From positions 1-64,000 of the forward strand of contig JACOSL010000004.1 of NCBI GenBank assembly GCA_016179045.1: DNA of 64,000 nucleotides, written 5' to 3'. Position numbers and translations under genes: made by a program. This document shows, in pieces, positions 1 through 64,000 of the stretch. The notes below the pieces were generated by a model. That model was not told where the DNA came from and did no database searches. It saw nothing but the letters and a program-made list of their open reading frames with translations. Numbering within the stretch: the stretch's first letter is position 1; each line of letters opens with the position of its first letter. This DNA is from Fimbriimonas ginsengisoli (lineage in GTDB: Bacteria; Armatimonadota; Fimbriimonadia; Fimbriimonadales; Fimbriimonadaceae).

Positions 1-576
1 CTCGGAGAGCTCTCCAAGGGGGACGATGCCCTCGGACTTGGTGCCGAGATCGACGAAGAGCCGGTCCTTGTCCACCTGGATGACGGTAGCTTCCAGTCTC
101 TCACCCCTAACGAGCCTCTTGTACGAGCCTTCCCGGGTTTCCACGCCCTCTGGGTTCTCGAGCCTCCGCATCTCCTCTTCGAAGAGATCGCCACCTTCCG
201 CCGTGGGTGCTCTTTCCGACTTGCGGGGTGTCCTGATCGGCTCCGGCTCGGCCAAGTCAAGAGGCATAGGGTCAGCAGCGGGCTCGTGATCTCCCCCGGT
301 CCCCGTGGATGCTGCTTGCAACGGCTCGGCGGCGGCCGGTTCCGCGTCGGTCACGGCTAGCCGGCCGGGCTCATCTACGGGTTCGGGGTCATCGACGACG
401 GCGCGGGGCTCCTCGATCAAGGGCTCTGGCGCCGCGTGGTTTTCAACCACGGGCGCGTCGGCGGGAGGGTTGTCGGGCGATGGAATGTCCATCGTGGACG
501 GGTCGGACGCCACGGCGGTGGCCGGCTTTTGGGCTTCGGACTCGCCCATCGGCGTCGGGGTGTCGTCGATCATCAT
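1..576 (-). CDS. rpsA: 30S ribosomal protein S1, N-terminal part (runs off the window)
   Basis: Read on the minus strand from ATG at 576, the frame is open to base 1 and gives 192 residues. The last 35 or so match the start of an S1 RNA-binding domain (GERLEATVIQVDKDRLFVDL, then GTKSEGIVPLGELSE), as in ribosomal protein S1, which helps mRNA bind the 30S subunit. The first ~150 residues are rich in Pro, Ala, Glu and Asp with no recognisable fold. Family members usually reach their first S1 domain within a few tens of residues, so this is a long acidic tail. ATG codons at 576 and 573 are both possible starts. The 3' end and further S1 repeats lie outside the window, so another S1-domain protein is not excluded. 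Confidence 0.82.
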   Translation of the reverse strand, partial: MMIDDTPTPMGESEAQKPATAVASDPSTMDIPSPDNPPADAPVVENHAAPEPLIEEPRAVVDDPEPVDEPGRLAVTDAEPAAAEPLQAASTGTGGDHEPAADPMPLDLAEPEPIRTPRKSERAPTAEGGDLFEEEMRRLENPEGVETREGSYKRLVRGERLEATVIQVDKDRLFVDLGTKSEGIVPLGELSE

Positions 577-694
577 ACGGTGAAGTCGCTCGGATGCTCC
601 GATAGGTTGCGGATATCGTACCAGAAACGCCTTGGAGTCAATGTTCACCTCGATCCTAAGGGGCAGGCTAAGCGACGCGTGTAGACTCGCGGAC

Positions 695-1651
695 GTGCGA
701 AAGGCGGTGGTGGACGTCGGTTCGAACTCGGTTCTGCTCGTCGTCGAGGAGAGGCGCGAGGGCGTCTGGCGCCCGGTCTTTGAGTCGAGCGAGGTGACCG
801 GACTCGGCGAGGGGACGCGGGATTCTGGGATGCTCGGTGAAGAGCCGATGGCCCGAACGCTTGCCGCCTTGCGCCGAGCTTGGGTTCGAGCTTCGGCCAA
901 AGGGGTGGCCCACCCTCAGGCGGGAGCGACGATGGCGGTGCGGATCGCGCGCAACCGCGCTGAGTTCCTTCGCCGGGCGGAGGCTCAGGGCACGCCGTTC
1001 TTGGTCTTGACCGGCGAGGAGGAGGCGCAACTCGGCTTTCTTTCCGTCGCCCTCGACCCTTGCTTCGCCCAGGCGACGAGGCTCTCGATTGTCGATGTGG
1101 GGGGCCACAGCACCGAACTAGTCACCGCCGAAGCGCGCGGGGGGGTCTGGACGACCAAGCTGAGGCGCAGCCTGCCGATCGGCACGCTCGGCCTTGTTGG
1201 TGGCGGGCTCTGCGACGATGTGCCGGGCCCAGCCTTGATTCTTAGAGCTTGCCAGGAGATCGACGACGCCATCGGGTCGGTCTATATGCCCGGCGAGGCG
1301 GGCGAGGTCGTCACCCTCGGCGCCACCGGCACCAATCTCGCCAGCATTCGCGAAGGGCTCTCTAAGTGGGAGCCGGCCAGGATTCATGGCACGAAGCTGG
1401 CGCTGGACGAGATCAGTGCCGCCGCCGGGCGTCTGTTCGGACTGACGATCGCCGAGCGTGCGCTGCTCAAGGGTATCGAGCATGGCCGGGAACGGACCCT
1501 GCTGGCTGGCGCTTTAATCTTGGAGCGCGCCCTCATCGCGATGGGGGTCGAGGGCTGCAAGGTGAGCGTTAGAGGCTGGCGCCACGCCCTCCTCGAACTT
1601 GGGCTAGGCGCGGTTCGGAAGGAGTCTTCGGCCGCGTGGGAGAAAGCTTAG
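695..1651 (+). CDS. Ppx/GppA-type exopolyphosphatase/pppGpp phosphatase family protein
   Basis: An ASKHA-fold phosphatase of the exopolyphosphatase/guanosine pentaphosphatase family. The first phosphate-binding motif (VVDVGSNSVLLVV) is at the N-terminus and the second (VDVGGHSTEL) about 130 residues later; the third region contains GATGTN. Length is about 318 aa, the short form without an HD domain. The frame can be extended to ATG 641 (GGAG just upstream) or TTG 632, but GTG 695 puts the first motif where family members have it. It is divergent from rpsA and followed 3 bases later by comEA, so the two are probably co-transcribed. Substrate (polyphosphate or pppGpp) cannot be decided from the sequence. 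Confidence 0.85.
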   Translation: MRKAVVDVGSNSVLLVVEERREGVWRPVFESSEVTGLGEGTRDSGMLGEEPMARTLAALRRAWVRASAKGVAHPQAGATMAVRIARNRAEFLRRAEAQGTPFLVLTGEEEAQLGFLSVALDPCFAQATRLSIVDVGGHSTELVTAEARGGVWTTKLRRSLPIGTLGLVGGGLCDDVPGPALILRACQEIDDAIGSVYMPGEAGEVVTLGATGTNLASIREGLSKWEPARIHGTKLALDEISAAAGRLFGLTIAERALLKGIEHGRERTLLAGALILERALIAMGVEGCKVSVRGWRHALLELGLGAVRKESSAAWEKA

Positions 1652-1654
1652 GAC

Positions 1655-2293
1655 ATGCTCGCCCACCTATCTCCGAAAGAACGGCTGGGCTATGCGGTGC
1701 TTGTGGGGCTGCTTCTCTTGGCCCTCGGTTTTCTTGGATCCACCCGCCTTCGGCCTCCCGCCGCCATCGTGTTTGAGACTCCCCAACACGCGGCGGCTGA
1801 GCCGAGCGGACGGACGAGGGAGGTGGTGGTTCATGTGATCGGCTCGGTCAAGGCGCCCGGGCTCGCGCATCTCCAGGCCGAGTCCAGGGTTGAGGATGCG
1901 ATCCGCGCGGCGGGCGGCGCGCTCGAGAGCGCCGACCTAGGCCGGCTCAACCTTGCCGCCAAGCTCATCGACGGGACGCAGGTGATCGTCCCCGCCAAGG
2001 GTGCGGCCACCGTATTGAGCGGGCCTTACGCCGGGGCTCAAACGGCGCCTGGCCAGCCGCAAGTCGCAGCGGCGAAGGGTGTTAAGGAAGCGCCTGCGCC
2101 GGGCTCGATCTCTTTGAATTCGGCCAGCCTTGCCGAGCTCGAGCGGCTCCCCGGCGTGGGCCCCTCGATGGCTCAGCGCATCGTCGATCGGCGTAGCGAG
2201 TCGGGGGGCTTCCGCTCGATCGACGAGCTCAGGCGCGTATCCGGCTTCGGCCCTAAGCGATTCGAAGCGGTCAAGAAGTATCTCAAGCTGTAG
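1655..2293 (+). CDS. comEA: ComEA-like DNA-uptake protein (SLBB plus helix-hairpin-helix)
   Basis: 212 aa. One N-terminal membrane segment (about residues 12-32), then a SLBB-type domain (VVVHVIGSVKAPGLAHL), an Ala/Pro linker, and a C-terminal helix-hairpin-helix pair (LNSASLAELERLPGVGPSMA ... FRSIDELRRVSGFGPKR). This is the standard order in ComEA, the envelope-anchored double-stranded-DNA receptor of natural transformation. With the pilMNOPQ operon and pilC in the same window, it suggests pilus-driven DNA uptake. It begins 3 bases after the phosphatase stop. No comEC is seen here. Confidence 0.92.
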   Translation: MLAHLSPKERLGYAVLVGLLLLALGFLGSTRLRPPAAIVFETPQHAAAEPSGRTREVVVHVIGSVKAPGLAHLQAESRVEDAIRAAGGALESADLGRLNLAAKLIDGTQVIVPAKGAATVLSGPYAGAQTAPGQPQVAAAKGVKEAPAPGSISLNSASLAELERLPGVGPSMAQRIVDRRSESGGFRSIDELRRVSGFGPKRFEAVKKYLKL

Positions 2294-2395
2294 CGTGCTC
2301 AGGAGAAACAACGCTTCGGCGAGCGGCGATCAAGGTGCAGGGTTGAGGAGGCAGGGTGGAGGGTCGATTAGGTGTAAAGCCCTCGCTGCTCCGGT

Positions 2396-2992
2396 ATGCC
2401 GAGACATGTGAGAGCAATGCAAGCACTCCTATCTAGGCACGTCCGGCGCTCGCCAAGCATTCTGGCCTCTTGGGTGGTGTCGCTGCTTCTTGTGGGCTGC
2501 GGATCCAAACTGCAGCCTTCGTTCAAACCAAGAATGACGCCTGATCGCGCGGTCATGTGGGGCGACCTCGTCGTCGTCCGGCCGGCAGGCTGGATCTTCA
2601 CGGGCGGCAAAGATTTGCTTTGCACGTGCCGAGACGAATCGACCTTCAAAATGAAGCTCCAGCGCGTCAACTCTCGAGTGCGAACCCCTCAGCAGTTTCA
2701 AAGTTCGCAAGAGGGCATTGCGATGCGCCGTTCGAGGTTCCTTCGGCTGCGAGAAATGACGGGGCTCGACGGTCCCGTGCTGATGTATGAGATGACGGAG
2801 CCCCACACAGACCGTTGCGTGATCGTCTTTTTTGCTTTTACGGGCGGAGGAGAGGTGCGGGCGGACTTATCAGGTCCAGACCTAACCGACCTCCAGTTGC
2901 AGGTCTTCGCGGACGCGGGAAGGATCGTTGGCAGTTTGCACAAGTTCATCTTTATTCGGGACGCACCGAAGCTGCCCCCAACGGGAGCTTAA
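2396..2992 (+). CDS. Predicted lipoprotein, unknown function
   Basis: 198 aa. The N-terminus has a basic stretch, a hydrophobic run and a lipobox (SLLLVGCGSK), so it should be exported and lipidated at Cys around residue 36. The rest is a small mixed alpha/beta domain with no motif I recognise. It lies alone between comEA and the convergent ABC transporter genes. Start chosen at ATG 2396; ATG 2417 is also in frame and gives a more typical signal length. Function unknown. Confidence 0.65.
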   Translation: MPRHVRAMQALLSRHVRRSPSILASWVVSLLLVGCGSKLQPSFKPRMTPDRAVMWGDLVVVRPAGWIFTGGKDLLCTCRDESTFKMKLQRVNSRVRTPQQFQSSQEGIAMRRSRFLRLREMTGLDGPVLMYEMTEPHTDRCVIVFFAFTGGGEVRADLSGPDLTDLQLQVFADAGRIVGSLHKFIFIRDAPKLPPTGA

Positions 2993-3041
2993 GCTTCAAC
3001 CAGTTCATTCATGCCTCGGCTACACCCCGAGTGCCCAGGCT

Positions 3042-4592
3042 CTAACGGGCGCTCAGACCCGTGATCGCGACCCCTTCCAGGAAGTAGCGCTGCGCGAAGA
3101 AGAACACCGCGAGCACGGGCGCCATCGCCATCGTCGCGAACGCCATGAGCAACCCTGGCTCGGCCACCTTATCGCCCGCGAACAGCTGGGTGGCATAGGC
3201 GACCGTCATGTTCTCAGGCGAACTGACGTAAATCAGCGGCCCCATGAAGTTGTTCCAAGTGCCCATGAAGGTCCAGATTCCGATCACGGCCAGGGCCGCC
3301 TTCACCTGGGGCAGCATCACCCGCCAGAACGTGCGCAGATAGGAGCATCCGTCCAGCTTGGCCGCCTCCTCCAGCTCGCGCGGAACACTCAGAAAGAACT
3401 GGCGCAGCAAGAATACGTTGAAGGCCGAGCCGAAGAAGGCGCTGACCCAGAGCGGGTAGAGCGTATCGACCCAGCCGAGCCAGCGGTAAATCAGGAACGA
3501 CGGCATCAGAGTGACCGCGGCGGGCAGCATCATCGTGCTCAGCAGAACAATGAACAGCGGGCGCTTATACGGGAAGCGCATTCGGGAGAAGGCGTAGGCC
3601 ACGAGCGCCGAGCTAAGCAGGGTGCCGACCACGTTGAGGATGACGAGCAAAGCGGTGTTGCGCAGGTATAGCAGGCCGAAGCCGGTTTCTGCAGGGAGTT
3701 CCTCGAGCGCAAGGGGATAGTTCTCTGTCCGCAAGCCGATCCGGCGAACCGGATCGAGCACGGCTGGGCTTGCCACGAACTCCTCTCCCCTGCGGGCGTC
3801 GGGCGACAGCACGCGGACTCGCCGGTTGCCGTCCTTCATCTCCTCGACGACCGCGCCCGTGACCTCCGAACCGTCCAGGCGGGCGCGTACGACCGGTATC
3901 TGCCGGTCGATCTCGTCGGCGGCGCTCGTTTTCACGTCGATTAGGGTTCCGTGCATCGAGCCCGGCCGCTCGATCTCGAGCCGAAGGTTCCCGCCGCTCC
4001 GCTCGACGAGGTGGGCGATCACGGTGGCTCCTTCCGTTTGAACTCGAAACAAGGGAACTTCGGGGTTGCGATAGGGGACGGTGGCCTGGACACGCGGCAC
4101 GAGCACGACGAGAGCCATGACGAGCCCGCTGCATGCGAGCAAGGCCAGTAAGCCTAGGCCGCCGGTCATGGACAGCGGAATCGCCCCCGAGGCGAGGCTT
4201 ACCGGGTCGCCGGACAGTCGGAACCAGAGCGAGCTCGCCGCCGCGATGCCTGCCAACGAAGCCGCTTGGCGCAGAGCCCTTAGCCTGGCGCTCCGATCGG
4301 CCATTCCGAGGAACCGACCTACCAAGACGAGCGAAGCGAGGCCGGACGCCAGCGCGGCCCAGGCAGAAAACGGGAGGATTGGCCAGGCGATGGGGGCATT
4401 CCAACCGCTTTCCGCCTGTTGCGATAAGACAAACCCTAGGCCCGTCGCGCCAAGCCCCCAAACGAGGCTGACAAGCGGAGCCGAGCGCGCCGGACCGGAC
4501 GGTTCGGTGATCAGTCGGGTGGCAGCCCATGCCGTCAACGCGACTCCCGCGCAACCCGCCCAATAGCCGGTCAGGCCCAGCGTCTGAATCAC
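3042..4592 (-). CDS. ABC sugar-type permease (MalG-like) with a large N-terminal extension
   Basis: 516 aa. The C-terminal ~230 residues are a binding-protein-dependent permease of the MalG type: several membrane segments and the EAA loop (EEAAKLDGCSYLRTFWRV) that contacts the ATPase. Before it are ~290 residues not usual for this family: four or five membrane segments (about 1-170) and a soluble stretch (about 175-290). GTG start at 4592 overlaps the upstream stop as GTGA and has GAGGAGG upstream. It pairs with the fused binding protein/permease 4589-7018 to form a heterodimeric importer. No ATPase gene is nearby; a shared MsmK/UgpC-type ATPase is probably used. Substrate unknown. Confidence 0.85.
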   Translation of the reverse strand: MIQTLGLTGYWAGCAGVALTAWAATRLITEPSGPARSAPLVSLVWGLGATGLGFVLSQQAESGWNAPIAWPILPFSAWAALASGLASLVLVGRFLGMADRSARLRALRQAASLAGIAAASSLWFRLSGDPVSLASGAIPLSMTGGLGLLALLACSGLVMALVVLVPRVQATVPYRNPEVPLFRVQTEGATVIAHLVERSGGNLRLEIERPGSMHGTLIDVKTSAADEIDRQIPVVRARLDGSEVTGAVVEEMKDGNRRVRVLSPDARRGEEFVASPAVLDPVRRIGLRTENYPLALEELPAETGFGLLYLRNTALLVILNVVGTLLSSALVAYAFSRMRFPYKRPLFIVLLSTMMLPAAVTLMPSFLIYRWLGWVDTLYPLWVSAFFGSAFNVFLLRQFFLSVPRELEEAAKLDGCSYLRTFWRVMLPQVKAALAVIGIWTFMGTWNNFMGPLIYVSSPENMTVAYATQLFAGDKVAEPGLLMAFATMAMAPVLAVFFFAQRYFLEGVAITGLSAR

Positions 4593-7018
4593 TCCCGTTC
4601 CTCCTCACTGCGAACCCAACCGGGCGCGAGCCGGAACTGCAGGAGGGTGAGAAGGAGGATGATGACAAACGTTATCCAGGCGATTGCGCTCGCATAGCCC
4701 ATGCGAAAGTAGCCGAAGCCGTGCGAGAACAAGTAATACACAGGCGTGAGCAGCGAATCGCCAGGGCCAAAGCCGAGGCCGGTGGTGAGCACGTAGGCTC
4801 GGTCGAACTCTTGCAGCGACCCGATCACCCCCATGACCGCGCTGAAGAATATGATCGGGGTCAGTTGAGGGACGGTGATCTTCCAAAAGCTTTGTGCCGG
4901 CTTCGCCCCGTCGAGGCTGGCCGCCTCGTAAAGGCTAGTTGGAATTCCCTTCAGCCCCGCAAGCCAAAGGATCATGCCGCTGCCCGCGCCCCATAGCCCC
5001 ATCGCTATCAGCGCGGGCTTGGCCCATGCCTCGGCGGAAAGCCAGCCCGGCGCCTCCAGATGCAGCCATCGGGAGATCGTTGCCGTCCAAGCCGCGTTGA
5101 CCAGGCCCCGATGGGGGTCGGGAGCGAGAACCCACCACCACAGCACCGCGCTCGCCACCGCGGGGACGATCGAGGGCAGGTAGAAGCAGGTTCGATAGAA
5201 GCGCAGCCCCCGCACCCCGGCGTTGAGCAGCAGGGCCACCCCAAGGCCGGTCGCAATCCCGAGCGGCACGCCGAGCCCGCCGAGGTAGGCCACGTTGGAC
5301 AGGGCCTTGAGCATATGGTCGCGATCGGAGGTGGCCAGATCGGCATAGTTGCTAAGGCCAACCCACCGCGGCGGGCTCAGCACGCTGTAGCGTGTAAAGC
5401 TGAAGGTCAGCGAGGCAAGCATCGGGCCGAGGGTGAGGGCGCCGAATCCAACCAGCCAAGGCGTGATGAAGGCATAGGCCCACCGAGCCTCCTGCCGCGC
5501 GTTTCTGCCTAGGCGCATTCGGCGCCACCGGCGGTAGAGCGACAGCTTGAAGCAGACCAGAATCGCCCCAAAGGTGACCCACGGGATCCACGGATTCATC
5601 TCCGGGTAGCGCTCGATGGTGAAGGAATCGTCCAGTTCACGCTGCACCACACGCTGTCCGGCAAGCAGGGCTTCCTTCACCCCCATCCTGTTCGAGCAAG
5701 CATTCTCGACCGCCCTCGCGTGCTCGTCCCAAAGCAGCTGCCCGGCGAAGGTGGGCGGACGCGTGCGGCTGTGGGCCATGAGGTCCATGTGCACGCGCAA
5801 GGCGTCTGCGAACTTGGGATCGGCGGGCTTAAAGAGTCGGAACGCCTTCTCGTTGGCCTCGACGTTCGCGTGCATGCGCGGGATGAAGGCGCGGCCCTGC
5901 AGCCTCTGCCACTTGGCGTTCTCTTCGTCCTGGTAAAGCCGCCCCTCGACGCTCGTAATCCACTTGATGAACTCCCAACCGTCGTCCACATGCCGGGCGC
6001 CGGTCGGGATCGCCCACGAGAACCCGCCGCTCCAGGTTACAAAGCGGTCCTTCTCTCCCGCGAACCGGCCCCGCCCGAAATATCGGTCGTCGGGAACGGG
6101 AGCGGGTGCGACCTGGAAATCCGTTCTAGGGCCGTACAGCACGATGCTTCCTAGCGTCCAGTTGCCGTCGATCTTCATCGCGACCCTGCCCGTCATGAAC
6201 GCGTCCTGCTCTCCCCCTAGATCGGCGGTTTGGAACGCCTGCGCCTTTTCATATCCGCCGACGATGTCGTAGCCGTCCTTCATGAACCGCAGGGCCGCCT
6301 CGGTTTCGGGAGAATCGAGGGTGCAGCGACGCCCGTCCGCCGAGAGGAACGCGGCGTTGCTTTGGAACGCGTATAGGTAAAGCCAGCTATTGCCGAGGTT
6401 GGGGATGAAGCCCAGCCGCACCGGATTTCCGCTTGCATCGAACTTAGTCAGCGCTTTGCCGTATGCCAGAAGCTCGGACCAGGTGCGGGGCGCCCGTTCC
6501 GGGTCGAGACCCGCCTGTCGCAAGGTTGCCGCGTTCTCGCGGAACACCGCGCGGTTCCAGTACAAGGCTCTGTCATCCACCCGCAGCGGGATTGCGTAGA
6601 CCTTCCCGCCATACATCGCCTCGTTCCAGGCGGCTGGGTAGTACTGCTCCGCCTTCGGAGACAGGGGGTCGCGCCGATCGCGGGCGACCAAGTCGTCGAG
6701 GCTGCGGAACGCGCCGCGGCTCGCCCAGTCCGAGACGGTGAACCGGTCTTGGTAAATCACGTCAGGGGGCACGCGGCCGACGATGCTCGTCAGGAGCTTC
6801 TGCGGGCTCATTCCGCCCGTGCCCATGCTCAGCACGCGAACGCGAAGGTTTGGGTGGGAGTGCTCGAAGGCTCTCACCGCCGCATAGAAGCCCTTTTCTT
6901 CGCCCGCGACCCCCCAGACCGTGACGACGCGGCGCGTGTAAACCTGCTTGGGCTCACTTCCGCAGCCGCCAACGAGCCACGCGCAGAGAACGAGTGGAAT
7001 CAGAGCGAGCAGCCTCAT
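4589..7018 (-). CDS. Fused ABC solute-binding lipoprotein and MalF-like permease
   Basis: 809 aa, two normally separate subunits in one chain. Residues 1-25 are a lipoprotein signal (LVGGCGSE). About 30-450 is a family 1 extracellular solute-binding protein (VTVWGVAGEEKGFYAAVRAF, PPDVIYQDRF, GRVAMKIDGNW). A membrane segment near 470-490 leads into a MalF-type permease (about 505-805) with the EAA loop EAASLDGAKPAQSFWKI. The natural reading is a sugar importer with a tethered receptor. The frame is continuous, so this is not an annotation join. It is translationally coupled to the MalG-like permease downstream. A weak GAAGG precedes the ATG. Confidence 0.88.
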   Translation of the reverse strand: MRLLALIPLVLCAWLVGGCGSEPKQVYTRRVVTVWGVAGEEKGFYAAVRAFEHSHPNLRVRVLSMGTGGMSPQKLLTSIVGRVPPDVIYQDRFTVSDWASRGAFRSLDDLVARDRRDPLSPKAEQYYPAAWNEAMYGGKVYAIPLRVDDRALYWNRAVFRENAATLRQAGLDPERAPRTWSELLAYGKALTKFDASGNPVRLGFIPNLGNSWLYLYAFQSNAAFLSADGRRCTLDSPETEAALRFMKDGYDIVGGYEKAQAFQTADLGGEQDAFMTGRVAMKIDGNWTLGSIVLYGPRTDFQVAPAPVPDDRYFGRGRFAGEKDRFVTWSGGFSWAIPTGARHVDDGWEFIKWITSVEGRLYQDEENAKWQRLQGRAFIPRMHANVEANEKAFRLFKPADPKFADALRVHMDLMAHSRTRPPTFAGQLLWDEHARAVENACSNRMGVKEALLAGQRVVQRELDDSFTIERYPEMNPWIPWVTFGAILVCFKLSLYRRWRRMRLGRNARQEARWAYAFITPWLVGFGALTLGPMLASLTFSFTRYSVLSPPRWVGLSNYADLATSDRDHMLKALSNVAYLGGLGVPLGIATGLGVALLLNAGVRGLRFYRTCFYLPSIVPAVASAVLWWWVLAPDPHRGLVNAAWTATISRWLHLEAPGWLSAEAWAKPALIAMGLWGAGSGMILWLAGLKGIPTSLYEAASLDGAKPAQSFWKITVPQLTPIIFFSAVMGVIGSLQEFDRAYVLTTGLGFGPGDSLLTPVYYLFSHGFGYFRMGYASAIAWITFVIILLLTLLQFRLAPGWVRSEEERE

Positions 7019-7044
7019 CGCCTTCGTGCCATCTTACAACGGCC

Positions 7045-7089
7045 AAAAAACCGGGAAAGGGCCGGGAGGCTTGATGCGCCCCGGCCCTT
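7045..7089 (-). terminator. Intrinsic terminator of the barrel-protein gene
   Basis: A perfect 10-bp inverted repeat (AAGGGCCGGG at 7057-7066 with CCCGGCCCTT at 7080-7089, 13-base loop) is followed on the minus strand by six T (7050-7045). It starts 25 bases after the stop of the minus-strand gene 7115-7690. Confidence 0.85.
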
Positions 7090-7114
7090 CCGATGAGTTG
7101 TCGAATCCGTTCGT

Positions 7115-7690
7115 TTAGAAGCGAACTCCGACCATGGCGGTCCACGCATTGGCGTTGACGCTGTTCACGGTCGCCGTGGCCCGGTAACCGATCTCGAAGA
7201 ACGTCTTGTCGCCGAAGTTCATCCCGACGAGCGCGTTGCCGCCGACCTGGTTCTTAGTGTCAGAACTGGTCGAAGCAGCGGCTGCCGACGTGGAGGGCGT
7301 GAAGACGCTGACGTTGACTCGGTACCAGCCGATGCCCAGCCCAAAGTAGGTCGAGGAACCCTTGCCCTTGGACATGCCAAAGCGCTGGACGGCCGAGAGG
7401 CTCAGGCTGTCGATGTGGTTCGAGTTGCCGGTGTGGCGACTCCAATCCAGGTCGAGGGACGTCTGGCCCGAATCGCCCGACATGCCCTTGGTCTGGAGCT
7501 GGTATCCGAGGCCAGCCGCAAAGCCGGTGTTTTGCGTGAGGTCCCGAGAGGTCTTGTCCGACAAGTACGCGACGCCGGCTCTAACGGAGAGCCCGCTCGG
7601 TTGCGCCTGATCCGCATTCGCCGCCGAGGCCAGCGAGAGGAGAACCGGCGTGGTGAGAAGTGCCTTGGTTGTTGATTTCACTTTTTTCAT
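7115..7690 (-). CDS. Small outer-membrane beta-barrel-like protein
   Basis: 191 aa with a Sec signal peptide (MKKVKSTTKALLTT to about ASAANA) and alternating polar/hydrophobic strands to the end (GLSVRAGVAYL, AAGLGYQLQ, TFFEIGYRATA), finishing in VGVRF with a terminal Phe as in many outer-membrane barrels. Length suits an eight-stranded OmpW/OmpX-like barrel. It stands alone, with its own terminator downstream and GGGG before the start. Function unknown; the barrel call is from pattern only. Confidence 0.72.
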   Translation of the reverse strand: MKKVKSTTKALLTTPVLLSLASAANADQAQPSGLSVRAGVAYLSDKTSRDLTQNTGFAAGLGYQLQTKGMSGDSGQTSLDLDWSRHTGNSNHIDSLSLSAVQRFGMSKGKGSSTYFGLGIGWYRVNVSVFTPSTSAAAASTSSDTKNQVGGNALVGMNFGDKTFFEIGYRATATVNSVNANAWTAMVGVRF

Positions 7691-7737
7691 CCCCCATCCT
7701 AGGGTGGCGGCACTCTACCCAATCCTAGCAAGGCGGG

Positions 7738-9429
7738 TCAACCTTTTGCTGGGATCGGTACTAATTCCATAACACCGCGCTTGAGCAAAAGCGCGGCGTG
7801 GAATCGCACGTCGTCCTCCGCCGCGTTGCTAGCGAAGGAGGCTCCGGAGACCAGGCTTCCGAAGGACATGTCAGGCTCCGTGATCGGGTTAAGGGCGCCG
7901 AGGCGCTCGAGAAGGGCCCCAAAAATATCGGGCCGCAGCAGCGGCAAGCATTCATCGTAGAAAGTGAGCGATGCCTGCTTCCGGAGCACCTGGTTCCCGT
8001 GCTTAGTCGGCCGAACGCGCACCTCGCCGTTGAGCACGTGAGTGGCGTAAGCTCCGAAGATCGAAATGTATGGGGTCGGGAGGCCCAGCTTGTCGGCATG
8101 CGAGCGCCGCTCCGCCTTCGATTCATCGCCTTCCCGTCTGGCGAGTTCGATCATTTCATCAAAAAGCGCGAACAACCGGTCAAATACGTGCTCTAGCCGA
8201 AACCGCTCGTCGAAGATCGCCCGCGAGCGTTGCCCCATCCGCTGCCGGTCCTCTGTGCTTCGCAACAATGTCGCAAGCGATTCGCCGAGCCCTCGAGTGT
8301 CGACCCAGACGCTTTGGGCTAGGTAGAGAAACTCAGTGTGGGTCAAATTGGCGGGAGACAGCTGCCCGACCCGGTCGAGGCCCGGCACGAACCACGTGGG
8401 AACGCAAAATCCGTTGTCTCCATCTACGACCTGGTCGCGCAATCCGGCCCAGTCGGAAACGATGCAGGGAAGTCCACACGCGAGCGCCTCGGTGACGGTG
8501 GTCGCAAAAGCCTCCAGCGTGTCTCCGGGAAAAACAAAAAGATCGCTCGCCTGGAAATAACGTTCGCGCCGGTCGGGATCGACGCGCCCGCGAACGGTCA
8601 CGCGATCTCCTATTCCCAGTTCGCTCGCCTCGGCAGCCAGCCGATCTAGATAGCCCGCTATGTTCTCCTCGCCCGCCAGTACGAGGCGATCTTCGGGTTG
8701 TGAAACCTCGGCGAACACGCGGAGCAGGGGCGAGAGGTCGGCTTTGTTGTTGGGCGTGAGCCGCCCGAACACGAGGGCGATCGTGGCCCCTTCCGGCAGT
8801 TCGAGTTCACGTCGGGCGGCGGTGCGCCCCGCTTCGTCCACCGGCCGGAAGCGGTCGCCGTCTATGCCATGGGGAATCACCTCGATGCGGCACTGCGCCG
8901 TAGCTCCCAAATAGCCGTCAAACGCCTTCTCGAGCGCGGCGGCATAGCTGCGGCTGGGGGCGACGATTGCGTCGTAGGAAACCGGCGGCGCCTCAGCCAG
9001 CCGCTGAAGCTTGGGCCACAGGGCGGCGTGGCCCAGGGCGTGGGCGGTGCTGACGATTGGGGTTGGTCCCTCCGCGAACCGGTCACGCAAGTAGCGGTCT
9101 CGCGGAAGGTTTTCTGGATCGACCGTGTACATCAGTCGGGCCTCGCCATCGCGCCAAATGTCGGGCATCGCGTGCATCGGATAGAAGCGGAGAATGCCGC
9201 GCCCCATGCGGTCCGCGGGCATCAAGCCTTCAGCCGACTGCCGCAACAGGCCCGGATCGGTCATCGCGTAAGGGGCGAGGAAGATTTCAAAGCCCTCGAC
9301 TTCCGGCCGCCGAGCGATTTCGTGGAGTTGGGCGGAGACCACCAAGTTCGCTCCGTGTACGGCAAGGCCGCCCGCATGAATGTTGAAGAATCCCAGATGG
9401 TCGAGAACGACACTGACGATACGCGGCAA
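7738..9429 (-). CDS. GT-B (GT4-type) glycosyltransferase
   Basis: 563 aa from TTG 9429. The N-terminus resembles the acceptor domain of group 1 glycosyltransferases (DHLGFFNIHAGGLAVHGANL); the C-terminal nucleotide-sugar half has VFGRLTPNNKADLSPLL, RVTVRGRVDPDRRERYF and the E-x7-E type motif around EAFATTVTEALACGLPCIVS. About 170 residues after the catalytic core are unassigned. TTG 9429 has GGAGGA 4 bases upstream (9434-9439); the longer frame to 9516 would start inside the pilQ terminator and is rejected. Likely transfers a sugar to a glycan, lipid or protein; substrate unknown. Confidence 0.85.
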   Translation of the reverse strand: MPRIVSVVLDHLGFFNIHAGGLAVHGANLVVSAQLHEIARRPEVEGFEIFLAPYAMTDPGLLRQSAEGLMPADRMGRGILRFYPMHAMPDIWRDGEARLMYTVDPENLPRDRYLRDRFAEGPTPIVSTAHALGHAALWPKLQRLAEAPPVSYDAIVAPSRSYAAALEKAFDGYLGATAQCRIEVIPHGIDGDRFRPVDEAGRTAARRELELPEGATIALVFGRLTPNNKADLSPLLRVFAEVSQPEDRLVLAGEENIAGYLDRLAAEASELGIGDRVTVRGRVDPDRRERYFQASDLFVFPGDTLEAFATTVTEALACGLPCIVSDWAGLRDQVVDGDNGFCVPTWFVPGLDRVGQLSPANLTHTEFLYLAQSVWVDTRGLGESLATLLRSTEDRQRMGQRSRAIFDERFRLEHVFDRLFALFDEMIELARREGDESKAERRSHADKLGLPTPYISIFGAYATHVLNGEVRVRPTKHGNQVLRKQASLTFYDECLPLLRPDIFGALLERLGALNPITEPDMSFGSLVSGASFASNAAEDDVRFHAALLLKRGVMELVPIPAKG

Positions 9430-9506
9430 GCTATCCTCCGGGCGATCGCACGCCCACCGACTCCCGATTCTAGTCGCTTGACCGCCGCTCGCACCTCCTG
9501 TCGCTG

Positions 9507-9550
9507 AAAAAGACAAGAGCCCGTCCGGCCATTAGGCCGGACGGGCTCTT
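9507..9550 (-). terminator. Intrinsic terminator of the pil operon
   Basis: A perfect 16-bp inverted repeat (AAGAGCCCGTCCGGCC, 9515-9530, with its complement 9535-9550) around an ATTA loop, followed on the minus strand by five T (9511-9507). It lies 17 bases after the pilQ stop and just before the glycosyltransferase gene. Confidence 0.93.
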
Positions 9551-9567
9551 CGGTTGAACGATCGAGG

Positions 9568-12378
9568 CTAGTTCTTCTTCGCCTCGTCGTTCATCGGGAG
9601 CTTCGGGCTGCTTGCGCTCACCGGGCCGTCGATGATTCGAACGGTCAGGAAGATCGCGAGCTCAACCTTGCTCTTGGTCGTCGTCGTGCTCTTGAATAGG
9701 TGGCCGATGATCGGCAGGTCCATCAAGAACGGAAGCCCCTGCACGTCCTTGCGATCCTGATCCTGGATCAGGCCGCCGATGGCGATCGTCTCGCCATCCT
9801 TGACCGTGAGGGTGGACTGCGCGACCCGCTCCGACGTCTGGGGCAGTTGGCCGCCGTCGCCGGTTGGGACAAACTTGGTCAGGAAGCTCACCACGGGCCG
9901 GAGGTCCATGGTCACGCTGCCGTCCCCGCCCACGCGGGGCAGGACCGCCAATCGGACGCCGACTCGGACCGTATTGGTCGTGATGCTGACGCCGTTCTGG
10001 CTGGTCGTCTTCGATTCGACGTAGCGGATGGCGTCGCCAACGAATAGTTCGGTCTGCCTTCCGTCGGTCGCGATCATGTTGGGCCTTGCGATCAGCTTGC
10101 CGGAACCCGCGAGCTTGTCGAGCTGGGCGGTCACGCTTCCCTGGAAGAGCCGGTTGCCGAGGCCAACCGTAGCCGAGTTATTGGTGCTCGTGGTCGCGGC
10201 GTTGTGGAGGCCGATCATCTTCACGGCGCCGCCGGTAAAGATGCTCCAGTCGATGCCCGCGTTGATCGCGTCGTTCTTCGACATTTCCATCACCCGCATT
10301 TCGAGGGCGACCTGTCGAGGCGCCACGTCCACGAGCCTCAGATAGTCGAGCGCTTGCTTCAGGAGCTGCGGGGTGCCCTTCAGCACAAGCCGCATCGGAA
10401 CCGCGCCGCTTTCGAGGGCCGTGTAGGGCTGGGCCAAACCGGCCGGGCTTCCCTGGTCGGGCGACGAGCCGCCCTGGCCGCCGCTGTTCGTCGTCGAGCT
10501 CGAAGCGCCGGTCGAGGCGCTCGGCTGAGCAACGGCGGACATGCCGGACTCACTCTTGGTGATCGCGCCTGCCCCTTGGGTTTGCACGTCTTGGCGAGTT
10601 GCGTTCGCCTGATACAGTCCTTGGTTGCCAGCGGAAGCAGGCGGGATCGTTACGTGCAGGCCAGGAATCTGAGCGGCAAGGTCGTCCTTAAGCGCCCTCG
10701 GGTCGGCGTACTTCACTTCGTACACCGTGGCCGATGTGGTGGTCAGGCTCGAGTCGTCGAGCTGGGTCAGGATTCCCAGCAGCCGGTCGACCTCGTGCTT
10801 GGGACCGTTCAGAACGAGAAGCTGCTCGCCCTGCGCGCTTGTGGTCGATGCGTACACCTCTACGTGGCCCACCGTGGTTCGGTAAGGCTGCGCGCCGAGA
10901 GTTCCCGCCCGCTCCGGCTCGACTACCGCCGCCAGTAGGTTCTTGGCCGAGTTGGACACCGTGTGGTACACGGCTCGCATGGCCACGTGCTCTTCAGGGA
11001 TCGGGATCAGGAGCGAATGGCAGATCTGCGCGTCCAGCTCCTTAACCGCGGGCTCAACCTCGTTGAGCCTCGACTTTGAGCCAACGAGCACGACGTAGCT
11101 GTCCTTCTTCTGATCCGCGCTCTTGGACTCTTCTTTGACCATGGTCGCGCCTTGCGGCGTGCCGGAGGCAGCGGAAGCAACAGGTGCGCCAGGGGCTGGG
11201 GTAGCGCCTGCAGTCCCCGCGCCGGATGGCCCGCCCAGCGTTTCGGTCTTGGCGACGGTCAGCTGTTCGGAAGGAAGAATCAGATCGTAACGGCCGCCAG
11301 CGGCGTCGGGCTGGAGTGCCTTGACGATGGCAGCCTTGATCTGGCTGCCCATGCCGCTGAAGAGGGGCACGACGCGAGTCTCCGTGCTCTCGTCCGCCCT
11401 GCCCGAAATCTGCTTGATCGCATCCGGGAAGCGATCGGCGGAAGTGACGATATAGGTGTTGCCCACCTTGGCATAGCGCACGCCCGCCATCGTGGTCACG
11501 AGGTCGAGCGCCTCTTTGACGCTCACGCCATCGAGAGCGACGGTCACCGTGCCCTTGACTTCAGGCGAGGTTACGATGTTGACGCCGCCCTGGAGGGCAA
11601 GGGCCTTGAGCACCTGCACGACCTCGGTGTTGGCAAAGTCGAGGGTCACGCGGCCGGAACGAGGCGACTCGTAGCGAGCGACGTGCGACTCCGCCTTCGC
11701 CTTGCGCGCAGGCCTTGCCGCGGTGGCGCGGAGCGAGGTCGACGGGACGGGCGTGCCGTCGCCGGGGGCGACCGCGATCCGCCCGCCGATGCTGGCGAAT
11801 TCGACGGGGGTCTCGCTCGTCTTCACGTCGGCGATGGAGGCCTTGGCGGTGGCTTCCGACAGCTTGGTCGTCGGCTCCGGCGCCGTTGTCGTCGCTTGGG
11901 CGGTCCTCGTAGCGGTTGCTGGCGAGCTCGTTTTCTCGGAGTAAACAAGCGGCGGAACCGTCGTCGGGAAGCTGGAATCGGCGGTAAAGGCGTCATGAGA
12001 CACGTTTACGCACAGCCTCCAGCCGTCGGACGTCTTGGCGATCCATGGCTCCTGAGCGGCCGTGCATCGCACGAGCACCCTCACCTTCGGGGGAGACGAG
12101 CTATACCAGCCGTAGCTGTAGCTTGCGACCCCGCCGTGGTTGACGGTGCCCTTCGAGGGATGGCCGGCTAGCTTCGCATCGAATTCGAGAATGGTGAAGC
12201 GATGGCCGTAGGCATGAAACACCTTCGGTTGCTTGAGGCCGCTTCCATTAATTTGGATCTCGACGCCGAGGCCGACCGAATGCGCCTGGACGCCGGTTAG
12301 CGTGCCTTGCGCAAGGGCGGCGGACGCAGCGCCGACGAAGGCGCTTGCGCTGATCCAACGACTGAGTCTAGTTAGCAC
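9568..12378 (-). CDS. pilQ: Type IV pilus secretin PilQ
   Basis: 936 aa. Signal peptide (to about ALAQG), AMIN-like domain (about 30-130), a low-complexity Thr/Ala stretch, an STN/N0-like domain (VTLDFANTEVVQVLKALALQ), N-domain repeats separated by Gly/Ser-rich inserts, and the secretin core (about 690-925: VALEMRVMEMSKNDAINAGI, GKLIARPNMIATDG, VKDGETIAIGGLIQ, LPFLMDLPIIGHLFKS). It forms the outer-membrane gate for the pilus. GTG start overlaps the pilP stop by 11 bases and has AGGGGG upstream. Last gene of the operon, followed by a strong terminator. The sequence between the N domains is long for PilQ. Confidence 0.95.
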   Translation of the reverse strand: MLTRLSRWISASAFVGAASAALAQGTLTGVQAHSVGLGVEIQINGSGLKQPKVFHAYGHRFTILEFDAKLAGHPSKGTVNHGGVASYSYGWYSSSPPKVRVLVRCTAAQEPWIAKTSDGWRLCVNVSHDAFTADSSFPTTVPPLVYSEKTSSPATATRTAQATTTAPEPTTKLSEATAKASIADVKTSETPVEFASIGGRIAVAPGDGTPVPSTSLRATAARPARKAKAESHVARYESPRSGRVTLDFANTEVVQVLKALALQGGVNIVTSPEVKGTVTVALDGVSVKEALDLVTTMAGVRYAKVGNTYIVTSADRFPDAIKQISGRADESTETRVVPLFSGMGSQIKAAIVKALQPDAAGGRYDLILPSEQLTVAKTETLGGPSGAGTAGATPAPGAPVASAASGTPQGATMVKEESKSADQKKDSYVVLVGSKSRLNEVEPAVKELDAQICHSLLIPIPEEHVAMRAVYHTVSNSAKNLLAAVVEPERAGTLGAQPYRTTVGHVEVYASTTSAQGEQLLVLNGPKHEVDRLLGILTQLDDSSLTTTSATVYEVKYADPRALKDDLAAQIPGLHVTIPPASAGNQGLYQANATRQDVQTQGAGAITKSESGMSAVAQPSASTGASSSTTNSGGQGGSSPDQGSPAGLAQPYTALESGAVPMRLVLKGTPQLLKQALDYLRLVDVAPRQVALEMRVMEMSKNDAINAGIDWSIFTGGAVKMIGLHNAATTSTNNSATVGLGNRLFQGSVTAQLDKLAGSGKLIARPNMIATDGRQTELFVGDAIRYVESKTTSQNGVSITTNTVRVGVRLAVLPRVGGDGSVTMDLRPVVSFLTKFVPTGDGGQLPQTSERVAQSTLTVKDGETIAIGGLIQDQDRKDVQGLPFLMDLPIIGHLFKSTTTTKSKVELAIFLTVRIIDGPVSASSPKLPMNDEAKKN

Positions 12379-12952
12379 GAGTGTTTCCCCCTGAAGAGAG
12401 TTTGAGGATTTGCCCTCGGAAGTTGACGGTTGCCCGCCCCTTCTCGAGGCCGACTAGGCGGCTGTCGCCGTCGATGGCGGCGCCCAGCTGCACAAGCCGC
12501 TGACTGCCTTGGCCGTCGACGAAGACCGCCGCGGAGCGGTCGCCAAGAATGACGCCCGCAAGCTGGTAACCGAAACCGCCCATGTTGGGCAGTCCGGCGA
12601 TGGCGCCCGCAGGAGGCAGGCTGCCCGACTTATCGATACGAAAAGGTGGAATCTGGTCAAGCACGTTCCGCCTGAACGAAGGCGGCTGGGGCGTCGGCGC
12701 TGGGGTGAGCGGAGTCGCTCCCGGAAGAGGCGGCAAAGTGCCCGGATGGAACGGGTCACGCTCTTGCAGGTCCTGTGCGAACAGAGGGTTCTTGGCCGCG
12801 GGCTTGTCGCCCGTGTCGGCGGCGGCTGTCGCCTTGACCTTGGGCGAGACAGGAGCCGGCTGACCGGATGAGCGCACGAACTGGAAGGCGCCTACGCCAA
12901 GCAAGAACGCGAAGAGAATGGCAATTACGGCAATCTTCTTCTTGTCATCCAT
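12368..12952 (-). CDS. pilP: PilP-like pilus assembly protein
   Basis: 194 aa from ATG 12952, with AAAGGAG upstream and an 8-base overlap with the pilO stop (ATGGATGA). One N-terminal membrane segment (IAVIAILFAFLLGVGAF), a Pro-rich linker containing the RDPFHPG sequence, and a C-terminal beta domain (GYQLAGVILGDRSAAVFVDG). PilP links the inner-membrane PilMNO platform to PilQ. It lacks an obvious lipobox, unlike many PilP lipoproteins, so the call rests on position and domain pattern. Confidence 0.8.
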   Translation of the reverse strand: MDDKKKIAVIAILFAFLLGVGAFQFVRSSGQPAPVSPKVKATAAADTGDKPAAKNPLFAQDLQERDPFHPGTLPPLPGATPLTPAPTPQPPSFRRNVLDQIPPFRIDKSGSLPPAGAIAGLPNMGGFGYQLAGVILGDRSAAVFVDGQGSQRLVQLGAAIDGDSRLVGLEKGRATVNFRGQILKLSSGGNTRAN

Positions 12953-13550
12953 TGGTGCTGGCTCCTTTGGGGGCGTCTTCGGCCGGGAAGAGGAACGCGC
13001 GAAGCTGCACGGAGACATCAAGCAGGTCGCTCGGGTTGTTCGGGTCGACCTTCGGGGTCATGGTGACCATTCGCGCGGCCACAATCTTGGGGAAGCTGTT
13101 CAAGGCGGTGACGAACTTTCTCACCGCGTCGTAATTGCCGCGGCCCTTGACCTCGATCTCCATTTCCTCGTATGGCTTGCGCTTAGGCTTTGGCGCGTCG
13201 GCGCTGGTCTTTTGCGGTGGTGGCTTGGGTAGCGGTCGAACGCCCAGCACCATGATGCCGCTATCGCGGCCGGTCTTCTCGAGCTCGGCGAGCATGGTCG
13301 GGACGTAAGCAAACGTCGGAACTCCTTCCTCAAGGTGATTGAGTCGCAGCTGAACGTCTGCTACGTGCTTCGTTGCGCTCTCTAACTCTTGGCGGAGCGA
13401 CGACTCCGTACGATCCTTCTTGCGAAGGTCTGCCACTCCGACGCGGGCGGACTCGAGAGCGCCGTACTGGAAATACAGCGCGCCAGAACCCGCTACCAGC
13501 ATTGCGGCCGCCATCGTCATGAAAACGCGTGGGTTTGGACCCTGCTTCAC
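12945..13550 (-). CDS. pilO: PilO-like pilus alignment protein
   Basis: 201 aa. A membrane segment near residues 9-28, a coiled-coil stretch (about 35-75) and a ferredoxin-like periplasmic domain with YEEMEIEVKGRGNYDAVRKF, typical of PilO/GspM proteins. It forms the inner-membrane alignment complex with PilN. Start overlaps the pilN stop by 4 bases. Confidence 0.88.
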   Translation of the reverse strand: MKQGPNPRVFMTMAAAMLVAGSGALYFQYGALESARVGVADLRKKDRTESSLRQELESATKHVADVQLRLNHLEEGVPTFAYVPTMLAELEKTGRDSGIMVLGVRPLPKPPPQKTSADAPKPKRKPYEEMEIEVKGRGNYDAVRKFVTALNSFPKIVAARMVTMTPKVDPNNPSDLLDVSVQLRAFLFPAEDAPKGASTNG

Positions 13551-14140
13551 GATTTCGTCTCCTTCGGCACCTCGGCGGGGTCCGCGGAGTCCGCCAAGTT
13601 GGTATTGATCTCGAATTCGATGCCTCGTCCCTGGTTGATGATCTTCTCCTGCGTGAATTTTAGGTTCACGTCCAGCAGATCTGGGAGGTTCTGCAGCCGC
13701 AGAATGAACTCACCGACGGGCTCCTGGGCGGGGGCGATGCCACCGAAGGTGATGTTCACAGGCTTGGTTGGATCCGGAGCGACCGATCGAACTGTCGTGA
13801 GCCAGGCTTCCGCCGGCGTCTGGTGAGCTAGGTGATTGAGCACGCGGTCCCAGCGAGCCGTGATCGCCTGCGCATCCTCGAGGGTCTTCACCTTTGGGCT
13901 AACTGAGTCGAACGCAGCGTTTTGCTGCTCGATCTGCCTCACGATCGGCTCCGTGCGCTCGATGTGCGATTTGAGGCGGACCGCTTCGATTTGCGCGACC
14001 TCGGATTCGACGAAGAGGGTGAGGAACCCAAGCGTGCTGGCAGTGCCAAGCACGGCGAAGGCGAGAAAGAACGTTCGCGCCTTTCGCTCGCGATTCTGGA
14101 CCGCCAGCCTCTGCTCTTGGATGAGATTGATGTAGGGCAT
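13547..14140 (-). CDS. pilN: PilN-like pilus assembly protein
   Basis: 197 aa. Begins MPYINLIQEQRLAVQNRERK, close to the INLL(P) motif by which PilN binds the PilM groove, then one membrane segment (about 24-44), a coiled-coil and a periplasmic domain. Partner of PilO and PilM. It begins 10 bases after pilM ends. Confidence 0.9.
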   Translation of the reverse strand: MPYINLIQEQRLAVQNRERKARTFFLAFAVLGTASTLGFLTLFVESEVAQIEAVRLKSHIERTEPIVRQIEQQNAAFDSVSPKVKTLEDAQAITARWDRVLNHLAHQTPAEAWLTTVRSVAPDPTKPVNITFGGIAPAQEPVGEFILRLQNLPDLLDVNLKFTQEKIINQGRGIEFEINTNLADSADPAEVPKETKS

Positions 14141-14150
14141 GGTGTTGTCC

Positions 14151-15230
14151 TTATGCAGCCTTGGCGAATGTTCGCAGAGCGAGCCCGCTGGCTACGGCAA
14201 GGCCGGAGCAAGGCGTGTCGGCATCAAGGCCGCTCGTGAAGCGCGGGTTGTCCAGAACTTCCTGGGCCACCGTCTTGATCCCGAGCTTATGTTCCATGTA
14301 ACTCGAGAGCCCGACCAGCTGCGAACCGCCGCCCGACAGGATCGTCAGGCTCACCTGTCGTTCTGGCGTCGCTTCCGCAAGCTGCGACTGGTAATAGTTG
14401 AGCGATCGGCGCACCTCGCGGACGAGGTCGTCTAGGTGTGGCTGAATGACGCGCAACGGCGGGTTCTCTTTGGGCTTTTCCGCGTCGAGCAAATCTCCGG
14501 CGTCGAGTTGGGCCTTCCCAGACTCGGCTTGCTCGCGGGTCAGCTTAAAGTAGTTGGTGAGGGCCTCGGTCAGCATATTGCCGCCGTTCGGGATCGAACG
14601 GGTCATTGCGAAGGAGCCCTGCTGCACGACGCTGAGACCGCTCATCGAGGAACCCACGTCGATCAGGGCCACGGTCCCGCCGCTCCAGTCCCGCTCGTCG
14701 TTGGATTCGACCAGAGCGCGGTGGATGGCGAAGGCCTCCACATCCACGCCTTCGATCTCAAGTCCGGCTGCTTCGCAAGCTGCAATCCGGCTTTCGACCA
14801 GGTCTTTTGGAGCCGCGACGATTACGACGTCCATGGATGTTTCGTCTGCCGGGCCAAGGATTTCAAAGTCGATATAGCTCTCTTCGACGCTGCTCGGCAC
14901 ATACCGGCTCGCCTCGAACTTGATCGATTTGCGCAGCGTCGATTCCGCCATCTTGGGGATTCGAACGTTGCGAACCACGACCGAGCCGCCTGCGACCGCG
15001 ATGTGCGCCGAAGTCGCGGTGAAATGCCCGAGCTTCAGGAGTTCCTTGATCGCGGCGACGAGGGCCTGCGGTTCGACCACCACGCCGTCGCGGATGCTGT
15101 CGGGTGGGGTCGGATATGCCGCCGCCTTGGCAATCTGCCAGCCGGTGTGGGTCCGCTCAAGCTGGACCGCCTTCAGCATGTGATGGCCAAGATCAAGACC
15201 GATGTAGGACTTCTTCGCGAACAGTCCCAT
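14151..15230 (-). CDS. pilM: Type IV pilus assembly ATPase-fold protein PilM
   Basis: 359 aa, actin-like fold. Phosphate motif 1 is IGLDLGHHMLKAVQLE at the N-terminus, phosphate 2 is VALIDVGSSMSGLSVV, and LTILSGGGSQLVGLSSYM is the adenosine motif. PilM is the cytoplasmic member of the PilMNOP platform. It begins 3 bases after the HTH gene stop and is complete. Confidence 0.93.
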   Translation of the reverse strand: MGLFAKKSYIGLDLGHHMLKAVQLERTHTGWQIAKAAAYPTPPDSIRDGVVVEPQALVAAIKELLKLGHFTATSAHIAVAGGSVVVRNVRIPKMAESTLRKSIKFEASRYVPSSVEESYIDFEILGPADETSMDVVIVAAPKDLVESRIAACEAAGLEIEGVDVEAFAIHRALVESNDERDWSGGTVALIDVGSSMSGLSVVQQGSFAMTRSIPNGGNMLTEALTNYFKLTREQAESGKAQLDAGDLLDAEKPKENPPLRVIQPHLDDLVREVRRSLNYYQSQLAEATPERQVSLTILSGGGSQLVGLSSYMEHKLGIKTVAQEVLDNPRFTSGLDADTPCSGLAVASGLALRTFAKAA

Positions 15231-15233
15231 GGG

Positions 15234-15707
15234 CTAGCTCGCCTCCTTGCGTGATGCCTGGGTGTTCATCCACTCATCCAGTCCGTTCCTTGAGAAACGC
15301 CACTTTCCATCTACGAGAAAAGCGGGGATATCCCCGGCTCGGGCCATCTCCTCGAGAACGTGGGCGTGCAGCCGCAAATGGTTGGCCGCCTCGCGGAGGG
15401 TGAACACGGTGTGTTGATTGGCGATGACCGCCCGAAACAGATTGCTGAGCTGCTCGGGGGTCAGAAACATTTCAAAGCGAACCGGAGTGCCCGGTTGCGA
15501 CTGTTGATCCGGGATGTCGAAGGGATCGATCGGGGTGTCCGGGAGGCTCCTTTCGGGCCTTGCGGCGGCCATTGCCGACTGCGTGGGCTCATCGATCGGA
15601 TTGGGGGGGCCGACCTCGGGATCGAAGTTGTAGTGAAACTCCGCATCCTCTGGGTCTTGCCCGTGGGCCATCTGGTTGGCCTTCCGGAGAGCGTCGGCGA
15701 AGTTCAT
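15234..15707 (-). CDS. Excisionase-type helix-turn-helix protein in the pil operon
   Basis: 157 aa. The N-terminal ~85 residues are polar and low in predicted structure. The C-terminal ~65 contain a MerR/excisionase-like HTH (FTLREAANHLRLHAHVLEEM, then GDIPAFLVDGKWRFSRNGLD). Such domains bind DNA. ATG 15707 overlaps the stop of the ExeA-like gene as ATGA, and pilM follows by 3 bases, so it is made with the pilus proteins and could regulate the operon. That role is inference. Confidence 0.75.
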   Translation of the reverse strand: MNFADALRKANQMAHGQDPEDAEFHYNFDPEVGPPNPIDEPTQSAMAAARPERSLPDTPIDPFDIPDQQSQPGTPVRFEMFLTPEQLSNLFRAVIANQHTVFTLREAANHLRLHAHVLEEMARAGDIPAFLVDGKWRFSRNGLDEWMNTQASRKEAS

Positions 15708-16525
15708 GCCGCCACCCGCTCGCCAGTAAATTCGGCGATCACTCCGTGGACGAGGAACGCGTCGAGCGTTTGGACTCTTTGCCCCATCGACACGAGCATC
15801 GCGTTGTCCGCGATCTGGCTCGATAGTCTTGGCGTCCCGTTGCTGAACTTTTGAATTTCAAAAACGGCGTCAGGTGTGAAGGGGCTGTGCTCGCCCGTGA
15901 AGCCGGCGACCCTCAAGCGGTGCAGGAGCATCTCGCCAGTTTCGGTTACGTCTAGGGGTCTGAGTGTTTGTCTTATAGCTAGGCGCTGTTCGAGCGCGGG
16001 CACCCTAGCCAGCTTGGGTCGAAGTTCGTTCTGCCCGAGCAGAACCAGGGAGATCAGGAACTGATCGTTCATCTGGCAGTTGAGCAACAGGCGAAGCTCT
16101 TCCAGCGTGTTCGCCGACCGAATGAGGTGAGCCTCGTCGATCATGAGCACGATCCGTTGACCTCGCTCATAGCACTCGAGGAGTAGGTCGTGGAGATCGG
16201 ACACGAGCACCTGGCGGTTGCGTGAGGCGGTGGGTGCGTCGAGCTGATCGAGGATCTCTTGCAAAATTTGAACCGGGGTCAGGATCGGATTGACGATCAG
16301 AACAACCCGAAACTTGAGCGGGTCCAGAAGATCAAGCAGTTTTCGACTGACCGTCGTCTTGCCCAGGCCGATGTCTCCTATGAGCACGGCGGCGCCTTTG
16401 TTGCGCGTGACGGCGTAGTGCAGCATCATCAGCGCATCTTCGTGCGACCGGCTCATGTAAAGGAATCGAGGGTCGGGCGTTAGGCTGAAGGGCGGTTCGG
16501 TCAAACCCCAGAAGGACTCATACAT
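15704..16525 (-). CDS. ExeA/GspA-family AAA ATPase, first gene of the pil operon
   Basis: 273 aa. N-terminus MYESFWGLTEPPFSLTPDPR is the signature opening of ExeA-type ATPases, with Walker A GDIGLGKTT (about 47-55), Walker B IVLMIDEAHLI and a sensor region ISLVLLGQNEL. No membrane segment or peptidoglycan-binding domain follows, unlike longer ExeA/GspA. Proteins of this type help fit secretins through the wall. Here it heads a pil operon ending in pilQ, which fits a PilQ-insertion or regulatory role. Confidence 0.85.
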   Translation of the reverse strand: MYESFWGLTEPPFSLTPDPRFLYMSRSHEDALMMLHYAVTRNKGAAVLIGDIGLGKTTVSRKLLDLLDPLKFRVVLIVNPILTPVQILQEILDQLDAPTASRNRQVLVSDLHDLLLECYERGQRIVLMIDEAHLIRSANTLEELRLLLNCQMNDQFLISLVLLGQNELRPKLARVPALEQRLAIRQTLRPLDVTETGEMLLHRLRVAGFTGEHSPFTPDAVFEIQKFSNGTPRLSSQIADNAMLVSMGQRVQTLDAFLVHGVIAEFTGERVAA

Positions 16526-16636
16526 ATGGCAGGCTCCGCGTTCGCATCCTAGTAGAGTTCTCGGGTTGGTGCGCTAGAAAACTCAGATGTTGTTCCGCTG
16601 TATCGTCTTCCATATGCGCGAGGTTTACTGCCGTCA

Positions 16637-17173
16637 ATGGTACGAGTCGCGTTAACTGGCGGGATTGCGGAAGGGAAGTCCACCGTGCTCGGCTACTTGG
16701 GCTCAATGGGCTACAAAATCGCCTCAGCCGACCTCCTGGCCTGCGAGGTCTATGACCTTGAAGAAGTGCAGGCCGAGCTTGCCGGGCTCAGTGGTCTTCC
16801 TCGGCCCGTTGACCGCCTGGCGCTTCGCGAGGCCATGGAGGGCGACCCAGGGCTCAGGCGATCCGTTAACCGCCTTATGCATCCGCGTATAGTGGAACGC
16901 CTGGCCGCCTCGGACGCGGAGTACACGGAAGTTCCGTTGCTCGTGGAGGTCTGCCTGTTTGGCGCGTTCGACGAGATTTGGGTGGTGACGTGCGGGGAAG
17001 ACGAGCAACTCAGGCGCCTCTCCGAGCGCTTCGGCCCGGACGAGGCTCCGCGCATGTTGAAGGTCCAGTTGCCGACTACGGCAAAATTGCCTTTTGCTGA
17101 CGAAGTCATCCGAACCAACGCGCCCGAGCAGCACGTCCTCAACAACGTCAGAAAGTGCGCCGATCGCGGTTAG
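16637..17173 (+). CDS. coaE: Dephospho-CoA kinase
   Basis: 178 aa. P-loop GGIAEGKST at residues 8-16, followed by the SADLLACEVY region, HPRIVERL, and a CoaE-like lid/nucleoside region (LSERFGPDEAPRMLKVQ, then IRTNAPEQHVLNNV). It phosphorylates dephospho-CoA in the last step of CoA synthesis. Slightly short for the family (about 195-205 aa). Divergent from the pil operon across 111 bases. Confidence 0.9.
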   Translation: MVRVALTGGIAEGKSTVLGYLGSMGYKIASADLLACEVYDLEEVQAELAGLSGLPRPVDRLALREAMEGDPGLRRSVNRLMHPRIVERLAASDAEYTEVPLLVEVCLFGAFDEIWVVTCGEDEQLRRLSERFGPDEAPRMLKVQLPTTAKLPFADEVIRTNAPEQHVLNNVRKCADRG

Positions 17174-17352
17174 CCGACGCCTTGAAAGGCTTCGTGCTAT
17201 ACTCCGCTCGGCCTCGGGCGAAGCTAACGCCTGCGGTTTGGGGGTGCGGGGAGGAGATCGTCGCACGGAAGACCGGCGGCGCAAACGGCGCCGGTGTTCG
17301 CGGCTCGGTCTCAAATCCGCTGCAGCAAATGGAACTAGGAGGACTCGTCAGA

Positions 17353-19155
17353 GTGAGGCGGTTCATCACATCGAGGCTTGGGAGGCTGATCAGCCACCTA
17401 CTGGTATTCACCCTTGTTTGGCCCAGCTTGACGCTGGTCGCCGTGACTCGTGCGGAAGCGCAGATCGCGGTCAAGCCCACTTGGGTGGTCGTAGATTTCA
17501 TCAATCGGGCGCCGCAAGGCGGAGACCAATTCGGCCAGTTTGCCGCCGAGGCCATGGCGAGCGAACTCTCCAAAACGCTCCAGTACGACGTGGTCCCCAT
17601 GGAGACCACGAGACGGACTACAGAGCAACTCGGCCTCGTCATGCCGATCACCAGTCAGACGAGTTTGCTTCGGCTCGCTCAAGAACGGAACGCGTCCTCG
17701 ATCGTCACCGGCGACATCGTTAACTACCGGGTCGTCGTAAATGGCTCGTCCAAGCATGCTGACGTGCTCGTCCGCACGCTGGTGCGAGATGTGGCTTCTG
17801 GCCTGGCGGTGAACGGCGCCGCACTGATGGCACAATCGACCGACCGGTCGGTCGATGCGCAAGATGAGGCGATCATCCGGGAAGCGCTGACGGCTGCCGC
17901 CAACCAAGCGGTTCGTGCCATCGAGTCCCAAACTCTGCCCCATGCAACGATCCTCAATACATATGGCGACAGCGCCCTGATCAACCAAGGCGCCCGAACC
18001 GGCTTCTACGAGGGCCAGCGGGTCATCATCCTCAGGGGCCGAGAACAAGTAGCGACTGCCCGCGTACACGATGTCGAGTCCGACAGTGCCTATGTCAAGC
18101 TAGAGCGATCTCTGAAAGGCATTCAGCCAGGCGACCGCGTGCGTGCGATCTATAACGTTCCCGAACTGGATTCGAAGTTCCCGTCGACTGGCACTTCGCC
18201 GCGCACGAAGAGGAGCACGGAACGCGGCAGCAACGCCGGCTTCATCCAGACTCTGCTCTTGTTTGGCGTCCTGGGAGTATTGCTTGGGAGCGGTCGTGCG
18301 GATAGCACCAATCAGGTTCAGGATGTCCGGGCCGAACCGGGCCTATTTACGGGCACTCAGCCAGACGCGATCGGGGGTTCACCCGGAGTCAAGATTTCTT
18401 TCAAGCCGGATCTCTTCCTGCGCGGCACTAGGCAGCGCTTCCAGTATCAGATTTATCGGGTCAACGCCCCGTCCGGACCCGCAGTTTCAGCTACAGGAAG
18501 CGAGTCGAGCGCGATCGATTTCGTAAGCTTCGCAGCGTCTGGTAACTACTACGACTTTCAGGGAGTGGTGGGCGGAACGACGTGCACACAGTTGCCAGCT
18601 GTGGGCGGCTTCACCGCGGGTCCTGCCGTGTTCGGCCAGCCGAACCAATACCAGGTGGAACTGATCTACCGGTTGAGCAGCCTGGATCTGCCGAATCCGG
18701 GCGGCACGGTGACAGACTGTTTCTTTGCGACCGAGAAGACCAACGCGTCCGGCTTGGCAACGCCGCTCGACCGGCTCACGCTAACCAGCCCGAATGACGG
18801 GGATGTGATCTCCGCTCCCCTGATCTTCACCTTTGTTCAAGCCACGCCCCCCGTGCCCGTCGTGTTCGACTTTGCCGTCGAACTCTCGTCCGACTCAACG
18901 TTCCCGGCGGGCAAGACCGTTGCTTTGGGAAGACTGACCCGGCCCGGGGGTGGCACCTACAGCAGTCCATTGATCGACACACAAAGCCCAGCGTTGCCTT
19001 CCAATATCCGCAACGCCTCCGAAGTCTGGTGGCGGGTCGGGGTGCGCAACCACAACGACAGTCCAGGACCTGTGCCGGACGCAATCGGCGAGCGCTACAT
19101 CTTCAGCGCTCCGCGCCGGTTTACGCGGCCGCCTTTGCCCCCGGGAGGGCCCTAG
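17353..19155 (+). CDS. Exported CsgG/FlgT-like envelope protein
   Basis: 600 aa from GTG 17353, which has AGGAGG at 17337-17342 and leads straight into a signal peptide (ITSRLGRLISHLLVF to about RAEAQ). About 40-190 resembles the CsgG/TolB-N fold (TWVVVDFINRAPQGGDQFGQ, ASSIVTGDIVNY). About 200-275 resembles a FlgT C-terminal domain (LINQGARTGFYEGQRVIIL, GIQPGDRVRAIYN). A single hydrophobic segment (LLLFGVLGVLLGSG) then precedes ~280 residues of beta-rich, possibly fibronectin-like, sequence. CsgG and FlgT act in the outer membrane, so an envelope assembly role is plausible but unproven. Two further envelope genes follow on the same strand. Confidence 0.7.
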   Translation: MRRFITSRLGRLISHLLVFTLVWPSLTLVAVTRAEAQIAVKPTWVVVDFINRAPQGGDQFGQFAAEAMASELSKTLQYDVVPMETTRRTTEQLGLVMPITSQTSLLRLAQERNASSIVTGDIVNYRVVVNGSSKHADVLVRTLVRDVASGLAVNGAALMAQSTDRSVDAQDEAIIREALTAAANQAVRAIESQTLPHATILNTYGDSALINQGARTGFYEGQRVIILRGREQVATARVHDVESDSAYVKLERSLKGIQPGDRVRAIYNVPELDSKFPSTGTSPRTKRSTERGSNAGFIQTLLLFGVLGVLLGSGRADSTNQVQDVRAEPGLFTGTQPDAIGGSPGVKISFKPDLFLRGTRQRFQYQIYRVNAPSGPAVSATGSESSAIDFVSFAASGNYYDFQGVVGGTTCTQLPAVGGFTAGPAVFGQPNQYQVELIYRLSSLDLPNPGGTVTDCFFATEKTNASGLATPLDRLTLTSPNDGDVISAPLIFTFVQATPPVPVVFDFAVELSSDSTFPAGKTVALGRLTRPGGGTYSSPLIDTQSPALPSNIRNASEVWWRVGVRNHNDSPGPVPDAIGERYIFSAPRRFTRPPLPPGGP

Positions 19156-19214
19156 GTCAAGGTGCTGCCAGGTACAAAGTTGCGCCTGCGGGTTGAGCGA
19201 GTGTGGAGCAAATA

Positions 19215-22148
19215 ATGAGGTTTGGTTATTCCGGAGCTTTCCGTCTTGCGTCGCGTGGGCTAGCCCTGTCGGCCACCATTGCCCTAGCTGGTCCGGTCAT
19301 GGCTCAAGTTAATTGGCTTATCTGTATCGATCCGGGGAACGCCGGGGCCTTCTCCAAACCATTCATAACCGCCGATTTACGTACCGATATGTTCGGGGCG
19401 TCGATCGGAGTAGTAGGTTCGGTCACGTTCGGGCCACTTTCGAACCCCCCGTGCTTTCTCGACGCCAATGGCGTCCCCACGTCGGTCACCGCAAATGTTG
19501 CCAGCCGAATGGCCTTCTTTGGTGGCACGGTCGGGTCCGTCCAGACCGATTTGGACGACGGAATGCCCTTTAACTTCGGCTCGCCGATTCCCGGGGGCAG
19601 CTGGGGCTACACGATGCTGCGCGTGGACGGAGCGTTGCGCCTGCCTGCAGACACCGCGATCGCCGGTTACTTTTCGGGCCTAAGCGATCGCTACTGGTTT
19701 CTTGACTTCGCGAGCGCCCCAATTGAGACGATTCTGTTTTACGAGGTTATTGGCGATGCCGCCCGACTCGAGTGGCGGCTGACAAATATCGACACCGCCC
19801 CCCATACGATTGGGCTTTGGTCTGGCCTGTGGCTGGCCATGATTAACGAGGCGGGCAACGTCTCCGGGTTTAACTGGACGAATCCGGCTACGACTCTAAT
19901 ACCGGGGCTCCAAAGTCGCAACGGCTTCGTGTACTCGCCTGGCATCTCGCCGCCGCTTACGGAGAGGAGGTTCTTTAGGATTACCGACGGGAGCAACTAC
20001 CCGCAAGCCGGGCAATTCCTCTTTAGTCAGAGCTTCCCCTACGGCCTGAAAATCGAGAACGGCCCCCTCGACCCCCAGGTCTACGACGTTCAGAACCATG
20101 TCGCTCATGTGGTGGCGGATACGCAAGCCGACGAGTTAGTGGTCGGAAACGCTTCATATCTTCTCGCCAGCCCCGATCGCGGCGCTACATTCCCCGACGT
20201 CACCTTTATCAATCCGTTCGACCCCACTTCAACGTCGAGTGACATTGCATTTCGCACGGAGCCCGGCTACATCCAGAAGTATCCAGACGCGTTGCTTGCG
20301 GCCGGCCAGACTCGGACGATCCTCCAATACTTCCACTCGGTTTGGAGCAATGCCAACTACCGGCAGCCTTACGCGGTTGTAGTTGATGCGCCCCGTTTGA
20401 TCACCTACGATCCCAACAACAGCGCGAACAACTTTGTCAGCCCGAACCCGTCGAGATTCAAGGTTATGCTCGACAATATCCAGGGCTTCGCCCAGATTCA
20501 GGGCGGACAGGATGCGTTTATTGACATGACCGCGGTAAAGGTCACCGTCAAGTTCCCCAAAGATTCGGGGCTCACTTTCGCGTCTGGTCAGGGGGCCGTG
20601 GAAGTGATGGAACCGTTCCCAGATGCTTCCGGAAAAATCCAGTTGGTTGAGAAGGCAATCAAGACGATCGATCGCATTCCAGGGCAGCGATTCGATTCAG
20701 TCGAATTCTCGGTGGTGTCCGACGGTCTTCAAAATGGATCGCTTCCCTACACGGTGGCGACTGAGTCGACGCCGGGAGGGACCCGCTTCCTGACGGGCAC
20801 GATTCTCGCCACGACAACGCCTAGGCTGATTCTTCGGAACGACTCGAACCTCGTCTCGATCCCATGGACATTCGCTGATTCGTCCTGGACCTCGATCCTC
20901 GGTCTGCCCTCAACCGCCTTTACCGCATATACGTGGGATCCGGTGCAGCAGGGCTATGTTGTATCGCCGTCGGCAGAGCGCGGCAGAGCCGCGTGGATTC
21001 TGACAAACACCGACTACGGCTCTTGGCCGCTGAATCCCAGCGCGCTCATTCCCAGCGACATCGACGAAGGATTTCACCAAATCGAGGTCAAAGCAGGGTG
21101 GAACCTGATCGGCAATCCTTACCCGTATCCTATACAATTGGCCGAGCTAACCGGAGCTTCGTCCGCCAACCAGTTGCAAAGCTTCACCTTCGAAAAGTTG
21201 GTCAAGCAGGGCCTCATGAACGGTTCCGCAGCCTTTTGGGACAATGACGTCCAGGCCTATCGATTCGTCAGCAATGGCAACGGTCTGCTGTTGCCCAATA
21301 AGGGCTACTGGCTGTTCGTCGTCTCCAACGATACGTTTACTCTGAAATACCCCGCTGTGTTTCTCCCGGGAGTCCAAAATGTCTCCCGCGCAGTCGACGA
21401 CTGGGGCTCGAACAACAAATGGCGGCTCCAGCTTGTCGCCCACTCCAAGAAGACGCTGGACGACCAGAACTTCGTTGGCGCCGTGCCGACTGCTACCGAC
21501 GCCCTAACAAACCGCGCGTACAAGCCGCCGATGGCGCCTAGACAGACCGTGGATCTGTCCATTCTGGAAACCATCTCCGGCAGGCCGTCGCGGCTAGCAC
21601 AGAGCTACACGCCGCAGGTCGGCCAGCACGAGTGGGTAGTCGAGGTGCGGTCCACGGAAGCGGGCACGGTAACGGTGACTTGGCCCAATCTGACGTCCCT
21701 GTCTACCAATCGGCGGTTCCGCCTTGTCGACCCCGCTACAGGAGCGAGTCGGGACATGCGGCAGGTTTCGGGCTACAGCTTCGATGCCCCGGCAAATTCG
21801 ACGCGGCAGCTCCGAGTCCAAACCGAGCCTTCGGCCGCACGCTCGGCCGTAATCGGCAACGTCGTGGTTAGCCGCCCAACCCGCGGGCCGGGGGCGACGG
21901 TTTCGATTACCTACTCCCTGTCGGGCGATGCGACTACATCGGTGCGCGTTCTCTCGAATTCGGGCCGCGAAATCTACACCGTGACGCGAGGCCGTGCCGA
22001 CCGCGCGGGCGAGAACACCGTGACGTGGTCTTTGCGCGACAACGCAAACCGCGCGGTGGCGCCCGGCGTGTATCGCGTGGAAATCCTCGCCGAGACGGTG
22101 CTGGGGGATCGCGTTCGAAAGGTGGTGCCCGTCACCGTCATCCGCTAG
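19215..22148 (+). CDS. Large exported protein with a FlgD-like Ig C-terminus
   Basis: 977 aa from ATG 19215 (GTGGAG 6 bases upstream; GTG 19203 also possible). Signal peptide ends near GPVMAQ. The body (about 30-800) has no motif I can name; the WNLIGNPYP stretch recalls repeats in exported proteins of Bacteroidota and Fibrobacterota. The last ~90 residues are a FlgD-type Ig domain (VSITYSLSGDATTSVRVLS, ENTVTWSLRDNANRAVAPGVYRVEI split here only by a few residues). Such tails are common in cell-surface proteins. It sits between the CsgG/FlgT-like gene and the barrel gene, 59 and 15 bases away. Confidence 0.72.
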   Translation: MRFGYSGAFRLASRGLALSATIALAGPVMAQVNWLICIDPGNAGAFSKPFITADLRTDMFGASIGVVGSVTFGPLSNPPCFLDANGVPTSVTANVASRMAFFGGTVGSVQTDLDDGMPFNFGSPIPGGSWGYTMLRVDGALRLPADTAIAGYFSGLSDRYWFLDFASAPIETILFYEVIGDAARLEWRLTNIDTAPHTIGLWSGLWLAMINEAGNVSGFNWTNPATTLIPGLQSRNGFVYSPGISPPLTERRFFRITDGSNYPQAGQFLFSQSFPYGLKIENGPLDPQVYDVQNHVAHVVADTQADELVVGNASYLLASPDRGATFPDVTFINPFDPTSTSSDIAFRTEPGYIQKYPDALLAAGQTRTILQYFHSVWSNANYRQPYAVVVDAPRLITYDPNNSANNFVSPNPSRFKVMLDNIQGFAQIQGGQDAFIDMTAVKVTVKFPKDSGLTFASGQGAVEVMEPFPDASGKIQLVEKAIKTIDRIPGQRFDSVEFSVVSDGLQNGSLPYTVATESTPGGTRFLTGTILATTTPRLILRNDSNLVSIPWTFADSSWTSILGLPSTAFTAYTWDPVQQGYVVSPSAERGRAAWILTNTDYGSWPLNPSALIPSDIDEGFHQIEVKAGWNLIGNPYPYPIQLAELTGASSANQLQSFTFEKLVKQGLMNGSAAFWDNDVQAYRFVSNGNGLLLPNKGYWLFVVSNDTFTLKYPAVFLPGVQNVSRAVDDWGSNNKWRLQLVAHSKKTLDDQNFVGAVPTATDALTNRAYKPPMAPRQTVDLSILETISGRPSRLAQSYTPQVGQHEWVVEVRSTEAGTVTVTWPNLTSLSTNRRFRLVDPATGASRDMRQVSGYSFDAPANSTRQLRVQTEPSAARSAVIGNVVVSRPTRGPGATVSITYSLSGDATTSVRVLSNSGREIYTVTRGRADRAGENTVTWSLRDNANRAVAPGVYRVEILAETVLGDRVRKVVPVTVIR

Positions 22149-22163
22149 CGGTCATAGGAGCAC

Positions 22164-24161
22164 ATGCGAGCCGCTCGATCCGCATGCTTTGTCGCTCTAG
22201 CCGCGCTGGGGGGCCTTGGCGCGGCCCAGACCGCCGCGATCCGCGTGACCGCTTTTCCCCAGGTGAGCGTCGCCGACGCTAGAAGCACGGTCACCATCAG
22301 CGCCGAGGTTCGCGACGGTTCAGGTCGCCTTGCTCTTGATGGCACCCAAGTGCTTTTTAGCACCACCCTTGGCTCCTTCCGCGAACCGATCACGACGACG
22401 TACAACGGAGTAGCGCGGGCCGTTCTTGTCGCGGGTGGGCTGCCGGGCACCGCGCGCATCACCGCGACCGCGCCGGGCCTGAACGCGGAATCGATCACGG
22501 ATTTCGAATTCCTCAGCGATCGTGGCCTGCTCGCGAGCGCGAACGAATACGTCGAGGTGGTGGCGCCGACCTATCTTGCGATGAGCCTAGACCAGAAGAT
22601 TCTCGGCGCGACGGGGCCGAAGCATGGCGCACATCTGCGATATCGCGAGGTTCAGCTAGAGGCGGACGATCTTCAGTTCGACATCCAGGCCATGGAGGTG
22701 CGCGCGCGGCGCGCGCACCTGAAAATGGGAAAAGTCGACCAAGCGTTCGACGATCTCTATCTCAAGCTGAATTTACGCAAAGGCGTTGGAACCGGTGCTT
22801 ATCAGGCGCCCGTTATAACCGGGGTCATCCCGCAGGGCAGGTGGTTTAGCGTCGTGACCGAGTCGCGCGCCCGGTATGGCCTGGTCGAAATTCGCCCTGG
22901 TGGCCTCAGCCCTAGCCGGAAGCCGGCGACCCCGAGCGATTTCGAGTTCGTCGATTACTCGCGATCGGCGACCATGATCTCGGCGAAGAAGGCGGTCGTT
23001 TTCCCCCGGCGCGAGGTGCAGTTCCACAAAGCCGAGGTGGTGGCAGACGGCGCCAAGGTCATGCGCTTTGCGCTATTCCAAGTAAGCCTGACCGGCCCGA
23101 CTCCGATCCTGACCGAGCAGATCATATCGGTCAACGACAGCCACCTCGCCGTGAACTACCCGCACTACCTATCCCTCAAGCCGGGCCTCACCAGCCTGAT
23201 GCGGTTTCGAACTGGAGAGAACATCGGGCGTGGGATGGGCGCAAGCGGCGGATCGTTCCTCGACTATGAGGTCGCCTGGAACAGGGGCGACCGGTCGGAA
23301 GGCGGGTTCACGTTCAGCGGCCTCAATCGATCCGATTCGAACCTCAGCCTGCGCCACTACCTGCGAATGGACGATCGCACGACCCTTTCCGCCCAGCTCG
23401 AATCACCCGCCGAGCGGAGCATTTTCGGCTCCCTCAACGTCAACCGCCAATTCGCGGGCTACCAGGTGGGTCTTAGCGGCATCAGCACCCGTTCGCTTCG
23501 CGGTGTGCCCTATGCCAACCAGCAGCTCAACCTGACTGCCGAGACAGACCCGATCAAAGCGGGCCGCCTGCCCGTGCAACTCTACTATGGGCTGACTGCG
23601 AGTTCCAACTCGCTGCAGAGCCAATTCCTCGATCGCTCGCAAAGCGCGATCGGGGCGCGGCTTCGCTCGCAATTGCTCCCAAGGCAGCTCGACCGCGTTA
23701 CCCGCCTCAACGCATCTTGCACCGTTAGCGAGCTCGCCGGCCACAACAGCCCGCGAGGGCTTTCGATGCAGGGCACCACCTCGGTCAATCGCCGCCTGGG
23801 CGGTGGCGCCGGCATCGCCGCCATCTACGACTATCTCAACGATCCGATCTCAAGCCCCCTCACCGGGCACCATCGCCTCACCTTGCAATCCAGCTATGAG
23901 GCAAAGCGCTCGTCGGTGAGCCTAATGGCCAATCGCAGCCTCGATGCGGACCGGTCGGGCTACCAGGCCGACCTGGGCTACCGCGTCAGCGGCCTTTGGC
24001 GTCTTCGGTTCAGCCAGAGCTACGACCGCTACCTCGGCAGCGGTTTTCTTGATTCCAGCGCGCTGCTTAGCTATAGGCTCGGCGGGCGCGACATTGGCCT
24101 ATCGTGGTCGCGCCGAGATCGCCGCCTCGGCTTCCAACTCCTCGGCACGTCGTTCAACTAG
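22164..24161 (+). CDS. Ig-domain plus LptD/OstA-like outer-membrane protein
   Basis: 665 aa. Signal peptide (about 1-21), an invasin/intimin-type Ig domain at about 25-110 (STVTISAEVRDGSGRLALDG, GTARITATAPGLN), an OstA/LptA-like segment (about 135-320: LRYREVQLEADDLQFDIQAM, REVQFHKAEVVADGAKVM) and a C-terminal part with barrel-like strands (about 330-665: YEVAWNRGDRSEGGFTFSG, NLSLRHYLRMDDRTTLSAQ). LptD inserts lipopolysaccharide and has an OstA domain before its barrel, but not an Ig domain. The protein lacks the cysteines expected in LptD. Follows the preceding gene by 15 bases. Confidence 0.7.
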   Translation: MRAARSACFVALAALGGLGAAQTAAIRVTAFPQVSVADARSTVTISAEVRDGSGRLALDGTQVLFSTTLGSFREPITTTYNGVARAVLVAGGLPGTARITATAPGLNAESITDFEFLSDRGLLASANEYVEVVAPTYLAMSLDQKILGATGPKHGAHLRYREVQLEADDLQFDIQAMEVRARRAHLKMGKVDQAFDDLYLKLNLRKGVGTGAYQAPVITGVIPQGRWFSVVTESRARYGLVEIRPGGLSPSRKPATPSDFEFVDYSRSATMISAKKAVVFPRREVQFHKAEVVADGAKVMRFALFQVSLTGPTPILTEQIISVNDSHLAVNYPHYLSLKPGLTSLMRFRTGENIGRGMGASGGSFLDYEVAWNRGDRSEGGFTFSGLNRSDSNLSLRHYLRMDDRTTLSAQLESPAERSIFGSLNVNRQFAGYQVGLSGISTRSLRGVPYANQQLNLTAETDPIKAGRLPVQLYYGLTASSNSLQSQFLDRSQSAIGARLRSQLLPRQLDRVTRLNASCTVSELAGHNSPRGLSMQGTTSVNRRLGGGAGIAAIYDYLNDPISSPLTGHHRLTLQSSYEAKRSSVSLMANRSLDADRSGYQADLGYRVSGLWRLRFSQSYDRYLGSGFLDSSALLSYRLGGRDIGLSWSRRDRRLGFQLLGTSFN

Positions 24162-24298
24162 CGGCATCGCTTTTGCGTGGCTTTGCAGTGGCTTTGCAGT
24201 GGCGGGATGGCGACAAGAGACAAGCGACGAGCGACCTCCCGTCACTCATTCTCGTGGCCAATCGTTCCTGCCTCGCTATGGCCCTGTGCCTCCGAAAA

Positions 24299-24360
24299 CT
24301 CTTCCCGTTGCTGTGCAGGGGGAAGGGGGTCGATGGCTTGCCGAGACCGGAGGGGGGTGC
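24299..24360 (+). repeat. Dispersed intergenic repeat B, copy 1
   Basis: This 62-base stretch matches 44369-44429 closely: both run from CTCTTCCC through GGCTTGCCGAG to GGGGGTGC. It lies in the gap between the barrel gene and nadB (24162-24372). The same gap holds a small tandem repeat of TGGCTTTGCAG near 24178-24202. Confidence 0.7.
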
Positions 24361-24372
24361 GATCGGTGTCGC

Positions 24373-25881
24373 TCATGCCACGAGGTCCGCGTTGAAGTGC
24401 AGCCCAACGTTTTCCTTGCGCGCAAGAGCCCCCTCCACCACGTAGCGAGCCGCCTCGAGCAAATTGCGCGTCTCCAGGGGATGGGTGGAAAACGCCGCCT
24501 CCGGCAATCCATCCGTCTGCCCCACTAGGCGCTCGATCTCCTCCTTGGCGTGGTTTAGGCCCGCGAAGGTGCGCACGATGCCCGCGTCCGCGGTCATCTC
24601 CCGCCCGAGTGCGCGCCGGATCAGCACCGATTCCGCCTCGTTGAACGCTCGCGCTTTGGTGGCGGGGGTCAAATCCCCACCAGCGCCGTCCGGCTCGTCG
24701 CGGCCGGCCGAGGCCGCCGCCGATGCGAACACGAGCGCCTCCAGAAGGCTGTTGCTGGCCAGCCGGTTCGCCCCGTGCACGCCGGTCGATGCCACCTCGC
24801 CCGCCGCGTAAAGCCCGGTCACCGTGCTCCGGCCCCTCAGATCTGTCGCCACTCCGCCGCACGAGTAGTGCTGGGCTGGCACTACCGGAATCCAATCCCG
24901 CTCCATCAGGATGCCGATCGAGGCGAGCTTGTCGTAGATGGTGGGGAATTCGCGCCGCAAGTCTTGTGCGAGCAAATGCGTGGCGTCGAGGTACACGCAC
25001 CAAGTGCCCAGCCGCTTCATCTCGCGGTCGATCGAGCGCGCGACCACATCGCGCGGGGCCAGCTCCAGCCGCGCGTCGTAGTCGTACATAAACCGCCTGC
25101 CAAGGTGATTGCGCAGGGTGCCGCCCGCGCCGCGCACCGCTTCCGAGATCAGGAAACTGCGCATCTGGGGGTGATACAGCGTGGTGGGGTGGAATTGCAT
25201 GAACTCCATCCCCGCGATGCCCGCATGTGCAGCCGAGGCGAGCGCGATGCCATCGCCGGTCGCGACCGGCGGATTGGTCGTATGCTGATACATGCGCCCG
25301 CAGCCGCCGGTGGCGAGCATTACCGCCCGCCCCACGAAACGCCGCGGGCCCAGGCCCTCGACCTTCGCCTCCACCCCCGCGCAGCGGCCACCCGCCATGA
25401 GCAGGCTGGTCGCGAACGAGTGCTCATAGACGGTGATTTGCTTGTTCGCTCGAACAGCGGCTACCACCGCCCGTTCGATTTCCGATCCGGTGCGGTCGGC
25501 GGTGTGGACGATTCGGTGGCGGCTGTGCCCGCCTTCCAATCCGAGGGCGAGGTCGCCGCCTAGTTCAAGGTCGAACTTCGCGCCCAGCGAGCGCAGCCAT
25601 TCGATCGCGGCGGGCGCCTCTCGCACCAGATGGCGCACCGCCTTGGGGTTGCAGAGACCCGCACCCGCCTTGAGGGTGTCTTCCTCGTGCAGCTTCCAAG
25701 AGTCGGCCTCCCCCACCGCCGCCGCGATGCCCCCTTGCGCGTAGCTGGTGTTGGATTCGAACACCTCCGCCTTGGTGAGCACGCATACCTTTCCGTGCTC
25801 GCTCGCCCGTAGGGCGTAGGTCAGCCCGGCCAGGCCGCTGCCGACCGCGATGAAGTCGAACCGCTCGATGGGAACCGCCAC
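24373..25881 (-). CDS. nadB: L-aspartate oxidase
   Basis: 502 aa flavoprotein. FAD-binding start FDFIAVGSGLAGLTYALRA, then SYAQGGIAAAV, HSRHRIVHTADRTGSEIERA, the catalytic region (GGTLRNHLGRRFM, ELAPRDVVARSI, PVVPAQHYSCGGV) and FAD-tail GLYAAGEVASTGVHGANRLA SNSLLEAL-type sequence. It oxidises L-aspartate to iminoaspartate, the first step of NAD synthesis. The C-terminal helical domain (about 395-495) is present. Succinate dehydrogenase and fumarate reductase are relatives, but length, lone position and motifs favour NadB. nadA and nadC are not in the window. Confidence 0.92.
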   Translation of the reverse strand: MAVPIERFDFIAVGSGLAGLTYALRASEHGKVCVLTKAEVFESNTSYAQGGIAAAVGEADSWKLHEEDTLKAGAGLCNPKAVRHLVREAPAAIEWLRSLGAKFDLELGGDLALGLEGGHSRHRIVHTADRTGSEIERAVVAAVRANKQITVYEHSFATSLLMAGGRCAGVEAKVEGLGPRRFVGRAVMLATGGCGRMYQHTTNPPVATGDGIALASAAHAGIAGMEFMQFHPTTLYHPQMRSFLISEAVRGAGGTLRNHLGRRFMYDYDARLELAPRDVVARSIDREMKRLGTWCVYLDATHLLAQDLRREFPTIYDKLASIGILMERDWIPVVPAQHYSCGGVATDLRGRSTVTGLYAAGEVASTGVHGANRLASNSLLEALVFASAAASAGRDEPDGAGGDLTPATKARAFNEAESVLIRRALGREMTADAGIVRTFAGLNHAKEEIERLVGQTDGLPEAAFSTHPLETRNLLEAARYVVEGALARKENVGLHFNADLVA

Positions 25882-25980
25882 GCGCCTCTAGGTTACGCTA
25901 CGGGCCCGGGTGGCATGGGCCTCAGCCCGTGTCAAGGAGATCCTGTCGCCGGCTTCGATGACGCCCCTGCATCCCACCCA

Positions 25981-26155
25981 GGGGACGCCAAGGATGGCGT
26001 CCCTAAAGAGAAACGGTGAGCGAACCCCGGGACGGGGTGAGCGACCCAGAGAAAATAATCCCACCCCTGCCGGCATCGGCGGGGGTCGGTGAGGCGGCTC
26101 GTCCGCCGAAGCGTAGCGAACACGGAAGTCGAACCGGAGTGTGGGTACTCCGCCG
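25981..26155 (+). repeat. Dispersed intergenic repeat A, copy 1
   Basis: First of two direct copies. The core 25981-26083 is nearly identical to 26345-26446, with a perfect inverted repeat GGACGCCA-AGGA-TGGCGTCC near its start and a GC-rich end near CCGGCATCGGCGGG. A looser match continues to about 26155 (GCGTAGCGAAC, GGTACTCCGCCG). No protein reading frame is convincing. Confidence 0.85.
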
Positions 26156-26344
26156 TAAGGCAGGGGGCTTGCCGGGGTCGGAAGGATGATGATGCCTCGA
26201 CGCTCGCGACCGCCCGCCTCCACCCTGTCCGCCCCGATGGGAATCGGCACGAACTGCCCTCCCCCGCACCGCAGGGAAGGGTTCCCGGACTCGCCGTGAT
26301 CGATAGGGTTGCCTAGTGCCCGCCGGATAGTCGGTGGCAACCAG

Positions 26345-26487
26345 GGGGACGCCAAGGATGGCGTCCCGAGAAGTAACGGCGAGCGAACCCCGGGACGGGG
26401 TGAGCGACCCAGAGAAAATAATCCCACCCCTGCCGGCATCGGCGGGCGGCGGTGAGCGTAGCGAACTGGGGGGTGGTACTCCGCCGC
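26345..26487 (+). repeat. Dispersed intergenic repeat A, copy 2
   Basis: Second direct copy of repeat A, 364 bases after the first. The core 26345-26446 carries the same GGACGCCA/TGGCGTCC hairpin and the same ending; the distal part differs by an indel of about 30 bases. Confidence 0.85.
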
Positions 26488-26564
26488 AAGGCGGAGAAAT
26501 CCGCTCCCCAGGCGACGAGCAAACAAACGACCGACATGTCGCGCCATCGCGGCCACAATACGCC

Positions 26565-26987
26565 ATGCCCGTCCCCGAGCTGTTTGAAATCGTTCTGCGC
26601 GTGAAAGACGTGGCCGTCTCTGCCGCCTTCTACCGAGAGGCGGTCGGGCTCACGCCGCGCTGGGAGCCCACCGAGGACTGGGCCGGGTTCTGGTGCGGCG
26701 ACCCCGCCTCGAAGAAGTGGCTGGGCCTCAATAAGCGGGACCTGCTCTTCGAGGAGCATTCGCCCTTGCCCGAGGGCGCCCGCTTTGGGCCGGTGCATTT
26801 CGCTCTCTACCTGCCGCCCGATCAAATCGAACCTGCGCTGGCGCGCCTTCGGGGCTATGGGGTCGAAGTGCTGGGCCCGCACCGATTCAAATCGAGCGAC
26901 TTCCACGGGCTGTCGTACTACTTCTACGACCCCGACGCGAACCTGGTGGAGTTCTGGTTCCCCGAGCCGAACGCCGCCCCGCGGTAG
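26565..26987 (+). CDS. VOC-family (glyoxalase/dioxygenase-like) protein
   Basis: 140 aa from ATG 26565. Two beta-alpha-beta-beta-beta units of the vicinal oxygen chelate fold: ELFEIVLRVKDVAVSAAFYR at the start and HGLSYYFYDPDANLVEFWFP at the end, the latter with the metal-ligand Glu of the DPDxNxxE motif. Substrate unknown. The open frame extends upstream to 26334 through repeat A, but the domain begins at 26565. Confidence 0.88.
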   Translation: MPVPELFEIVLRVKDVAVSAAFYREAVGLTPRWEPTEDWAGFWCGDPASKKWLGLNKRDLLFEEHSPLPEGARFGPVHFALYLPPDQIEPALARLRGYGVEVLGPHRFKSSDFHGLSYYFYDPDANLVEFWFPEPNAAPR

Positions 26988-27099
26988 CCACCGACTGCAT
27001 AGGTCGCGTCACCTCCCGCTCGTCACTCTTCGCCAGTCGCCGGGCTCGCCCGGGCGACGCTGCCCCCAGGTATCCTGGACTCCGCTTTCGGGCGGCTAT

Positions 27100-27174
27100 G
27101 GGCGGTTAGCTCAGCGGTAGAGCACTACAATGACACTGTAGGGGTCACAGGTTCAAATCCTGTACCGCCCACCA
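27100..27174 (+). tRNA. tRNA-Val(GAC), CCA encoded
   Basis: A complete cloverleaf: acceptor GGGCGGT/ACCGCCC, D stem GCTC/GAGC, anticodon stem CTACA/TGTAG around loop ATGACAC (anticodon GAC, preceded by T33), T arm ACAGG-TTCAAAT-CCTGT, discriminator A and genomic CCA. It reads GUC valine codons. Partial copies lie within the next 4.2 kb. Confidence 0.96.
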
Positions 27175-27660
27175 CTTCTCAGGTTCAAAATGCATCCGAG
27201 AATAGGGTGCAAAATGGTTCGCACGCCGCGTAGCTATTGAACCTAGATGACCCCTACAGTCCAAGCGAGACGGATGCAGGGTCAAGCCTATCCTGTACGG
27301 CGATTCAATGAATCTTTTTGAGAGGTATGTCCCCAGTCGGGAGAGCCCCAGAGATGGGGGTCATGTAAGTTCTGATTTGAATCTGGGGATGATAGTCAAG
27401 GGGGATTGATCCCACGGTGACACCCGTAGGGGTCACATGTTCAGATTGCGCGGAATAGGGTTGAAGCTCGTCGGTCGGTTGGAACCGATTGAACCTGGTT
27501 GAGCACGAAGTTCCCCGTGCAACTCGATCCGCGAAGTGGTATGGAGCGGCAGGGTCGCCAGGCCGCGTCTTCTCACCGCTGCGGAGTTCTAACCTGCTGG
27601 CCCCCCTTGAGTCAGTGGCAGAAGTTGACCCGTGACGGGGGATTGGCGTAAGATGGCGGC
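27175..27660. other. Non-coding stretch with degenerate tRNA-Val fragments
   Basis: No gene seen. About 27235-27265 is an inverted partial copy of the tRNA anticodon-to-T-arm part (TGACCCCTACAGT reverses ACTGTAGGGGTCA). About 27414-27449 is a degenerate direct copy (TGACACCCGTAGGGGTCACA). Both suggest repeated recombination at the tRNA 3' end. Confidence 0.7.
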
Positions 27661-28647
27661 ATGGTTGGCTCGCTGGTTCTTACTCTTCTGGTCGGCGGTC
27701 AGATGAAGCATCGGGGTATGCAAGTCAGTCCCAGACTGCCTACCTTTGCGACGCCGCACGTCGCTACCATCTCGGTGAAGCCGAGCCAGACCGATTCCGC
27801 GATCGACCAGTTCGACAGCCCGCATCTCGCCTACATCAATGAGACCGGCCAGCTCCGCAACCAATTGGTCGTGTTTCTGCCCGGCACGGGTGGGACACCG
27901 GCCAAGTTCACGGCATTTTGCCAACTCGCCGCTGCATACAACTACCATGTCGTTTGCCTGATGTATCCGGATGCCACGCCGGCCGACGTCGTGAGCAAAT
28001 CGAGCGACAAGAACGCTTTCCTGAACTTTCGCTTGGAGATAATCGAGGGTAAAGACCTTTCAAATAAGGTGTCGGTCGATCGAACGAACTGCATCGAGAA
28101 CCGCCTTATCAAGCTGCTTCAGTATTTGGGCAAGAAGCGCACCGGCGATAATTGGGGCCAATACTTAACGTCGGACGGAGATATAGACTGGTCGAAGATC
28201 GTCATCGCCGGAATGTCGCAGGGAGCGGGCAATGCGGCGCTCATCGCGACGCGCCACAAATGCGCGCGGGCTGTACTGTTCGGAGGGCCGAAAGATTTCG
28301 ACAAGGCAGCGAACACTCCTGCCCCTTGGTACACGAAGCCCAAGACGCCGCTCAAGCGGATTTATGCGTTCGACAACGACCAGGATCATCAGGGCTGCAG
28401 CTTTCCCGAACAGCTCCAGAACTGGAAGGCTATGGGGCTGTATAAGTTCGGAAATCCCTACACTATTGATGGCGCGAAGCCGCCGTACGGCCATTCCCAT
28501 CTGCTGGAAACGAATTATCCCGGCACCACGACCCCGTCGGAAAGGGCACACACCTCGCTTATTACTGATGGCGCGTCGCCCCACGACTCGAAAGGAGGAT
28601 GGTTGTTCAGTCCCGTTTGGGGCTACATGCTGACAGCTGCCAACTAG
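27661..28647 (+). CDS. Alpha/beta-hydrolase-like protein, unknown substrate
   Basis: 328 aa. A beta strand and oxyanion-type motif (LVVFLPGTGGTP), a nucleophile elbow GMSQGAG (about 185-191), a strand-plus-Asp region (RIYAFDNDQDHQGC) and a late His (YGHSHLLETNYPG) make a plausible Ser-Asp-His set. The N-terminus is hydrophobic (MVGSLVLTLLVGGQ) and may be a short signal or anchor; ATG 27703 is an alternative start. First gene after the tRNA, with no partner on its strand nearby. Confidence 0.72.
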   Translation: MVGSLVLTLLVGGQMKHRGMQVSPRLPTFATPHVATISVKPSQTDSAIDQFDSPHLAYINETGQLRNQLVVFLPGTGGTPAKFTAFCQLAAAYNYHVVCLMYPDATPADVVSKSSDKNAFLNFRLEIIEGKDLSNKVSVDRTNCIENRLIKLLQYLGKKRTGDNWGQYLTSDGDIDWSKIVIAGMSQGAGNAALIATRHKCARAVLFGGPKDFDKAANTPAPWYTKPKTPLKRIYAFDNDQDHQGCSFPEQLQNWKAMGLYKFGNPYTIDGAKPPYGHSHLLETNYPGTTTPSERAHTSLITDGASPHDSKGGWLFSPVWGYMLTAAN

Positions 28648-28801
28648 CGCCTTGCGACAGAACGACAGCGGGTTACATACCTGCCAGATGCCCAAAAGGG
28701 ACCGGCGATTGCGCCCTATCCGCGCCGAGAACCTGGGCGAGACGAGGTTAGCAAGGTCGATTTTGAACCTACGGGCAGATGGTGAACGGCCATAGATGAA
28801 C

Positions 28802-28895
28802 ATGACACTGTAGGGGTCACAGGTTCAAATCTGGAGCGAAGCGACATCCCGCCGTAGGATAATGAGCGAGCGAATCGGGACTGTACCGCCCACCA
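28802..28895 (+). repeat. tRNA-Val 3' duplication interrupted by a 49-base insert
   Basis: 28802-28831 repeats the tRNA from its anticodon loop through the T loop (ATGACACTGTAGGGGTCACA, then GGTTCAAATC) without a mismatch. 28881-28895 repeats CTGTACCGCCCACCA. Between them are 49 extra bases (28832-28880) that begin TGGAGCGAAGCGACATCCCG and end CGAATCGGGA. The insert falls in the T arm, so no functional tRNA results. Confidence 0.9.
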
Positions 28896-28930
28896 TCCTT
28901 GTCTCAACGGAAGATTTAACCTACCGCGGA

Positions 28931-28936
28931 TATAAT
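28931..28936 (+). promoter_or_regulatory. Consensus -10 box of the hemoglobin gene
   Basis: TATAAT ends 7 bases before ATG 28944, with no Shine-Dalgarno between and no strong -35 at 17 bases. Transcription would start at or next to the ATG, giving a leaderless mRNA. Confidence 0.5.
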
Positions 28937-28943
28937 TCGTTCG

Positions 28944-29375
28944 ATGCCTTCGTTGTACGACGAATTAGGCGGATTTGACCGTATCCTTGCCCTGACTAGA
29001 CAGTGGCACAAGTTATGTCTGCAAGACCCGGTGGCGGCTCACCCGTTCGACCGTCAACTTCACCCGCAGCATGACGAGCGGCTTGCGGCATATCTGTCCG
29101 AGGCTTTCGGCGGTCCGGCGCTTTACACGGCCGGGTACGGAGACGAATCCCACGTACAACAATTGCACGCGTGCAACGGGCTCCACATCGAACTGGATGA
29201 GGCGTGTCTCGCTGCCTTCGAAGGGGCCCTGTTGAATGTTGGAATGATGGGCGAGCCGGCTCGCAGAGCATACGATTATTTCCGTCGGGCTACTGAAGCT
29301 CAGAGGGCGTGGGGCGACGAGGGGGCCCAAGTCCCCGCAGGGCTGCCATTTCGCCGTATCGAAGACGGAAGGTGA
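28944..29375 (+). CDS. Truncated hemoglobin, group II-like
   Basis: 143 aa. SLYDELGGFDRILALTRQWH at the start, FDRQLHPQHDERLAAYLSEA with the FGGP turn, and the proximal-His region HVQQLHACNGLHIELDEACL are the pattern of 2-on-2 globins (group II). These bind O2 or NO and usually serve in detoxification or oxygen chemistry. It lies alone in the accessory region and may be read from a leaderless transcript. Confidence 0.85.
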   Translation: MPSLYDELGGFDRILALTRQWHKLCLQDPVAAHPFDRQLHPQHDERLAAYLSEAFGGPALYTAGYGDESHVQQLHACNGLHIELDEACLAAFEGALLNVGMMGEPARRAYDYFRRATEAQRAWGDEGAQVPAGLPFRRIEDGR

Positions 29376-29508
29376 CCAGGGGGGTTTAACTCGCGTGCAC
29401 GGCGTCCGCTCCGAGATCCAGCGGCGAGCGCAGCGCCTCCGGGTTGCGGCCGGTCGCGATTGAACTCGGCGACTAAACGATGCGTGCCGAAATCAAGTCT
29501 CTCCTGGT

Positions 29509-29847
29509 GTGAAGAAAGCTCTCATAACGCTCGCCCTGCTGGTCGGATCCAACACCTTTATGAACACGGCGTGGTACGGCCATCTGAAATTCAAGAGCAC
29601 GCCGATCTTCCTCGCGATCCTTGCGAGCTGGGGCGTCGCGTTCCTCGAATACTGCCTCCAAGTCCCTGCTAACCGCCTCGGAAGCGATGTCATGAGCGTG
29701 ACCCAGCTTAAGGTGATCCAAGAGGTGCTTTCGATCGGCACCTTCGCGTTGTTCGCGTGGCTCGCTTTCAAAGAAAGGCCAACGCTGAACCAGTACGTGG
29801 CATTCGCATTGATCGTCGTCGCCGCCTATCTAGCGGCGAAACGATAG
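29509..29847 (+). CDS. DUF486-family small membrane protein (DMT-like)
   Basis: 112 aa, four predicted membrane segments, GTG start at 29509. NTAWYGHLKFK, ILASWGVAFLEYCLQVPANR and AYLAAKR at the end match the DUF486 pattern, a relative of small DMT-superfamily transporters. Function unknown. The region between the globin and this gene (29376-29508) shows nothing. Confidence 0.85.
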   Translation: MKKALITLALLVGSNTFMNTAWYGHLKFKSTPIFLAILASWGVAFLEYCLQVPANRLGSDVMSVTQLKVIQEVLSIGTFALFAWLAFKERPTLNQYVAFALIVVAAYLAAKR

Positions 29848-30020
29848 AGCCTACGGCATTGTCGTGACGGTCGCCACCTCAAAGTAGTTCACCAACGGCT
29901 GGTGGTCCACGAAGGTACCGTCCGTGGTAGCCCTGCGCCTTCGAGGCTGGAGTTGAAGAGGCCCGAAGGGTCCGGGAGCGGAGGCCCGTTGCGAAGGTCA
30001 TCTTCACGACATTGTTGTGC
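29848..30020 (-). pseudogene. DUF1801-like gene remnant
   Basis: On the minus strand, pieces in different frames read GPPLPDPSGLFNSSLEG and then TDGTFVDHQPLVNYFEV. The first matches the usual C-terminal LPDPSGLFNSSLEGN of DUF1801 proteins. There is no open frame or start; a decayed 3' fragment. The same family motif is left at 34352-34478. Confidence 0.5.
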
Positions 30021-30037
30021 GTCTCCCCGGTGCCGGA

Positions 30038-30521
30038 CTAATGCGGTGGCGCTTCAAGGATCTTCTTCCCGTGCTCGGCACAGGCTCGCATCGCGGCGTC
30101 GATATCGGGCGCGGATCCCCCCATCGCCGCCATATACTTGGGGATGAACCTCGCGAAGTTGTCGCCGGTCGCCAGCACAAAGAACGTGCCGTTCGTCTCG
30201 CTCACGCACTTGAACGTGTGGGGGGTATTGCGCGGCCCGAAAACCAGGTCGCCGCGGCCAACTCAGTGCGTATCGCCGCCAACCCGGAATTCAAATTCCC
30301 CATCGAGAATCACCCACAGTTCGTCTTCCAGCGAATGGACATGCAGCGGCGGGCCCCCACCCGGCTCGGTTTCAACGTGGTCGACCGAGAATTGGCCGCC
30401 CGCTTCTTCAGGGCTTAGCTTGGGGGTGGTTTGTTCCTTGCCGAAACCAGTCTTTATGCCTTCGCCGGCTCGAACGAACCTTGGCCCGGAGATTCTGTGT
30501 CGCTTCCAGCGTTTGGGACAT
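30038..30521 (-). pseudogene. Cupin-domain protein, broken by a frameshift and an in-frame stop
   Basis: From ATG 30521 the frame reads MSQTLEATQNL and is then shifted by one base in a C/G run (about 30486) into GPRFVRAGEGIKTGFGKEQT and the cupin motif GGGPPLHVHSLEDELWVILD. At about 30262-30265 a TGA follows GGDTH where a cupin would continue with Trp; the same frame then goes on cleanly (VGRGDLVFGPRNTPHTFKC) to TAG at 30038. One frameshift and one nonsense change, with the rest still recognisable, mean a recent loss. Confidence 0.75.
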
Positions 30522-30552
30522 GTGGGCGGTCTACCGGCGAGGCCGAGCTCGA

Positions 30553-31153
30553 TCATCCGGCCGCCGGTCGTGTCATGACCTTCGCCACCACCCAGTGGTG
30601 CATCCCCAGCCGCCGCACTCGGTTGAACCCTTCGCGCTCGAACATGGCCAGCGTCCCGCCATGCAGAAACGACGACGAGGTCTTGGCGCCCCTCTACATC
30701 TTCCGGATAAGCCTCCACAACCCCACCGCCAAGCCGGGCCATCTCATCCAGAGCGGCCGTAAGCGCCAGGTTCGCGACCCCGCGTTTGCGGTAACCCTTT
30801 CCGACGAAAAAGCACGTGATCCGCCAGTCCGGCGGTTCGCCGAGCCCCTCCTCATACTGCTTTCGGTGCTTGATGTTTTGCAGCTCGTCGGTTATCCCGA
30901 ACTGGCACCAGCCCACCGCCTCCTCTCCCTCGAACACCATCGCGGCCTGTGCTCGCCCCTCACCCACAAACCGCTCCTTCGTTTCGCGGGACGGCTTGCA
31001 CTGGCCCTTCGGACCCTTCGGATCGAGGTGGAACGAGATGCACCAACACCCGCCCCAGATGCCCCCGTTCGCCTCGACCAAGCGCTCGAACGCAGGCCAT
31101 GTGCTCTCATCGAGCAGCCGCATCGTGAACCCCGCCCCGGTCACAGGCTTCAT
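30553..31153 (-). pseudogene. GNAT-family acetyltransferase, frameshifted
   Basis: From 31153 the frame gives about 150 residues of a GNAT protein (MRLLDESTWPAFERLV, CWCISFHLDPKGPKGQC, FFVGKGYRKRGVANLALTAA with the acetyl-CoA loop). After EAYPEDVEGR (near 30690) it is off by one base; the next frame continues KTSSSFLHGGTLAMFEREGF, RLGMHHWVVAKVMT and stops at 30553. Dropping one C at about 30689 restores the gene. The shifted frame runs on into the neighbouring cupin remnant. A sequencing error is possible, but two damaged neighbours favour real decay. Confidence 0.75.
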
Positions 31154-31252
31154 TTCCAGACTCTATCACACCCTCGCCGGCTGCGCCCTTCGGGCACAAC
31201 TCCATCGCGCGTTTGATCGTTGGGTAGCGCATCCCGATGCCATCGGAAGTGT

Positions 31253-31316
31253 CGCAGGTTCAAATCCGGAGCGAAGCGACATCCCGCGCAGCGAATCGGG
31301 ACTGTACCGCCCACCA
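31253..31316 (+). repeat. Second interrupted tRNA 3' copy with the same insert
   Basis: 31253-31267 (CGCAGGTTCAAATCC) and 31302-31316 (CTGTACCGCCCACCA) are the T arm and 3' end of the tRNA. They are split by 34 bases (31268-31301) starting GGAGCGAAGCGACATCCCG and ending GCGAATCGGGA, a shorter form of the insert at 28832-28880. Upstream, 31226-31252 looks like a tRNA anticodon arm with loop ATGCCAT (anticodon GCC) and one stem mismatch. Confidence 0.85.
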
Positions 31317-31360
31317 CTAATTTGAGCCTGCACAGTACGGGCGCTCCGGCATAATCATGG

Positions 31361-32146
31361 ATGATGACAAGGCTGACGAGCCCCACATGGGTTATCACGA
31401 GATCAGACATTCCCCCGGGCTTTAGGGCGGTCACCCTTGACAACAGCGTGTTTGCGAGGTTCAACGACGATATCGAGAGTCTCAAGGCTCATCGACTTTC
31501 AGTGCCGCTACGACGAATTCTTGCTCTGATGGCCGACAATGCCCTACTCCAGAGCGCAAAGCTTCAATTCGTCGTGTCCCAAGCCATTTACTACGATCGA
31601 ATAGGCGACGAGCATCCCATCGCTGCGGCCGTTCGATTAATGGTCCCGTCCATGATCGCGCATTACGCCCCAGAGCACAGGAATGTCATTATGGAGTGGC
31701 CAGTGGCGCGGGTGGATTCGATGCTGTCCCGGTTGCCGCTCCCAAGGCGCACGAGGATTGTGTCACAGGATGGTCAGACCTTCCAACGACGAATGACGTC
31801 GATCAAGAAGCATGTGGGCACGGATGAAGAGGCACGCGCAATCTTTCGGCGCAATCCAGTGTTGCAAGTCCCGCTGTGCGTGTACGAGCCTGGCGAGGCA
31901 GAGGATCGGGCGGCGCATGCCTTCAGATACTCAAGCTTCTGCGCCGTCCCCGACAAGAGGATTGTCGATGTCTGTCACGTTGCCAGTCACCTGCGGTTTG
32001 CATCGGCTGGCGGCATCCTCGTTGCCGACGACAGGCACTTCAATCAGGCTCGTCTTGCTGCAATAGGGGTCAAGTGTATGAGCCCCGAGGAATTCGTGGC
32101 GCAAATTGACCCCAACGGCGACATTGCACCTGCGGAAATGTGCTAG
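31361..32146 (+). CDS. Hypothetical protein with a PIN-like C-terminus
   Basis: 261 aa. Near the start FRAVTLDNSVFARF offers an early acidic residue, and the C-terminal third (IVDVCHVASHLRFASAGGIL, VADDRHFNQARLAAIGVKCM, SPEEFVAQI) has the acidic residues and closing strand typical of PIN-domain nucleases. The middle is helical and unassigned. If a nuclease, it would be a long PIN-like toxin-type protein; no antitoxin-sized partner is seen. Start ATG 31361 (second Met at 31364 possible). Confidence 0.6.
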   Translation: MMTRLTSPTWVITRSDIPPGFRAVTLDNSVFARFNDDIESLKAHRLSVPLRRILALMADNALLQSAKLQFVVSQAIYYDRIGDEHPIAAAVRLMVPSMIAHYAPEHRNVIMEWPVARVDSMLSRLPLPRRTRIVSQDGQTFQRRMTSIKKHVGTDEEARAIFRRNPVLQVPLCVYEPGEAEDRAAHAFRYSSFCAVPDKRIVDVCHVASHLRFASAGGILVADDRHFNQARLAAIGVKCMSPEEFVAQIDPNGDIAPAEMC

Positions 32147-32284
32147 GCCGCGCGGGTTGAGGATCACGAACGCTCCATTTCTTTCAACGGTACAGGGCGC
32201 GATTTCTGCCTTCCCGAAGCGAGCCGGCGGACCAAGGCATGCGCGCTGAATCATCCGCGCAGGCGATCCTCTTGGCCTGACTGT

Positions 32285-33298
32285 CTATTCGGGCGCGCCG
32301 TAGAGGATTAGTTGAATCGGCCGATCGACGTCGATCGGATTCCCTTGGCTCTTGTTGGCGGCGTCCAGAAGCGCCTGGGGGCTTAGGCTAAATAGGATGA
32401 GCGACGAAATGCGGCTGGCTGAAGGATTGGACCTAATCCTGCCAATGACGTCGTTTGCTTGGCTCCCAGCCGCCGTGACCATGCGAACGGCAACGGCAGT
32501 TCCGTCATCCAGAAGGGCGTTCCCAGACGCCCGGAAGCTGCCCCGGCCATCGCCGACCACGGACGATGGATCGACTTCAAGGTCGAGCGTGGTGAAGTTC
32601 TCTATCTGGCCGCCGAAGAAACTCACTGTCACCGTTCCGGCGTCGTTCTTTACCTTGACCCGCGTCTTGCGCAGAATCGATGGTCCAGTAGCAGTTCCGA
32701 CGTGGCCCTTGAAATCTCCAGCCGACACCAGGGCGGAGAAGTCGTACTCGTCGCCGCCGTCTCTAAGCCCGGTCAGCGGGTGAAACTCGATGGCGTGATT
32801 GGGGTTCGAAGGTTCCTTCCCGTCGTCGAGATGCTCTGGCCAGATCCGCGGTACCCCTATGGCCGTCACCGAGCCATGTTTGGGTGGATCGAAGATCATA
32901 TCATTGCCAAATTTCAGCCAAACCTTATCGTCTTGCTGAGCATCCTTCGCAGTCGGGCGAACCTTCGATCCCGGAAATGCCATCGAACAGCAATTCATCG
33001 GCTCCAGGACCAGCCCGTCCGGGAAACCAGTGTAGTTTGGCGATCGTCCGCCGAGGTGCATCTCGCAATCCGCGTCCACGAGGTGCACTTTGGAGCGGCC
33101 CGCGAGCCTGACATCCGACATCGAGCTGATGACGCTCGCGCTCCAGGTCTGCAAATTAGAGAGGGGAATCTTGAACACTCTGGCAGGACCGATAGCCGTC
33201 GAAACATCCGACGTTGAAGGCGAGGACGCCGAATGGATGGCCTGCGTGGCGAACGCGAGAGCGAGCGGAACCGCGGCGAGTGCATGATGTGCTTTCAT
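32285..33298 (-). CDS. Exported protein of unknown function
   Basis: 337 aa. Signal peptide (MKAHHALAAVPLALAFATQA to about SAS). The mature part is beta-rich without a motif I can name (VHLVDADCEMHLGGR, KVWLKFGNDMIFDPP, VTVSFFGGQIENFTTLD). Upstream on the same strand are two small membrane proteins and a secreted protease; spacing of about 80 bases to the nearest allows, but does not prove, co-transcription. Confidence 0.6.
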   Translation of the reverse strand: MKAHHALAAVPLALAFATQAIHSASSPSTSDVSTAIGPARVFKIPLSNLQTWSASVISSMSDVRLAGRSKVHLVDADCEMHLGGRSPNYTGFPDGLVLEPMNCCSMAFPGSKVRPTAKDAQQDDKVWLKFGNDMIFDPPKHGSVTAIGVPRIWPEHLDDGKEPSNPNHAIEFHPLTGLRDGGDEYDFSALVSAGDFKGHVGTATGPSILRKTRVKVKNDAGTVTVSFFGGQIENFTTLDLEVDPSSVVGDGRGSFRASGNALLDDGTAVAVRMVTAAGSQANDVIGRIRSNPSASRISSLILFSLSPQALLDAANKSQGNPIDVDRPIQLILYGAPE

Positions 33299-33379
33299 TG
33301 TTGCCTCAGTCAGTTTTAGAGCGGCAGCCCCGATGGGTCGTAAGCTGTTTAGGTCGGTCGTACGCTCCTATGCGCCGGA

Positions 33380-33736
33380 CTAGGTTTCCTTAGGTGGCGT
33401 CTGCGGGTCGGGCTTGCTGAATTGGATTCCTTTGCTCACCAAGTAGGAGCTTGCGCTAATGCCCAGAAGGGTCAGGACCTCAGCGGGAATCGGGTTCGGA
33501 AACGCCGGCCCATCTTTACCGCCGACCGAAATCAGGAAGAAGGTCAACGAGATGACAAATGTGAAGATCAGCAGCTGCAGCCTGGACAGGCTGGCATCGC
33601 CCGTCTTCTCAGAGATCACCTTGCTCAAGTCAATCTTTCCCGCCCAGATCTGCCATAGAATCGTAAAGGCTAGGAGCGCGGTGAACGCCACGATGACCAC
33701 TCTTGAGGCGATGGTCAGACCTTTGTAGTCGAGCAC
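33380..33736 (-). CDS. Small three-segment membrane protein, paralogue A
   Basis: 118 aa. Membrane segments at about 10-30, 52-72 and 85-105. SLSRLQLLIFTFVISLTFFL and EVLTLLGISASSYLVSKGIQ are its landmarks. The gene upstream (33740-34096) has the same length and counterparts of both motifs. Three bases separate the two, so they are an operon pair. Function unknown. Confidence 0.7.
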   Translation of the reverse strand: MLDYKGLTIASRVVIVAFTALLAFTILWQIWAGKIDLSKVISEKTGDASLSRLQLLIFTFVISLTFFLISVGGKDGPAFPNPIPAEVLTLLGISASSYLVSKGIQFSKPDPQTPPKET

Positions 33737-33739
33737 GAT

Positions 33740-34096
33740 TTAGTTACCTCCCAATTGCTGCAGGGGCCGCAAGAGCGTCCACCCCTTGCCGCCCAAGTAT
33801 GCGGCGTTGCTCAGACCTAATACGTAAAGCGCTGGGTCCGGGAGCTTGGGCATCCCGCCAGTATGGTTCTGGGCCGCGGCCATGACGTATTCCATGGCGA
33901 TGGCAACAGTGGCGATCAGCAGTTGAACCTTGAGGGGGTTGAAGAAGGCGGTGCCGTCCCGCCGCCGCCCAAGAAACAATCCCTTGGCGTTGATTCGGCG
34001 CGTGAGAAGTTGAATCGCGATCGTGCCCGCGAGCGCCACAAGAAAGAGCAGCACCGTCCCCTGCGCTATTTCGGCGAGTACCTTGTACGCCATCAC
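33740..34096 (-). CDS. Small three-segment membrane protein, paralogue B
   Basis: 118 aa, same layout as 33380-33736: N-terminal segment, FNPLKVQLLIATVAIAMEYV in place of SLSRLQLLIFTF, and PALYVLGLSNAAYLGGKGW in place of the LLGIS...YLVSKG motif. Two related subunits of equal length suggest a heteromeric membrane assembly. No known partner nearby apart from an exported protein and a protease gene on the same strand. Confidence 0.7.
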   Translation of the reverse strand: MMAYKVLAEIAQGTVLLFLVALAGTIAIQLLTRRINAKGLFLGRRRDGTAFFNPLKVQLLIATVAIAMEYVMAAAQNHTGGMPKLPDPALYVLGLSNAAYLGGKGWTLLRPLQQLGGN

Positions 34097-34335
34097 CCCA
34101 ACGCCCGACCTTGCGACCTGCCAAGGCCGATACCCCCTAATCCGGGCGGGCCCAACTTACTGGACAAAGGCCCGCTTGAGTGCCTAAGATCAGTGTATAC
34201 CAAGATTTCGCTTTTGGCAAATCCCCTCGAGGAAGTGCTGACCATCGCTGGCTCAGTTCCTCCATGTACAATGCGGCTCCTGCCCTCTGGGCTCACCCCA
34301 GTCCGGCTCAAATCCCTCTCGGTCGTCTAGGCTCT

Positions 34336-34368
34336 CGTCCCCGTCCCGATCTTATCGGGATGAGGACG
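34336..34368. other. Strong stem-loop downstream of the protease gene
   Basis: CGTCC (34336-34340) and TCCCGAT (34344-34350) pair with ATCGGGA (34354-34360) and GGACG (34364-34368) around a CTT loop. No T run follows on either strand, so it may be a weak terminator or processing site. The surrounding gap 34097-34351 shows nothing else. Confidence 0.45.
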
Positions 34369-34478
34369 TGTTCCGTGCCACGGCGGCGCGAATGAGCGCA
34401 TTCAATGCCTTTTCCTCAATCTTGTCGCCCTCATGGAAATCGATGGCGCGCCTGGCGTTGCCTTCGAGGCTGGAGGAA
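34352..34478 (-). pseudogene. DUF1801 C-terminal remnant
   Basis: On the minus strand SSLEGNARRAIDFHEGDKIE and ALNALIRAAVARNTSSSR match the last ~40 residues of DUF1801 proteins. No start or upstream domain remains; the fragment abuts the protease stop at 34479. It is the second remnant of this family in the accessory region. Confidence 0.55.
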
Positions 34479-36017
34479 CTACCAGAGGCGAGCCTCAACC
34501 GGCTTCGCATGCTCGCGGTCTCGGCCCACCAACAGTTCCACATGGTCTTGAAATGTTCCGAGTAACCCGATGTCGTTTGCCGCCAGACTCAGTTCCTTCC
34601 AGTTCTTCACATTGGTCCACTCTTCGACCCCTCTCTTTCGGATAGCAAAAATTGTGTCCCCTCTCTTAATGCTAAACAGACGTTTCCATTGACGCACGTA
34701 GTCGAATTCGACGTAATTTGGCTTTCCAACGTTATTTACTGATTCGACACTCAGCTTCGACAGCTCCGCCGCTTCCTCAGCCGTCCCCACGTAATTTAGC
34801 ACCAGGCATTCAAGAGGAAAATCAGGATCCGGTTCAACGTAGCGAGTAACCGCGGCAACATACTTGTCGTCTGCAATGGTCGCGATGAGGGGAGCTTCGA
34901 GACAGTAATAAGCGGGACCGCTAAGTCCGGATTTGACGCGAAATGACCCAACGCCCCAACAGAACTCCCGAGCCTCGTTCCAGGCTTTCGCAACTCGTCC
35001 CCTCGCCTCGGACTTGGCCATCATCTTGCTCAAGGCAAAGTCAGGCCTTCGGCCTTCATTGATGGCTCGGTTGTTTTCTTCGTCCAGCTTGTCTTGGTCT
35101 CGGCAGGCCTGAGCATACTGTTCAAACATTCGCGCAAGGGACTCTATATGAGCCTCCAACTGCTGGCCATTTTCTTTGGAATGCGCGAACGCCTCCATGG
35201 CGTCGGTTTCAGAAGCTTTGAATCGATCCCACTTAAATCGAAATGACTGAGCCACTGCATCAATTGCGCTGGTGGTCTCGGCGGAATACATGATCTTCAA
35301 ATCGTGCTCGACGGCGATATCGAGCATCTGCAGACAAGGTTTCGACAATCGGGACTCATCTACTGCCTTGACGCGTGTGATTGATTGCTCAGTCCAAGTC
35401 GACCAGCCTGTCAAGTGGGAGCTGACGATCGCCATATTCAGCGCTTGCCCCTCATTGAACGTGAAGTCGACGACTCCCATGACTTGGCCCTTCGAATCTA
35501 GGACAGGACTTCCAGAGCTGCCTGGTGCGATCGTAGCCGTCAACTGGACAAGGTTCAATTCTCCCGTCTTCCGAATGGCACTTACAAGGCCAGAGGACAA
35601 GGAGCCTTCAAGGCCCAATGGACTTCCAATTACCAGAGCGGTTTCGCCCGGTTTGGCTGGCCTCGAACGAATGACAAGGGGTCGACGGCTAGATGGCTTG
35701 TCAATGGTGAGCACGGCAAGGTCCAAGGCACGGTTCAAGCGGACCCCAGTCACAGACCAAAGAGCGGACTTAGAGCCAGAAACCTGTATAGTCGAGGCTC
35801 CTTCAATGACATGAGCACACGTCACCACATGTGAAGCATCAATGAGAAACCCGGTTCCTCGACCCTTGTCAGTCCGCACCGTGAATACGGCCCCTTTGGC
35901 CGCGGCATAGACCTTCTGCTGGTCTTGTTCACCTGCCGCCGTCGCGGCAATTTCTGTGAAGACCACAAGGATGCACAAGAGAGCCCTGAACATGAGAGTT
36001 GGCGTGCTCCGCTGCAT
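34479..36017 (-). CDS. Secreted trypsin-like (HtrA-type) serine protease with novel C-terminus
   Basis: 512 aa. Signal peptide (about 1-28), then a chymotrypsin-fold domain with His in GFLIDASHVVTCAHV, Asp in LNRALDLAVLTID and Ser in TIAPGSSGSPVLD, all in DegP/HtrA-like context. After about residue 215 no PDZ domain follows; instead ~300 residues, mainly helical and then beta, with no motif I know. GC content looks lower than in flanking genes, which suits the accessory region. Substrate and function of the C-terminal part unknown. Confidence 0.85.
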   Translation of the reverse strand: MQRSTPTLMFRALLCILVVFTEIAATAAGEQDQQKVYAAAKGAVFTVRTDKGRGTGFLIDASHVVTCAHVIEGASTIQVSGSKSALWSVTGVRLNRALDLAVLTIDKPSSRRPLVIRSRPAKPGETALVIGSPLGLEGSLSSGLVSAIRKTGELNLVQLTATIAPGSSGSPVLDSKGQVMGVVDFTFNEGQALNMAIVSSHLTGWSTWTEQSITRVKAVDESRLSKPCLQMLDIAVEHDLKIMYSAETTSAIDAVAQSFRFKWDRFKASETDAMEAFAHSKENGQQLEAHIESLARMFEQYAQACRDQDKLDEENNRAINEGRRPDFALSKMMAKSEARGRVAKAWNEAREFCWGVGSFRVKSGLSGPAYYCLEAPLIATIADDKYVAAVTRYVEPDPDFPLECLVLNYVGTAEEAAELSKLSVESVNNVGKPNYVEFDYVRQWKRLFSIKRGDTIFAIRKRGVEEWTNVKNWKELSLAANDIGLLGTFQDHVELLVGRDREHAKPVEARLW

Positions 36018-36159
36018 GGGTCCAAGCTTACTTTCTCACGAGAGCCTCTTACCGCCGCAGGGCGATACTACTGGCGACTAGCCAGAGACAAGCGAATCTG
36101 ATCCGGCCGCTCGCATTCGTTCTCAGGGCAACTGGCTAGCTTGCGCACGCCGCAAACCA

Positions 36160-36615
36160 TCAGGGGGAGCGCTTTCCGGCGGCGAGCATCGCGCAGGCTT
36201 CCTCGATCCGGCCCTTCCGCGTCTCCCGTTCTTTGGCCGCCTCGACCCAATCCGAAAAGTCCCGCTTCTCGTTCGCGGTGAGATCGCTCCACTGGGCCTT
36301 CGCCCCCTTCCCGTCGATAACAGGGGCGGCCCCGAGGGCTTTGTAAAGATCCATTGGCACCACCGCATAACAGCAGGGGCGCCGCTTTCCGGCAGCGAGA
36401 TTCTCGCAGCATCTCTCGATCCGGCGGCTGCGCGTCTCCGCTTGCTTGGCCTCGTTGATCCAACTCATAAAGTCCCGGCGGGAGATCGGCGTGAGATCCC
36501 TCCACGCTGCCTCGGCCAAGGGAGCCGCCGCGAGGGCTTGGCGAAGATCCGCCGGCACGCTGGGCTCTGTTTGTTCTCCAACTGGCTCAGGATTCATTCC
36601 CTTCATTTTGGACAA
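36160..36615 (-). CDS. Protein with two tandem OmdA (YdeI/OmpD-associated) domains
   Basis: 151 aa made of two repeats: about 22-78 (DLRQALAAAPLAEAAWRDLT, then RRDFMSWINEAKQAETRSRR and LAAGKRRP) and about 88-151 (DLYKALGAAPVIDGKGAKAQ, then KRDFSDWVEAAKERETRKGR and LAAGKRSP). Each is the C-terminal helical domain of YdeI-like proteins, known from bacteriocin-protection proteins. A usual member has one copy behind a DUF1801-like domain, which is missing here. No operon partner. Confidence 0.82.
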   Translation of the reverse strand: MSKMKGMNPEPVGEQTEPSVPADLRQALAAAPLAEAAWRDLTPISRRDFMSWINEAKQAETRSRRIERCCENLAAGKRRPCCYAVVPMDLYKALGAAPVIDGKGAKAQWSDLTANEKRDFSDWVEAAKERETRKGRIEEACAMLAAGKRSP

Positions 36616-36675
36616 GAGCCGGCAAGCCTTGCGGACCGGCTCAATGTGTTCCGAAAGGCGCCCTGTCGCTGCGCG

Positions 36676-37485
36676 CTAGCCCCGGCCATGTTGCGGAGAA
36701 TGATTCGCGTTGGTCGCCTTGCTCCTTGTTGCTATTAGGATCCCGTGGACAATGCTCCATGGGTGCGGCGGGCAGCCGGGCACGAAGGCGTGAACCTCGA
36801 GGTGAGGCATCACCCCGTTGGCATCCGCGTAGCCCCCTCGGTGAACTCCGCCGCTGATTGCGCACGTGCCGACCGCGATTACTACGCGCGGATCGGCCAT
36901 CGCCTCGAAGCAGCTTACGAGGGGCTTTTGCATGGCTCTTCCTACGGGACCGGTTACGAGCAGCACGTCGGCGAACCTTGGCGAGGCGACGAAATGGATT
37001 CCAAAGCGGGAGCAATCAAAGATGGCGTTCGCGGTCGCGGCGACTTCGAGGTCGGTGGCGTTGCACCCGGTCGAGACCACTCGAACATCAACCGATCTGC
37101 GAAACGGTCCGAGAGCTTTCACCCCGTCCAGCGCAGCGATGGGCTTCGTTTCCGTTGGCTTGCTGTAGAGGACCAATTCTTCTCGGTGGATCACCGCGCT
37201 CTTCGTGGAGGGATCCGCGACGATCGTCTGGGTCGGACAACCCGCGATGCATGCGCCACAGGTGACGCAAAGCCCTCGGTCAAGGGAAACATCGGGGTTC
37301 TCGGGATCGCCGGAGAGCTGAATCGCCCCCGTTGGGCATACGTTCACACATCGGCCGCATGCCTCGCCCAGACAGGGTTCCGTCGTGAGGCGTGGGAGGC
37401 CCCCTACGCCCTCGGGCAAGTCGGGAAAGTCGACCGCGTCAGTCGCGTGCTTTTGTCTGGCTGCGTGTAAGAGTGCGGTAAGCAT
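36676..37485 (-). CDS. Ehr-type complex: 2[4Fe-4S] ferredoxin fused to NuoB/HycG-like subunit
   Basis: 269 aa. The N-terminal ferredoxin (HycF/NuoI-like) has two cluster motifs: CLGEACGRCVNVCP and CVTCGACIAGCP; the first has CxxxxC instead of the usual CxxC spacing. From about 130 it is NuoB/HycG-like (STGCNATDLEV, ADVLLVTGPVGRAM, GTCAISGG, VPGCPPHPW). Compared with HycG/HyfI (CNGCDxE) the second Cys of the first motif is Thr, leaving three of the four ligands of the proximal cluster. It starts 11 bases after the large-subunit stop, last gene of the operon. Confidence 0.85.
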   Translation of the reverse strand: MLTALLHAARQKHATDAVDFPDLPEGVGGLPRLTTEPCLGEACGRCVNVCPTGAIQLSGDPENPDVSLDRGLCVTCGACIAGCPTQTIVADPSTKSAVIHREELVLYSKPTETKPIAALDGVKALGPFRRSVDVRVVSTGCNATDLEVAATANAIFDCSRFGIHFVASPRFADVLLVTGPVGRAMQKPLVSCFEAMADPRVVIAVGTCAISGGVHRGGYADANGVMPHLEVHAFVPGCPPHPWSIVHGILIATRSKATNANHSPQHGRG

Positions 37486-37496
37486 GGTTTGTTCCG

Positions 37497-38993
37497 TCAG
37501 AGATCGCTACCCGAATAGGAAAGGTTGAAGCTCTTGTTGATGAGGGGGAAGTCCATCACAAGGTTGCCGCGAACGGCAATCGCGACGCCGGTCCAGTTCT
37601 GGAAGCTTGGGTCTCGTATCGCGTAACGAGAGATTTTGCCCTGCTCGTCCGTCGTGATCCAGTGGATTAACTCGCCTCGCCATGCCTCGACGATCCCGAT
37701 CGCCGTCTTGCTTGGCGGGAGGGTCTCCGGAGTCTTGACAAGAGATCCACCTTGGGGAAGCGCCGCCAAAACCTCCTCGATCAATCTCAGCGAGGAGAAC
37801 ACTTCCTTTCGGCGCACCTCCGCTCGGGCGAAGGCATCCCCCGCGGTTTCCGTCGCCACATCGACCGCCAACCCAGGGAAGAGAGCGTGCGCGAAGTGAC
37901 ATCGTGCATCGTAAGGGCTCCCGCTGGCTCTTGCCGTGGGCCCGACCATTCCGAATTCGTCCGCCAGACTCGGTTTCAGAATTCCAACCCCCTCCAAACG
38001 CTCTTGTACGCCAGGATTTTCGAAGAGGATTTCGCACGCATCGGCGGCGGCGGGCTTTAACTCCGAAAGGCTTTGCGTCAGGAGGCGAAGCTGAGCGTCG
38101 CCGACCTCCCACGCCAGCCCGCCCGGACAAACGAATCCACGCTGAAACCGGGTGCCGGACAGAGTCTGTCCGAAGCCGAGCGCCGCCCCCCGAAGGCGAC
38201 CGAAGGTGGCCGCGCCTAGGGCGAACCCGATGTCCGAGGCCAACGCTCCGAGGTCGCCGAAATGGTTGGCAACCCGTTCGATCTCGAGGGCCACAGTTCT
38301 GACCGCGGCGGCACGCTTCGGGCCTTCGAGTCCCCAAAGATCCTCGAGGGCTTGGGCATGGGCGAGCGCGTTCGCTACCGCCGAGTCGGAACTCGCGCTC
38401 TCGGCCACATGCCGAGCGTGGCGCAAGGGCACCGCGGCCAGTCGCGCCTCGACACCCCGATGCACATAGCCAAGGCGGATATCTAGATTCGCCACGATCT
38501 CACCGATGCAACTGAACCGAAAATGTCCGGGCTCGATAATGCCCGCGTGAATCGGCCCAACGGGAATTTCATGCACCCCCTGGCCACCGACGGTCAGAAA
38601 CTTTGATTCTCGGGGAGAGGGCGGCCCGTCAGCCGAAACAGCGAACGGAAACTTGTCGGGCGGCCACGCCTCGTGGAGGATCAGGCTCTTCCACCTTGGA
38701 TGCCCGCTGGCATGAAGACCCCACAAATCGCCTACCGCCTGCTCGGCCCAGTGTGCCGCTGGGATCGCGCTCGTGACGGATGAGAACTTGGAGCCGCCAT
38801 CGATGATTGGAGTCGATGCGATTTCGGCCGAGCCGTTGTCTAGGTTGAGAAGCAAGGCTTCCAAGAGGCGCTTGCCACCTTCCGCGCGCCGGATCGTCAG
38901 GTGCCCATATTTCCAACCCTTGCGTCTGGCTCGCTCAGGCACTGACGATTCCCAATCGGCCGGCTCGATAGGCACGGCGTCGACACGGATCAC
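37497..38993 (-). CDS. Ehr-type large subunit (HycE/NuoCD-like) lacking NiFe ligands
   Basis: 498 aa from GTG 38993, which overlaps the upstream stop as GTGA and has GGAGG 7 bases before it. N-terminal ~130 residues are NuoC/30-kDa-like (DLWGLHASGHPRWKSLILHE); the rest is the HycE/NuoD fold (VGGQGVHEIPVGPIHAGIIE, LDIRLGYVHRGVEARL). In hydrogenases CxxC follows YVHRGIE; here that part is AESASSDSAVANA. At the C-terminus DPCxxC is replaced (DFPLINKSFNLSYSGS). With all four Cys gone it cannot hold a NiFe centre. Redox partner unknown. Confidence 0.88.
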   Translation of the reverse strand: MIRVDAVPIEPADWESSVPERARRKGWKYGHLTIRRAEGGKRLLEALLLNLDNGSAEIASTPIIDGGSKFSSVTSAIPAAHWAEQAVGDLWGLHASGHPRWKSLILHEAWPPDKFPFAVSADGPPSPRESKFLTVGGQGVHEIPVGPIHAGIIEPGHFRFSCIGEIVANLDIRLGYVHRGVEARLAAVPLRHARHVAESASSDSAVANALAHAQALEDLWGLEGPKRAAAVRTVALEIERVANHFGDLGALASDIGFALGAATFGRLRGAALGFGQTLSGTRFQRGFVCPGGLAWEVGDAQLRLLTQSLSELKPAAADACEILFENPGVQERLEGVGILKPSLADEFGMVGPTARASGSPYDARCHFAHALFPGLAVDVATETAGDAFARAEVRRKEVFSSLRLIEEVLAALPQGGSLVKTPETLPPSKTAIGIVEAWRGELIHWITTDEQGKISRYAIRDPSFQNWTGVAIAVRGNLVMDFPLINKSFNLSYSGSDL

Positions 38994-40441
38994 GGTCGTC
39001 CTCCGGTCTGCAGAGCCTTGCCGAGAAACTCGAGGGTAGCAGGCGTCACCGCTAGAAAAGTGGCTGCCGACACCGCCAAGAGGAGCGCGGCAGGCAGAAT
39101 CGAACCGGCATAACGAGGGTTCTCCGCTCGCTCGCCCTTCTCTCCAAAGATGGCGCGTCCCAAGTGGATCACCACCGCCACAAAGCTCAAGGCGAGGCCC
39201 GCGACGAGCGCGATCACGATTCCCCAAAGCCGGTCGTCCGCTGCCCTGGCCAGCAGCAGCCACTCGCTGACGAACGAGGCGAATGGCGGCGCGCCCATAA
39301 CTGCGGCCCCGGCGGCGAGCAAGGCAAAGCCAAGCCCTGGGAATCGCCGCATCACGCCGCTGAGTTTTTTGAGCGAGACGGTGCCATACGCCCGCAAGAC
39401 GTTGCCGGATAGAAGGAACGCGGAGGATTTCGCCAAGCTGTGGGCCAGCGCGTGCAATGCAAAGATCGGAGCCGCGCGAAGCCCCGCCGCGACCGCGAGC
39501 AATCCCATATTCTCGATGCTCGAATAAGCCCACATGCGCTTCAGGTCCTGTTGCCGCACAAGCATAAGGCTCGCGGCGAGAACCGATGCCGCCCCCATCG
39601 GCGCGAGCAACCCGAGCAGCAGGGTTCGTGAGCCCGACAGCTCCACGATGCCGCCGATGCGCCAGAGGGCGACCATCGCGCAGTTCAAGAGCGCGCCCGA
39701 GAGTAATGCGGACGCGGGAGCGGGAGCTTCGCTATGGGCGTCCGGCAGCCAGTTGTGAACGGGAAAGAGTCCGGCCTTCGTGCCGTAACCCAACAGGAAG
39801 AACACGAAGCTTGCATTGAGCAGGGATTTCTTGAGGCTCGACGCATGGGCCGTCAGCCAGGCGATACCCAGGCTGCCCCCTCCTTGCATTCCATTTCCCG
39901 CCGCCGCCAGCAGCAGAACTGTGCCGAGAAGAGCGAAGGCGATCCCCACCCCGCACAAGATGAGGTACTTCCACGCCGCCTCGATTGACTTGCGGGTTCC
40001 TCGGAGCAAGATGATCGGCGCGGTAACCAGCGTGGTCGCCTCCATCGCGACCCAAAGCGCACCTAGGTCAGCCGCGCAAACGACCGCGTTCGCCGCCACG
40101 ATGAAGAGCGCAGTGAGCCCGAACATCGCCCTCACGCCCTTGGAGGTCAGGTGCAGGTCATGGGGATTAGCCGTCAGGAGGGCCGCGCTTGCCATCGCCG
40201 CGCCGTATACGATCGAGTTGACGGAGGCCATCCATGCCGCCATCCCATCCATCTGAAACCAGATCAGGAACGTGGGCCGGCTCTCGCCTCGAAGAATCGG
40301 TAGCGCGACCCATAGGGTAGCCGCGGCTTGGCCAACGCCGCCTATCGCAGCGGCCATCCTCAGCCGGTTCACGCTGCCGACCGCGAGGGAGCAAACCGCT
40401 ACCGCAATCGGAAAGATGCTCAGGGCTAGCGCGACGATCAT
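38990..40441 (-). CDS. Ehr-type proton-pumping membrane subunit (HyfF/NuoN-like)
   Basis: 483 aa with about 14 membrane segments of the Nuo L/M/N antiporter-like family. The conserved Glu (LWVAMEATTLV), Lys (GTKAGLFPVHNWLPDAHSEA) and later MWAYSSIENMGLL are kept, so an ion path is likely. It is the second antiporter-like subunit of the operon. Its ATG overlaps the HyfE-like stop by 4 bases. Confidence 0.9.
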   Translation of the reverse strand: MIVALALSIFPIAVAVCSLAVGSVNRLRMAAAIGGVGQAAATLWVALPILRGESRPTFLIWFQMDGMAAWMASVNSIVYGAAMASAALLTANPHDLHLTSKGVRAMFGLTALFIVAANAVVCAADLGALWVAMEATTLVTAPIILLRGTRKSIEAAWKYLILCGVGIAFALLGTVLLLAAAGNGMQGGGSLGIAWLTAHASSLKKSLLNASFVFFLLGYGTKAGLFPVHNWLPDAHSEAPAPASALLSGALLNCAMVALWRIGGIVELSGSRTLLLGLLAPMGAASVLAASLMLVRQQDLKRMWAYSSIENMGLLAVAAGLRAAPIFALHALAHSLAKSSAFLLSGNVLRAYGTVSLKKLSGVMRRFPGLGFALLAAGAAVMGAPPFASFVSEWLLLARAADDRLWGIVIALVAGLALSFVAVVIHLGRAIFGEKGERAENPRYAGSILPAALLLAVSAATFLAVTPATLEFLGKALQTGGRP

Positions 40442-41073
40442 TCGTGCAACTCCCGCATCTCGAGGACGTCCATGTGCTCGAAGCTTCTGCTCACTCGGAA
40501 CAGCACCATCCCCGCCAGGAGCACGCCCATGAACAGGTCGAACAAGACGCCCAGTTCGATCACGACCGGAATCCCGGGGGTCTGGGTGAAGGCGTAGGAG
40601 AAGATGCCGTTATCGAGCACGAGAAACCCGATCAGCATGCCCAGCGCCAGCCGCCGGGTCATCATGATAATCAGCCCCATGAGCACGGTCGCGATGGCAA
40701 GCCCGGCATTGCCCGACACGGAACCCGCCGCCGAAAACCAACCGCTCTTGAAGTAGCAGAGGACCACGATCAAGGCGCCGGCCAGCATCGCCAGCCCTGG
40801 CCCAAGACCCACCCCCCGATCTCGAACTACGTGCAGCCTGCATGCGCTCCAATTCAAGAACACGGGAATGGCGATCGCTTTCACCGCGATCACCGCGCAT
40901 CCGAGCAGCGTCTCGCCGATCGAGCCGTTGTTGATGCCGCGGAACAGCAAGAGGGCGCCCAACGCGGCCCCTTGCGCGCCCAATCCCCAGAGCATGCTGC
41001 GCACTCGCGTGATGCCTAGCATCCAAAGCGATGCCATCGCGGCGAGGCCGACAAGTTCTTGGAAGGTCGCCAC
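40438..41073 (-). CDS. Ehr-type membrane subunit (HyfE-like)
   Basis: 211 aa, six or so membrane segments. MTRRLALGMLIGFLVLDNGI and the QTPGIPVVIELGVLFDLFMG stretch match HyfE, a NuoK-related subunit of hydrogenase-4-like complexes. Six bases after the HyfC-like stop; coupled to the HyfF-like gene by ATGA. Confidence 0.85.
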   Translation of the reverse strand: MATFQELVGLAAMASLWMLGITRVRSMLWGLGAQGAALGALLLFRGINNGSIGETLLGCAVIAVKAIAIPVFLNWSACRLHVVRDRGVGLGPGLAMLAGALIVVLCYFKSGWFSAAGSVSGNAGLAIATVLMGLIIMMTRRLALGMLIGFLVLDNGIFSYAFTQTPGIPVVIELGVLFDLFMGVLLAGMVLFRVSRSFEHMDVLEMRELHE

Positions 41074-41079
41074 GAGCCT

Positions 41080-42006
41080 CTAGGCGCCCACCGCGGCGAC
41101 GAAGGCGGACATGACGGCGAGGGCGGTTGAGAACGCGACGAACGACGGCACGCGCCGCCAGTTGAGCTTGACCGCGATGCCTTCCAGCACGCCAAGCAAG
41201 CACCCGAGCATCAGGATCGCTGCTGCGCTCGACGCCGCCGAGACTATGGCGTTGTCTGGCGACCGTAAGGCCTTTCCAAGCAGAATCTGAACCCCGACGC
41301 CAAAGAACACGGCGGTGCGCAGGGCGACCGTGGTCTCGATCAGAGCCAGGTTCCGCCCACTGTTCTCGAGAATCGTGGCCTCGTGGATCATGGTCAGCTC
41401 CAAATGGGTTGTGGGGTCGTCGACCGGCATCCTCGAAAGCTCGGCCAAAGCGGCCAATAGAAACGCCGATCCTGAAAGCAGAGCCACCGTGCCTCGTACT
41501 GGACTTTGGAGCGCAACAGAGAGGTCCATCGTTCCGCTTGCCAACGCGACGGCGCTGAGGCTCACCAGGATGCTGGGCTCGATAAGCACGGCGAGAGCGG
41601 CCTCGCGGCTTGCTCCAAGCCCTCCGAAAGCCGAGCCCGTGTCCAATGCGGCGAGCAAAGAGAAGAACCGAGCCATTGCGAGCAGGTACACGATGAGAAT
41701 CAGGTCTGCCGTGCCACTCCCCCTGGCCAAAGGCTCAGCCCCGGTCCAAGGTACGACCATGGCGACCACGAGGGCTATGCTGAGCCCGACCAGGGGGTTC
41801 GCCCGAAAGATCCAAGAGGCGGTCGAGCTGACGGTCTCCCCCTTGCGGAACCTCTTGACGAGGTCGAAGATCGGCTGAAATAACGGCGGTCCCGGCCTAC
41901 CCTGCATGAGCGCCTTCGTCTTGCGAATCACGCAGCTGAGCAGCAGCGGCAGGGCGATCAGCAGGACGATGTGAATCGCCAGGCTCACAACACGCCTCCA
42001 AGCCAA
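41080..42006 (-). CDS. Ehr-type membrane subunit (HyfC/NuoH-like)
   Basis: 308 aa, about eight membrane segments. MQGRPGPPLFQPIFDLVKRF is the quinone/loop motif of NuoH/HycD proteins, and THLELTMIHEATILENSGRN carries the expected acidic loop before the last segments. It joins the peripheral redox arm to the pump. Overlaps the HyfB-like stop by 22 bases. Confidence 0.9.
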   Translation of the reverse strand: MAWRRVVSLAIHIVLLIALPLLLSCVIRKTKALMQGRPGPPLFQPIFDLVKRFRKGETVSSTASWIFRANPLVGLSIALVVAMVVPWTGAEPLARGSGTADLILIVYLLAMARFFSLLAALDTGSAFGGLGASREAALAVLIEPSILVSLSAVALASGTMDLSVALQSPVRGTVALLSGSAFLLAALAELSRMPVDDPTTHLELTMIHEATILENSGRNLALIETTVALRTAVFFGVGVQILLGKALRSPDNAIVSAASSAAAILMLGCLLGVLEGIAVKLNWRRVPSFVAFSTALAVMSAFVAAVGA

Positions 42007-43943
42007 AGCAGCAGCCCAAGAGTGAGCACCATGAACAGCAGATATTGATGGATGCTCCCCGCCTGCAAACGCATGATGAGCCCCTCCGAGAGCTTTATGA
42101 CGGTTCCTAGGGCCGGCGAGTAGACCTTCGACTCCAGATACGCCTCGTGGCTGGATTCCGCCCGGATCTCGGTCGGGAAGTGGCGCCTACCGTGGCCTTC
42201 GACCACGACCTCCATTTCATAGCGATACAGCGCTCCGAACAGCCGAACGATCGGCTGCGCGAAGCTGGTCGCGGTGTACTGCGCGCGCGGGGTCAGAGCG
42301 CCGAACCCGCAATCCCAGGTGATATAGGTCCGAGTGGGCCTGCCCCTTGCAAGCTGGCGCATCCCAAGCCAAATCAGGGCCATGGACAAAGCGCCGACAA
42401 GGGTGAGCGGAAGGATCGGCAGGGTCCAAGCTTGGGGGGTGCGAACGAACCCTAGGCCGTGCATCGCGTCCCACACCAACGGAGCGCCCAGACCCAGAGC
42501 CGCGCATAGAACGGCGAGGAAGACGGACGCGCCCACCATGGCGGGCTCGCCCTCCTTGGCATGGCTGGCCTCCTTGCTGCGTGGCTGCCCGACGAACGAA
42601 ATCCCAAACGCTTTGGCGAAGCAGGCAAGAGCGAGCGCGCCGACCAAGCCAACCCAGCCGAGCAAGAGCAGCCCCACCAACCTGATTTCGCCGCTTGGCC
42701 CGGAAGCGCCCAACTGAAACAGCCCCCGATAAAGCAGCCACTCGCTTGCAAAGCCGTTTAGCGGCGGGAGAGCGCAGATCGCGGCACTGCCGACGAAGAA
42801 GGTCGCCGCAGTCCAGGGCATTCTTTGGATCAACCCGCCGAGGCGATCGAGTTCCACCGTATGGGCGTTCGCGTCCACCGTCCCCGCGCACAGGAATAGC
42901 AGGGCCTTGAACACGCCGTGGTTGAGCGTGTGGAACAAACCCGCGGCCAAGGCAAGGTCCGATACGGCGGTCAGACTTGCCTGGCGCGCCACGAGCGATA
43001 CCCCCGCGGCCAGCAAGATGAGGCCGATGTTTTCGACGCTGTGATACGCGAGCAACCGCTTCATGTCGTGCTGCAATAGCGCGAACAGCACCCCCCAGAA
43101 CGCAGAGATTGCGCCCGCCGCAACCAGCGTCCATCCTATCCAAGGCGCCTCCACGCCGCCCATCACCAATAGCCGGAACACGGCGTAGATTGCGGTCTTG
43201 ATCATCACGCCGCTCATGACAGCGGAAACCGGGCTGGGGGCGGCGGGATGCGCGATGGGCAGCCAGAGATGGAATGGCCACGAACCCGCCTTCACGAGCA
43301 GCCCAACCAGAATCAGCGCCGCGGGTCCTGAGGCATCGCTTCCACGAAGGATCCAGTCGTGAAAGTTCCACGATCCGGTCGAGGCGTGCGCCCACAGGAA
43401 GCCAGCCATGAGGAACGCAGAGCCGATCCTGGTTGCCCCAAGATAAATGAACGCGGCCCGGCGGACGGACTGTCTTTCGTGTTCGGTCGCGACCAAGAGG
43501 AACGAAGAGATCGCCATCATCTCCCAGAAGGCGAAGAAAACGATGGCGTTTTGCGCCGTCGCCACGCCCGCCATACTCGCAAATAGCAGCGTGAGCCCGG
43601 ACCAGACGAACCCTGGTCGCGCCCGACCCCTAAGGTGCTTCAGATAGCCGGGCGAATAGATGGATGCCGCCAAGCCGACCACGCCGATCAACCCCAAGAA
43701 CCAACGGCTCAGCGAATCGACCCTGAATCCAATTGCGACTCCGGCCAAACCGATCGGAGGGCGGACAGCCACAATTCCTCCCGGCAGGAAGGCCGCCGTC
43801 AAGCACAGTCCACAGGCGGCAATCGACAGCAGCGCCGCCACCCGTGCGGCGCCCGGCGGTCGGAGCAGGCCGATCGGACAAGCCGCACCCCAGACTAGAA
43901 TCGCCGTTATCGCCGCCTCGGGGGCGTGGAACTGCATGGTCAT
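41985..43943 (-). CDS. Ehr-type proton-pumping membrane subunit (HyfB/NuoL-like)
   Basis: 652 aa, about 15-16 membrane segments. The conserved Glu in FFAFWEMMAISSFLLVATEH, Lys/His in VKAGSWPFHLWLPIAHPAAP and LLAYHSVENIGLILLA are intact, so a proton or Na+ path is likely. A C-terminal extension ends in membrane segments (YLLFMVLTLGLLLWLGG). ATG 43943 follows the ArsR stop directly. Confidence 0.92.
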   Translation of the reverse strand: MTMQFHAPEAAITAILVWGAACPIGLLRPPGAARVAALLSIAACGLCLTAAFLPGGIVAVRPPIGLAGVAIGFRVDSLSRWFLGLIGVVGLAASIYSPGYLKHLRGRARPGFVWSGLTLLFASMAGVATAQNAIVFFAFWEMMAISSFLLVATEHERQSVRRAAFIYLGATRIGSAFLMAGFLWAHASTGSWNFHDWILRGSDASGPAALILVGLLVKAGSWPFHLWLPIAHPAAPSPVSAVMSGVMIKTAIYAVFRLLVMGGVEAPWIGWTLVAAGAISAFWGVLFALLQHDMKRLLAYHSVENIGLILLAAGVSLVARQASLTAVSDLALAAGLFHTLNHGVFKALLFLCAGTVDANAHTVELDRLGGLIQRMPWTAATFFVGSAAICALPPLNGFASEWLLYRGLFQLGASGPSGEIRLVGLLLLGWVGLVGALALACFAKAFGISFVGQPRSKEASHAKEGEPAMVGASVFLAVLCAALGLGAPLVWDAMHGLGFVRTPQAWTLPILPLTLVGALSMALIWLGMRQLARGRPTRTYITWDCGFGALTPRAQYTATSFAQPIVRLFGALYRYEMEVVVEGHGRRHFPTEIRAESSHEAYLESKVYSPALGTVIKLSEGLIMRLQAGSIHQYLLFMVLTLGLLLWLGGVL

Positions 43944-44282
43944 CTACAATTCCATCTCCTTGAGCATAGCCAGTGCCTCCTCCAGGTGGCCCTGGAAGTA
44001 GCGGCGGGCCACGTCGAGCAATTCGATCAAGAGCGGATCGCGTAGAGCGTAGAACACCTGGTGTCCATCCTTGCGGTTGGTGACGAGCCGCTTGGCGCGA
44101 AGAACCGCCAGGTGCTGCGAAAGATTCGCGGGCTCAATGCCGATGCGCTCGATTAACACGCTCACCGGCTTCTCCCCATCGCCGAGGCATTCGAGGATGA
44201 AGATGCGGGTGGGATGGCCGAGGGCGAGGAAAACATCCGCCTTGAACCGACGAAGGGCGTCCGACTGCGCACCTTGGGGCAT
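43944..44282 (-). CDS. ArsR-family repressor heading the Ehr-type operon
   Basis: 112 aa from ATG 44282. Winged-helix DNA-binding domain: FLALGHPTRIFILECLGDGE, IEPANLSQHLAVLRAKRLV, GHQVFYALRDPLLIELLDVA. The metal-binding box of ArsR (ELCVCDL) is EKPVSVLIERIG, and only one Cys remains, so metal sensing at that site is unlikely. The downstream hyf-like gene starts right at its stop. A palindrome in its own promoter suggests autoregulation. The longer frame to 44465 starts inside repeat B and is rejected. Confidence 0.87.
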   Translation of the reverse strand: MPQGAQSDALRRFKADVFLALGHPTRIFILECLGDGEKPVSVLIERIGIEPANLSQHLAVLRAKRLVTNRKDGHQVFYALRDPLLIELLDVARRYFQGHLEEALAMLKEMEL

Positions 44283-44290
44283 TGCGGCCT

Positions 44291-44321
44291 TATTATATTG
44301 CGAAATCACGCAATTCCGCAA
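44291..44321 (-). promoter_or_regulatory. Promoter and operator of the ArsR/Ehr operon
   Basis: On the minus strand: -35-like TTGCGG (44321-44316), perfect inverted repeat ATTGCG-TGATTT-CGCAAT (44314-44297), and consensus TATAAT (44297-44292). The palindrome fills the spacer between the boxes, where a bound repressor would block polymerase. The first codon is nine bases past TATAAT. Confidence 0.75.
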
Positions 44322-44368
44322 CCCACAGAAAGCCGTGGGAGAGATCCCTGCGCGTGGCCCCCTCCGGC

Positions 44369-44429
44369 ACTCTTCCCCTGTCGTGGAGGGGGAGTCGGCC
44401 GAAGGCTTGCCGAGGCCGGAAGGGGGTGC
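44369..44429 (+). repeat. Dispersed intergenic repeat B, copy 2
   Basis: Matches 24299-24360 in the same orientation (CTCTTCCC ... GGCTTGCCGAG ... GGGGGTGC). Two copies 20 kb apart and related fragments at about 26160 suggest a family in this genome. Confidence 0.7.
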
Positions 44430-44602
44430 CACGAGTTGAACGCCAAAGCGTGCGGAAGCCTCCAACCGTTACCCTTGCGATTTGGTCTGGGCTCTCGCGC
44501 CCCCGCACCGCAGGGGAGGGAATTGGGCGGCGAGCGACGACGTGGCACGAGGAGAGCAGGAAAGGCCCCCGCACTCCCCGCCTATGTAAACTGGGCTCGC
44601 CC

Positions 44603-45586
44603 ATGCGCCCCCGCCCTTTCCGCTCAGCCAGCCTCTTTGTCCTTGCCGCGCTCGTTTTCGCCCCATCGGCACATGCGCAGCGCTGGCGATTCATCGTGAC
44701 GGGCGATTCGCGCTCCGAGCGGCTGCACTCAACGCGGAAGGGGGACAAGAACGGGGTCAACGTGACGATCCTCAAGGAGCTGGCCCTCGCCACGTTGCGC
44801 GAACGCCCGGCGTTCCTGCTCTTTTCCGGCGATCTCGCGTTCGGGGCAAGCTCCGACGCCGGGGTCGAATCGCAGCTACGGACGTGGGTGTCTGCAATGC
44901 AGCCGGTCTACGATGCGCGTATCCCGGTCTACGCGATCCGGGGCAACCACGACATTGGGGGCAGGCATCCAGCCGCGGTTTGGCGGAGGGTGTTCCAAGG
45001 CAGGTACGCGATGCCGATGAACGGACCGTTGGGCGAAGAGGGCATGACCTACTCGGTCGCCTACCAGAACGCGCTCATCGTGGGGCTGGACCAGTATCGA
45101 ACGGACACCGTCAGGGTGAACCAGACTTGGCTCGACGAAGTGCTGTTGGCGAACCGCAAGCAACACGTGTTCTTCATGGCCCACGAGATGGCCTTCCGTG
45201 CCGGGCTGCATAAGGACAACATGGACGAAGACCCGGCCGCTCGCGACCGGTTTTGGAACAGCATCCACGAGGCGGGCGGGCGCACTTTCTTCTGCGGGCA
45301 CGACCACCTCTACGATCACACCGCGATCGGCGCCGCCAGCTGGGGGGCGTCGGAGGCGATCCACCAGTTCACCGTCGGCACGGCCGGGGCGCCCTACTAC
45401 CAGGGCAACAACCACAACGGCGTCAACGGCGACTGGCAACTCACGCCGATCAAACATATCCAAAATCGGTTCGGGTATGCGGTGGTCGACGTGGACGGCC
45501 CGCGAGTGACGATCACGTTCAAGGCCCGCAAGGCGCCGGGGGTGTACGTGATCGCGGACTTTTGGAGCTACGCCGCGCGGCGGTAA
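44603..45586 (+). CDS. Exported metallophosphoesterase
   Basis: 327 aa from ATG 44603. Signal peptide (FVLAALVFAPSAHAQ), then the calcineurin-like phosphoesterase motifs: VTGDSRSE (Asp/His-type metal site, with Ser-Arg in place of xH), LLFSGDLAFG, IRGNHDIGG, MAHEMAF and FFCGHDHLYDHTA. A secreted phosphohydrolase acting on a phosphate ester or nucleotide; substrate unknown. It is convergent with the cyclase gene, 37 bases apart. Confidence 0.87.
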   Translation: MRPRPFRSASLFVLAALVFAPSAHAQRWRFIVTGDSRSERLHSTRKGDKNGVNVTILKELALATLRERPAFLLFSGDLAFGASSDAGVESQLRTWVSAMQPVYDARIPVYAIRGNHDIGGRHPAAVWRRVFQGRYAMPMNGPLGEEGMTYSVAYQNALIVGLDQYRTDTVRVNQTWLDEVLLANRKQHVFFMAHEMAFRAGLHKDNMDEDPAARDRFWNSIHEAGGRTFFCGHDHLYDHTAIGAASWGASEAIHQFTVGTAGAPYYQGNNHNGVNGDWQLTPIKHIQNRFGYAVVDVDGPRVTITFKARKAPGVYVIADFWSYAARR

Positions 45587-45623
45587 CCGCGGGCCGCGCA
45601 ATACTGAGCCCCACCCTCGCTGC

Positions 45624-47546
45624 CTAGAATCCAATCTTACGCGCAAGCTCCTGGAACCGCGGCTCGCCGCGCAGGCTGTCGAACCGAGGCTCCACGTTCA
45701 CCCAGGCTAGCCACGCTGACCGCTCCTCGCGAGCCCGTTCCAGCCAATCGACCGCCTGATCCTTCTCCCCCAGGCCGACGTAGATCAGCCCGATCCAATA
45801 AGACGGCACGTACTGCTCCTTGGCTCGCTCGCGAAGTTGTTCCAAGAGGCCGAGCGCCTCGTCCCGTTGGCCAGCCGAGGCAAGCACGTGCCCAAGCACT
45901 GCGAGCGAGATGGTGCTTCCTCCCGAGAGCGCGACCGCCTCGCGAAGCTCGGCGATCGCCTCCGCGAACATCCCCTTTTGCAGGTAGGGTCGCCCAAACC
46001 AGAGCCGAGCCTGGAGAAAGTTGGGGTCGAGTTCCAGCGTGTGGCGGTAGGCGGCGATTGCCTCGTCATAGCGGCGCGAAAGATAGAGCACGTGCCCGAC
46101 GCCGGAATTGAGCACTAGGGATAGCGGGTCGAGCGACTGGGCGATCCGGATCTGCTCGAGAGCTTCGTCGAACCGGCCCGTCGCCTTGAGCAGGTCGGCA
46201 TAGAAATGGTGCCCAGGCGCGTAGTTCGAATTGAGGTCGATCGCGCGACGAAGCTCCGTCTCGCTGCCCACCCAATCCCAGTCGAACTGAAACCGCACCA
46301 GGCCAAGCGAGGCGTGTGCCTCGGCCAAGGCGGGATCGATGGCGAGGGCGCGCTCGGCCGCCGCCTTGGCCCTCGGAAACGCCTCGCGCGGAGGCACGAA
46401 CTCGAGCAGCGACAGGAACACGTAAGCGTCGGCCACCCCCGCATGGGCTGCCGCGAATTGGGGATCGAGGGCGAGCGCCTCCTCATAGCACTCGATCGCC
46501 TTTTGAAGACCTTCCAGGGTGCGCCGCCCGGCCAGATAGCGTGCGCGAAGAAACAGTTGGTACGCCACCAGATTTGCGGTCGGTTTTCGCCGCAGGCGCT
46601 CCTCCTCCTCGGGTGCGATCCTGGCCTTGAGCGCCTGCGCGATCTGCTCGGCCACGTCGCTCTGGACGGCGAAGATATCGTCGAGCGAACGGTCATATGT
46701 CTGGGCCCAAAGGTGCTCGTCGGCGGCGGCGTCTATGAGCTGGGCTGAAATTCTGATTTGGTTGCCCGCCCGGCGCACCGACCCTTCGAGAACGGTGCTT
46801 GCGCCAAGTTCGTGACCGATCGTCCGCAGGTTCTTCGTTGTGCCCTTGTATTGCATCACCGAGGTTCGCGAAATCACCTTGAGCTCGCTGATGCGCGAGA
46901 GTTGGGTGAGAATGTCCTCGGTCAGGCCATCGCTGAAGTATTCGTTCTCGGGGTCCGGGCTCAGGTTCGCAAATGGCAGCACCGCGACCGAGCGGCGTGC
47001 GTCGGCCCTTGGCCCAGGGACGTGAGGCTTGCCAGTGGTGCTCAAACGGAAGACCTCGATCGACGCTTCGATGTTCTTCAACGGTGGACGCCCTAGGCTT
47101 TCGAATTCCGCTTCGACCTTGCCACGCACCTGGCGATACGCATCCTCGCTAAGGCAAATCCCGCCAGAATCGGCGAGCTTTTCGATACGGGCGGCGACGT
47201 TCACGCCGTCGCCAAGAACGTCGTCCCCGTGGGCAATGATGTCCCCGACATGGATACCGATACGGATCGCGATGGGCGGCGCCGTGGCCAGGTTTCGAGC
47301 CGCGAGGTCGCCTTGGATTCGCTGGGCGCACCGCACCGCTTCCACCGCGCTCGCGAACTCGACCAGGAAGCCGTCCGCCATCGACTTGATCTCTCTGCCC
47401 GAATGTTGCTCGAAAAGGGGTCGAAGGATTGCCCGATGCTCCTCCAGCAGGCGGAGCGCAAGCGCCTCGTCGCGCTCGGCGAGCGCGCTGAATCCGACCA
47501 TGTCGGTGAACATGATTGCGGCTAGGCGGCGGCTTCCGACGGACAT
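45624..47546 (-). CDS. Class III adenylate/guanylate cyclase with TolB-like and TPR domains
   Basis: 640 aa from ATG 47546 (the longer frame upstream is a shadow). About 5-175: cyclase catalytic domain with both metal Asp (IMFTDMVGFS, KSMADGFLVEF) and the Asn/Arg pair (GVNVAARIEKLA), so likely active. About 195-320: TolB-N-like domain (SVAVLPFANLSPDPENEYFS). About 330-640: TPR repeats (YEEALALDPQFAAAHAGVAD). Many bacteria have this three-part protein, but its signals are mostly unknown. Divergent from the DinB-like gene. Confidence 0.9.
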   Translation of the reverse strand: MSVGSRRLAAIMFTDMVGFSALAERDEALALRLLEEHRAILRPLFEQHSGREIKSMADGFLVEFASAVEAVRCAQRIQGDLAARNLATAPPIAIRIGIHVGDIIAHGDDVLGDGVNVAARIEKLADSGGICLSEDAYRQVRGKVEAEFESLGRPPLKNIEASIEVFRLSTTGKPHVPGPRADARRSVAVLPFANLSPDPENEYFSDGLTEDILTQLSRISELKVISRTSVMQYKGTTKNLRTIGHELGASTVLEGSVRRAGNQIRISAQLIDAAADEHLWAQTYDRSLDDIFAVQSDVAEQIAQALKARIAPEEEERLRRKPTANLVAYQLFLRARYLAGRRTLEGLQKAIECYEEALALDPQFAAAHAGVADAYVFLSLLEFVPPREAFPRAKAAAERALAIDPALAEAHASLGLVRFQFDWDWVGSETELRRAIDLNSNYAPGHHFYADLLKATGRFDEALEQIRIAQSLDPLSLVLNSGVGHVLYLSRRYDEAIAAYRHTLELDPNFLQARLWFGRPYLQKGMFAEAIAELREAVALSGGSTISLAVLGHVLASAGQRDEALGLLEQLRERAKEQYVPSYWIGLIYVGLGEKDQAVDWLERAREERSAWLAWVNVEPRFDSLRGEPRFQELARKIGF

Positions 47547-47660
47547 GTCGTTTGGCGCGGTCCTATGCGGCGTGCGCCGAACCGAGTGTATCCCGCTTGC
47601 TGAGAGCAATGAGTCGCTTGCGACCCGGGACCATACTTCGCCTCTAGGTATGGTGGCGGC

Positions 47661-48125
47661 ATGGATGCCGACTTCTGTGCCTACGCAACCAAGCAGTTCA
47701 CCGATTCGATCGACCGATACATCAAGGATGTCGAAGCCCTTTCCGCCGAGGAGATGGGCCGCTCGTGGGGAAAGGGCTCCCGGTCGGCTTTCGACTTCAG
47801 CTACGAGGTCGGATGGCTGAACCGCCGGATCGCGACTCGCTTTCGAGGGGAGGACCCGGGTCCGATTCCCACCAAATTTGGAGAGGAGTGGCTGGAAGCC
47901 CCCGAAGAGCTCCGCACCAAGGAGGCGCTTGCGCAGTATCTGCGAACCACCGCCGACGAGTTGATCGCCGTGATCCCAGAGGGCCTCGACAAGGTGATCA
48001 AGGTCGCGGAGAACAAGACGCCCGCCTACCAGATGCTGCTCTTTGCCTCGCTTCACACGAGCTACCATGACGCTCAGCTGAATTACATCCAGTCGATGTC
48101 GGGCGACATGACGGTTCACTGGTGA
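47661..48125 (+). CDS. DinB-superfamily four-helix protein
   Basis: 154 aa, all helical. The C-terminal HTSYHDAQ fits the HxxxHxxQ pattern of DinB/YfiT-type metal-binding four-helix bundles, and the first helix begins FCAYATKQFTDSIDRYI. These proteins include thiol transferases and stress-induced members; substrate unknown. Divergent from the cyclase across 114 bases. Confidence 0.75.
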   Translation: MDADFCAYATKQFTDSIDRYIKDVEALSAEEMGRSWGKGSRSAFDFSYEVGWLNRRIATRFRGEDPGPIPTKFGEEWLEAPEELRTKEALAQYLRTTADELIAVIPEGLDKVIKVAENKTPAYQMLLFASLHTSYHDAQLNYIQSMSGDMTVHW

Positions 48126-48204
48126 TGCCGAGTCCCGGGACCTTAACGCCCCCGTAATCTTGCTAGGTATACTGACTCCATTGCCTCGAATGGCACATAG
48201 ATTG

Positions 48205-48223
48205 GGTTCGAGTGAATCGAACC
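48205..48223 (+). promoter_or_regulatory. Inverted repeat before gene 48265-48711
   Basis: GGTTCGA-GTGAA-TCGAACC is a perfect 7-bp palindrome, followed by TAAGAT (48229-48234) as a possible -10 box and AAAGGAG (48251-48257) as ribosome site. A candidate operator; no regulator is identified. Confidence 0.5.
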
Positions 48224-48264
48224 TTTGATAAGATAGAGGGAAGAAGACACAAAGGAGAGGGAGT

Positions 48265-48711
48265 ATGCCCGTGCGCACTGTCCGCCAACCGACGCTGGCG
48301 GCGCCGAAGCCTCCCGAAGGCGAATTGGAGAGGTTCGTCTTCGATGAGATTCAGGCCGCCCGCACCCAAAATCGCCCCGTCTCGCGGCAAATGCTGAGCC
48401 AGATGCTCGCAGAAACCAAGGGTCTGCCACCCAAGACCTGCTATGCGGTCGTGGAATCTTATTGCGAGGCCGAAGCGCCAACTACGCCCGAGTTTCTCGG
48501 GTCGGAGTTCATGGTGCCCTATATGAAGATATCCGCCCTCGTGCTTGCCGCTTTCGGCCTCATAGCCCTTGGCATGAGCACGGTCCGCATCGCCTGGGGC
48601 GAAAACGTGTGGTGGTGGGGCGAGGCCCTCGCGGTCGTGTTGCTGCTTACTTCCGCATCGGGCTGGATTCGGAGCCTGATTCGGGAGCGCTTCGGATCCG
48701 ACCGGTCTTAG
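48265..48711 (+). CDS. Small membrane protein, unknown function
   Basis: 148 aa, strong AAAGGAG 7 bases before ATG. A soluble helical N-terminal part (about 20-75, LERFVFDEIQAARTQNRPVS) is followed by two membrane segments (about 90-108 and 115-135). No known family. It converges with the next gene (3-base gap). Confidence 0.6.
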   Translation: MPVRTVRQPTLAAPKPPEGELERFVFDEIQAARTQNRPVSRQMLSQMLAETKGLPPKTCYAVVESYCEAEAPTTPEFLGSEFMVPYMKISALVLAAFGLIALGMSTVRIAWGENVWWWGEALAVVLLLTSASGWIRSLIRERFGSDRS

Positions 48712-48714
48712 GCT

Positions 48715-49224
48715 TCAGCCCGCGGCCTTCGAGCGTAGGAACTCGCGTAGTTCGGCCAGGCTCAGGATGAGCACGTTCGGCTGTGCCATGCGCACGAACG
48801 CGTCGAAACTGACGTCTCCCACTTCGCCCGTCTCGCGAAACTCGTCGTAGAGCGTGCGTAGAACCTGAAGCTGGGTTGGCGGGTCCTCGTAGGCATCGAC
48901 CCAGATGCCCGGCGCTTCCTCGCCGCTGCTATAGGCCACCGTCGCCACGTGCATCTCGCGACCAAGGCCGTCGCCGGCGACGGAGGCGTCTAGGGACCAT
49001 GTACCCGAGTGGGCCCGCATGCCGGCCTTCTCCAGTGCCGCCTTTGCCTCCGCCAGAGTCGTGGAGGTCCATGCGCAGACGATGCGCGTATCCGACTTGT
49101 GAGCGGCTGTAGCGCGAGTGCCCTTGGGCAATGCCTCCAGATACGCTTCGGTTTCGCCAAGCACACGCTTGGCCGTCTCCGCGAACTGTTCGAAGGGCAC
49201 GTGCAGGGTCATGTTGATGGCCAC
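48715..49224 (-). CDS. Hypothetical protein
   Basis: 169 aa, soluble, alpha/beta. Landmarks: VPFEQFAETAKRVLGETEAY near the start, HVATVAYSSGEEAPGIWVDA in the middle and LILSLAELREFLRSKAAG at the end. No motif recognised, no signal peptide. Lone gene between two on the opposite strand. Confidence 0.6.
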   Translation of the reverse strand: MAINMTLHVPFEQFAETAKRVLGETEAYLEALPKGTRATAAHKSDTRIVCAWTSTTLAEAKAALEKAGMRAHSGTWSLDASVAGDGLGREMHVATVAYSSGEEAPGIWVDAYEDPPTQLQVLRTLYDEFRETGEVGDVSFDAFVRMAQPNVLILSLAELREFLRSKAAG

Positions 49225-49316
49225 GCCTGCCCGCCGACCGAACTCCGGTGCGCCGGCGGTTCGTCATCTGAGGCAGTTACGCTACAATCCTAGCACGCAT
49301 CACAGGAGGCTGAGCG

Positions 49317-51344
49317 GTGCCCGAAACCATCCAGGTTCTGCTGGACGAAACTCGATCCTTTCCCCCTTCGGCGGAGTTCGTCGAGCAGGCCAACCTCTCC
49401 GATCCCGGGATTTACGATCACGCCAACGGCGACCCGGTCGCGTTTTGGGAGGGCTGGGCGGGCGCGCTCGATTGGGTCGAGCGTTGGCACACCGCGCTCG
49501 AATGGAATCCGCCTAACGCCAAGTGGTTTCTCGGCGGCAAGCTGAACGCTTGCCATAACTGCGTCGACCGCCACCTAGGTGGACCGAGATCGGCAAAGCG
49601 CGCGATCGTGTGGGAGGGCGAGCCGGGCGACACGCGAGAAATCACCTACCACGAACTGCGCGACGAGGTCTGCCGAGTGGCCAACTCGCTCAAGGAACTA
49701 GGGGTGGGCAAGGGAGATCGCGTGTGCCTCTACATGCCAATGGTGCCCGAGCTGGCGATTACGATGTTGGCGTGCGCTCGCATCGGCGCACCTCACTCGG
49801 TCGTGTTTGGGGGCTTCAGCGCCGAATCGCTTTGGGAACGCATCAACGATCTTCAGGCCAAGCTGCTCGTGACCGCCGACGGCGGCTGGCGGCGCGGCCA
49901 TATCGTGCCTCTCAAGCACATCGCCGATCAGGCTTTGGCGATGGGCTGCCCGAGCATCGAGAAAGTGCTCGTCATGAATCGGGCGGGCGTACCTGGCACC
50001 CTGACGAACGGCGTGCCTACCCCGGACTACGCGACCGGGGTCTGGAATGAACAGATCGACGTGCGGTGGTCCGACCTCGTGCCGCGGCAGCCCAAGGAGT
50101 GCCCGTGCGAGCCGATGGACAGCGAAGATCTCCTGTTCGTTCTGTACACGAGCGGTTCGACCGGCAAGCCGAAGGGCATCGTGCACACCACCGGTGGCTA
50201 TCTCACCCAGGTGCTGGCGACCACCAAATGGGTATTCGACTTGAAGGAGCAGGACGTGTTCTGGTGTACCGCCGACATCGGCTGGGTGACCGGTCACAGC
50301 TACGTTGTGTACGGCCCGATGGCGAATGCGTCGACCGTGGTGATGTACGAGGGCACGCCCGATACACCGGACAAGGATCGCTTTTGGCGAGTGATCGAGA
50401 GGCACAAGGTGAGCGTGCTTTATACGGCGCCTACCGCGATCCGCACGTTCATGAAGTGGGGCGCGGAATATCCAGATCGGTGCGATCTATCCTCACTTCG
50501 CCTGCTCGGAACCGTGGGCGAGCCGATCAACCCAGAGGCTTGGATTTGGTATCACGAGACGATCGGCAAGCGGCAATGCCCGGTGGTCGATACATGGTGG
50601 CAGACGGAAACGGGCGCGATTCTCATCACCCCGATGCCCGGCATCGTCGCGACAAAGCCCGGCTCGGCGACCCGGCCTTTCCCGGGCATCGGGGCGGCGA
50701 TCATGGACGACGGCGGCCATGACGTAAGCGCGGACCATATAGGTAGAGTTCGCGCGGGGTTGCGCCCTGCGCCGGTGGGTGGCTTTCTGGTCCTAACGAG
50801 GCCCTGGCCCGCGATGACTCGCGGCATCTACGGCGATCCGCAACGGTTTTTCGATACCTATTGGGCACGCTTTCCAGGGCGTTACTTCACCGGCGACGGG
50901 GCGAAGCTCGACGAGGACGGCTACTTCTGGCTGCTCGGGCGGGTGGACGACGTTATGCTCGTGGCCGGGCACAACATCAGCACGATGGAAGTGGAATCGG
51001 CGCTCGTCGACCACCCGGCGGTGGCGGAAGCGGCGGTGATCGGAAGAGCCCACGAGATCAAGGGCCAGGCGATCGCAGCATTCGTGATCATCCGCTCCTC
51101 CCATGTGGCGAGCGAGGCCCTGACCGAGGAGCTGAAGAGTCATGTGGCGGCGAAAATCGGCCCGATCGCCCGTCCCGACGACGTGATCGTGGCGGCCGAG
51201 CTTCCCAAGACGCGCAGCGGCAAGATTATGAGGAGGCTGCTGCGGGACGTGGCCGAAGGCCGCGCTCTTGGCGACACCACCACCCTTGCCGACCCGGCGG
51301 TGGTCGCCGCGCTGAAGGACAAGTACGAGGACAAGGAGAGTTAA
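49317..51344 (+). CDS. acsA: Acetyl-CoA synthetase
   Basis: 675 aa, GTG start. AMP-forming acyl-adenylate enzyme making acetyl-CoA from acetate, ATP and CoA. Motifs: YTSGSTGKPKGIVHTTGGYL (A3), DTWWQTETGA (A5), YFTGDGAKLDEDGYFWLLGR (A7/A8) and catalytic Lys in PKTRSGKIMRRLLRDV. Compared with typical Acs, a short insert sits before GGFLVLTRPWPAM. Its TAA overlaps the stop of the convergent toxin gene (TTAA). Confidence 0.93.
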   Translation: MPETIQVLLDETRSFPPSAEFVEQANLSDPGIYDHANGDPVAFWEGWAGALDWVERWHTALEWNPPNAKWFLGGKLNACHNCVDRHLGGPRSAKRAIVWEGEPGDTREITYHELRDEVCRVANSLKELGVGKGDRVCLYMPMVPELAITMLACARIGAPHSVVFGGFSAESLWERINDLQAKLLVTADGGWRRGHIVPLKHIADQALAMGCPSIEKVLVMNRAGVPGTLTNGVPTPDYATGVWNEQIDVRWSDLVPRQPKECPCEPMDSEDLLFVLYTSGSTGKPKGIVHTTGGYLTQVLATTKWVFDLKEQDVFWCTADIGWVTGHSYVVYGPMANASTVVMYEGTPDTPDKDRFWRVIERHKVSVLYTAPTAIRTFMKWGAEYPDRCDLSSLRLLGTVGEPINPEAWIWYHETIGKRQCPVVDTWWQTETGAILITPMPGIVATKPGSATRPFPGIGAAIMDDGGHDVSADHIGRVRAGLRPAPVGGFLVLTRPWPAMTRGIYGDPQRFFDTYWARFPGRYFTGDGAKLDEDGYFWLLGRVDDVMLVAGHNISTMEVESALVDHPAVAEAAVIGRAHEIKGQAIAAFVIIRSSHVASEALTEELKSHVAAKIGPIARPDDVIVAAELPKTRSGKIMRRLLRDVAEGRALGDTTTLADPAVVAALKDKYEDKES

Positions 51345-51661
51345 GTCAATCTTTGAGCCCGTGCGGCGCAAGGATGTGGGGTGATCGCCACTACGGTGAT
51401 CTCCGATTTGTCAGGGCCGTAGTGCCAGAACACCCGGCAGGCAGGCGTCTTGCTTTCGACGTAGCTTTGCCAGATCGGCTCACCATGTACGGTGTCCAAT
51501 GAGCGAAATCGCATCGAGCGCAAGCTCGGATGTCTCGGATCCTGACCTAGCTTGTAGAGGCAGAGGCCCACCTTCCGGTAGCGGATCGGATCGGACTTAG
51601 CAAGGGCCTCCCAGACCTTAGTCGCCGACGGCAGAAGAGCGACCTTGAAGGCATCATTCAT
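51341..51661 (-). CDS. RelE/HigB-like toxin of a type II toxin-antitoxin pair
   Basis: 106 aa from ATG 51661. Pattern of RelE/ParE-fold toxins: ALLPSATKVWEALAKSDPIR, RSLRFRSLD-like middle (SLRSMRFRSLDTV), and final strands ACRVFWHYGPDKSEITVVAI. Such proteins cleave ribosome-bound mRNA. Its start overlaps the antitoxin stop by 8 bases (ATGAATGA), so antitoxin is made first, as is usual. Confidence 0.7.
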   Translation of the reverse strand: MNDAFKVALLPSATKVWEALAKSDPIRYRKVGLCLYKLGQDPRHPSLRSMRFRSLDTVHGEPIWQSYVESKTPACRVFWHYGPDKSEITVVAITPHPCAARAQRLT

Positions 51662-51917
51662 CGGGGTCGACATCGGCAAACTCGGAGAACGAGCCAATCA
51701 ACCTGCCCTTGCCTGCCTTCGACTCCTGGATGCCATCGAGCACGAGACGCAAGGCCACGGGGTTCTCCCACAGCCAGGCCTCATCCTCGGGCACGGTGAC
51801 GGTCCGGACGGGCTCGATCAGAAGCCCGCTCTTGGTTTCTCGGACGACGAACTCCCGGCCGGCAAACTCCGGCCCGAGCGCGATGCGACCCTTCGCGTCC
51901 GCCTTGCTCTTTCTCAT
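51654..51917 (-). CDS. AbrB/MazE-like antitoxin
   Basis: 87 aa from ATG 51917. N-terminal SpoVT/AbrB-like swapped-hairpin (KADAKGRIALGPEFAGREFV) for DNA binding, then a helical tail likely to bind the toxin (ENPVALRLVLDGIQESKAGK). Coupled to the toxin gene. It probably represses its own promoter. The pairing of an AbrB-type antitoxin with a RelE-fold toxin is not the commonest one. Confidence 0.7.
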   Translation of the reverse strand: MRKSKADAKGRIALGPEFAGREFVVRETKSGLLIEPVRTVTVPEDEAWLWENPVALRLVLDGIQESKAGKGRLIGSFSEFADVDPDE

Positions 51918-52017
51918 GACTACTTTGGTGGGCTGGTGGGACGAACCCACACGCCCACTCTCATTATAGACGTCGGTTCTTGTCCACCGCATCTCGGCGT
52001 ACGAAAGCTCGCGAAAA

Positions 52018-53781
52018 TCACTGCCCGGTCCCCGCGTTGCCGGCGGCGATGACGACGGGAGGCTCGCGCACGCCGCGCCGGTCGAGCGAGCGCCGCGCAT
52101 TCCGTAACCGCCTGATCAGCCACCGCTTCTGATGGGGAGCGGGCATGCGCTGCGCGAACGCCCTCTTGAACAAGGGCCAGAGGGCCTCCGTTTCGTGCGA
52201 GAGATCGAACACCATCACCCCTTGCGAGGAGGAGCACGCTGCTTGAAGGCAATCGGAGATGGCGGCCTGATCTCCACGAAACGGCAAGAGGTTGATGCCC
52301 GCATACACCCAGGCACGATCGCGGACCGTGCGGCTGGCTAGGGTCGCGGCCGATTCCACGGTCGCCCCGATCGGCGAGGCGCCAACCAGGGCGGCGGCGA
52401 TGGTCGGGGTTGTGTAATAGCATCCCGGGATGAGGAAATCGACGAGATCGCCCACTCCCGCTCGCCGATAGTCGTCGCTCATGAACCAGAAGCCCGCGTC
52501 GAAGTCGGAGGCGGCGTAGTTGACTCCTAGGGCGGGATATTCGCCGTACCACGCGCCGACGTACATCCCGAACTGCAATCGCGGCCTGGCCCGCAACGCC
52601 TCGGCCCGAGCCCGCCGCAGGTAATCACGCAAGCGCGTAGCGCGCCAGTCGATCCAGGCCTGGTAATACGGCCCCGGCTCCATCCCGTGGCCCAGGCTTG
52701 GCGTAACCGTCGCTTGGTACACGTCGTCCGGCCAGCGCAGCTTCTTCCCCACCCGTCGCTCGAACAAGGCACGCGTCGACTGGCTGAAATCGGCTCGTAG
52801 CCCAGCGTAGCGAAAGCGATCGTCGAAAAGCATTCCGTCGATGGCGTATCTCGAGGCCACCTCCCGCACGATCGATAGCTCATAGGCCTGCACGGCGGGG
52901 TCGTTCGGGTTGAGGAGCAATGGAAACTGCTCTTCGGGCCGGTGGGAGATGGGCACGAAAGCGGGCCTCGTCATTAACCGCATGCGCGTGCCGGGCCAAG
53001 CGTGCTCGCGCAAGAACGCGGCCGCGCGTCCTGAGCCTTGCACAACCAGCCCGCCTCGAGGCACGGTCGGCACGCCTCTCCCTCTCCCCCCCAGCTCAAA
53101 GCCGTCCACCACGTAGTGTCCGGCATTGAGCGTCACCGCAAACTCGCATGGCCCCGCCGGCGAGCGCAAGACGGCGAGCGAATCCTGCCCCTCGGCCGGG
53201 TAGTCGAGCGGATCGGCGAGCGGGTATTCGGCGTCGTCGACCGCCCGCAGTATTGGCACAGGCTCGTACAGAACGGTCTGCCACTCGGGGTGCGCGTAGC
53301 CCGGTCCCACCCGGAACAGGCTGTGCCCCTCGCTGAACGCGTTGAGGGACACGAAGAGGCTCAAATGGCGCCGATGGGCTTCTCGGGTCATTGCCGCGAG
53401 CGGATCGAAGCCTGTCGGCATCGTCTTGCCCCGCCACTCCTGGATCTGGGGCGCGATCTTGCTCGGATAGAGAGTCTGTCCCGAGATGGGCTTCACATCG
53501 AACACGATCGTGTTGAAGCCCGCATCGGCGATGTGCGCGGCGAGCGCCGAGATCTTGGCCTTTGAGTTCACCCGATCGAGGTTTGCAGTGCCGTCGATCC
53601 AAATCAGCCGCCCCTGGACGAGGAAGTTCTTAGCCCACTGGGTGGCGAGCGTTCGGCCCGTGGTGAGCCCATCGATCCGGACCGAAGGCAATCCGGGCAG
53701 GGGCGCCGCCCACACGAATCGGTCCTCGATCGGACGATGGCCTTGTAGCCCCAGCGAAGCGATCAGCAGAGGCGCGAACAT
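52018..53781 (-). CDS. Exported GHL10-like glycoside hydrolase
   Basis: 587 aa. Short N-terminal hydrophobic signal (MFAPLLIASLGLQG). TIM-barrel landmarks of the GHL10 (DUF187) family: RLIWIDGTANLDRVNSKAKI, AGFNTIVFDVKPISGQTLYP, YAIDGMLFDDRFRYAGL (catalytic-acid area) and LQFGMYVGAWYGEYPALG. A beta domain is inserted at about 190-290. It should cut a glycan outside the cytoplasm; substrate unknown. It starts 4 bases after the small Cys-rich gene stop. Confidence 0.85.
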   Translation of the reverse strand: MFAPLLIASLGLQGHRPIEDRFVWAAPLPGLPSVRIDGLTTGRTLATQWAKNFLVQGRLIWIDGTANLDRVNSKAKISALAAHIADAGFNTIVFDVKPISGQTLYPSKIAPQIQEWRGKTMPTGFDPLAAMTREAHRRHLSLFVSLNAFSEGHSLFRVGPGYAHPEWQTVLYEPVPILRAVDDAEYPLADPLDYPAEGQDSLAVLRSPAGPCEFAVTLNAGHYVVDGFELGGRGRGVPTVPRGGLVVQGSGRAAAFLREHAWPGTRMRLMTRPAFVPISHRPEEQFPLLLNPNDPAVQAYELSIVREVASRYAIDGMLFDDRFRYAGLRADFSQSTRALFERRVGKKLRWPDDVYQATVTPSLGHGMEPGPYYQAWIDWRATRLRDYLRRARAEALRARPRLQFGMYVGAWYGEYPALGVNYAASDFDAGFWFMSDDYRRAGVGDLVDFLIPGCYYTTPTIAAALVGASPIGATVESAATLASRTVRDRAWVYAGINLLPFRGDQAAISDCLQAACSSSQGVMVFDLSHETEALWPLFKRAFAQRMPAPHQKRWLIRRLRNARRSLDRRGVREPPVVIAAGNAGTGQ

Positions 53782-53785
53782 CGGG

Positions 53786-53995
53786 CTAGGGACCCTTTAC
53801 CGCGCCGCTCTCAGGCTGCATTTGCTGGCCGCGGCAGTTCACCAGCCGCTCCCGGTGGTCGTTGAACACGCAGATCGAGCGCAGACCGAGCACGTTCGCC
53901 ACGTTCACCGCCGTCTCCCAGTCGGGCGGGTTGACTTTGCCATCCCTGCATCGGGATGCCTCGCCATCGTATCGTGGACAATCGCGGCAGTACAC
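53786..53995 (-). CDS. Small Cys-rich protein, unknown
   Basis: 69 aa from GTG 53995. Cysteines at 3, 6, 16, 42 and 54 include a CxxC (MYCRDCPRYDG) that could bind metal. The amino-acid pattern (DWETAVNVANVLGLRSICVF) looks like a folded protein, and it is just 4 bases ahead of the GHL10 gene, so I take it as real. Function unknown. Confidence 0.6.
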   Translation of the reverse strand: MYCRDCPRYDGEASRCRDGKVNPPDWETAVNVANVLGLRSICVFNDHRERLVNCRGQQMQPESGAVKGP

Positions 53996-54017
53996 TCGGT
54001 CTTCTCACCCGCCAATC

Positions 54018-55040
54018 ATGGTTCTAGGAGCGCTTCTCGGGTTCGCCCTCGCCGGCACGGCACAGACACCGCCGGTCTCCATATCGTACTCGCAGGGCAG
54101 CTTTATCATCCGCTCAGGCCGCGAAATGGAAGTCGTTCCCGCAAAGCTGGAGACGCACCAGGCGCCCAAGGCGGTCGCCTTCCGGCGAAACAAGACTTAC
54201 GCGGTTTGGGATAGTCGGGGGCTCACCATCCGAGTGGGCTCGGTTGCCAAGAGCTTCCGGTTGCCCGAGCTGGCGGTATCGCCCCGGTTGTCGTCCCGCG
54301 AGCAGATCCTCGAAACGTTGAAGCTCGTCGAAGCGGGCAAGCGCACAAAGGAAGCCTCCGCCCTGTCGGGGGGCAAGCGCCTCGGCAACTGGGCCTACTT
54401 CCTCGCCCGGTGGGACGACACCTCCGGAAAGCCCTGGCTCGAGGCTCTGGCTCGAGTCTCGCTGATCGAATCCAAGCCTGCTTGGCGGTTAGTCGGAAAG
54501 TTCGAAGGCGTATCTCTCGGGCGAGGGAGTATCGACGACCGACTGTATACGCGCGCCGGGAGCTTGGTCGTTGTCGAGCGGTTGGGTGAGGCGTGGGGGG
54601 AGGCGAGCTATTCGCCGACGCTCGGTGCCTTTGGATTCCGGCCGATGGGCAAGGGCCTAGAAGCATTTATGCCGCAAGCGGAGGGAAGAGGGCTATTCGT
54701 CGAGCGAACTGGATATGGGTCGCAGATCGGGGGTGAGGCCGACGGCGGCTCCGGCAGCCGCCACGAACTGATTGAAACCCACGCCAAGATCGAATTCGTT
54801 GACACGCGCCGCCCAATTTTCGCAATTCTCGGCGGGCGTGAGCTGAGAAATGCGGAAACCGGCGCGGCCTACGTCTTGCCCGAGGGCGCGGGCGTTCGCC
54901 GGTGCCGGCGAGGGGTTATCGTTTGGAGCCCGGTCGCCAACCCGACTCATGCCGAGGTCCTTGAACCCGAGCGCTGGTCGGTGCTCGCCACATGGACTCA
55001 GGCGGCGCGCTTGGCAGGCGTGCCGATCGGCCGCAATTGA
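54018..55040 (+). CDS. Exported protein of unknown function
   Basis: 340 aa from ATG 54018. Signal peptide (LGALLGFALAGTAQ). Beta-rich repeats of short strands (KAVAFRRNKTYAVWDSRGLT, RRPIFAILGGRELRNAETG). No family recognised. Its last 43 bases overlap the sigma-factor gene on the other strand. Confidence 0.65.
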   Translation: MVLGALLGFALAGTAQTPPVSISYSQGSFIIRSGREMEVVPAKLETHQAPKAVAFRRNKTYAVWDSRGLTIRVGSVAKSFRLPELAVSPRLSSREQILETLKLVEAGKRTKEASALSGGKRLGNWAYFLARWDDTSGKPWLEALARVSLIESKPAWRLVGKFEGVSLGRGSIDDRLYTRAGSLVVVERLGEAWGEASYSPTLGAFGFRPMGKGLEAFMPQAEGRGLFVERTGYGSQIGGEADGGSGSRHELIETHAKIEFVDTRRPIFAILGGRELRNAETGAAYVLPEGAGVRRCRRGVIVWSPVANPTHAEVLEPERWSVLATWTQAARLAGVPIGRN

Positions 55041-56269
55041 GCGGCCTCGACCATCTCGTGCGCAGTTCTGGCGTCAACTGGGTAGAACGACTGGCCGATT
55101 TCAAGGAGGATGCCGTCGCCCGAAAAGCGCCCCGACATCCACCTTTCGCTCTTGCTGATCAGCCGTTGCCGTACCAACTCGACGTTCGCAGTCGTTGACG
55201 GAAGGATGATCGCGAAGCCCGTCTCGCCGTATCGAGACACCGCGTCGAGGCGCCGCACGTTGTCTTTGAGGAACTCGGCCGCGTCGGCGAGAAACTCCTG
55301 CACGCTCTGCTCGCCGTAGAATTTCTGCATCCGGTCGAGCCCCGAAAAGCGCAGCATCACGAGTGCGACTCCGGAGCCATCGCTTGAGGCGCGGTGCAGC
55401 TCCTCACGCAGTCGCGCGTGGAAGTAGCCTTCGGTGTAGCTTCCGGTAGCGGTGTCGATCACGTCGTAGTCGACCGAGCTGACCTGCCGTCGCAAAAGCC
55501 GATCCTTCTCTTCCTCGGCCGTTAGGATTTTGCGGAGCTTGGTGAGCGACTGTCTTAGGATGTGGGAAACGTAGTTGCATGAGATGCCTAGCTTCGCCGC
55601 GATCTCGGTTTGGTTCATCGCGTCGAAGTGGAAGTGCATGAGAACCTGGCGCTCAAGGTCACGAAGTTGTTTGAGCGCCTGTTCGAGGAGCACCCGGTCT
55701 TCGACCGTCAGCTGCTCAGGGCAGAAGGCGGCGGCGTCGAGCTTGTCCACTTCGCCCATTTCGTCCTCGCCCGGGACGGGCGCATCAAGCGAGGCCACCT
55801 TGAGGGTTTCCTGGGTCTGGAAGATTTCTTGTACCGAGGACTCGCTGATTCCAAGGTCATCGGCTACTTCGCGCGAGGTCGGAGCCCGGCCCAGGGTTTG
55901 CTGAAGGGCGCTCGTGGCGCGGCCAACTTTATGGCGTAGCTCTTGCAACCAGGCGGGATGCCGAATCGTCTGTGCGCGGTCGCGCAGGTAGTGCTTGATC
56001 TCGCCAGCCACTAGGTAAGTGGCGTATGTGTTGAAGCGCACCCCCGCGTTCGGGTCGAACTTCGTCAGGGCGTTCAGGAGGCCGATGAAGCCCACCTGCA
56101 CGAGGTCCTCGAACGGTTCGATGCCGCTGAATTTGCGCGCCGTCCGTTCCACGAGGCTGGCGTATTGGACGATGATCACGTCCTTCAGGTCTGGGCGCGG
56201 ATCGTCCAGGTATCTGAGCACCAGGCTTTCCGCGTCCTGGTGCAGATTCCAATTCTCCGGTGTGCTCAC
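54998..56269 (-). CDS. SigB/F-type sigma factor fused to a degenerate GGDEF domain
   Basis: 423 aa, GTG start. Residues ~28-105: sigma region 2 (FEDLVQVGFIGLLNALTKFD, FNTYATYLVAGEIKHYLRDR). ~108-165: region 3. ~195-250: region 4 with HTH (MNQTEIAAKLGISCNYVSHI). ~265-405: GGDEF fold (DVIDTATGSYTEGYFHARL, SGVALVMLRFSGLDRMQKFY). The signature is GETGF at 348-352 rather than GG(D/E)EF, so synthesis of c-di-GMP is unlikely. The inhibitory-site motif RxxD (R339-D342) is kept at the canonical five-residue distance. Together this suggests a c-di-GMP-binding sigma factor. It follows pilC on the same strand. Confidence 0.88.
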   Translation of the reverse strand: MSTPENWNLHQDAESLVLRYLDDPRPDLKDVIIVQYASLVERTARKFSGIEPFEDLVQVGFIGLLNALTKFDPNAGVRFNTYATYLVAGEIKHYLRDRAQTIRHPAWLQELRHKVGRATSALQQTLGRAPTSREVADDLGISESSVQEIFQTQETLKVASLDAPVPGEDEMGEVDKLDAAAFCPEQLTVEDRVLLEQALKQLRDLERQVLMHFHFDAMNQTEIAAKLGISCNYVSHILRQSLTKLRKILTAEEEKDRLLRRQVSSVDYDVIDTATGSYTEGYFHARLREELHRASSDGSGVALVMLRFSGLDRMQKFYGEQSVQEFLADAAEFLKDNVRRLDAVSRYGETGFAIILPSTTANVELVRQRLISKSERWMSGRFSGDGILLEIGQSFYPVDARTAHEMVEAAQLRPIGTPAKRAA

Positions 56270-56288
56270 TCCGTTGATTCCCCTTAAG

Positions 56289-56378
56289 GGCTGGCGTTCC
56301 GTGCCAGCCTCCCTTCGGCGCTTCCGTTCCGTAGAAGCGCCTCGCTAAACTCTCGGGCGCGGCCCCTCCGGCCGCGCC
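56289..56378 (-). promoter_or_regulatory. Three consecutive hairpins between pilC and the sigma-GGDEF gene
   Basis: Stems GGCTGGC/GCCAGCC (56289-56295, 56303-56309), GGCGCTTC/GAAGCGCC (56317-56324, 56334-56341) and GGCGCGGCC/GGCCGCGCC (56356-56364, 56370-56378). The first two loops share GTTCCGT, that is ACGGAAC in the mRNA. No T run follows, so these are not clear terminators. Confidence 0.7.
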
Positions 56379-56381
56379 AAC

Positions 56382-57587
56382 CTACTTGATGCTCGATACG
56401 AGCTTGAATATCGGCGTCATGATCGAGATCGCGATGAATCCCACGACAACACCCATGAAGATGATCAGCATCGGTTCGATCAGGGAGGTCAATCCTTTGA
56501 CCGTCGCCTCGACTTCGGTGTCGTAGAATTCGGCAACCTTCACCAACATTTCGGGAAGGCGGCCAGATTCCTCGCCTACGTCGATCATGCACGTGACCAT
56601 GGTGGGAAACAGACCGGACTCCTGCAGCGGCACCGAGAGCTTTTGCCCCTCTCGAATGCTCATCCGAGTTTGCTCGATAGCCTCGGCGAGCACCACGTTT
56701 CCGAGCGTCTCGCCCACGATCTCCAGGCTCCTCATCATGGGTACGCCCGAACTGATCAAGGTGCCGAATGTTCGCGAGAAGCGCGCCACGCTCATCTTAA
56801 GCGAGAGCTCTCCCGCGATCGGCACCCTCAGCTTGAACGAGTCGAATTGGTAGCGCCCTTGGGGAGTCTTGATCCAGACCTTCAATGCGAAGAAGGCGCC
56901 GACCATGCCGACGATGATCAGCCACCAATAGGCGGCCATGAAGTCACCGAGCGCGAACAGGCCGGCGGTGATCGGTGGCAGCTCGACGTCCATGCCCGTG
57001 AAGATGTCCTTGAATTTAGGCAAGACGAAGCTGAACAGGGCAAACAGCATTATCTGCGAGAAAATAAGCACGAGGACCGGATAGGTCATCGCACCCTTGA
57101 TCTTTCCCCGAACTTCGGCTTCGTATTCGAGGAAGCCGGCAAGCCGGTCGAGAATCTGGTCGAGGATGCCTCCCAGTTCGGCGGCGCGGATCATGTTTAC
57201 GTACAGTTTGTTGAAAACGGTCGGGTGCTTGAGCATCGCGTCGTTGAGCGAGAGACCACCCTTGACGTCGATCATCACCTGCTCGAGAACTTGCCTGAAC
57301 AAGGGGTCCTTCGCTTGACCGACGAGGATTTCGAGGCAGCGAAGGATCGGGATGCCGGCGTCGATCATTGTGGCGAACTGGCGCGAGAAGACGACGAGCG
57401 CCTTAAGTTTGATCTTCTTGGGTCCGAGCGCGCGGTTCTTCGACTTGCCGCGAACCTCCCGAATGTCGGTGCAATGCATCGACTGGTCTCGGAGCTTGCC
57501 GAGAACGAGTTGTTCGCTATCGGCTTCGATCGTCGCGCGTACGGTGCGCCCGGAGGCGTCGATAGCGGTATAGGCGTAAAACGGCAT
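56382..57587 (-). CDS. pilC: Type IV pilus inner-membrane protein PilC
   Basis: 401 aa from ATG 57587. Two GspF domains (about 68-190 and 270-392), each with membrane helices: FSRQFATMIDAGIPILRCLE, IRAAELGGILDQILDRLAGF, then FSRTFGTLISSGVPMMRSLE and IDVGEESGRLPEMLVKVAEF. PilC is the platform that passes force from the PilB/PilT motors to the pilus base. Far from the pilMNOPQ operon and without pilB/pilT beside it here. GspF is the alternative, but the pil genes in the window favour PilC. Confidence 0.9.
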   Translation of the reverse strand: MPFYAYTAIDASGRTVRATIEADSEQLVLGKLRDQSMHCTDIREVRGKSKNRALGPKKIKLKALVVFSRQFATMIDAGIPILRCLEILVGQAKDPLFRQVLEQVMIDVKGGLSLNDAMLKHPTVFNKLYVNMIRAAELGGILDQILDRLAGFLEYEAEVRGKIKGAMTYPVLVLIFSQIMLFALFSFVLPKFKDIFTGMDVELPPITAGLFALGDFMAAYWWLIIVGMVGAFFALKVWIKTPQGRYQFDSFKLRVPIAGELSLKMSVARFSRTFGTLISSGVPMMRSLEIVGETLGNVVLAEAIEQTRMSIREGQKLSVPLQESGLFPTMVTCMIDVGEESGRLPEMLVKVAEFYDTEVEATVKGLTSLIEPMLIIFMGVVVGFIAISIMTPIFKLVSSIK

Positions 57588-57768
57588 CCGTGTCTTGCTC
57601 CCTTGTCGCAGGGCTCGGCCCATCCTTGGCCGCACCCACCAATAGGGATTCTCGGCTCAGGCGTTTAGGAATCCAACGAGCTTTCCCAGGTTTTTTGCGA
57701 AGAGGCGCTAGGTCTTTGGGTTGGAGCCGCTGACGGCGACCTGCCGGTACGCTGTCCAACGTTAGGAG

Positions 57769-58356
57769 ATGTTTCGCAAGTCTCGAACCGGAATGGTCGA
57801 TGAGGAACTCGGTCGGGCCGACGACGACCTATATTTGCCCGAGGGCGATTCCGTGCCGGAGGGGCCGCCACCGTCGCACCTGGTCGAGGCGGGGACGATC
57901 GCTGCGGTCTTGCTAGCGCTGTTTGCCGCCGACCGGGCGATAGAATTGGCGAGTCACGAGAGGTCGCGCCTAGTCCTTAAGTCGGTCAAGGGCATCGTGC
58001 TCTACGATCTCCGGCCCGCGCTGGCGATTCTGGCCATCCTGTTCTTCGTGTTGCTTCTTCTTGCGCCCCGATTTTCGCGCATCGTCGCGCCACCCGGCCC
58101 ATGGCGGATGGTGAGGCTCGTCATCGGCTCCATCGGGCTGTGGCTGATCCTCGGAGCAGTCATACCGGCTGTCCTGGCGTTTCAAGGCAAGCCGCCAATT
58201 GGATCGCTTGCCCCTTTGGCCGATTTAGTCGAGCCCGAAACAGCCGCCTGGTGGCCGCTGTCGATGGGGGTCGTGCTGCTCGTCATTGCCCGCTGGACCG
58301 CCTACTTGCGATTGCGCCCGGTGGAGGAGCCGGGCGGAGATCAGGGCTGGACATAG
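57769..58356 (+). CDS. Multi-pass membrane protein, unknown
   Basis: 195 aa, three or four membrane segments (about 42-60, 80-100, 112-135, 160-178) after an acidic N-terminus (EELGRADDDLYLPEGD). No family recognised. ATG 57769 follows AGGAG directly; ATG 57793 may be the real start. The 3' end overlaps the deacetylase stop by 16 bases. Confidence 0.6.
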   Translation: MFRKSRTGMVDEELGRADDDLYLPEGDSVPEGPPPSHLVEAGTIAAVLLALFAADRAIELASHERSRLVLKSVKGIVLYDLRPALAILAILFFVLLLLAPRFSRIVAPPGPWRMVRLVIGSIGLWLILGAVIPAVLAFQGKPPIGSLAPLADLVEPETAAWWPLSMGVVLLVIARWTAYLRLRPVEEPGGDQGWT

Positions 58357-59231
58357 GGCTTAACCTTGCCCGCTTCAACTTGATCGAGCCAGTCCGTGAT
58401 GCCGTTTTCGCCCTCAATGCCTTGTATTCGCGGAATCCGGGTTCTGTCGAACGCCGGATCGCCGGCAGGCCGCGAGGGCCCCGCGCCTACGAGCACCACG
58501 GCTGGAATCTCGACCTTGCCCCCCTTCCATTGAAAGCCCCTAAGCAAGCTTTTATCGCGTGGTGACATGCCGTAGGGCAGCGCAAGCGGGGCAATGCCCG
58601 TGCCCAGCCGCGCCAAGATCTGGGCGCCTCCGCCGATCTCCGCCTTGACCTCGTCGTCGCTGAGCCGGTCGAGCCGCCGGTGGGTCATCGTGTGATTGCC
58701 CAGTTCGCAGCCCCAACTTCTGAGCAACGCGACTTTATTGGAAACGAGCGAGCGTTGACCCCAAAGGTTTGGCAGCACGAAGAAGGTCGCCCGAACCGGA
58801 AAATCGGGATGGTGCGTCGCGAAAGCTTGCCAAACGCCGACCGCGCATTCGGGGTCAACACTGCCGTCGGGCAGAATTTGAAACTGACTCGGATGGGCGT
58901 CGTCGAAAGTGATGGCAACCGGCGAAGCGCCCGCGGCGAGGGGCATTTTCCCCGCAATAAACTGCCCGATCGTGATGGGGCGGAACCCCATCTTGTAAAG
59001 TCTCTCCAGATCGCCGCGAAAGCGCGCGATCGAGCGATCCCACCGAGCCTCTTGCGCAGCTATCTTGTGGTACTCGATCACGAACACCCCGCCGTGCAGG
59101 TTGCCGGGGCGGTTGCTCACGCGCGCCAGTACGGGCGTCGTTCTGGCTGCAGTCGTAGCGGACGGCGGGGCTTTACGGGCGCATCCGGCCGTCAGCACCG
59201 CAGCAACAACCAGGGCCGAGCTAACTCGCAT
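58341..59231 (-). CDS. Polysaccharide deacetylase lipoprotein
   Basis: 296 aa. Lipobox VVAAVLTAGCARK, then the NodB fold: AITFDDAHPSQ (catalytic base and metal Asp), RATFFVLPNLWGQ, and GNHTMTHRRLDRLSDDE (metal His pair). It removes acetyl groups from a glycan at the cell surface. Divergent from the DUF4015 gene with only 9 bases between the start codons. Confidence 0.87.
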   Translation of the reverse strand: MRVSSALVVAAVLTAGCARKAPPSATTAARTTPVLARVSNRPGNLHGGVFVIEYHKIAAQEARWDRSIARFRGDLERLYKMGFRPITIGQFIAGKMPLAAGASPVAITFDDAHPSQFQILPDGSVDPECAVGVWQAFATHHPDFPVRATFFVLPNLWGQRSLVSNKVALLRSWGCELGNHTMTHRRLDRLSDDEVKAEIGGGAQILARLGTGIAPLALPYGMSPRDKSLLRGFQWKGGKVEIPAVVLVGAGPSRPAGDPAFDRTRIPRIQGIEGENGITDWLDQVEAGKVKPYVQP

Positions 59232-59240
59232 CGCGCCTGG

Positions 59241-60404
59241 ATTATCCTCGCTCTCACGCTCGTTCCGCTTGGTCTAGGCTGCCGTGGCGGGGCCCCGCCG
59301 GACGCCGCTCGTCCCTCGCCCAAGATCCTTGCTAAGGCAGCGCCCCCGGCGGAAAGCCGCATCATTTTCACCCGCCCTGAGCATGTGCGCGGCATCTATC
59401 TCACCGCATGGTCGGCGGGCAGCGCGCGAAAAATGACCAATACGCTCGCGATGTTGCAGCGCACCGGCCTAAACACGGTCGTGATCGACGTGCGCGATGC
59501 AGGGTTCGTTTACATGAAGACGGGAATCAAGCTCGCCGACGAGAGCCACGCGACCCACAACGCGGTCGCCAAGCCTAAGGACCTGCTAGCACGCCTTGCG
59601 AAAGCGGGCGTGTACCCGATCGCGAGGATCGCGTGCTTTCGCGACCAGTTCGTGCCCAAGGCAAACCCCAAGCTGGCGGTGCTTGATCGCAGGGGCAAAG
59701 TGTGGAAGGACCGTTCGGGCCATAGCTGGCTCGATCCTTATTCCAAGACGAATTGGGACTATCTCGGACAGATCGTCGACTACGCGCTGGAGGTCGGCTT
59801 TCCGGAAATTCAACTCGATTACGTACGGTTTCCGAGCGAGGGCGACCCCGAGAATCAGGTGTTCCCGAGCCGCAGCGCCTACCCCGACCCCAAGGCGCGG
59901 CCCGAGGATGTTATAGCCGCCTTCGCGCAGGCTATCAAGGCGAAAGTGAAGGCTCGCGGCGGCGTGCTCTCGGCCGACGTGTTTGGGATCATCTCCAGCA
60001 CCCAAGATGATCAGGGCATAGGCCAGGAGCTCGAGAAGATCGCCGCCCCCTTCGATCTGATCTGCCCGATGGTGTATCCCTCACACTTTGCCAAGGGCGA
60101 GTACGGCATCGGCGATCCGAATGCGTCGCCCCACGCGATCGTGGTCAAGAGCCTGCTCGACTATCGCAAGCGCCTGCCGGGCAAGAAGATCAGGCCCTGG
60201 CTGCAGGATTTCTCGTTGGGACGGCGCTACGGGGCGAAGGAAGTGCGGGCGCAGATCGACGCGGCGGTGGAGGTGGGCTACAGCGAATTCCTTCTCTGGA
60301 ACGCGGGCAACGTCTACACCGAGGCCGCGCATGCCAAGCAGCCCGCCCTGACCGCGACCGCGGAGCACCCCAAACCTACGACCACACCAAAGACCGGCGC
60401 GTAA
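59241..60404 (+). CDS. DUF4015-type putative glycoside hydrolase, lipoprotein
   Basis: About 387 aa. TIM-barrel landmarks: VRGIYLTAWSAGSARKMTN, LNTVVIDVRDAGFVYMKTGI, FPEIQLDYVRFPSEGDPE, SADVFGIISSTQDDQGIGQ, DLICPMVYPSHFA. The N-terminus reads IILALTLVPLGLGCRG, a good lipobox, but no ATG, GTG or TTG exists in frame before it; I place the start at ATT 59241. GTG at about 59388 would lose the signal. The longer upstream frame is antisense to the deacetylase. A rare start codon or a sequence error is possible. Confidence 0.78.
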   Translation: MILALTLVPLGLGCRGGAPPDAARPSPKILAKAAPPAESRIIFTRPEHVRGIYLTAWSAGSARKMTNTLAMLQRTGLNTVVIDVRDAGFVYMKTGIKLADESHATHNAVAKPKDLLARLAKAGVYPIARIACFRDQFVPKANPKLAVLDRRGKVWKDRSGHSWLDPYSKTNWDYLGQIVDYALEVGFPEIQLDYVRFPSEGDPENQVFPSRSAYPDPKARPEDVIAAFAQAIKAKVKARGGVLSADVFGIISSTQDDQGIGQELEKIAAPFDLICPMVYPSHFAKGEYGIGDPNASPHAIVVKSLLDYRKRLPGKKIRPWLQDFSLGRRYGAKEVRAQIDAAVEVGYSEFLLWNAGNVYTEAAHAKQPALTATAEHPKPTTTPKTGA

Positions 60405-60414
60405 ACTGTCGCTC

Positions 60415-62751
60415 ATGCTCGCTTTACTCCTCGTCCTCGGCCACGTGCAGGGCGCGACCGTGCACGTCGACCTGGTTCGTGGGGCTAGCATTCCCGGCCA
60501 GCCATTGCGCTATTGGGAGGCGGCCGATACCACGATCGATTCGACGACCCCCGACTCCAACTTGGGGGGCGACAACACGATGGTTGGCGGCGAGGGCAAG
60601 GCCATGCTGGTCCGCTTTGGCGGGATCGATCGAATTGTGGGCCCGGGGGCGAAGATCGTTAAGGCTCGACTTGTGCTCGCATATGCGGGCCGTGACCGGC
60701 CGACTCGCGTTTCGGTCGCGGAGATGTTGACACCCTGGGGCGAGGGACCGCGAAAGGTTCTCAACGCCTCGATCCGCCGAGGGCTCCGCGAAATGGCGGC
60801 TGGCGGCCACTCGATTCGGGAGGGAACCCCCAGGTGGTCGGCCACTTGGCGCGAGCGCCGCGCCGGGTTTGTTTCATGGCAGGAGCCGGGAGCGCAGGGT
60901 AGCGGCGATTCTCGCGCGATTCCTGACGCTAGGTTGGAACCGGTGGGCGACGACCACGTGGCGATCGCCGGACTGGATGCTGCGGTTCAGCGGATGGCCG
61001 ACCGGGACTTCGACAACCACGGCTTTCGACTTGCGTTCGATGCCCCCGTCGAGCTGTTCTCATCCGAGGCGATGGACTCTCGCCCTCGGCTCGAGATCGA
61101 CTATTTGCCCGGCGCCCCGCCCTCGGGGCCAGACCTTGCGGTGACTCTGATCGAGCATTCATCGGCAGACGAGTCGACCTGGATCGCGCACGTTCGCAAT
61201 GTGGGCGATGCAGTTTCGGGCGGGTTCGTGGGTCGCTGGCTTGTCCAGGAGCGCCCAGGCTCTTCCGTTGAGATCGACCGTGGGCTCAAGCCGGGCGAGG
61301 AGCAGACGTTCGCGATTCAAGTTCAGCAGAAGGCCATGCGGGAGGATCACCGCACTAGCCCGATCGCATTCCAGATCGACCCGAAGGGTTCGGATGCGCG
61401 GTCCGATAACGATTTTCTCGAGGTTCAGGAAGGCGCTCGACCGGTCGCTCTCGCCCTCGACGATCCGACCGACCAGGCCCGGGCTCGGGACGCGGTTAGG
61501 CTGCTGAATGACGTCGTATTACCGCAGAGTCGGTTCAGCTTCGCCCCCGACGGCGTGCTCGAGCGCGTGCGGATTCAGGCTTTCTCCCAGCAGGGCGCTG
61601 CCAATTCCTACGCGCCCGACAAGGGCGCGGCCCCTATCTCTATAGCGCGGCATTTGGTTGGACTCTTGGGGACCTCGCTGGATCGGATCGTCACAGTTAG
61701 CAAGGTCTCCGCTCCAGATCGGACTTGCGGCCCCCTGTTCGGTGGCCTCTTGCACTGGGGCGATACGCGCTATGAGGGCTACCTGCCGCCGCAAATCGAG
61801 GTGCCGTACGAGCCGATCTACCGACCCGTCTTCGAAGCGATCCGGCTCGAGCCGACCGACCTGCTTTGCGCAACCGCGGTCGCCGAACTCAATCGACCCC
61901 TAGATCCACGCCCGCAGAGCCCACCATACATGCCGAGCACGGTGCTGGTGCGGGCGCTCGACGGTGCCGGCCGCGAGGCGCCAGGAGTCAACCTCGACTT
62001 TCTTCAGACTTATGGTGACGTGCTTGACGATCCCAAGCCGACCTTCAGCCTGACCACCGATTCCAACGGCATCGCCATCCTGCCCAACCGTGAAGGAGGA
62101 CCCGGCCTTAGAGCCAACCCGTTCGGCAAGCTGGACAACGGCAACGCTTCATTTCTGATCAAGGCGACGACCAACGGGGAATCGGAATGGGCGTGGCTGC
62201 ACGCTTGGCGCGTTCAAGACTCCTATTCGCGCGGAAACGCGGCGGCCGCCATCATCGAAATCCCGTTCAATCTCCCTGCCGCGCCCCTCGATCGGAATGT
62301 AAACCTGGCGAAGGATCGCCTGGTCAGCGATTCCACCAATCTTTTGCCTGCAAGGCTGGCCGCGCTCGTCGACGGCAATCCATCCACCGATGTCGCCGTG
62401 GGAGCGAAGGCGGGCGATTGGATCGAGATCGATCTTGGCCGCGACCGCCCCGTTGGCGAAGTACGGTTGACGTTCGATGATCTTTCGTTTTGGGACCGAT
62501 ACGACCTGCTCACCTACGGAACGGGCCAGACTGCGGCCGAGGCGATACCGTGGGCGCGGGAGATGAATCTGGGATGGTCGATTTCAAACCGGTCGGACGT
62601 AGTGGGGCCCGGCAGATTCCAAGTCGCCTACCGGGGCCCATCGGCGAGATTCCGCTTCCTCCGCATCGTGAATCGTTCCGACGCAGCGCCGGGAGCTAGA
62701 CTCGCCGAAATAAGCGTCACGCCCGCGCGTCCGCCCGACGCGCAACCGTAA
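60415..62751 (+). CDS. Large exported protein with DNRLRE, CARDB-like and F5/8-like domains
   Basis: 778 aa. Short signal (MLALLLVLGHVQG). N-terminal ~210 residues resemble a DNRLRE module (TTIDSTTPDSNLGGDNTMVG). About 240-340 look like a CARDB domain (PDLAVTLIEHSSADEST). The C-terminal ~150 resemble a discoidin (F5/8 type C) domain (LVDGNPSTDVAVGAKAGDWI, EIDLGRDRPVGEVRLTFDD). These are adhesion or carbohydrate-binding modules. It starts 8 bases after the DUF4015 gene stop and likely shares its transcript. Confidence 0.75.
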   Translation: MLALLLVLGHVQGATVHVDLVRGASIPGQPLRYWEAADTTIDSTTPDSNLGGDNTMVGGEGKAMLVRFGGIDRIVGPGAKIVKARLVLAYAGRDRPTRVSVAEMLTPWGEGPRKVLNASIRRGLREMAAGGHSIREGTPRWSATWRERRAGFVSWQEPGAQGSGDSRAIPDARLEPVGDDHVAIAGLDAAVQRMADRDFDNHGFRLAFDAPVELFSSEAMDSRPRLEIDYLPGAPPSGPDLAVTLIEHSSADESTWIAHVRNVGDAVSGGFVGRWLVQERPGSSVEIDRGLKPGEEQTFAIQVQQKAMREDHRTSPIAFQIDPKGSDARSDNDFLEVQEGARPVALALDDPTDQARARDAVRLLNDVVLPQSRFSFAPDGVLERVRIQAFSQQGAANSYAPDKGAAPISIARHLVGLLGTSLDRIVTVSKVSAPDRTCGPLFGGLLHWGDTRYEGYLPPQIEVPYEPIYRPVFEAIRLEPTDLLCATAVAELNRPLDPRPQSPPYMPSTVLVRALDGAGREAPGVNLDFLQTYGDVLDDPKPTFSLTTDSNGIAILPNREGGPGLRANPFGKLDNGNASFLIKATTNGESEWAWLHAWRVQDSYSRGNAAAAIIEIPFNLPAAPLDRNVNLAKDRLVSDSTNLLPARLAALVDGNPSTDVAVGAKAGDWIEIDLGRDRPVGEVRLTFDDLSFWDRYDLLTYGTGQTAAEAIPWAREMNLGWSISNRSDVVGPGRFQVAYRGPSARFRFLRIVNRSDAAPGARLAEISVTPARPPDAQP

Positions 62752-62827
62752 GGGAATATTCTCTGAACGCCAGGCCCACCCGCGGGCACTCAAGGATTGC
62801 GCGACTCGCGCCCCAAAGGAGACCGCC

Positions 62828-64000
62828 ATGCGTCCTAGCCTCAACGTCCGACTCGCGTCCGCTCCCGCCACCTTGCTCGGCGGTGCCATCCTCGCCCAAT
62901 GCCTTTGGCCGACCGCCGAGGCCGCCTCGCAGCAAGACGGCGCGTGGGAGCCGTTGCCCAGCCGCCCGCGCGAGATGCCGCGCCCTCGGCCCAAGCCGGC
63001 CCCGGCCAGCCGCGAGTACCTAGAAGCTATCTCCCGCACCGCCGGCATGGTTGGAGACGGACGCGTGCGCGGGCTCGCATCCACCAACGGCCTTGACCTG
63101 CTCAACCTCACATGGGAAGATACGGGCCGCTACAAGAACGCCTCCGTCGGCCCCAACATCAGCGACATGACGCTCCAGGTCGAGACGCCGAGCTACCGGG
63201 GCCAGCCCGGCCGTGTGCGGTGCATGCCGGTGATCCGCTATCCCAACTTCTCCGACCGTACCGCCGACGTGGACCCGCGAGATTTCACCCTGCTTGTGGG
63301 GAACCAGCGGCATCGCCCGCTCAAGCGCGTTTCGCTTTATGAGTTCCTCGGCGATCCCTGCCGGTTTCTCTCCAAGCCCGATTCGTGGCTTGGCGCGCAT
63401 CGATCTTTGCTCGCGCCGAGGGACGAACGAGTGCTGGTGAGTGCCCAAGCCTGCTTCATGCCCGTTCCCCAAGGTGGCCTCGCCACGTTCAACCCGGTTT
63501 TGTTTAATTACCAGTCGGTGTCCGGCGATCCGGCCGTGCTCACCATCCTCGCCACCCGCGAGGGCACGAGCGTGACCATTATCGACAACAAGCGCGACGC
63601 GTTTGCCGAGGGTGCGGCCTGGGGCCAGAGGCTGTTCCATAACGACGGGGGCGAGCGTTCGAGCCTCACCGCCGAGCGCCAGAGCGAATTCATCGCCCAC
63701 GGAGGCGACGACGGCAAGACGGTGCGACCTTCTTCCGGACTATCCATGGTGCTGCTCATTCAGGTTCCGCTAAAGCAGAAGCATGCCTTCCGCAGGTCGT
63801 TCGAGGTTTCGGGCGGCTACGGCGGCGTAGCCTCGGACATGGCGGCGAAGGCGGCGCCGTCCGCGCGGAGCGACGTCGAAGCGGCCGTCATCGGCCACGG
63901 CGAGGCGGAAGGACCCTTCACCGAGATCGATAACCTCTCGATCGAGCGCGACGACCGCTACCCGGTGCGCGTCACCGTCCAGTTCTACAAGGCGACCAGC
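62828..64000 (+). CDS. Exported protein, unknown, cut by the window end
   Basis: 391 residues in the window, no stop. AAAGGAG (62815-62821) is 6 bases before ATG. Signal peptide (to about PTAEAAS), a Pro-rich stretch, then beta-rich sequence (LDLLNLTWEDTGRYKNASVG, LLNLTWEDTG, VLTILATREGTSVTIID). No family recognised. It begins 76 bases after the previous gene on the same strand. Confidence 0.7.
   Translation, partial: MRPSLNVRLASAPATLLGGAILAQCLWPTAEAASQQDGAWEPLPSRPREMPRPRPKPAPASREYLEAISRTAGMVGDGRVRGLASTNGLDLLNLTWEDTGRYKNASVGPNISDMTLQVETPSYRGQPGRVRCMPVIRYPNFSDRTADVDPRDFTLLVGNQRHRPLKRVSLYEFLGDPCRFLSKPDSWLGAHRSLLAPRDERVLVSAQACFMPVPQGGLATFNPVLFNYQSVSGDPAVLTILATREGTSVTIIDNKRDAFAEGAAWGQRLFHNDGGERSSLTAERQSEFIAHGGDDGKTVRPSSGLSMVLLIQVPLKQKHAFRRSFEVSGGYGGVASDMAAKAAPSARSDVEAAVIGHGEAEGPFTEIDNLSIERDDRYPVRVTVQFYKATS

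Follow-up and report, generated by a model that had tools for sequence, protein, structure and literature searches.

A sigma factor fused to a degenerate GGDEF domain, a candidate c-di-GMP receptor, is encoded next to pilC in Armatimonadota

Degenerate GGDEF domains serve as c-di-GMP receptors in PopA of Caulobacter and PelD of Pseudomonas, and PopA also acts in concert with turnover under ClpXP control, the substrate being a transcription regulator (PMC12564702, PMC10333796). In Streptomyces, a c-di-GMP dimer controls an alternative sigma factor in the RsiG-sigma WhiG system (PMC10519070). In the literature reached, c-di-GMP acts on sigma factors only via other proteins. An earlier description of a sigma-GGDEF fusion was not found in the full-text literature searched, which left most subscription journals outside reach, and public sequence databases very likely already contain the protein described here without comment. 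The Armatimonadota are a little-studied phylum with few cultured members.

We analyzed a 64,000-nucleotide stretch of the Fimbriimonas ginsengisoli genome (the window), which encodes a SigB/SigF-like sigma factor with complete regions 2 to 4, from which one long helix leads into a GGDEF domain with a well-predicted fold. We consider it likely that this protein is a group-3 sigma factor that carries a catalysis-dead GGDEF domain as an on-board c-di-GMP receptor and steers a pilus or surface program.

Domain composition, predicted fold, and spread of the fusion protein

The gene and the domains of its product are located as follows.

54998-56269, minus strand: sigma-GGDEF fusion protein, 423 amino acids, with a GTG start at 56269 and a stop codon at 55000-54998
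55973-56173, minus strand: sigma-70 region 2, residues 33-99 (Pfam PF04542, 1.4e-14)
55760-55942, minus strand: sigma-70 region 3, residues 110-170 (Pfam PF04539, 1.3e-12)
55529-55678, minus strand: sigma-70 region 4, residues 198-247 (Pfam PF04545, 4.9e-12)
55469-55579, minus strand: continuous helix, residues 231-267, running from sigma region 4 to the GGDEF domain (secondary structure of the AlphaFold2 model)
55040-55459, minus strand: degenerate GGDEF domain, residues 271-410 (Pfam PF00990, 8e-17; model pLDDT mostly >90)

All four Pfam matches exceeded the curated cutoffs, and sigma regions 2, 3, and 4 were all present and in order, with many invariant columns within these regions in the alignment of orthologs. 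The sigma part was aligned end to end over regions 2, 3, and 4 with the NCBIfam SigBFG subfamily (TIGR02980, 3.3e-55), but its score of 187.2 bits fell below the curated cutoff of 234.35 bits, so the protein is related to this subfamily and is no formal member of it. The AlphaFold2 model, built from an input of 78 sequences, had a mean pLDDT of 86 and values of about 92 to 97 in the GGDEF core. Because the pTM of the whole fusion was 0.43, it is uncertain how the sigma part and the GGDEF domain are placed with respect to each other, and no interface between them can be read from the model. When the model was compared with the PDB by Foldseek, the matches were sigma factors and GGDEF domains, including 4urs with a TM score of 0.75 (normalized to the target) and an rmsd of 3.0. 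The closest match of the sigma part was Staphylococcus aureus SigB (8x6g), and the RsiG-WhiG structures 6pfj and 6pfv were also among the matches. The original prediction, which had placed a GGDEF domain together with sigma regions 2, 3, and 4 in one chain at 54998-56269, was correct in position, strand, and frame and was confirmed by the Pfam domain search. The GGDEF fold of the C-terminal part, which it had named beforehand as refutable, held in both the model and the Foldseek matches.

A search for homologs with the same fusion, proposed together with that prediction, found them in most sampled Armatimonadota. Among 101 genomes (its own and those of relatives), 93 had a match at E <= 1e-30, some of those from more distant families spanning the sigma part alone, and 77 of the 78 good-quality genomes were among them; mostly one full-length copy was present per genome. 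In a broader sample of 201 Armatimonadota genomes, most families had whole-profile matches, as before largely a single one in each genome, and some lineages were without the fusion. Named records with the fusion belonged to Fimbriimonadaceae, Fimbriimonadales, Chthonomonadales/Chthonomonas, and other Armatimonadota, and one of them is from a cultured relative, Chthonomonas calidirosea (L158). In a midpoint-rooted tree of the sigma part, long branches included, 29 fused proteins were located on one side of a single branch with a support of 100/99, and the nonfused sigma factors were on the opposite side. The simplest reading of these sequences is one fusion event followed by mainly vertical descent, and recent or repeated fusions were rejected because the tree holds a single fused group. 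The curated Pfam matches and the orthologs across the phylum led us to reject chance or a frame artifact, and an assembly artifact was excluded because independent genomes throughout Armatimonadota encode the fusion as one unbroken ORF. The contig scan for further fusions used family-specific peptides, which independent fusions outside Armatimonadota would escape. Separately, a 271-kb contig (JADZEW010000016.1, locus L136) filed as a Methanoregulaceae archaeon MAG encoded the fusion at 60% identity, adjoining pilC in the arrangement seen in Fimbriimonadaceae. This contig looks like mis-binned Armatimonadota.

The C-terminal Ala-Ala and the linkage to pilC

The fusion protein ends in a short conserved tail.

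55001-55006, minus strand: C-terminal Ala-Ala, proposed degron (74 of 79 orthologs)

Two of the other five orthologs ended in Val-Ala, and one of the remaining three was a truncated frame (L125). Among other ORFs of at least 200 amino acids at the same loci, only 7 of 568 (1.2%) ended in Ala-Ala. The residues before the Ala-Ala were unconserved, the length of the tail was variable among orthologs, and residues 419-423 had a pLDDT of <50, as for a flexible tail. The nonfused sister sigma factors (L067-L072) had no Ala-Ala end, and two fused proteins at loci without an adjacent pilC (L133 and L138) had lost the tail. We liken this end to ssrA tags and, by analogy, infer a ClpXP-type degron. The degron of CtrA, a ClpXP substrate, has been listed as DPNEQVNAA (PMC8138137). 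An alternative that is compatible with the proposed on-board receptor is that c-di-GMP gates the exposure of the Ala-Ala to ClpXP and thereby sets the amount of the sigma factor, not its activity. The distribution and disorder of the tail agree with this alternative, as does the precedent of the dead-GGDEF receptor PopA with the ClpXP substrate CtrA (PMC12564702, PMC8138137), but the tail might act constitutively, with no relation to the ligand, and we regard ligand-gated proteolysis as somewhat doubtful.

Upstream of the fusion gene, three features were identified.

56382-57635, minus strand: pilC, type IV pilus platform protein (PF00482, 3.7e-61), whose true start is likely the ATG at 57590
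56270-56381, minus strand: pilC-sigma intergenic stretch with three stable GC-rich hairpins (fold z = -2.9, no T-run)
57648-57677, minus strand: conserved promoter-like element GTTGGA-N16-CCGAGAAT (motif sampling of pilC upstream regions)

The fusion gene was expected just after pilC, and it indeed follows pilC on the same strand after a gap of 112 nt. At 59 of the 68 loci with enough sequence, pilC was directly upstream on the same strand, with a median gap of about 104 nt. The minus strand of the intergenic stretch contained no terminator-like site, and the hairpins may uncouple the expression of pilC and the sigma gene. At one locus (L140), the gene order was secretin, PilB, PilT, PilC, and sigma-GGDEF (the first three named by eye), and a PilB/PilT-like cluster lay beside pilC at several further loci. 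The genomes also encode a second PilC paralog of about 42% identity. Within one genus (g20), three genomes with the fusion (G019, G055, and G243) have the cognate pilC at 68 to 71%; four near-complete genomes that do not encode the fusion (G198, G043, G207, and G212) have only PilC paralogs at about 41% or less. Seven of the eight relatives without a fusion match were also without the cognate pilC, and in the eighth (G086) this gene is close to the end of a contig; part of this joint absence is missing sequence, because six of the eight are <87% complete. The link to the pilus is not absolute, because a few genomes (G026, G046, G028, and G047; g27 and g29) keep the fusion without the cognate pilC class.

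Several other genes surround the locus. A convergent ORF at 53862-55040 (plus strand) overlaps the fusion gene tail to tail by 43 bases (54998-55040); it had no Pfam match, and its cluster is a neighbor at 12 loci. Genes for glycosyl-hydrolase-like proteins (GHL10/DUF4985 and DUF4015) are at 52018-53781 (minus strand) and 58680-60404 (plus strand), and a polysaccharide deacetylase gene at 58341-59231 (minus strand) also flanks the locus. In addition, PilB of the pil-sigma operon (L140, 1751-3478) has an N-terminal extension that by eye resembles an MshEN domain, which is a c-di-GMP binding module in other bacteria.

Unsupervised motif sampling was applied to 43 pilC upstream regions from loci where pilC appears to head the transcript. 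The resulting 24-nt pattern had an information content of 14.7 bits, compared with 8.2 to 8.6 bits in three control sets shuffled by single bases. Sites of the CCGANAAT type were located within 140 bp in 35 of 49 regions, compared with 7.5% of background stretches, a contrast that is inflated by the relatedness of the sequences and by the writing of the pattern after the sites had been viewed. Another block, about GGAa, lay 16 to 19 nt upstream of these sites, and this spacing was kept. In the window, the element at 57648-57677 was the top site (23.7, compared with 14.7 for the next) under a matrix built partly from that element, and its exact pattern occurred twice in the genome. The -10 part resembles the sigma-28/SigD consensus, GCCGATAA. 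Because the genome also encodes a WhiG/FliA-type sigma factor (L005), either sigma factor could read this element, and autoregulation of the fusion sigma through it is possible. A consensus scan found no sigma-70 housekeeping promoter near the locus, and Rfam found only a tRNA in the window, by which we rejected the presence of a c-di-GMP riboswitch or another known RNA close to pilC. Deriving a regulon from the upstream motif was also abandoned, with about one degenerate match per genome and some matches before flagellar genes (FliD-like, L303).

Elements of the pilC type were also observed elsewhere. In three g20 genomes with the fusion, one is located 22 nt before the TTG start of the ORF of an exopolysaccharide sugar-transferase-like gene (L284, L285, and L290), which has no true ortholog in the fusion-lacking g20 genomes (best 39 to 43%). 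Another precedes the gene of a GAF/histidine-kinase-like protein in genome G270 (L282), which ends in Val-Ala-Ala. The fusion gene may ride the pilC operon for transcription only and have as its regulon another surface trait, for example exopolysaccharide, as the similar -35/-10 pattern before the sugar-transferase-like gene and the persistence of the fusion in g27 and g29 genomes would allow. The adjacency to pilC and the joint absence in the four g20 genomes argue against such a regulon, which we judge unlikely.

A degenerate active site and a retained I-site

The residues of the candidate on-board receptor are located as follows.

55214-55228, minus strand: dead A-site GETGF, residues 348-352
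55244-55255, minus strand: predicted I-site R339-x-x-D342 (RRLD, residues 339-342; aligned with PleD NVRAID)
55391-55393, minus strand: R293, secondary I-site arginine (PleD alignment; 78 of 79 orthologs versus 20 of 73 canonical GGDEF domains)
55163-55165, minus strand: R369, third I-site arginine (75 of 79 orthologs versus 57 of 73 canonical GGDEF domains)

The original prediction had described a lost catalytic motif with RxxD five residues before it. RRLD does end five residues N-terminal of GETGF, and the conservation of RxxD among orthologs, on which the prediction could have failed, was complete. The metal-site Asp positions 307 and 309 are R and S in the fusion and are unconserved in the 79 orthologs, so that neither GG(D/E)EF nor the metal-binding Asp of an active diguanylate cyclase was found. 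The alignment with PleD was free of gaps and placed VKRA on LHRA (R293) and NVRAID on NVRRLD (R339 and D342). We take R293, R339, and D342 to be PleD R313, R359, and D362 and R369 to be at the position of PleD R390.

The 79 fused GGDEF domains were compared with 75 other GGDEF domains from one group of genomes. In the fused set, GG(D/E)EF was present in 0/79, RxxD in 79/79, and RxxD with R293 in 78/79; the corresponding numbers for the other domains were 73/75, 52/75, and 9/75. R339, D342, R293, and R369 occurred all together in 74 of 79 fused domains but in 8 of 75 other domains; the orthologs within each set share descent, and these counts are therefore not independent trials. A wider set that included distant families had RxxD in 60/61; of the single residues, 60/61 kept R339, and D342 and R293 were each present in 61/61. 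The I-site residues were common to fused proteins down to about 35% identity, and the catalytic residues had drifted. Ordinary GGDEF domains often have RxxD as well, so that the weight of the argument is on the residues conserved jointly once catalysis was lost: RxxD alone was moderately enriched over the 75 domains compared, and the joint conservation of RxxD and R293 was strong, by which we rejected RxxD as mere background. R369 is weak evidence, since it is frequent in canonical domains. In these sequences, loss of the A-site with retention of the I-site is the pattern expected of selection for c-di-GMP binding without catalysis. In addition, R286, E289, and E290 are near-invariant in the fused proteins and atypical for cyclases. 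They share a helix with R293, where they may point to an additional contact with a ligand or between domains.

The GGDEF domain could instead bind nothing and serve for dimerization or for the docking of a partner such as an anti-sigma factor, with RxxD kept for structure. D342 and R346 are in a conserved GGDEF turn (56/73 and 73/73 in canonical domains, respectively), and their conservation may be partly structural. This explanation is quite improbable, as R339 (79/79 in fused versus 59/73 in canonical domains) and R293 were preferentially kept while the active-site residues drifted.

Returning to c-di-GMP as the proposed ligand of the fused domain, five GGDEF domains besides the fusion are encoded in the genome, canonical ones included (L037 and L038, with GG(D/E)EF), and six HD-GYP-type and two PilZ matches were found. 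Because active GGDEF, HD-GYP, and PilZ genes are present, c-di-GMP is very probably made and used in the cell. It is highly unlikely that the pocket binds another nucleotide, such as 3',3'-cGAMP, pGpG, or a guanosine tetraphosphate: the I-site residues alone leave the ligand unfixed, studies of cyclic-dinucleotide signaling in Armatimonadota were not found in the literature searched, and R286, E289, and E290 could mean an altered pocket, but the four canonical c-di-GMP contacts are kept together in most fused proteins, and the genome has ordinary c-di-GMP genes.

Proposed mechanism and comparison with known systems

In the proposed mechanism, c-di-GMP from the separate active cyclases of the cell would bind the I-site (R339/D342 and R369). 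Binding would probably cross-link two GGDEF domains, because R293, the arginine for the other half of the intercalated c-di-GMP dimer, is also kept; alternatively, the long helix that follows region 4 would let the GGDEF domain dock onto the sigma part of its own chain. The ligand would then alter how readily the sigma factor reaches core RNA polymerase or the -35 element and change the transcription of a type IV pilus/surface program, the pilC operon or cooperating genes included. The Ala-Ala tail would make the sigma factor short-lived through ClpXP-type proteolysis, possibly in one ligand state only. The binding, dimerization, proteolysis, and regulon in this mechanism are proposed from sequence. 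By analogy with RsiG-WhiG, we lean weakly toward inhibition of the fusion sigma by c-di-GMP. More tentatively, c-di-GMP might bridge two sigma factors, bound to R339/D342 in the first molecule and to R293 in the second, and so switch promoters, with the Ala-Ala degron clearing the protein upon a change of signal; we would call this bridged form possible. R293, the near-universal Ala-Ala end, the phylum-wide single origin, and the promoter element before pilC go beyond the original prediction.

If true, a c-di-GMP site on the sigma factor itself, maintained by selection in most of the phylum, would link this second messenger to promoter choice by the shortest route known. If the bridged reading is also true, most of the phylum would use one fused protein instead of an anti-sigma cascade. 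The fusion would offer a starting point for the study of gene control in Armatimonadota, and it yields direct and simple predictions at R293, R339, D342, and the Ala-Ala tail.

The fusion shares its fold and the layout of its I-site, the R313 position included, with PleD and WspR but is without the catalytic residues and the REC domain. It differs from the SigB/SigF/SigG family by its candidate receptor domain and by two sequence features, an invariant PAW that follows region 2 and NYVS, conserved within region 4. With PopA and PelD it shares the GGDEF fold, the lost A-site, and the kept RxxD. In those proteins, the domain is on REC or GAF/membrane domains and the output is proteolysis or polysaccharide export, whereas in the fusion one chain carries both the domain and its output, a sigma factor. 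In RsiG-WhiG, c-di-GMP is held between the sigma factor and a separate coiled-coil-motif anti-sigma factor with two EXXXSXXRXXXQXXXD motifs; the fusion model needs no such partner, and the predicted c-di-GMP site is, unlike that of RsiG-WhiG, a GGDEF I-site. As judged from the sequences compared, the receptor module is a known one, and the sigma output, which extends phylum-wide, appears to be new.
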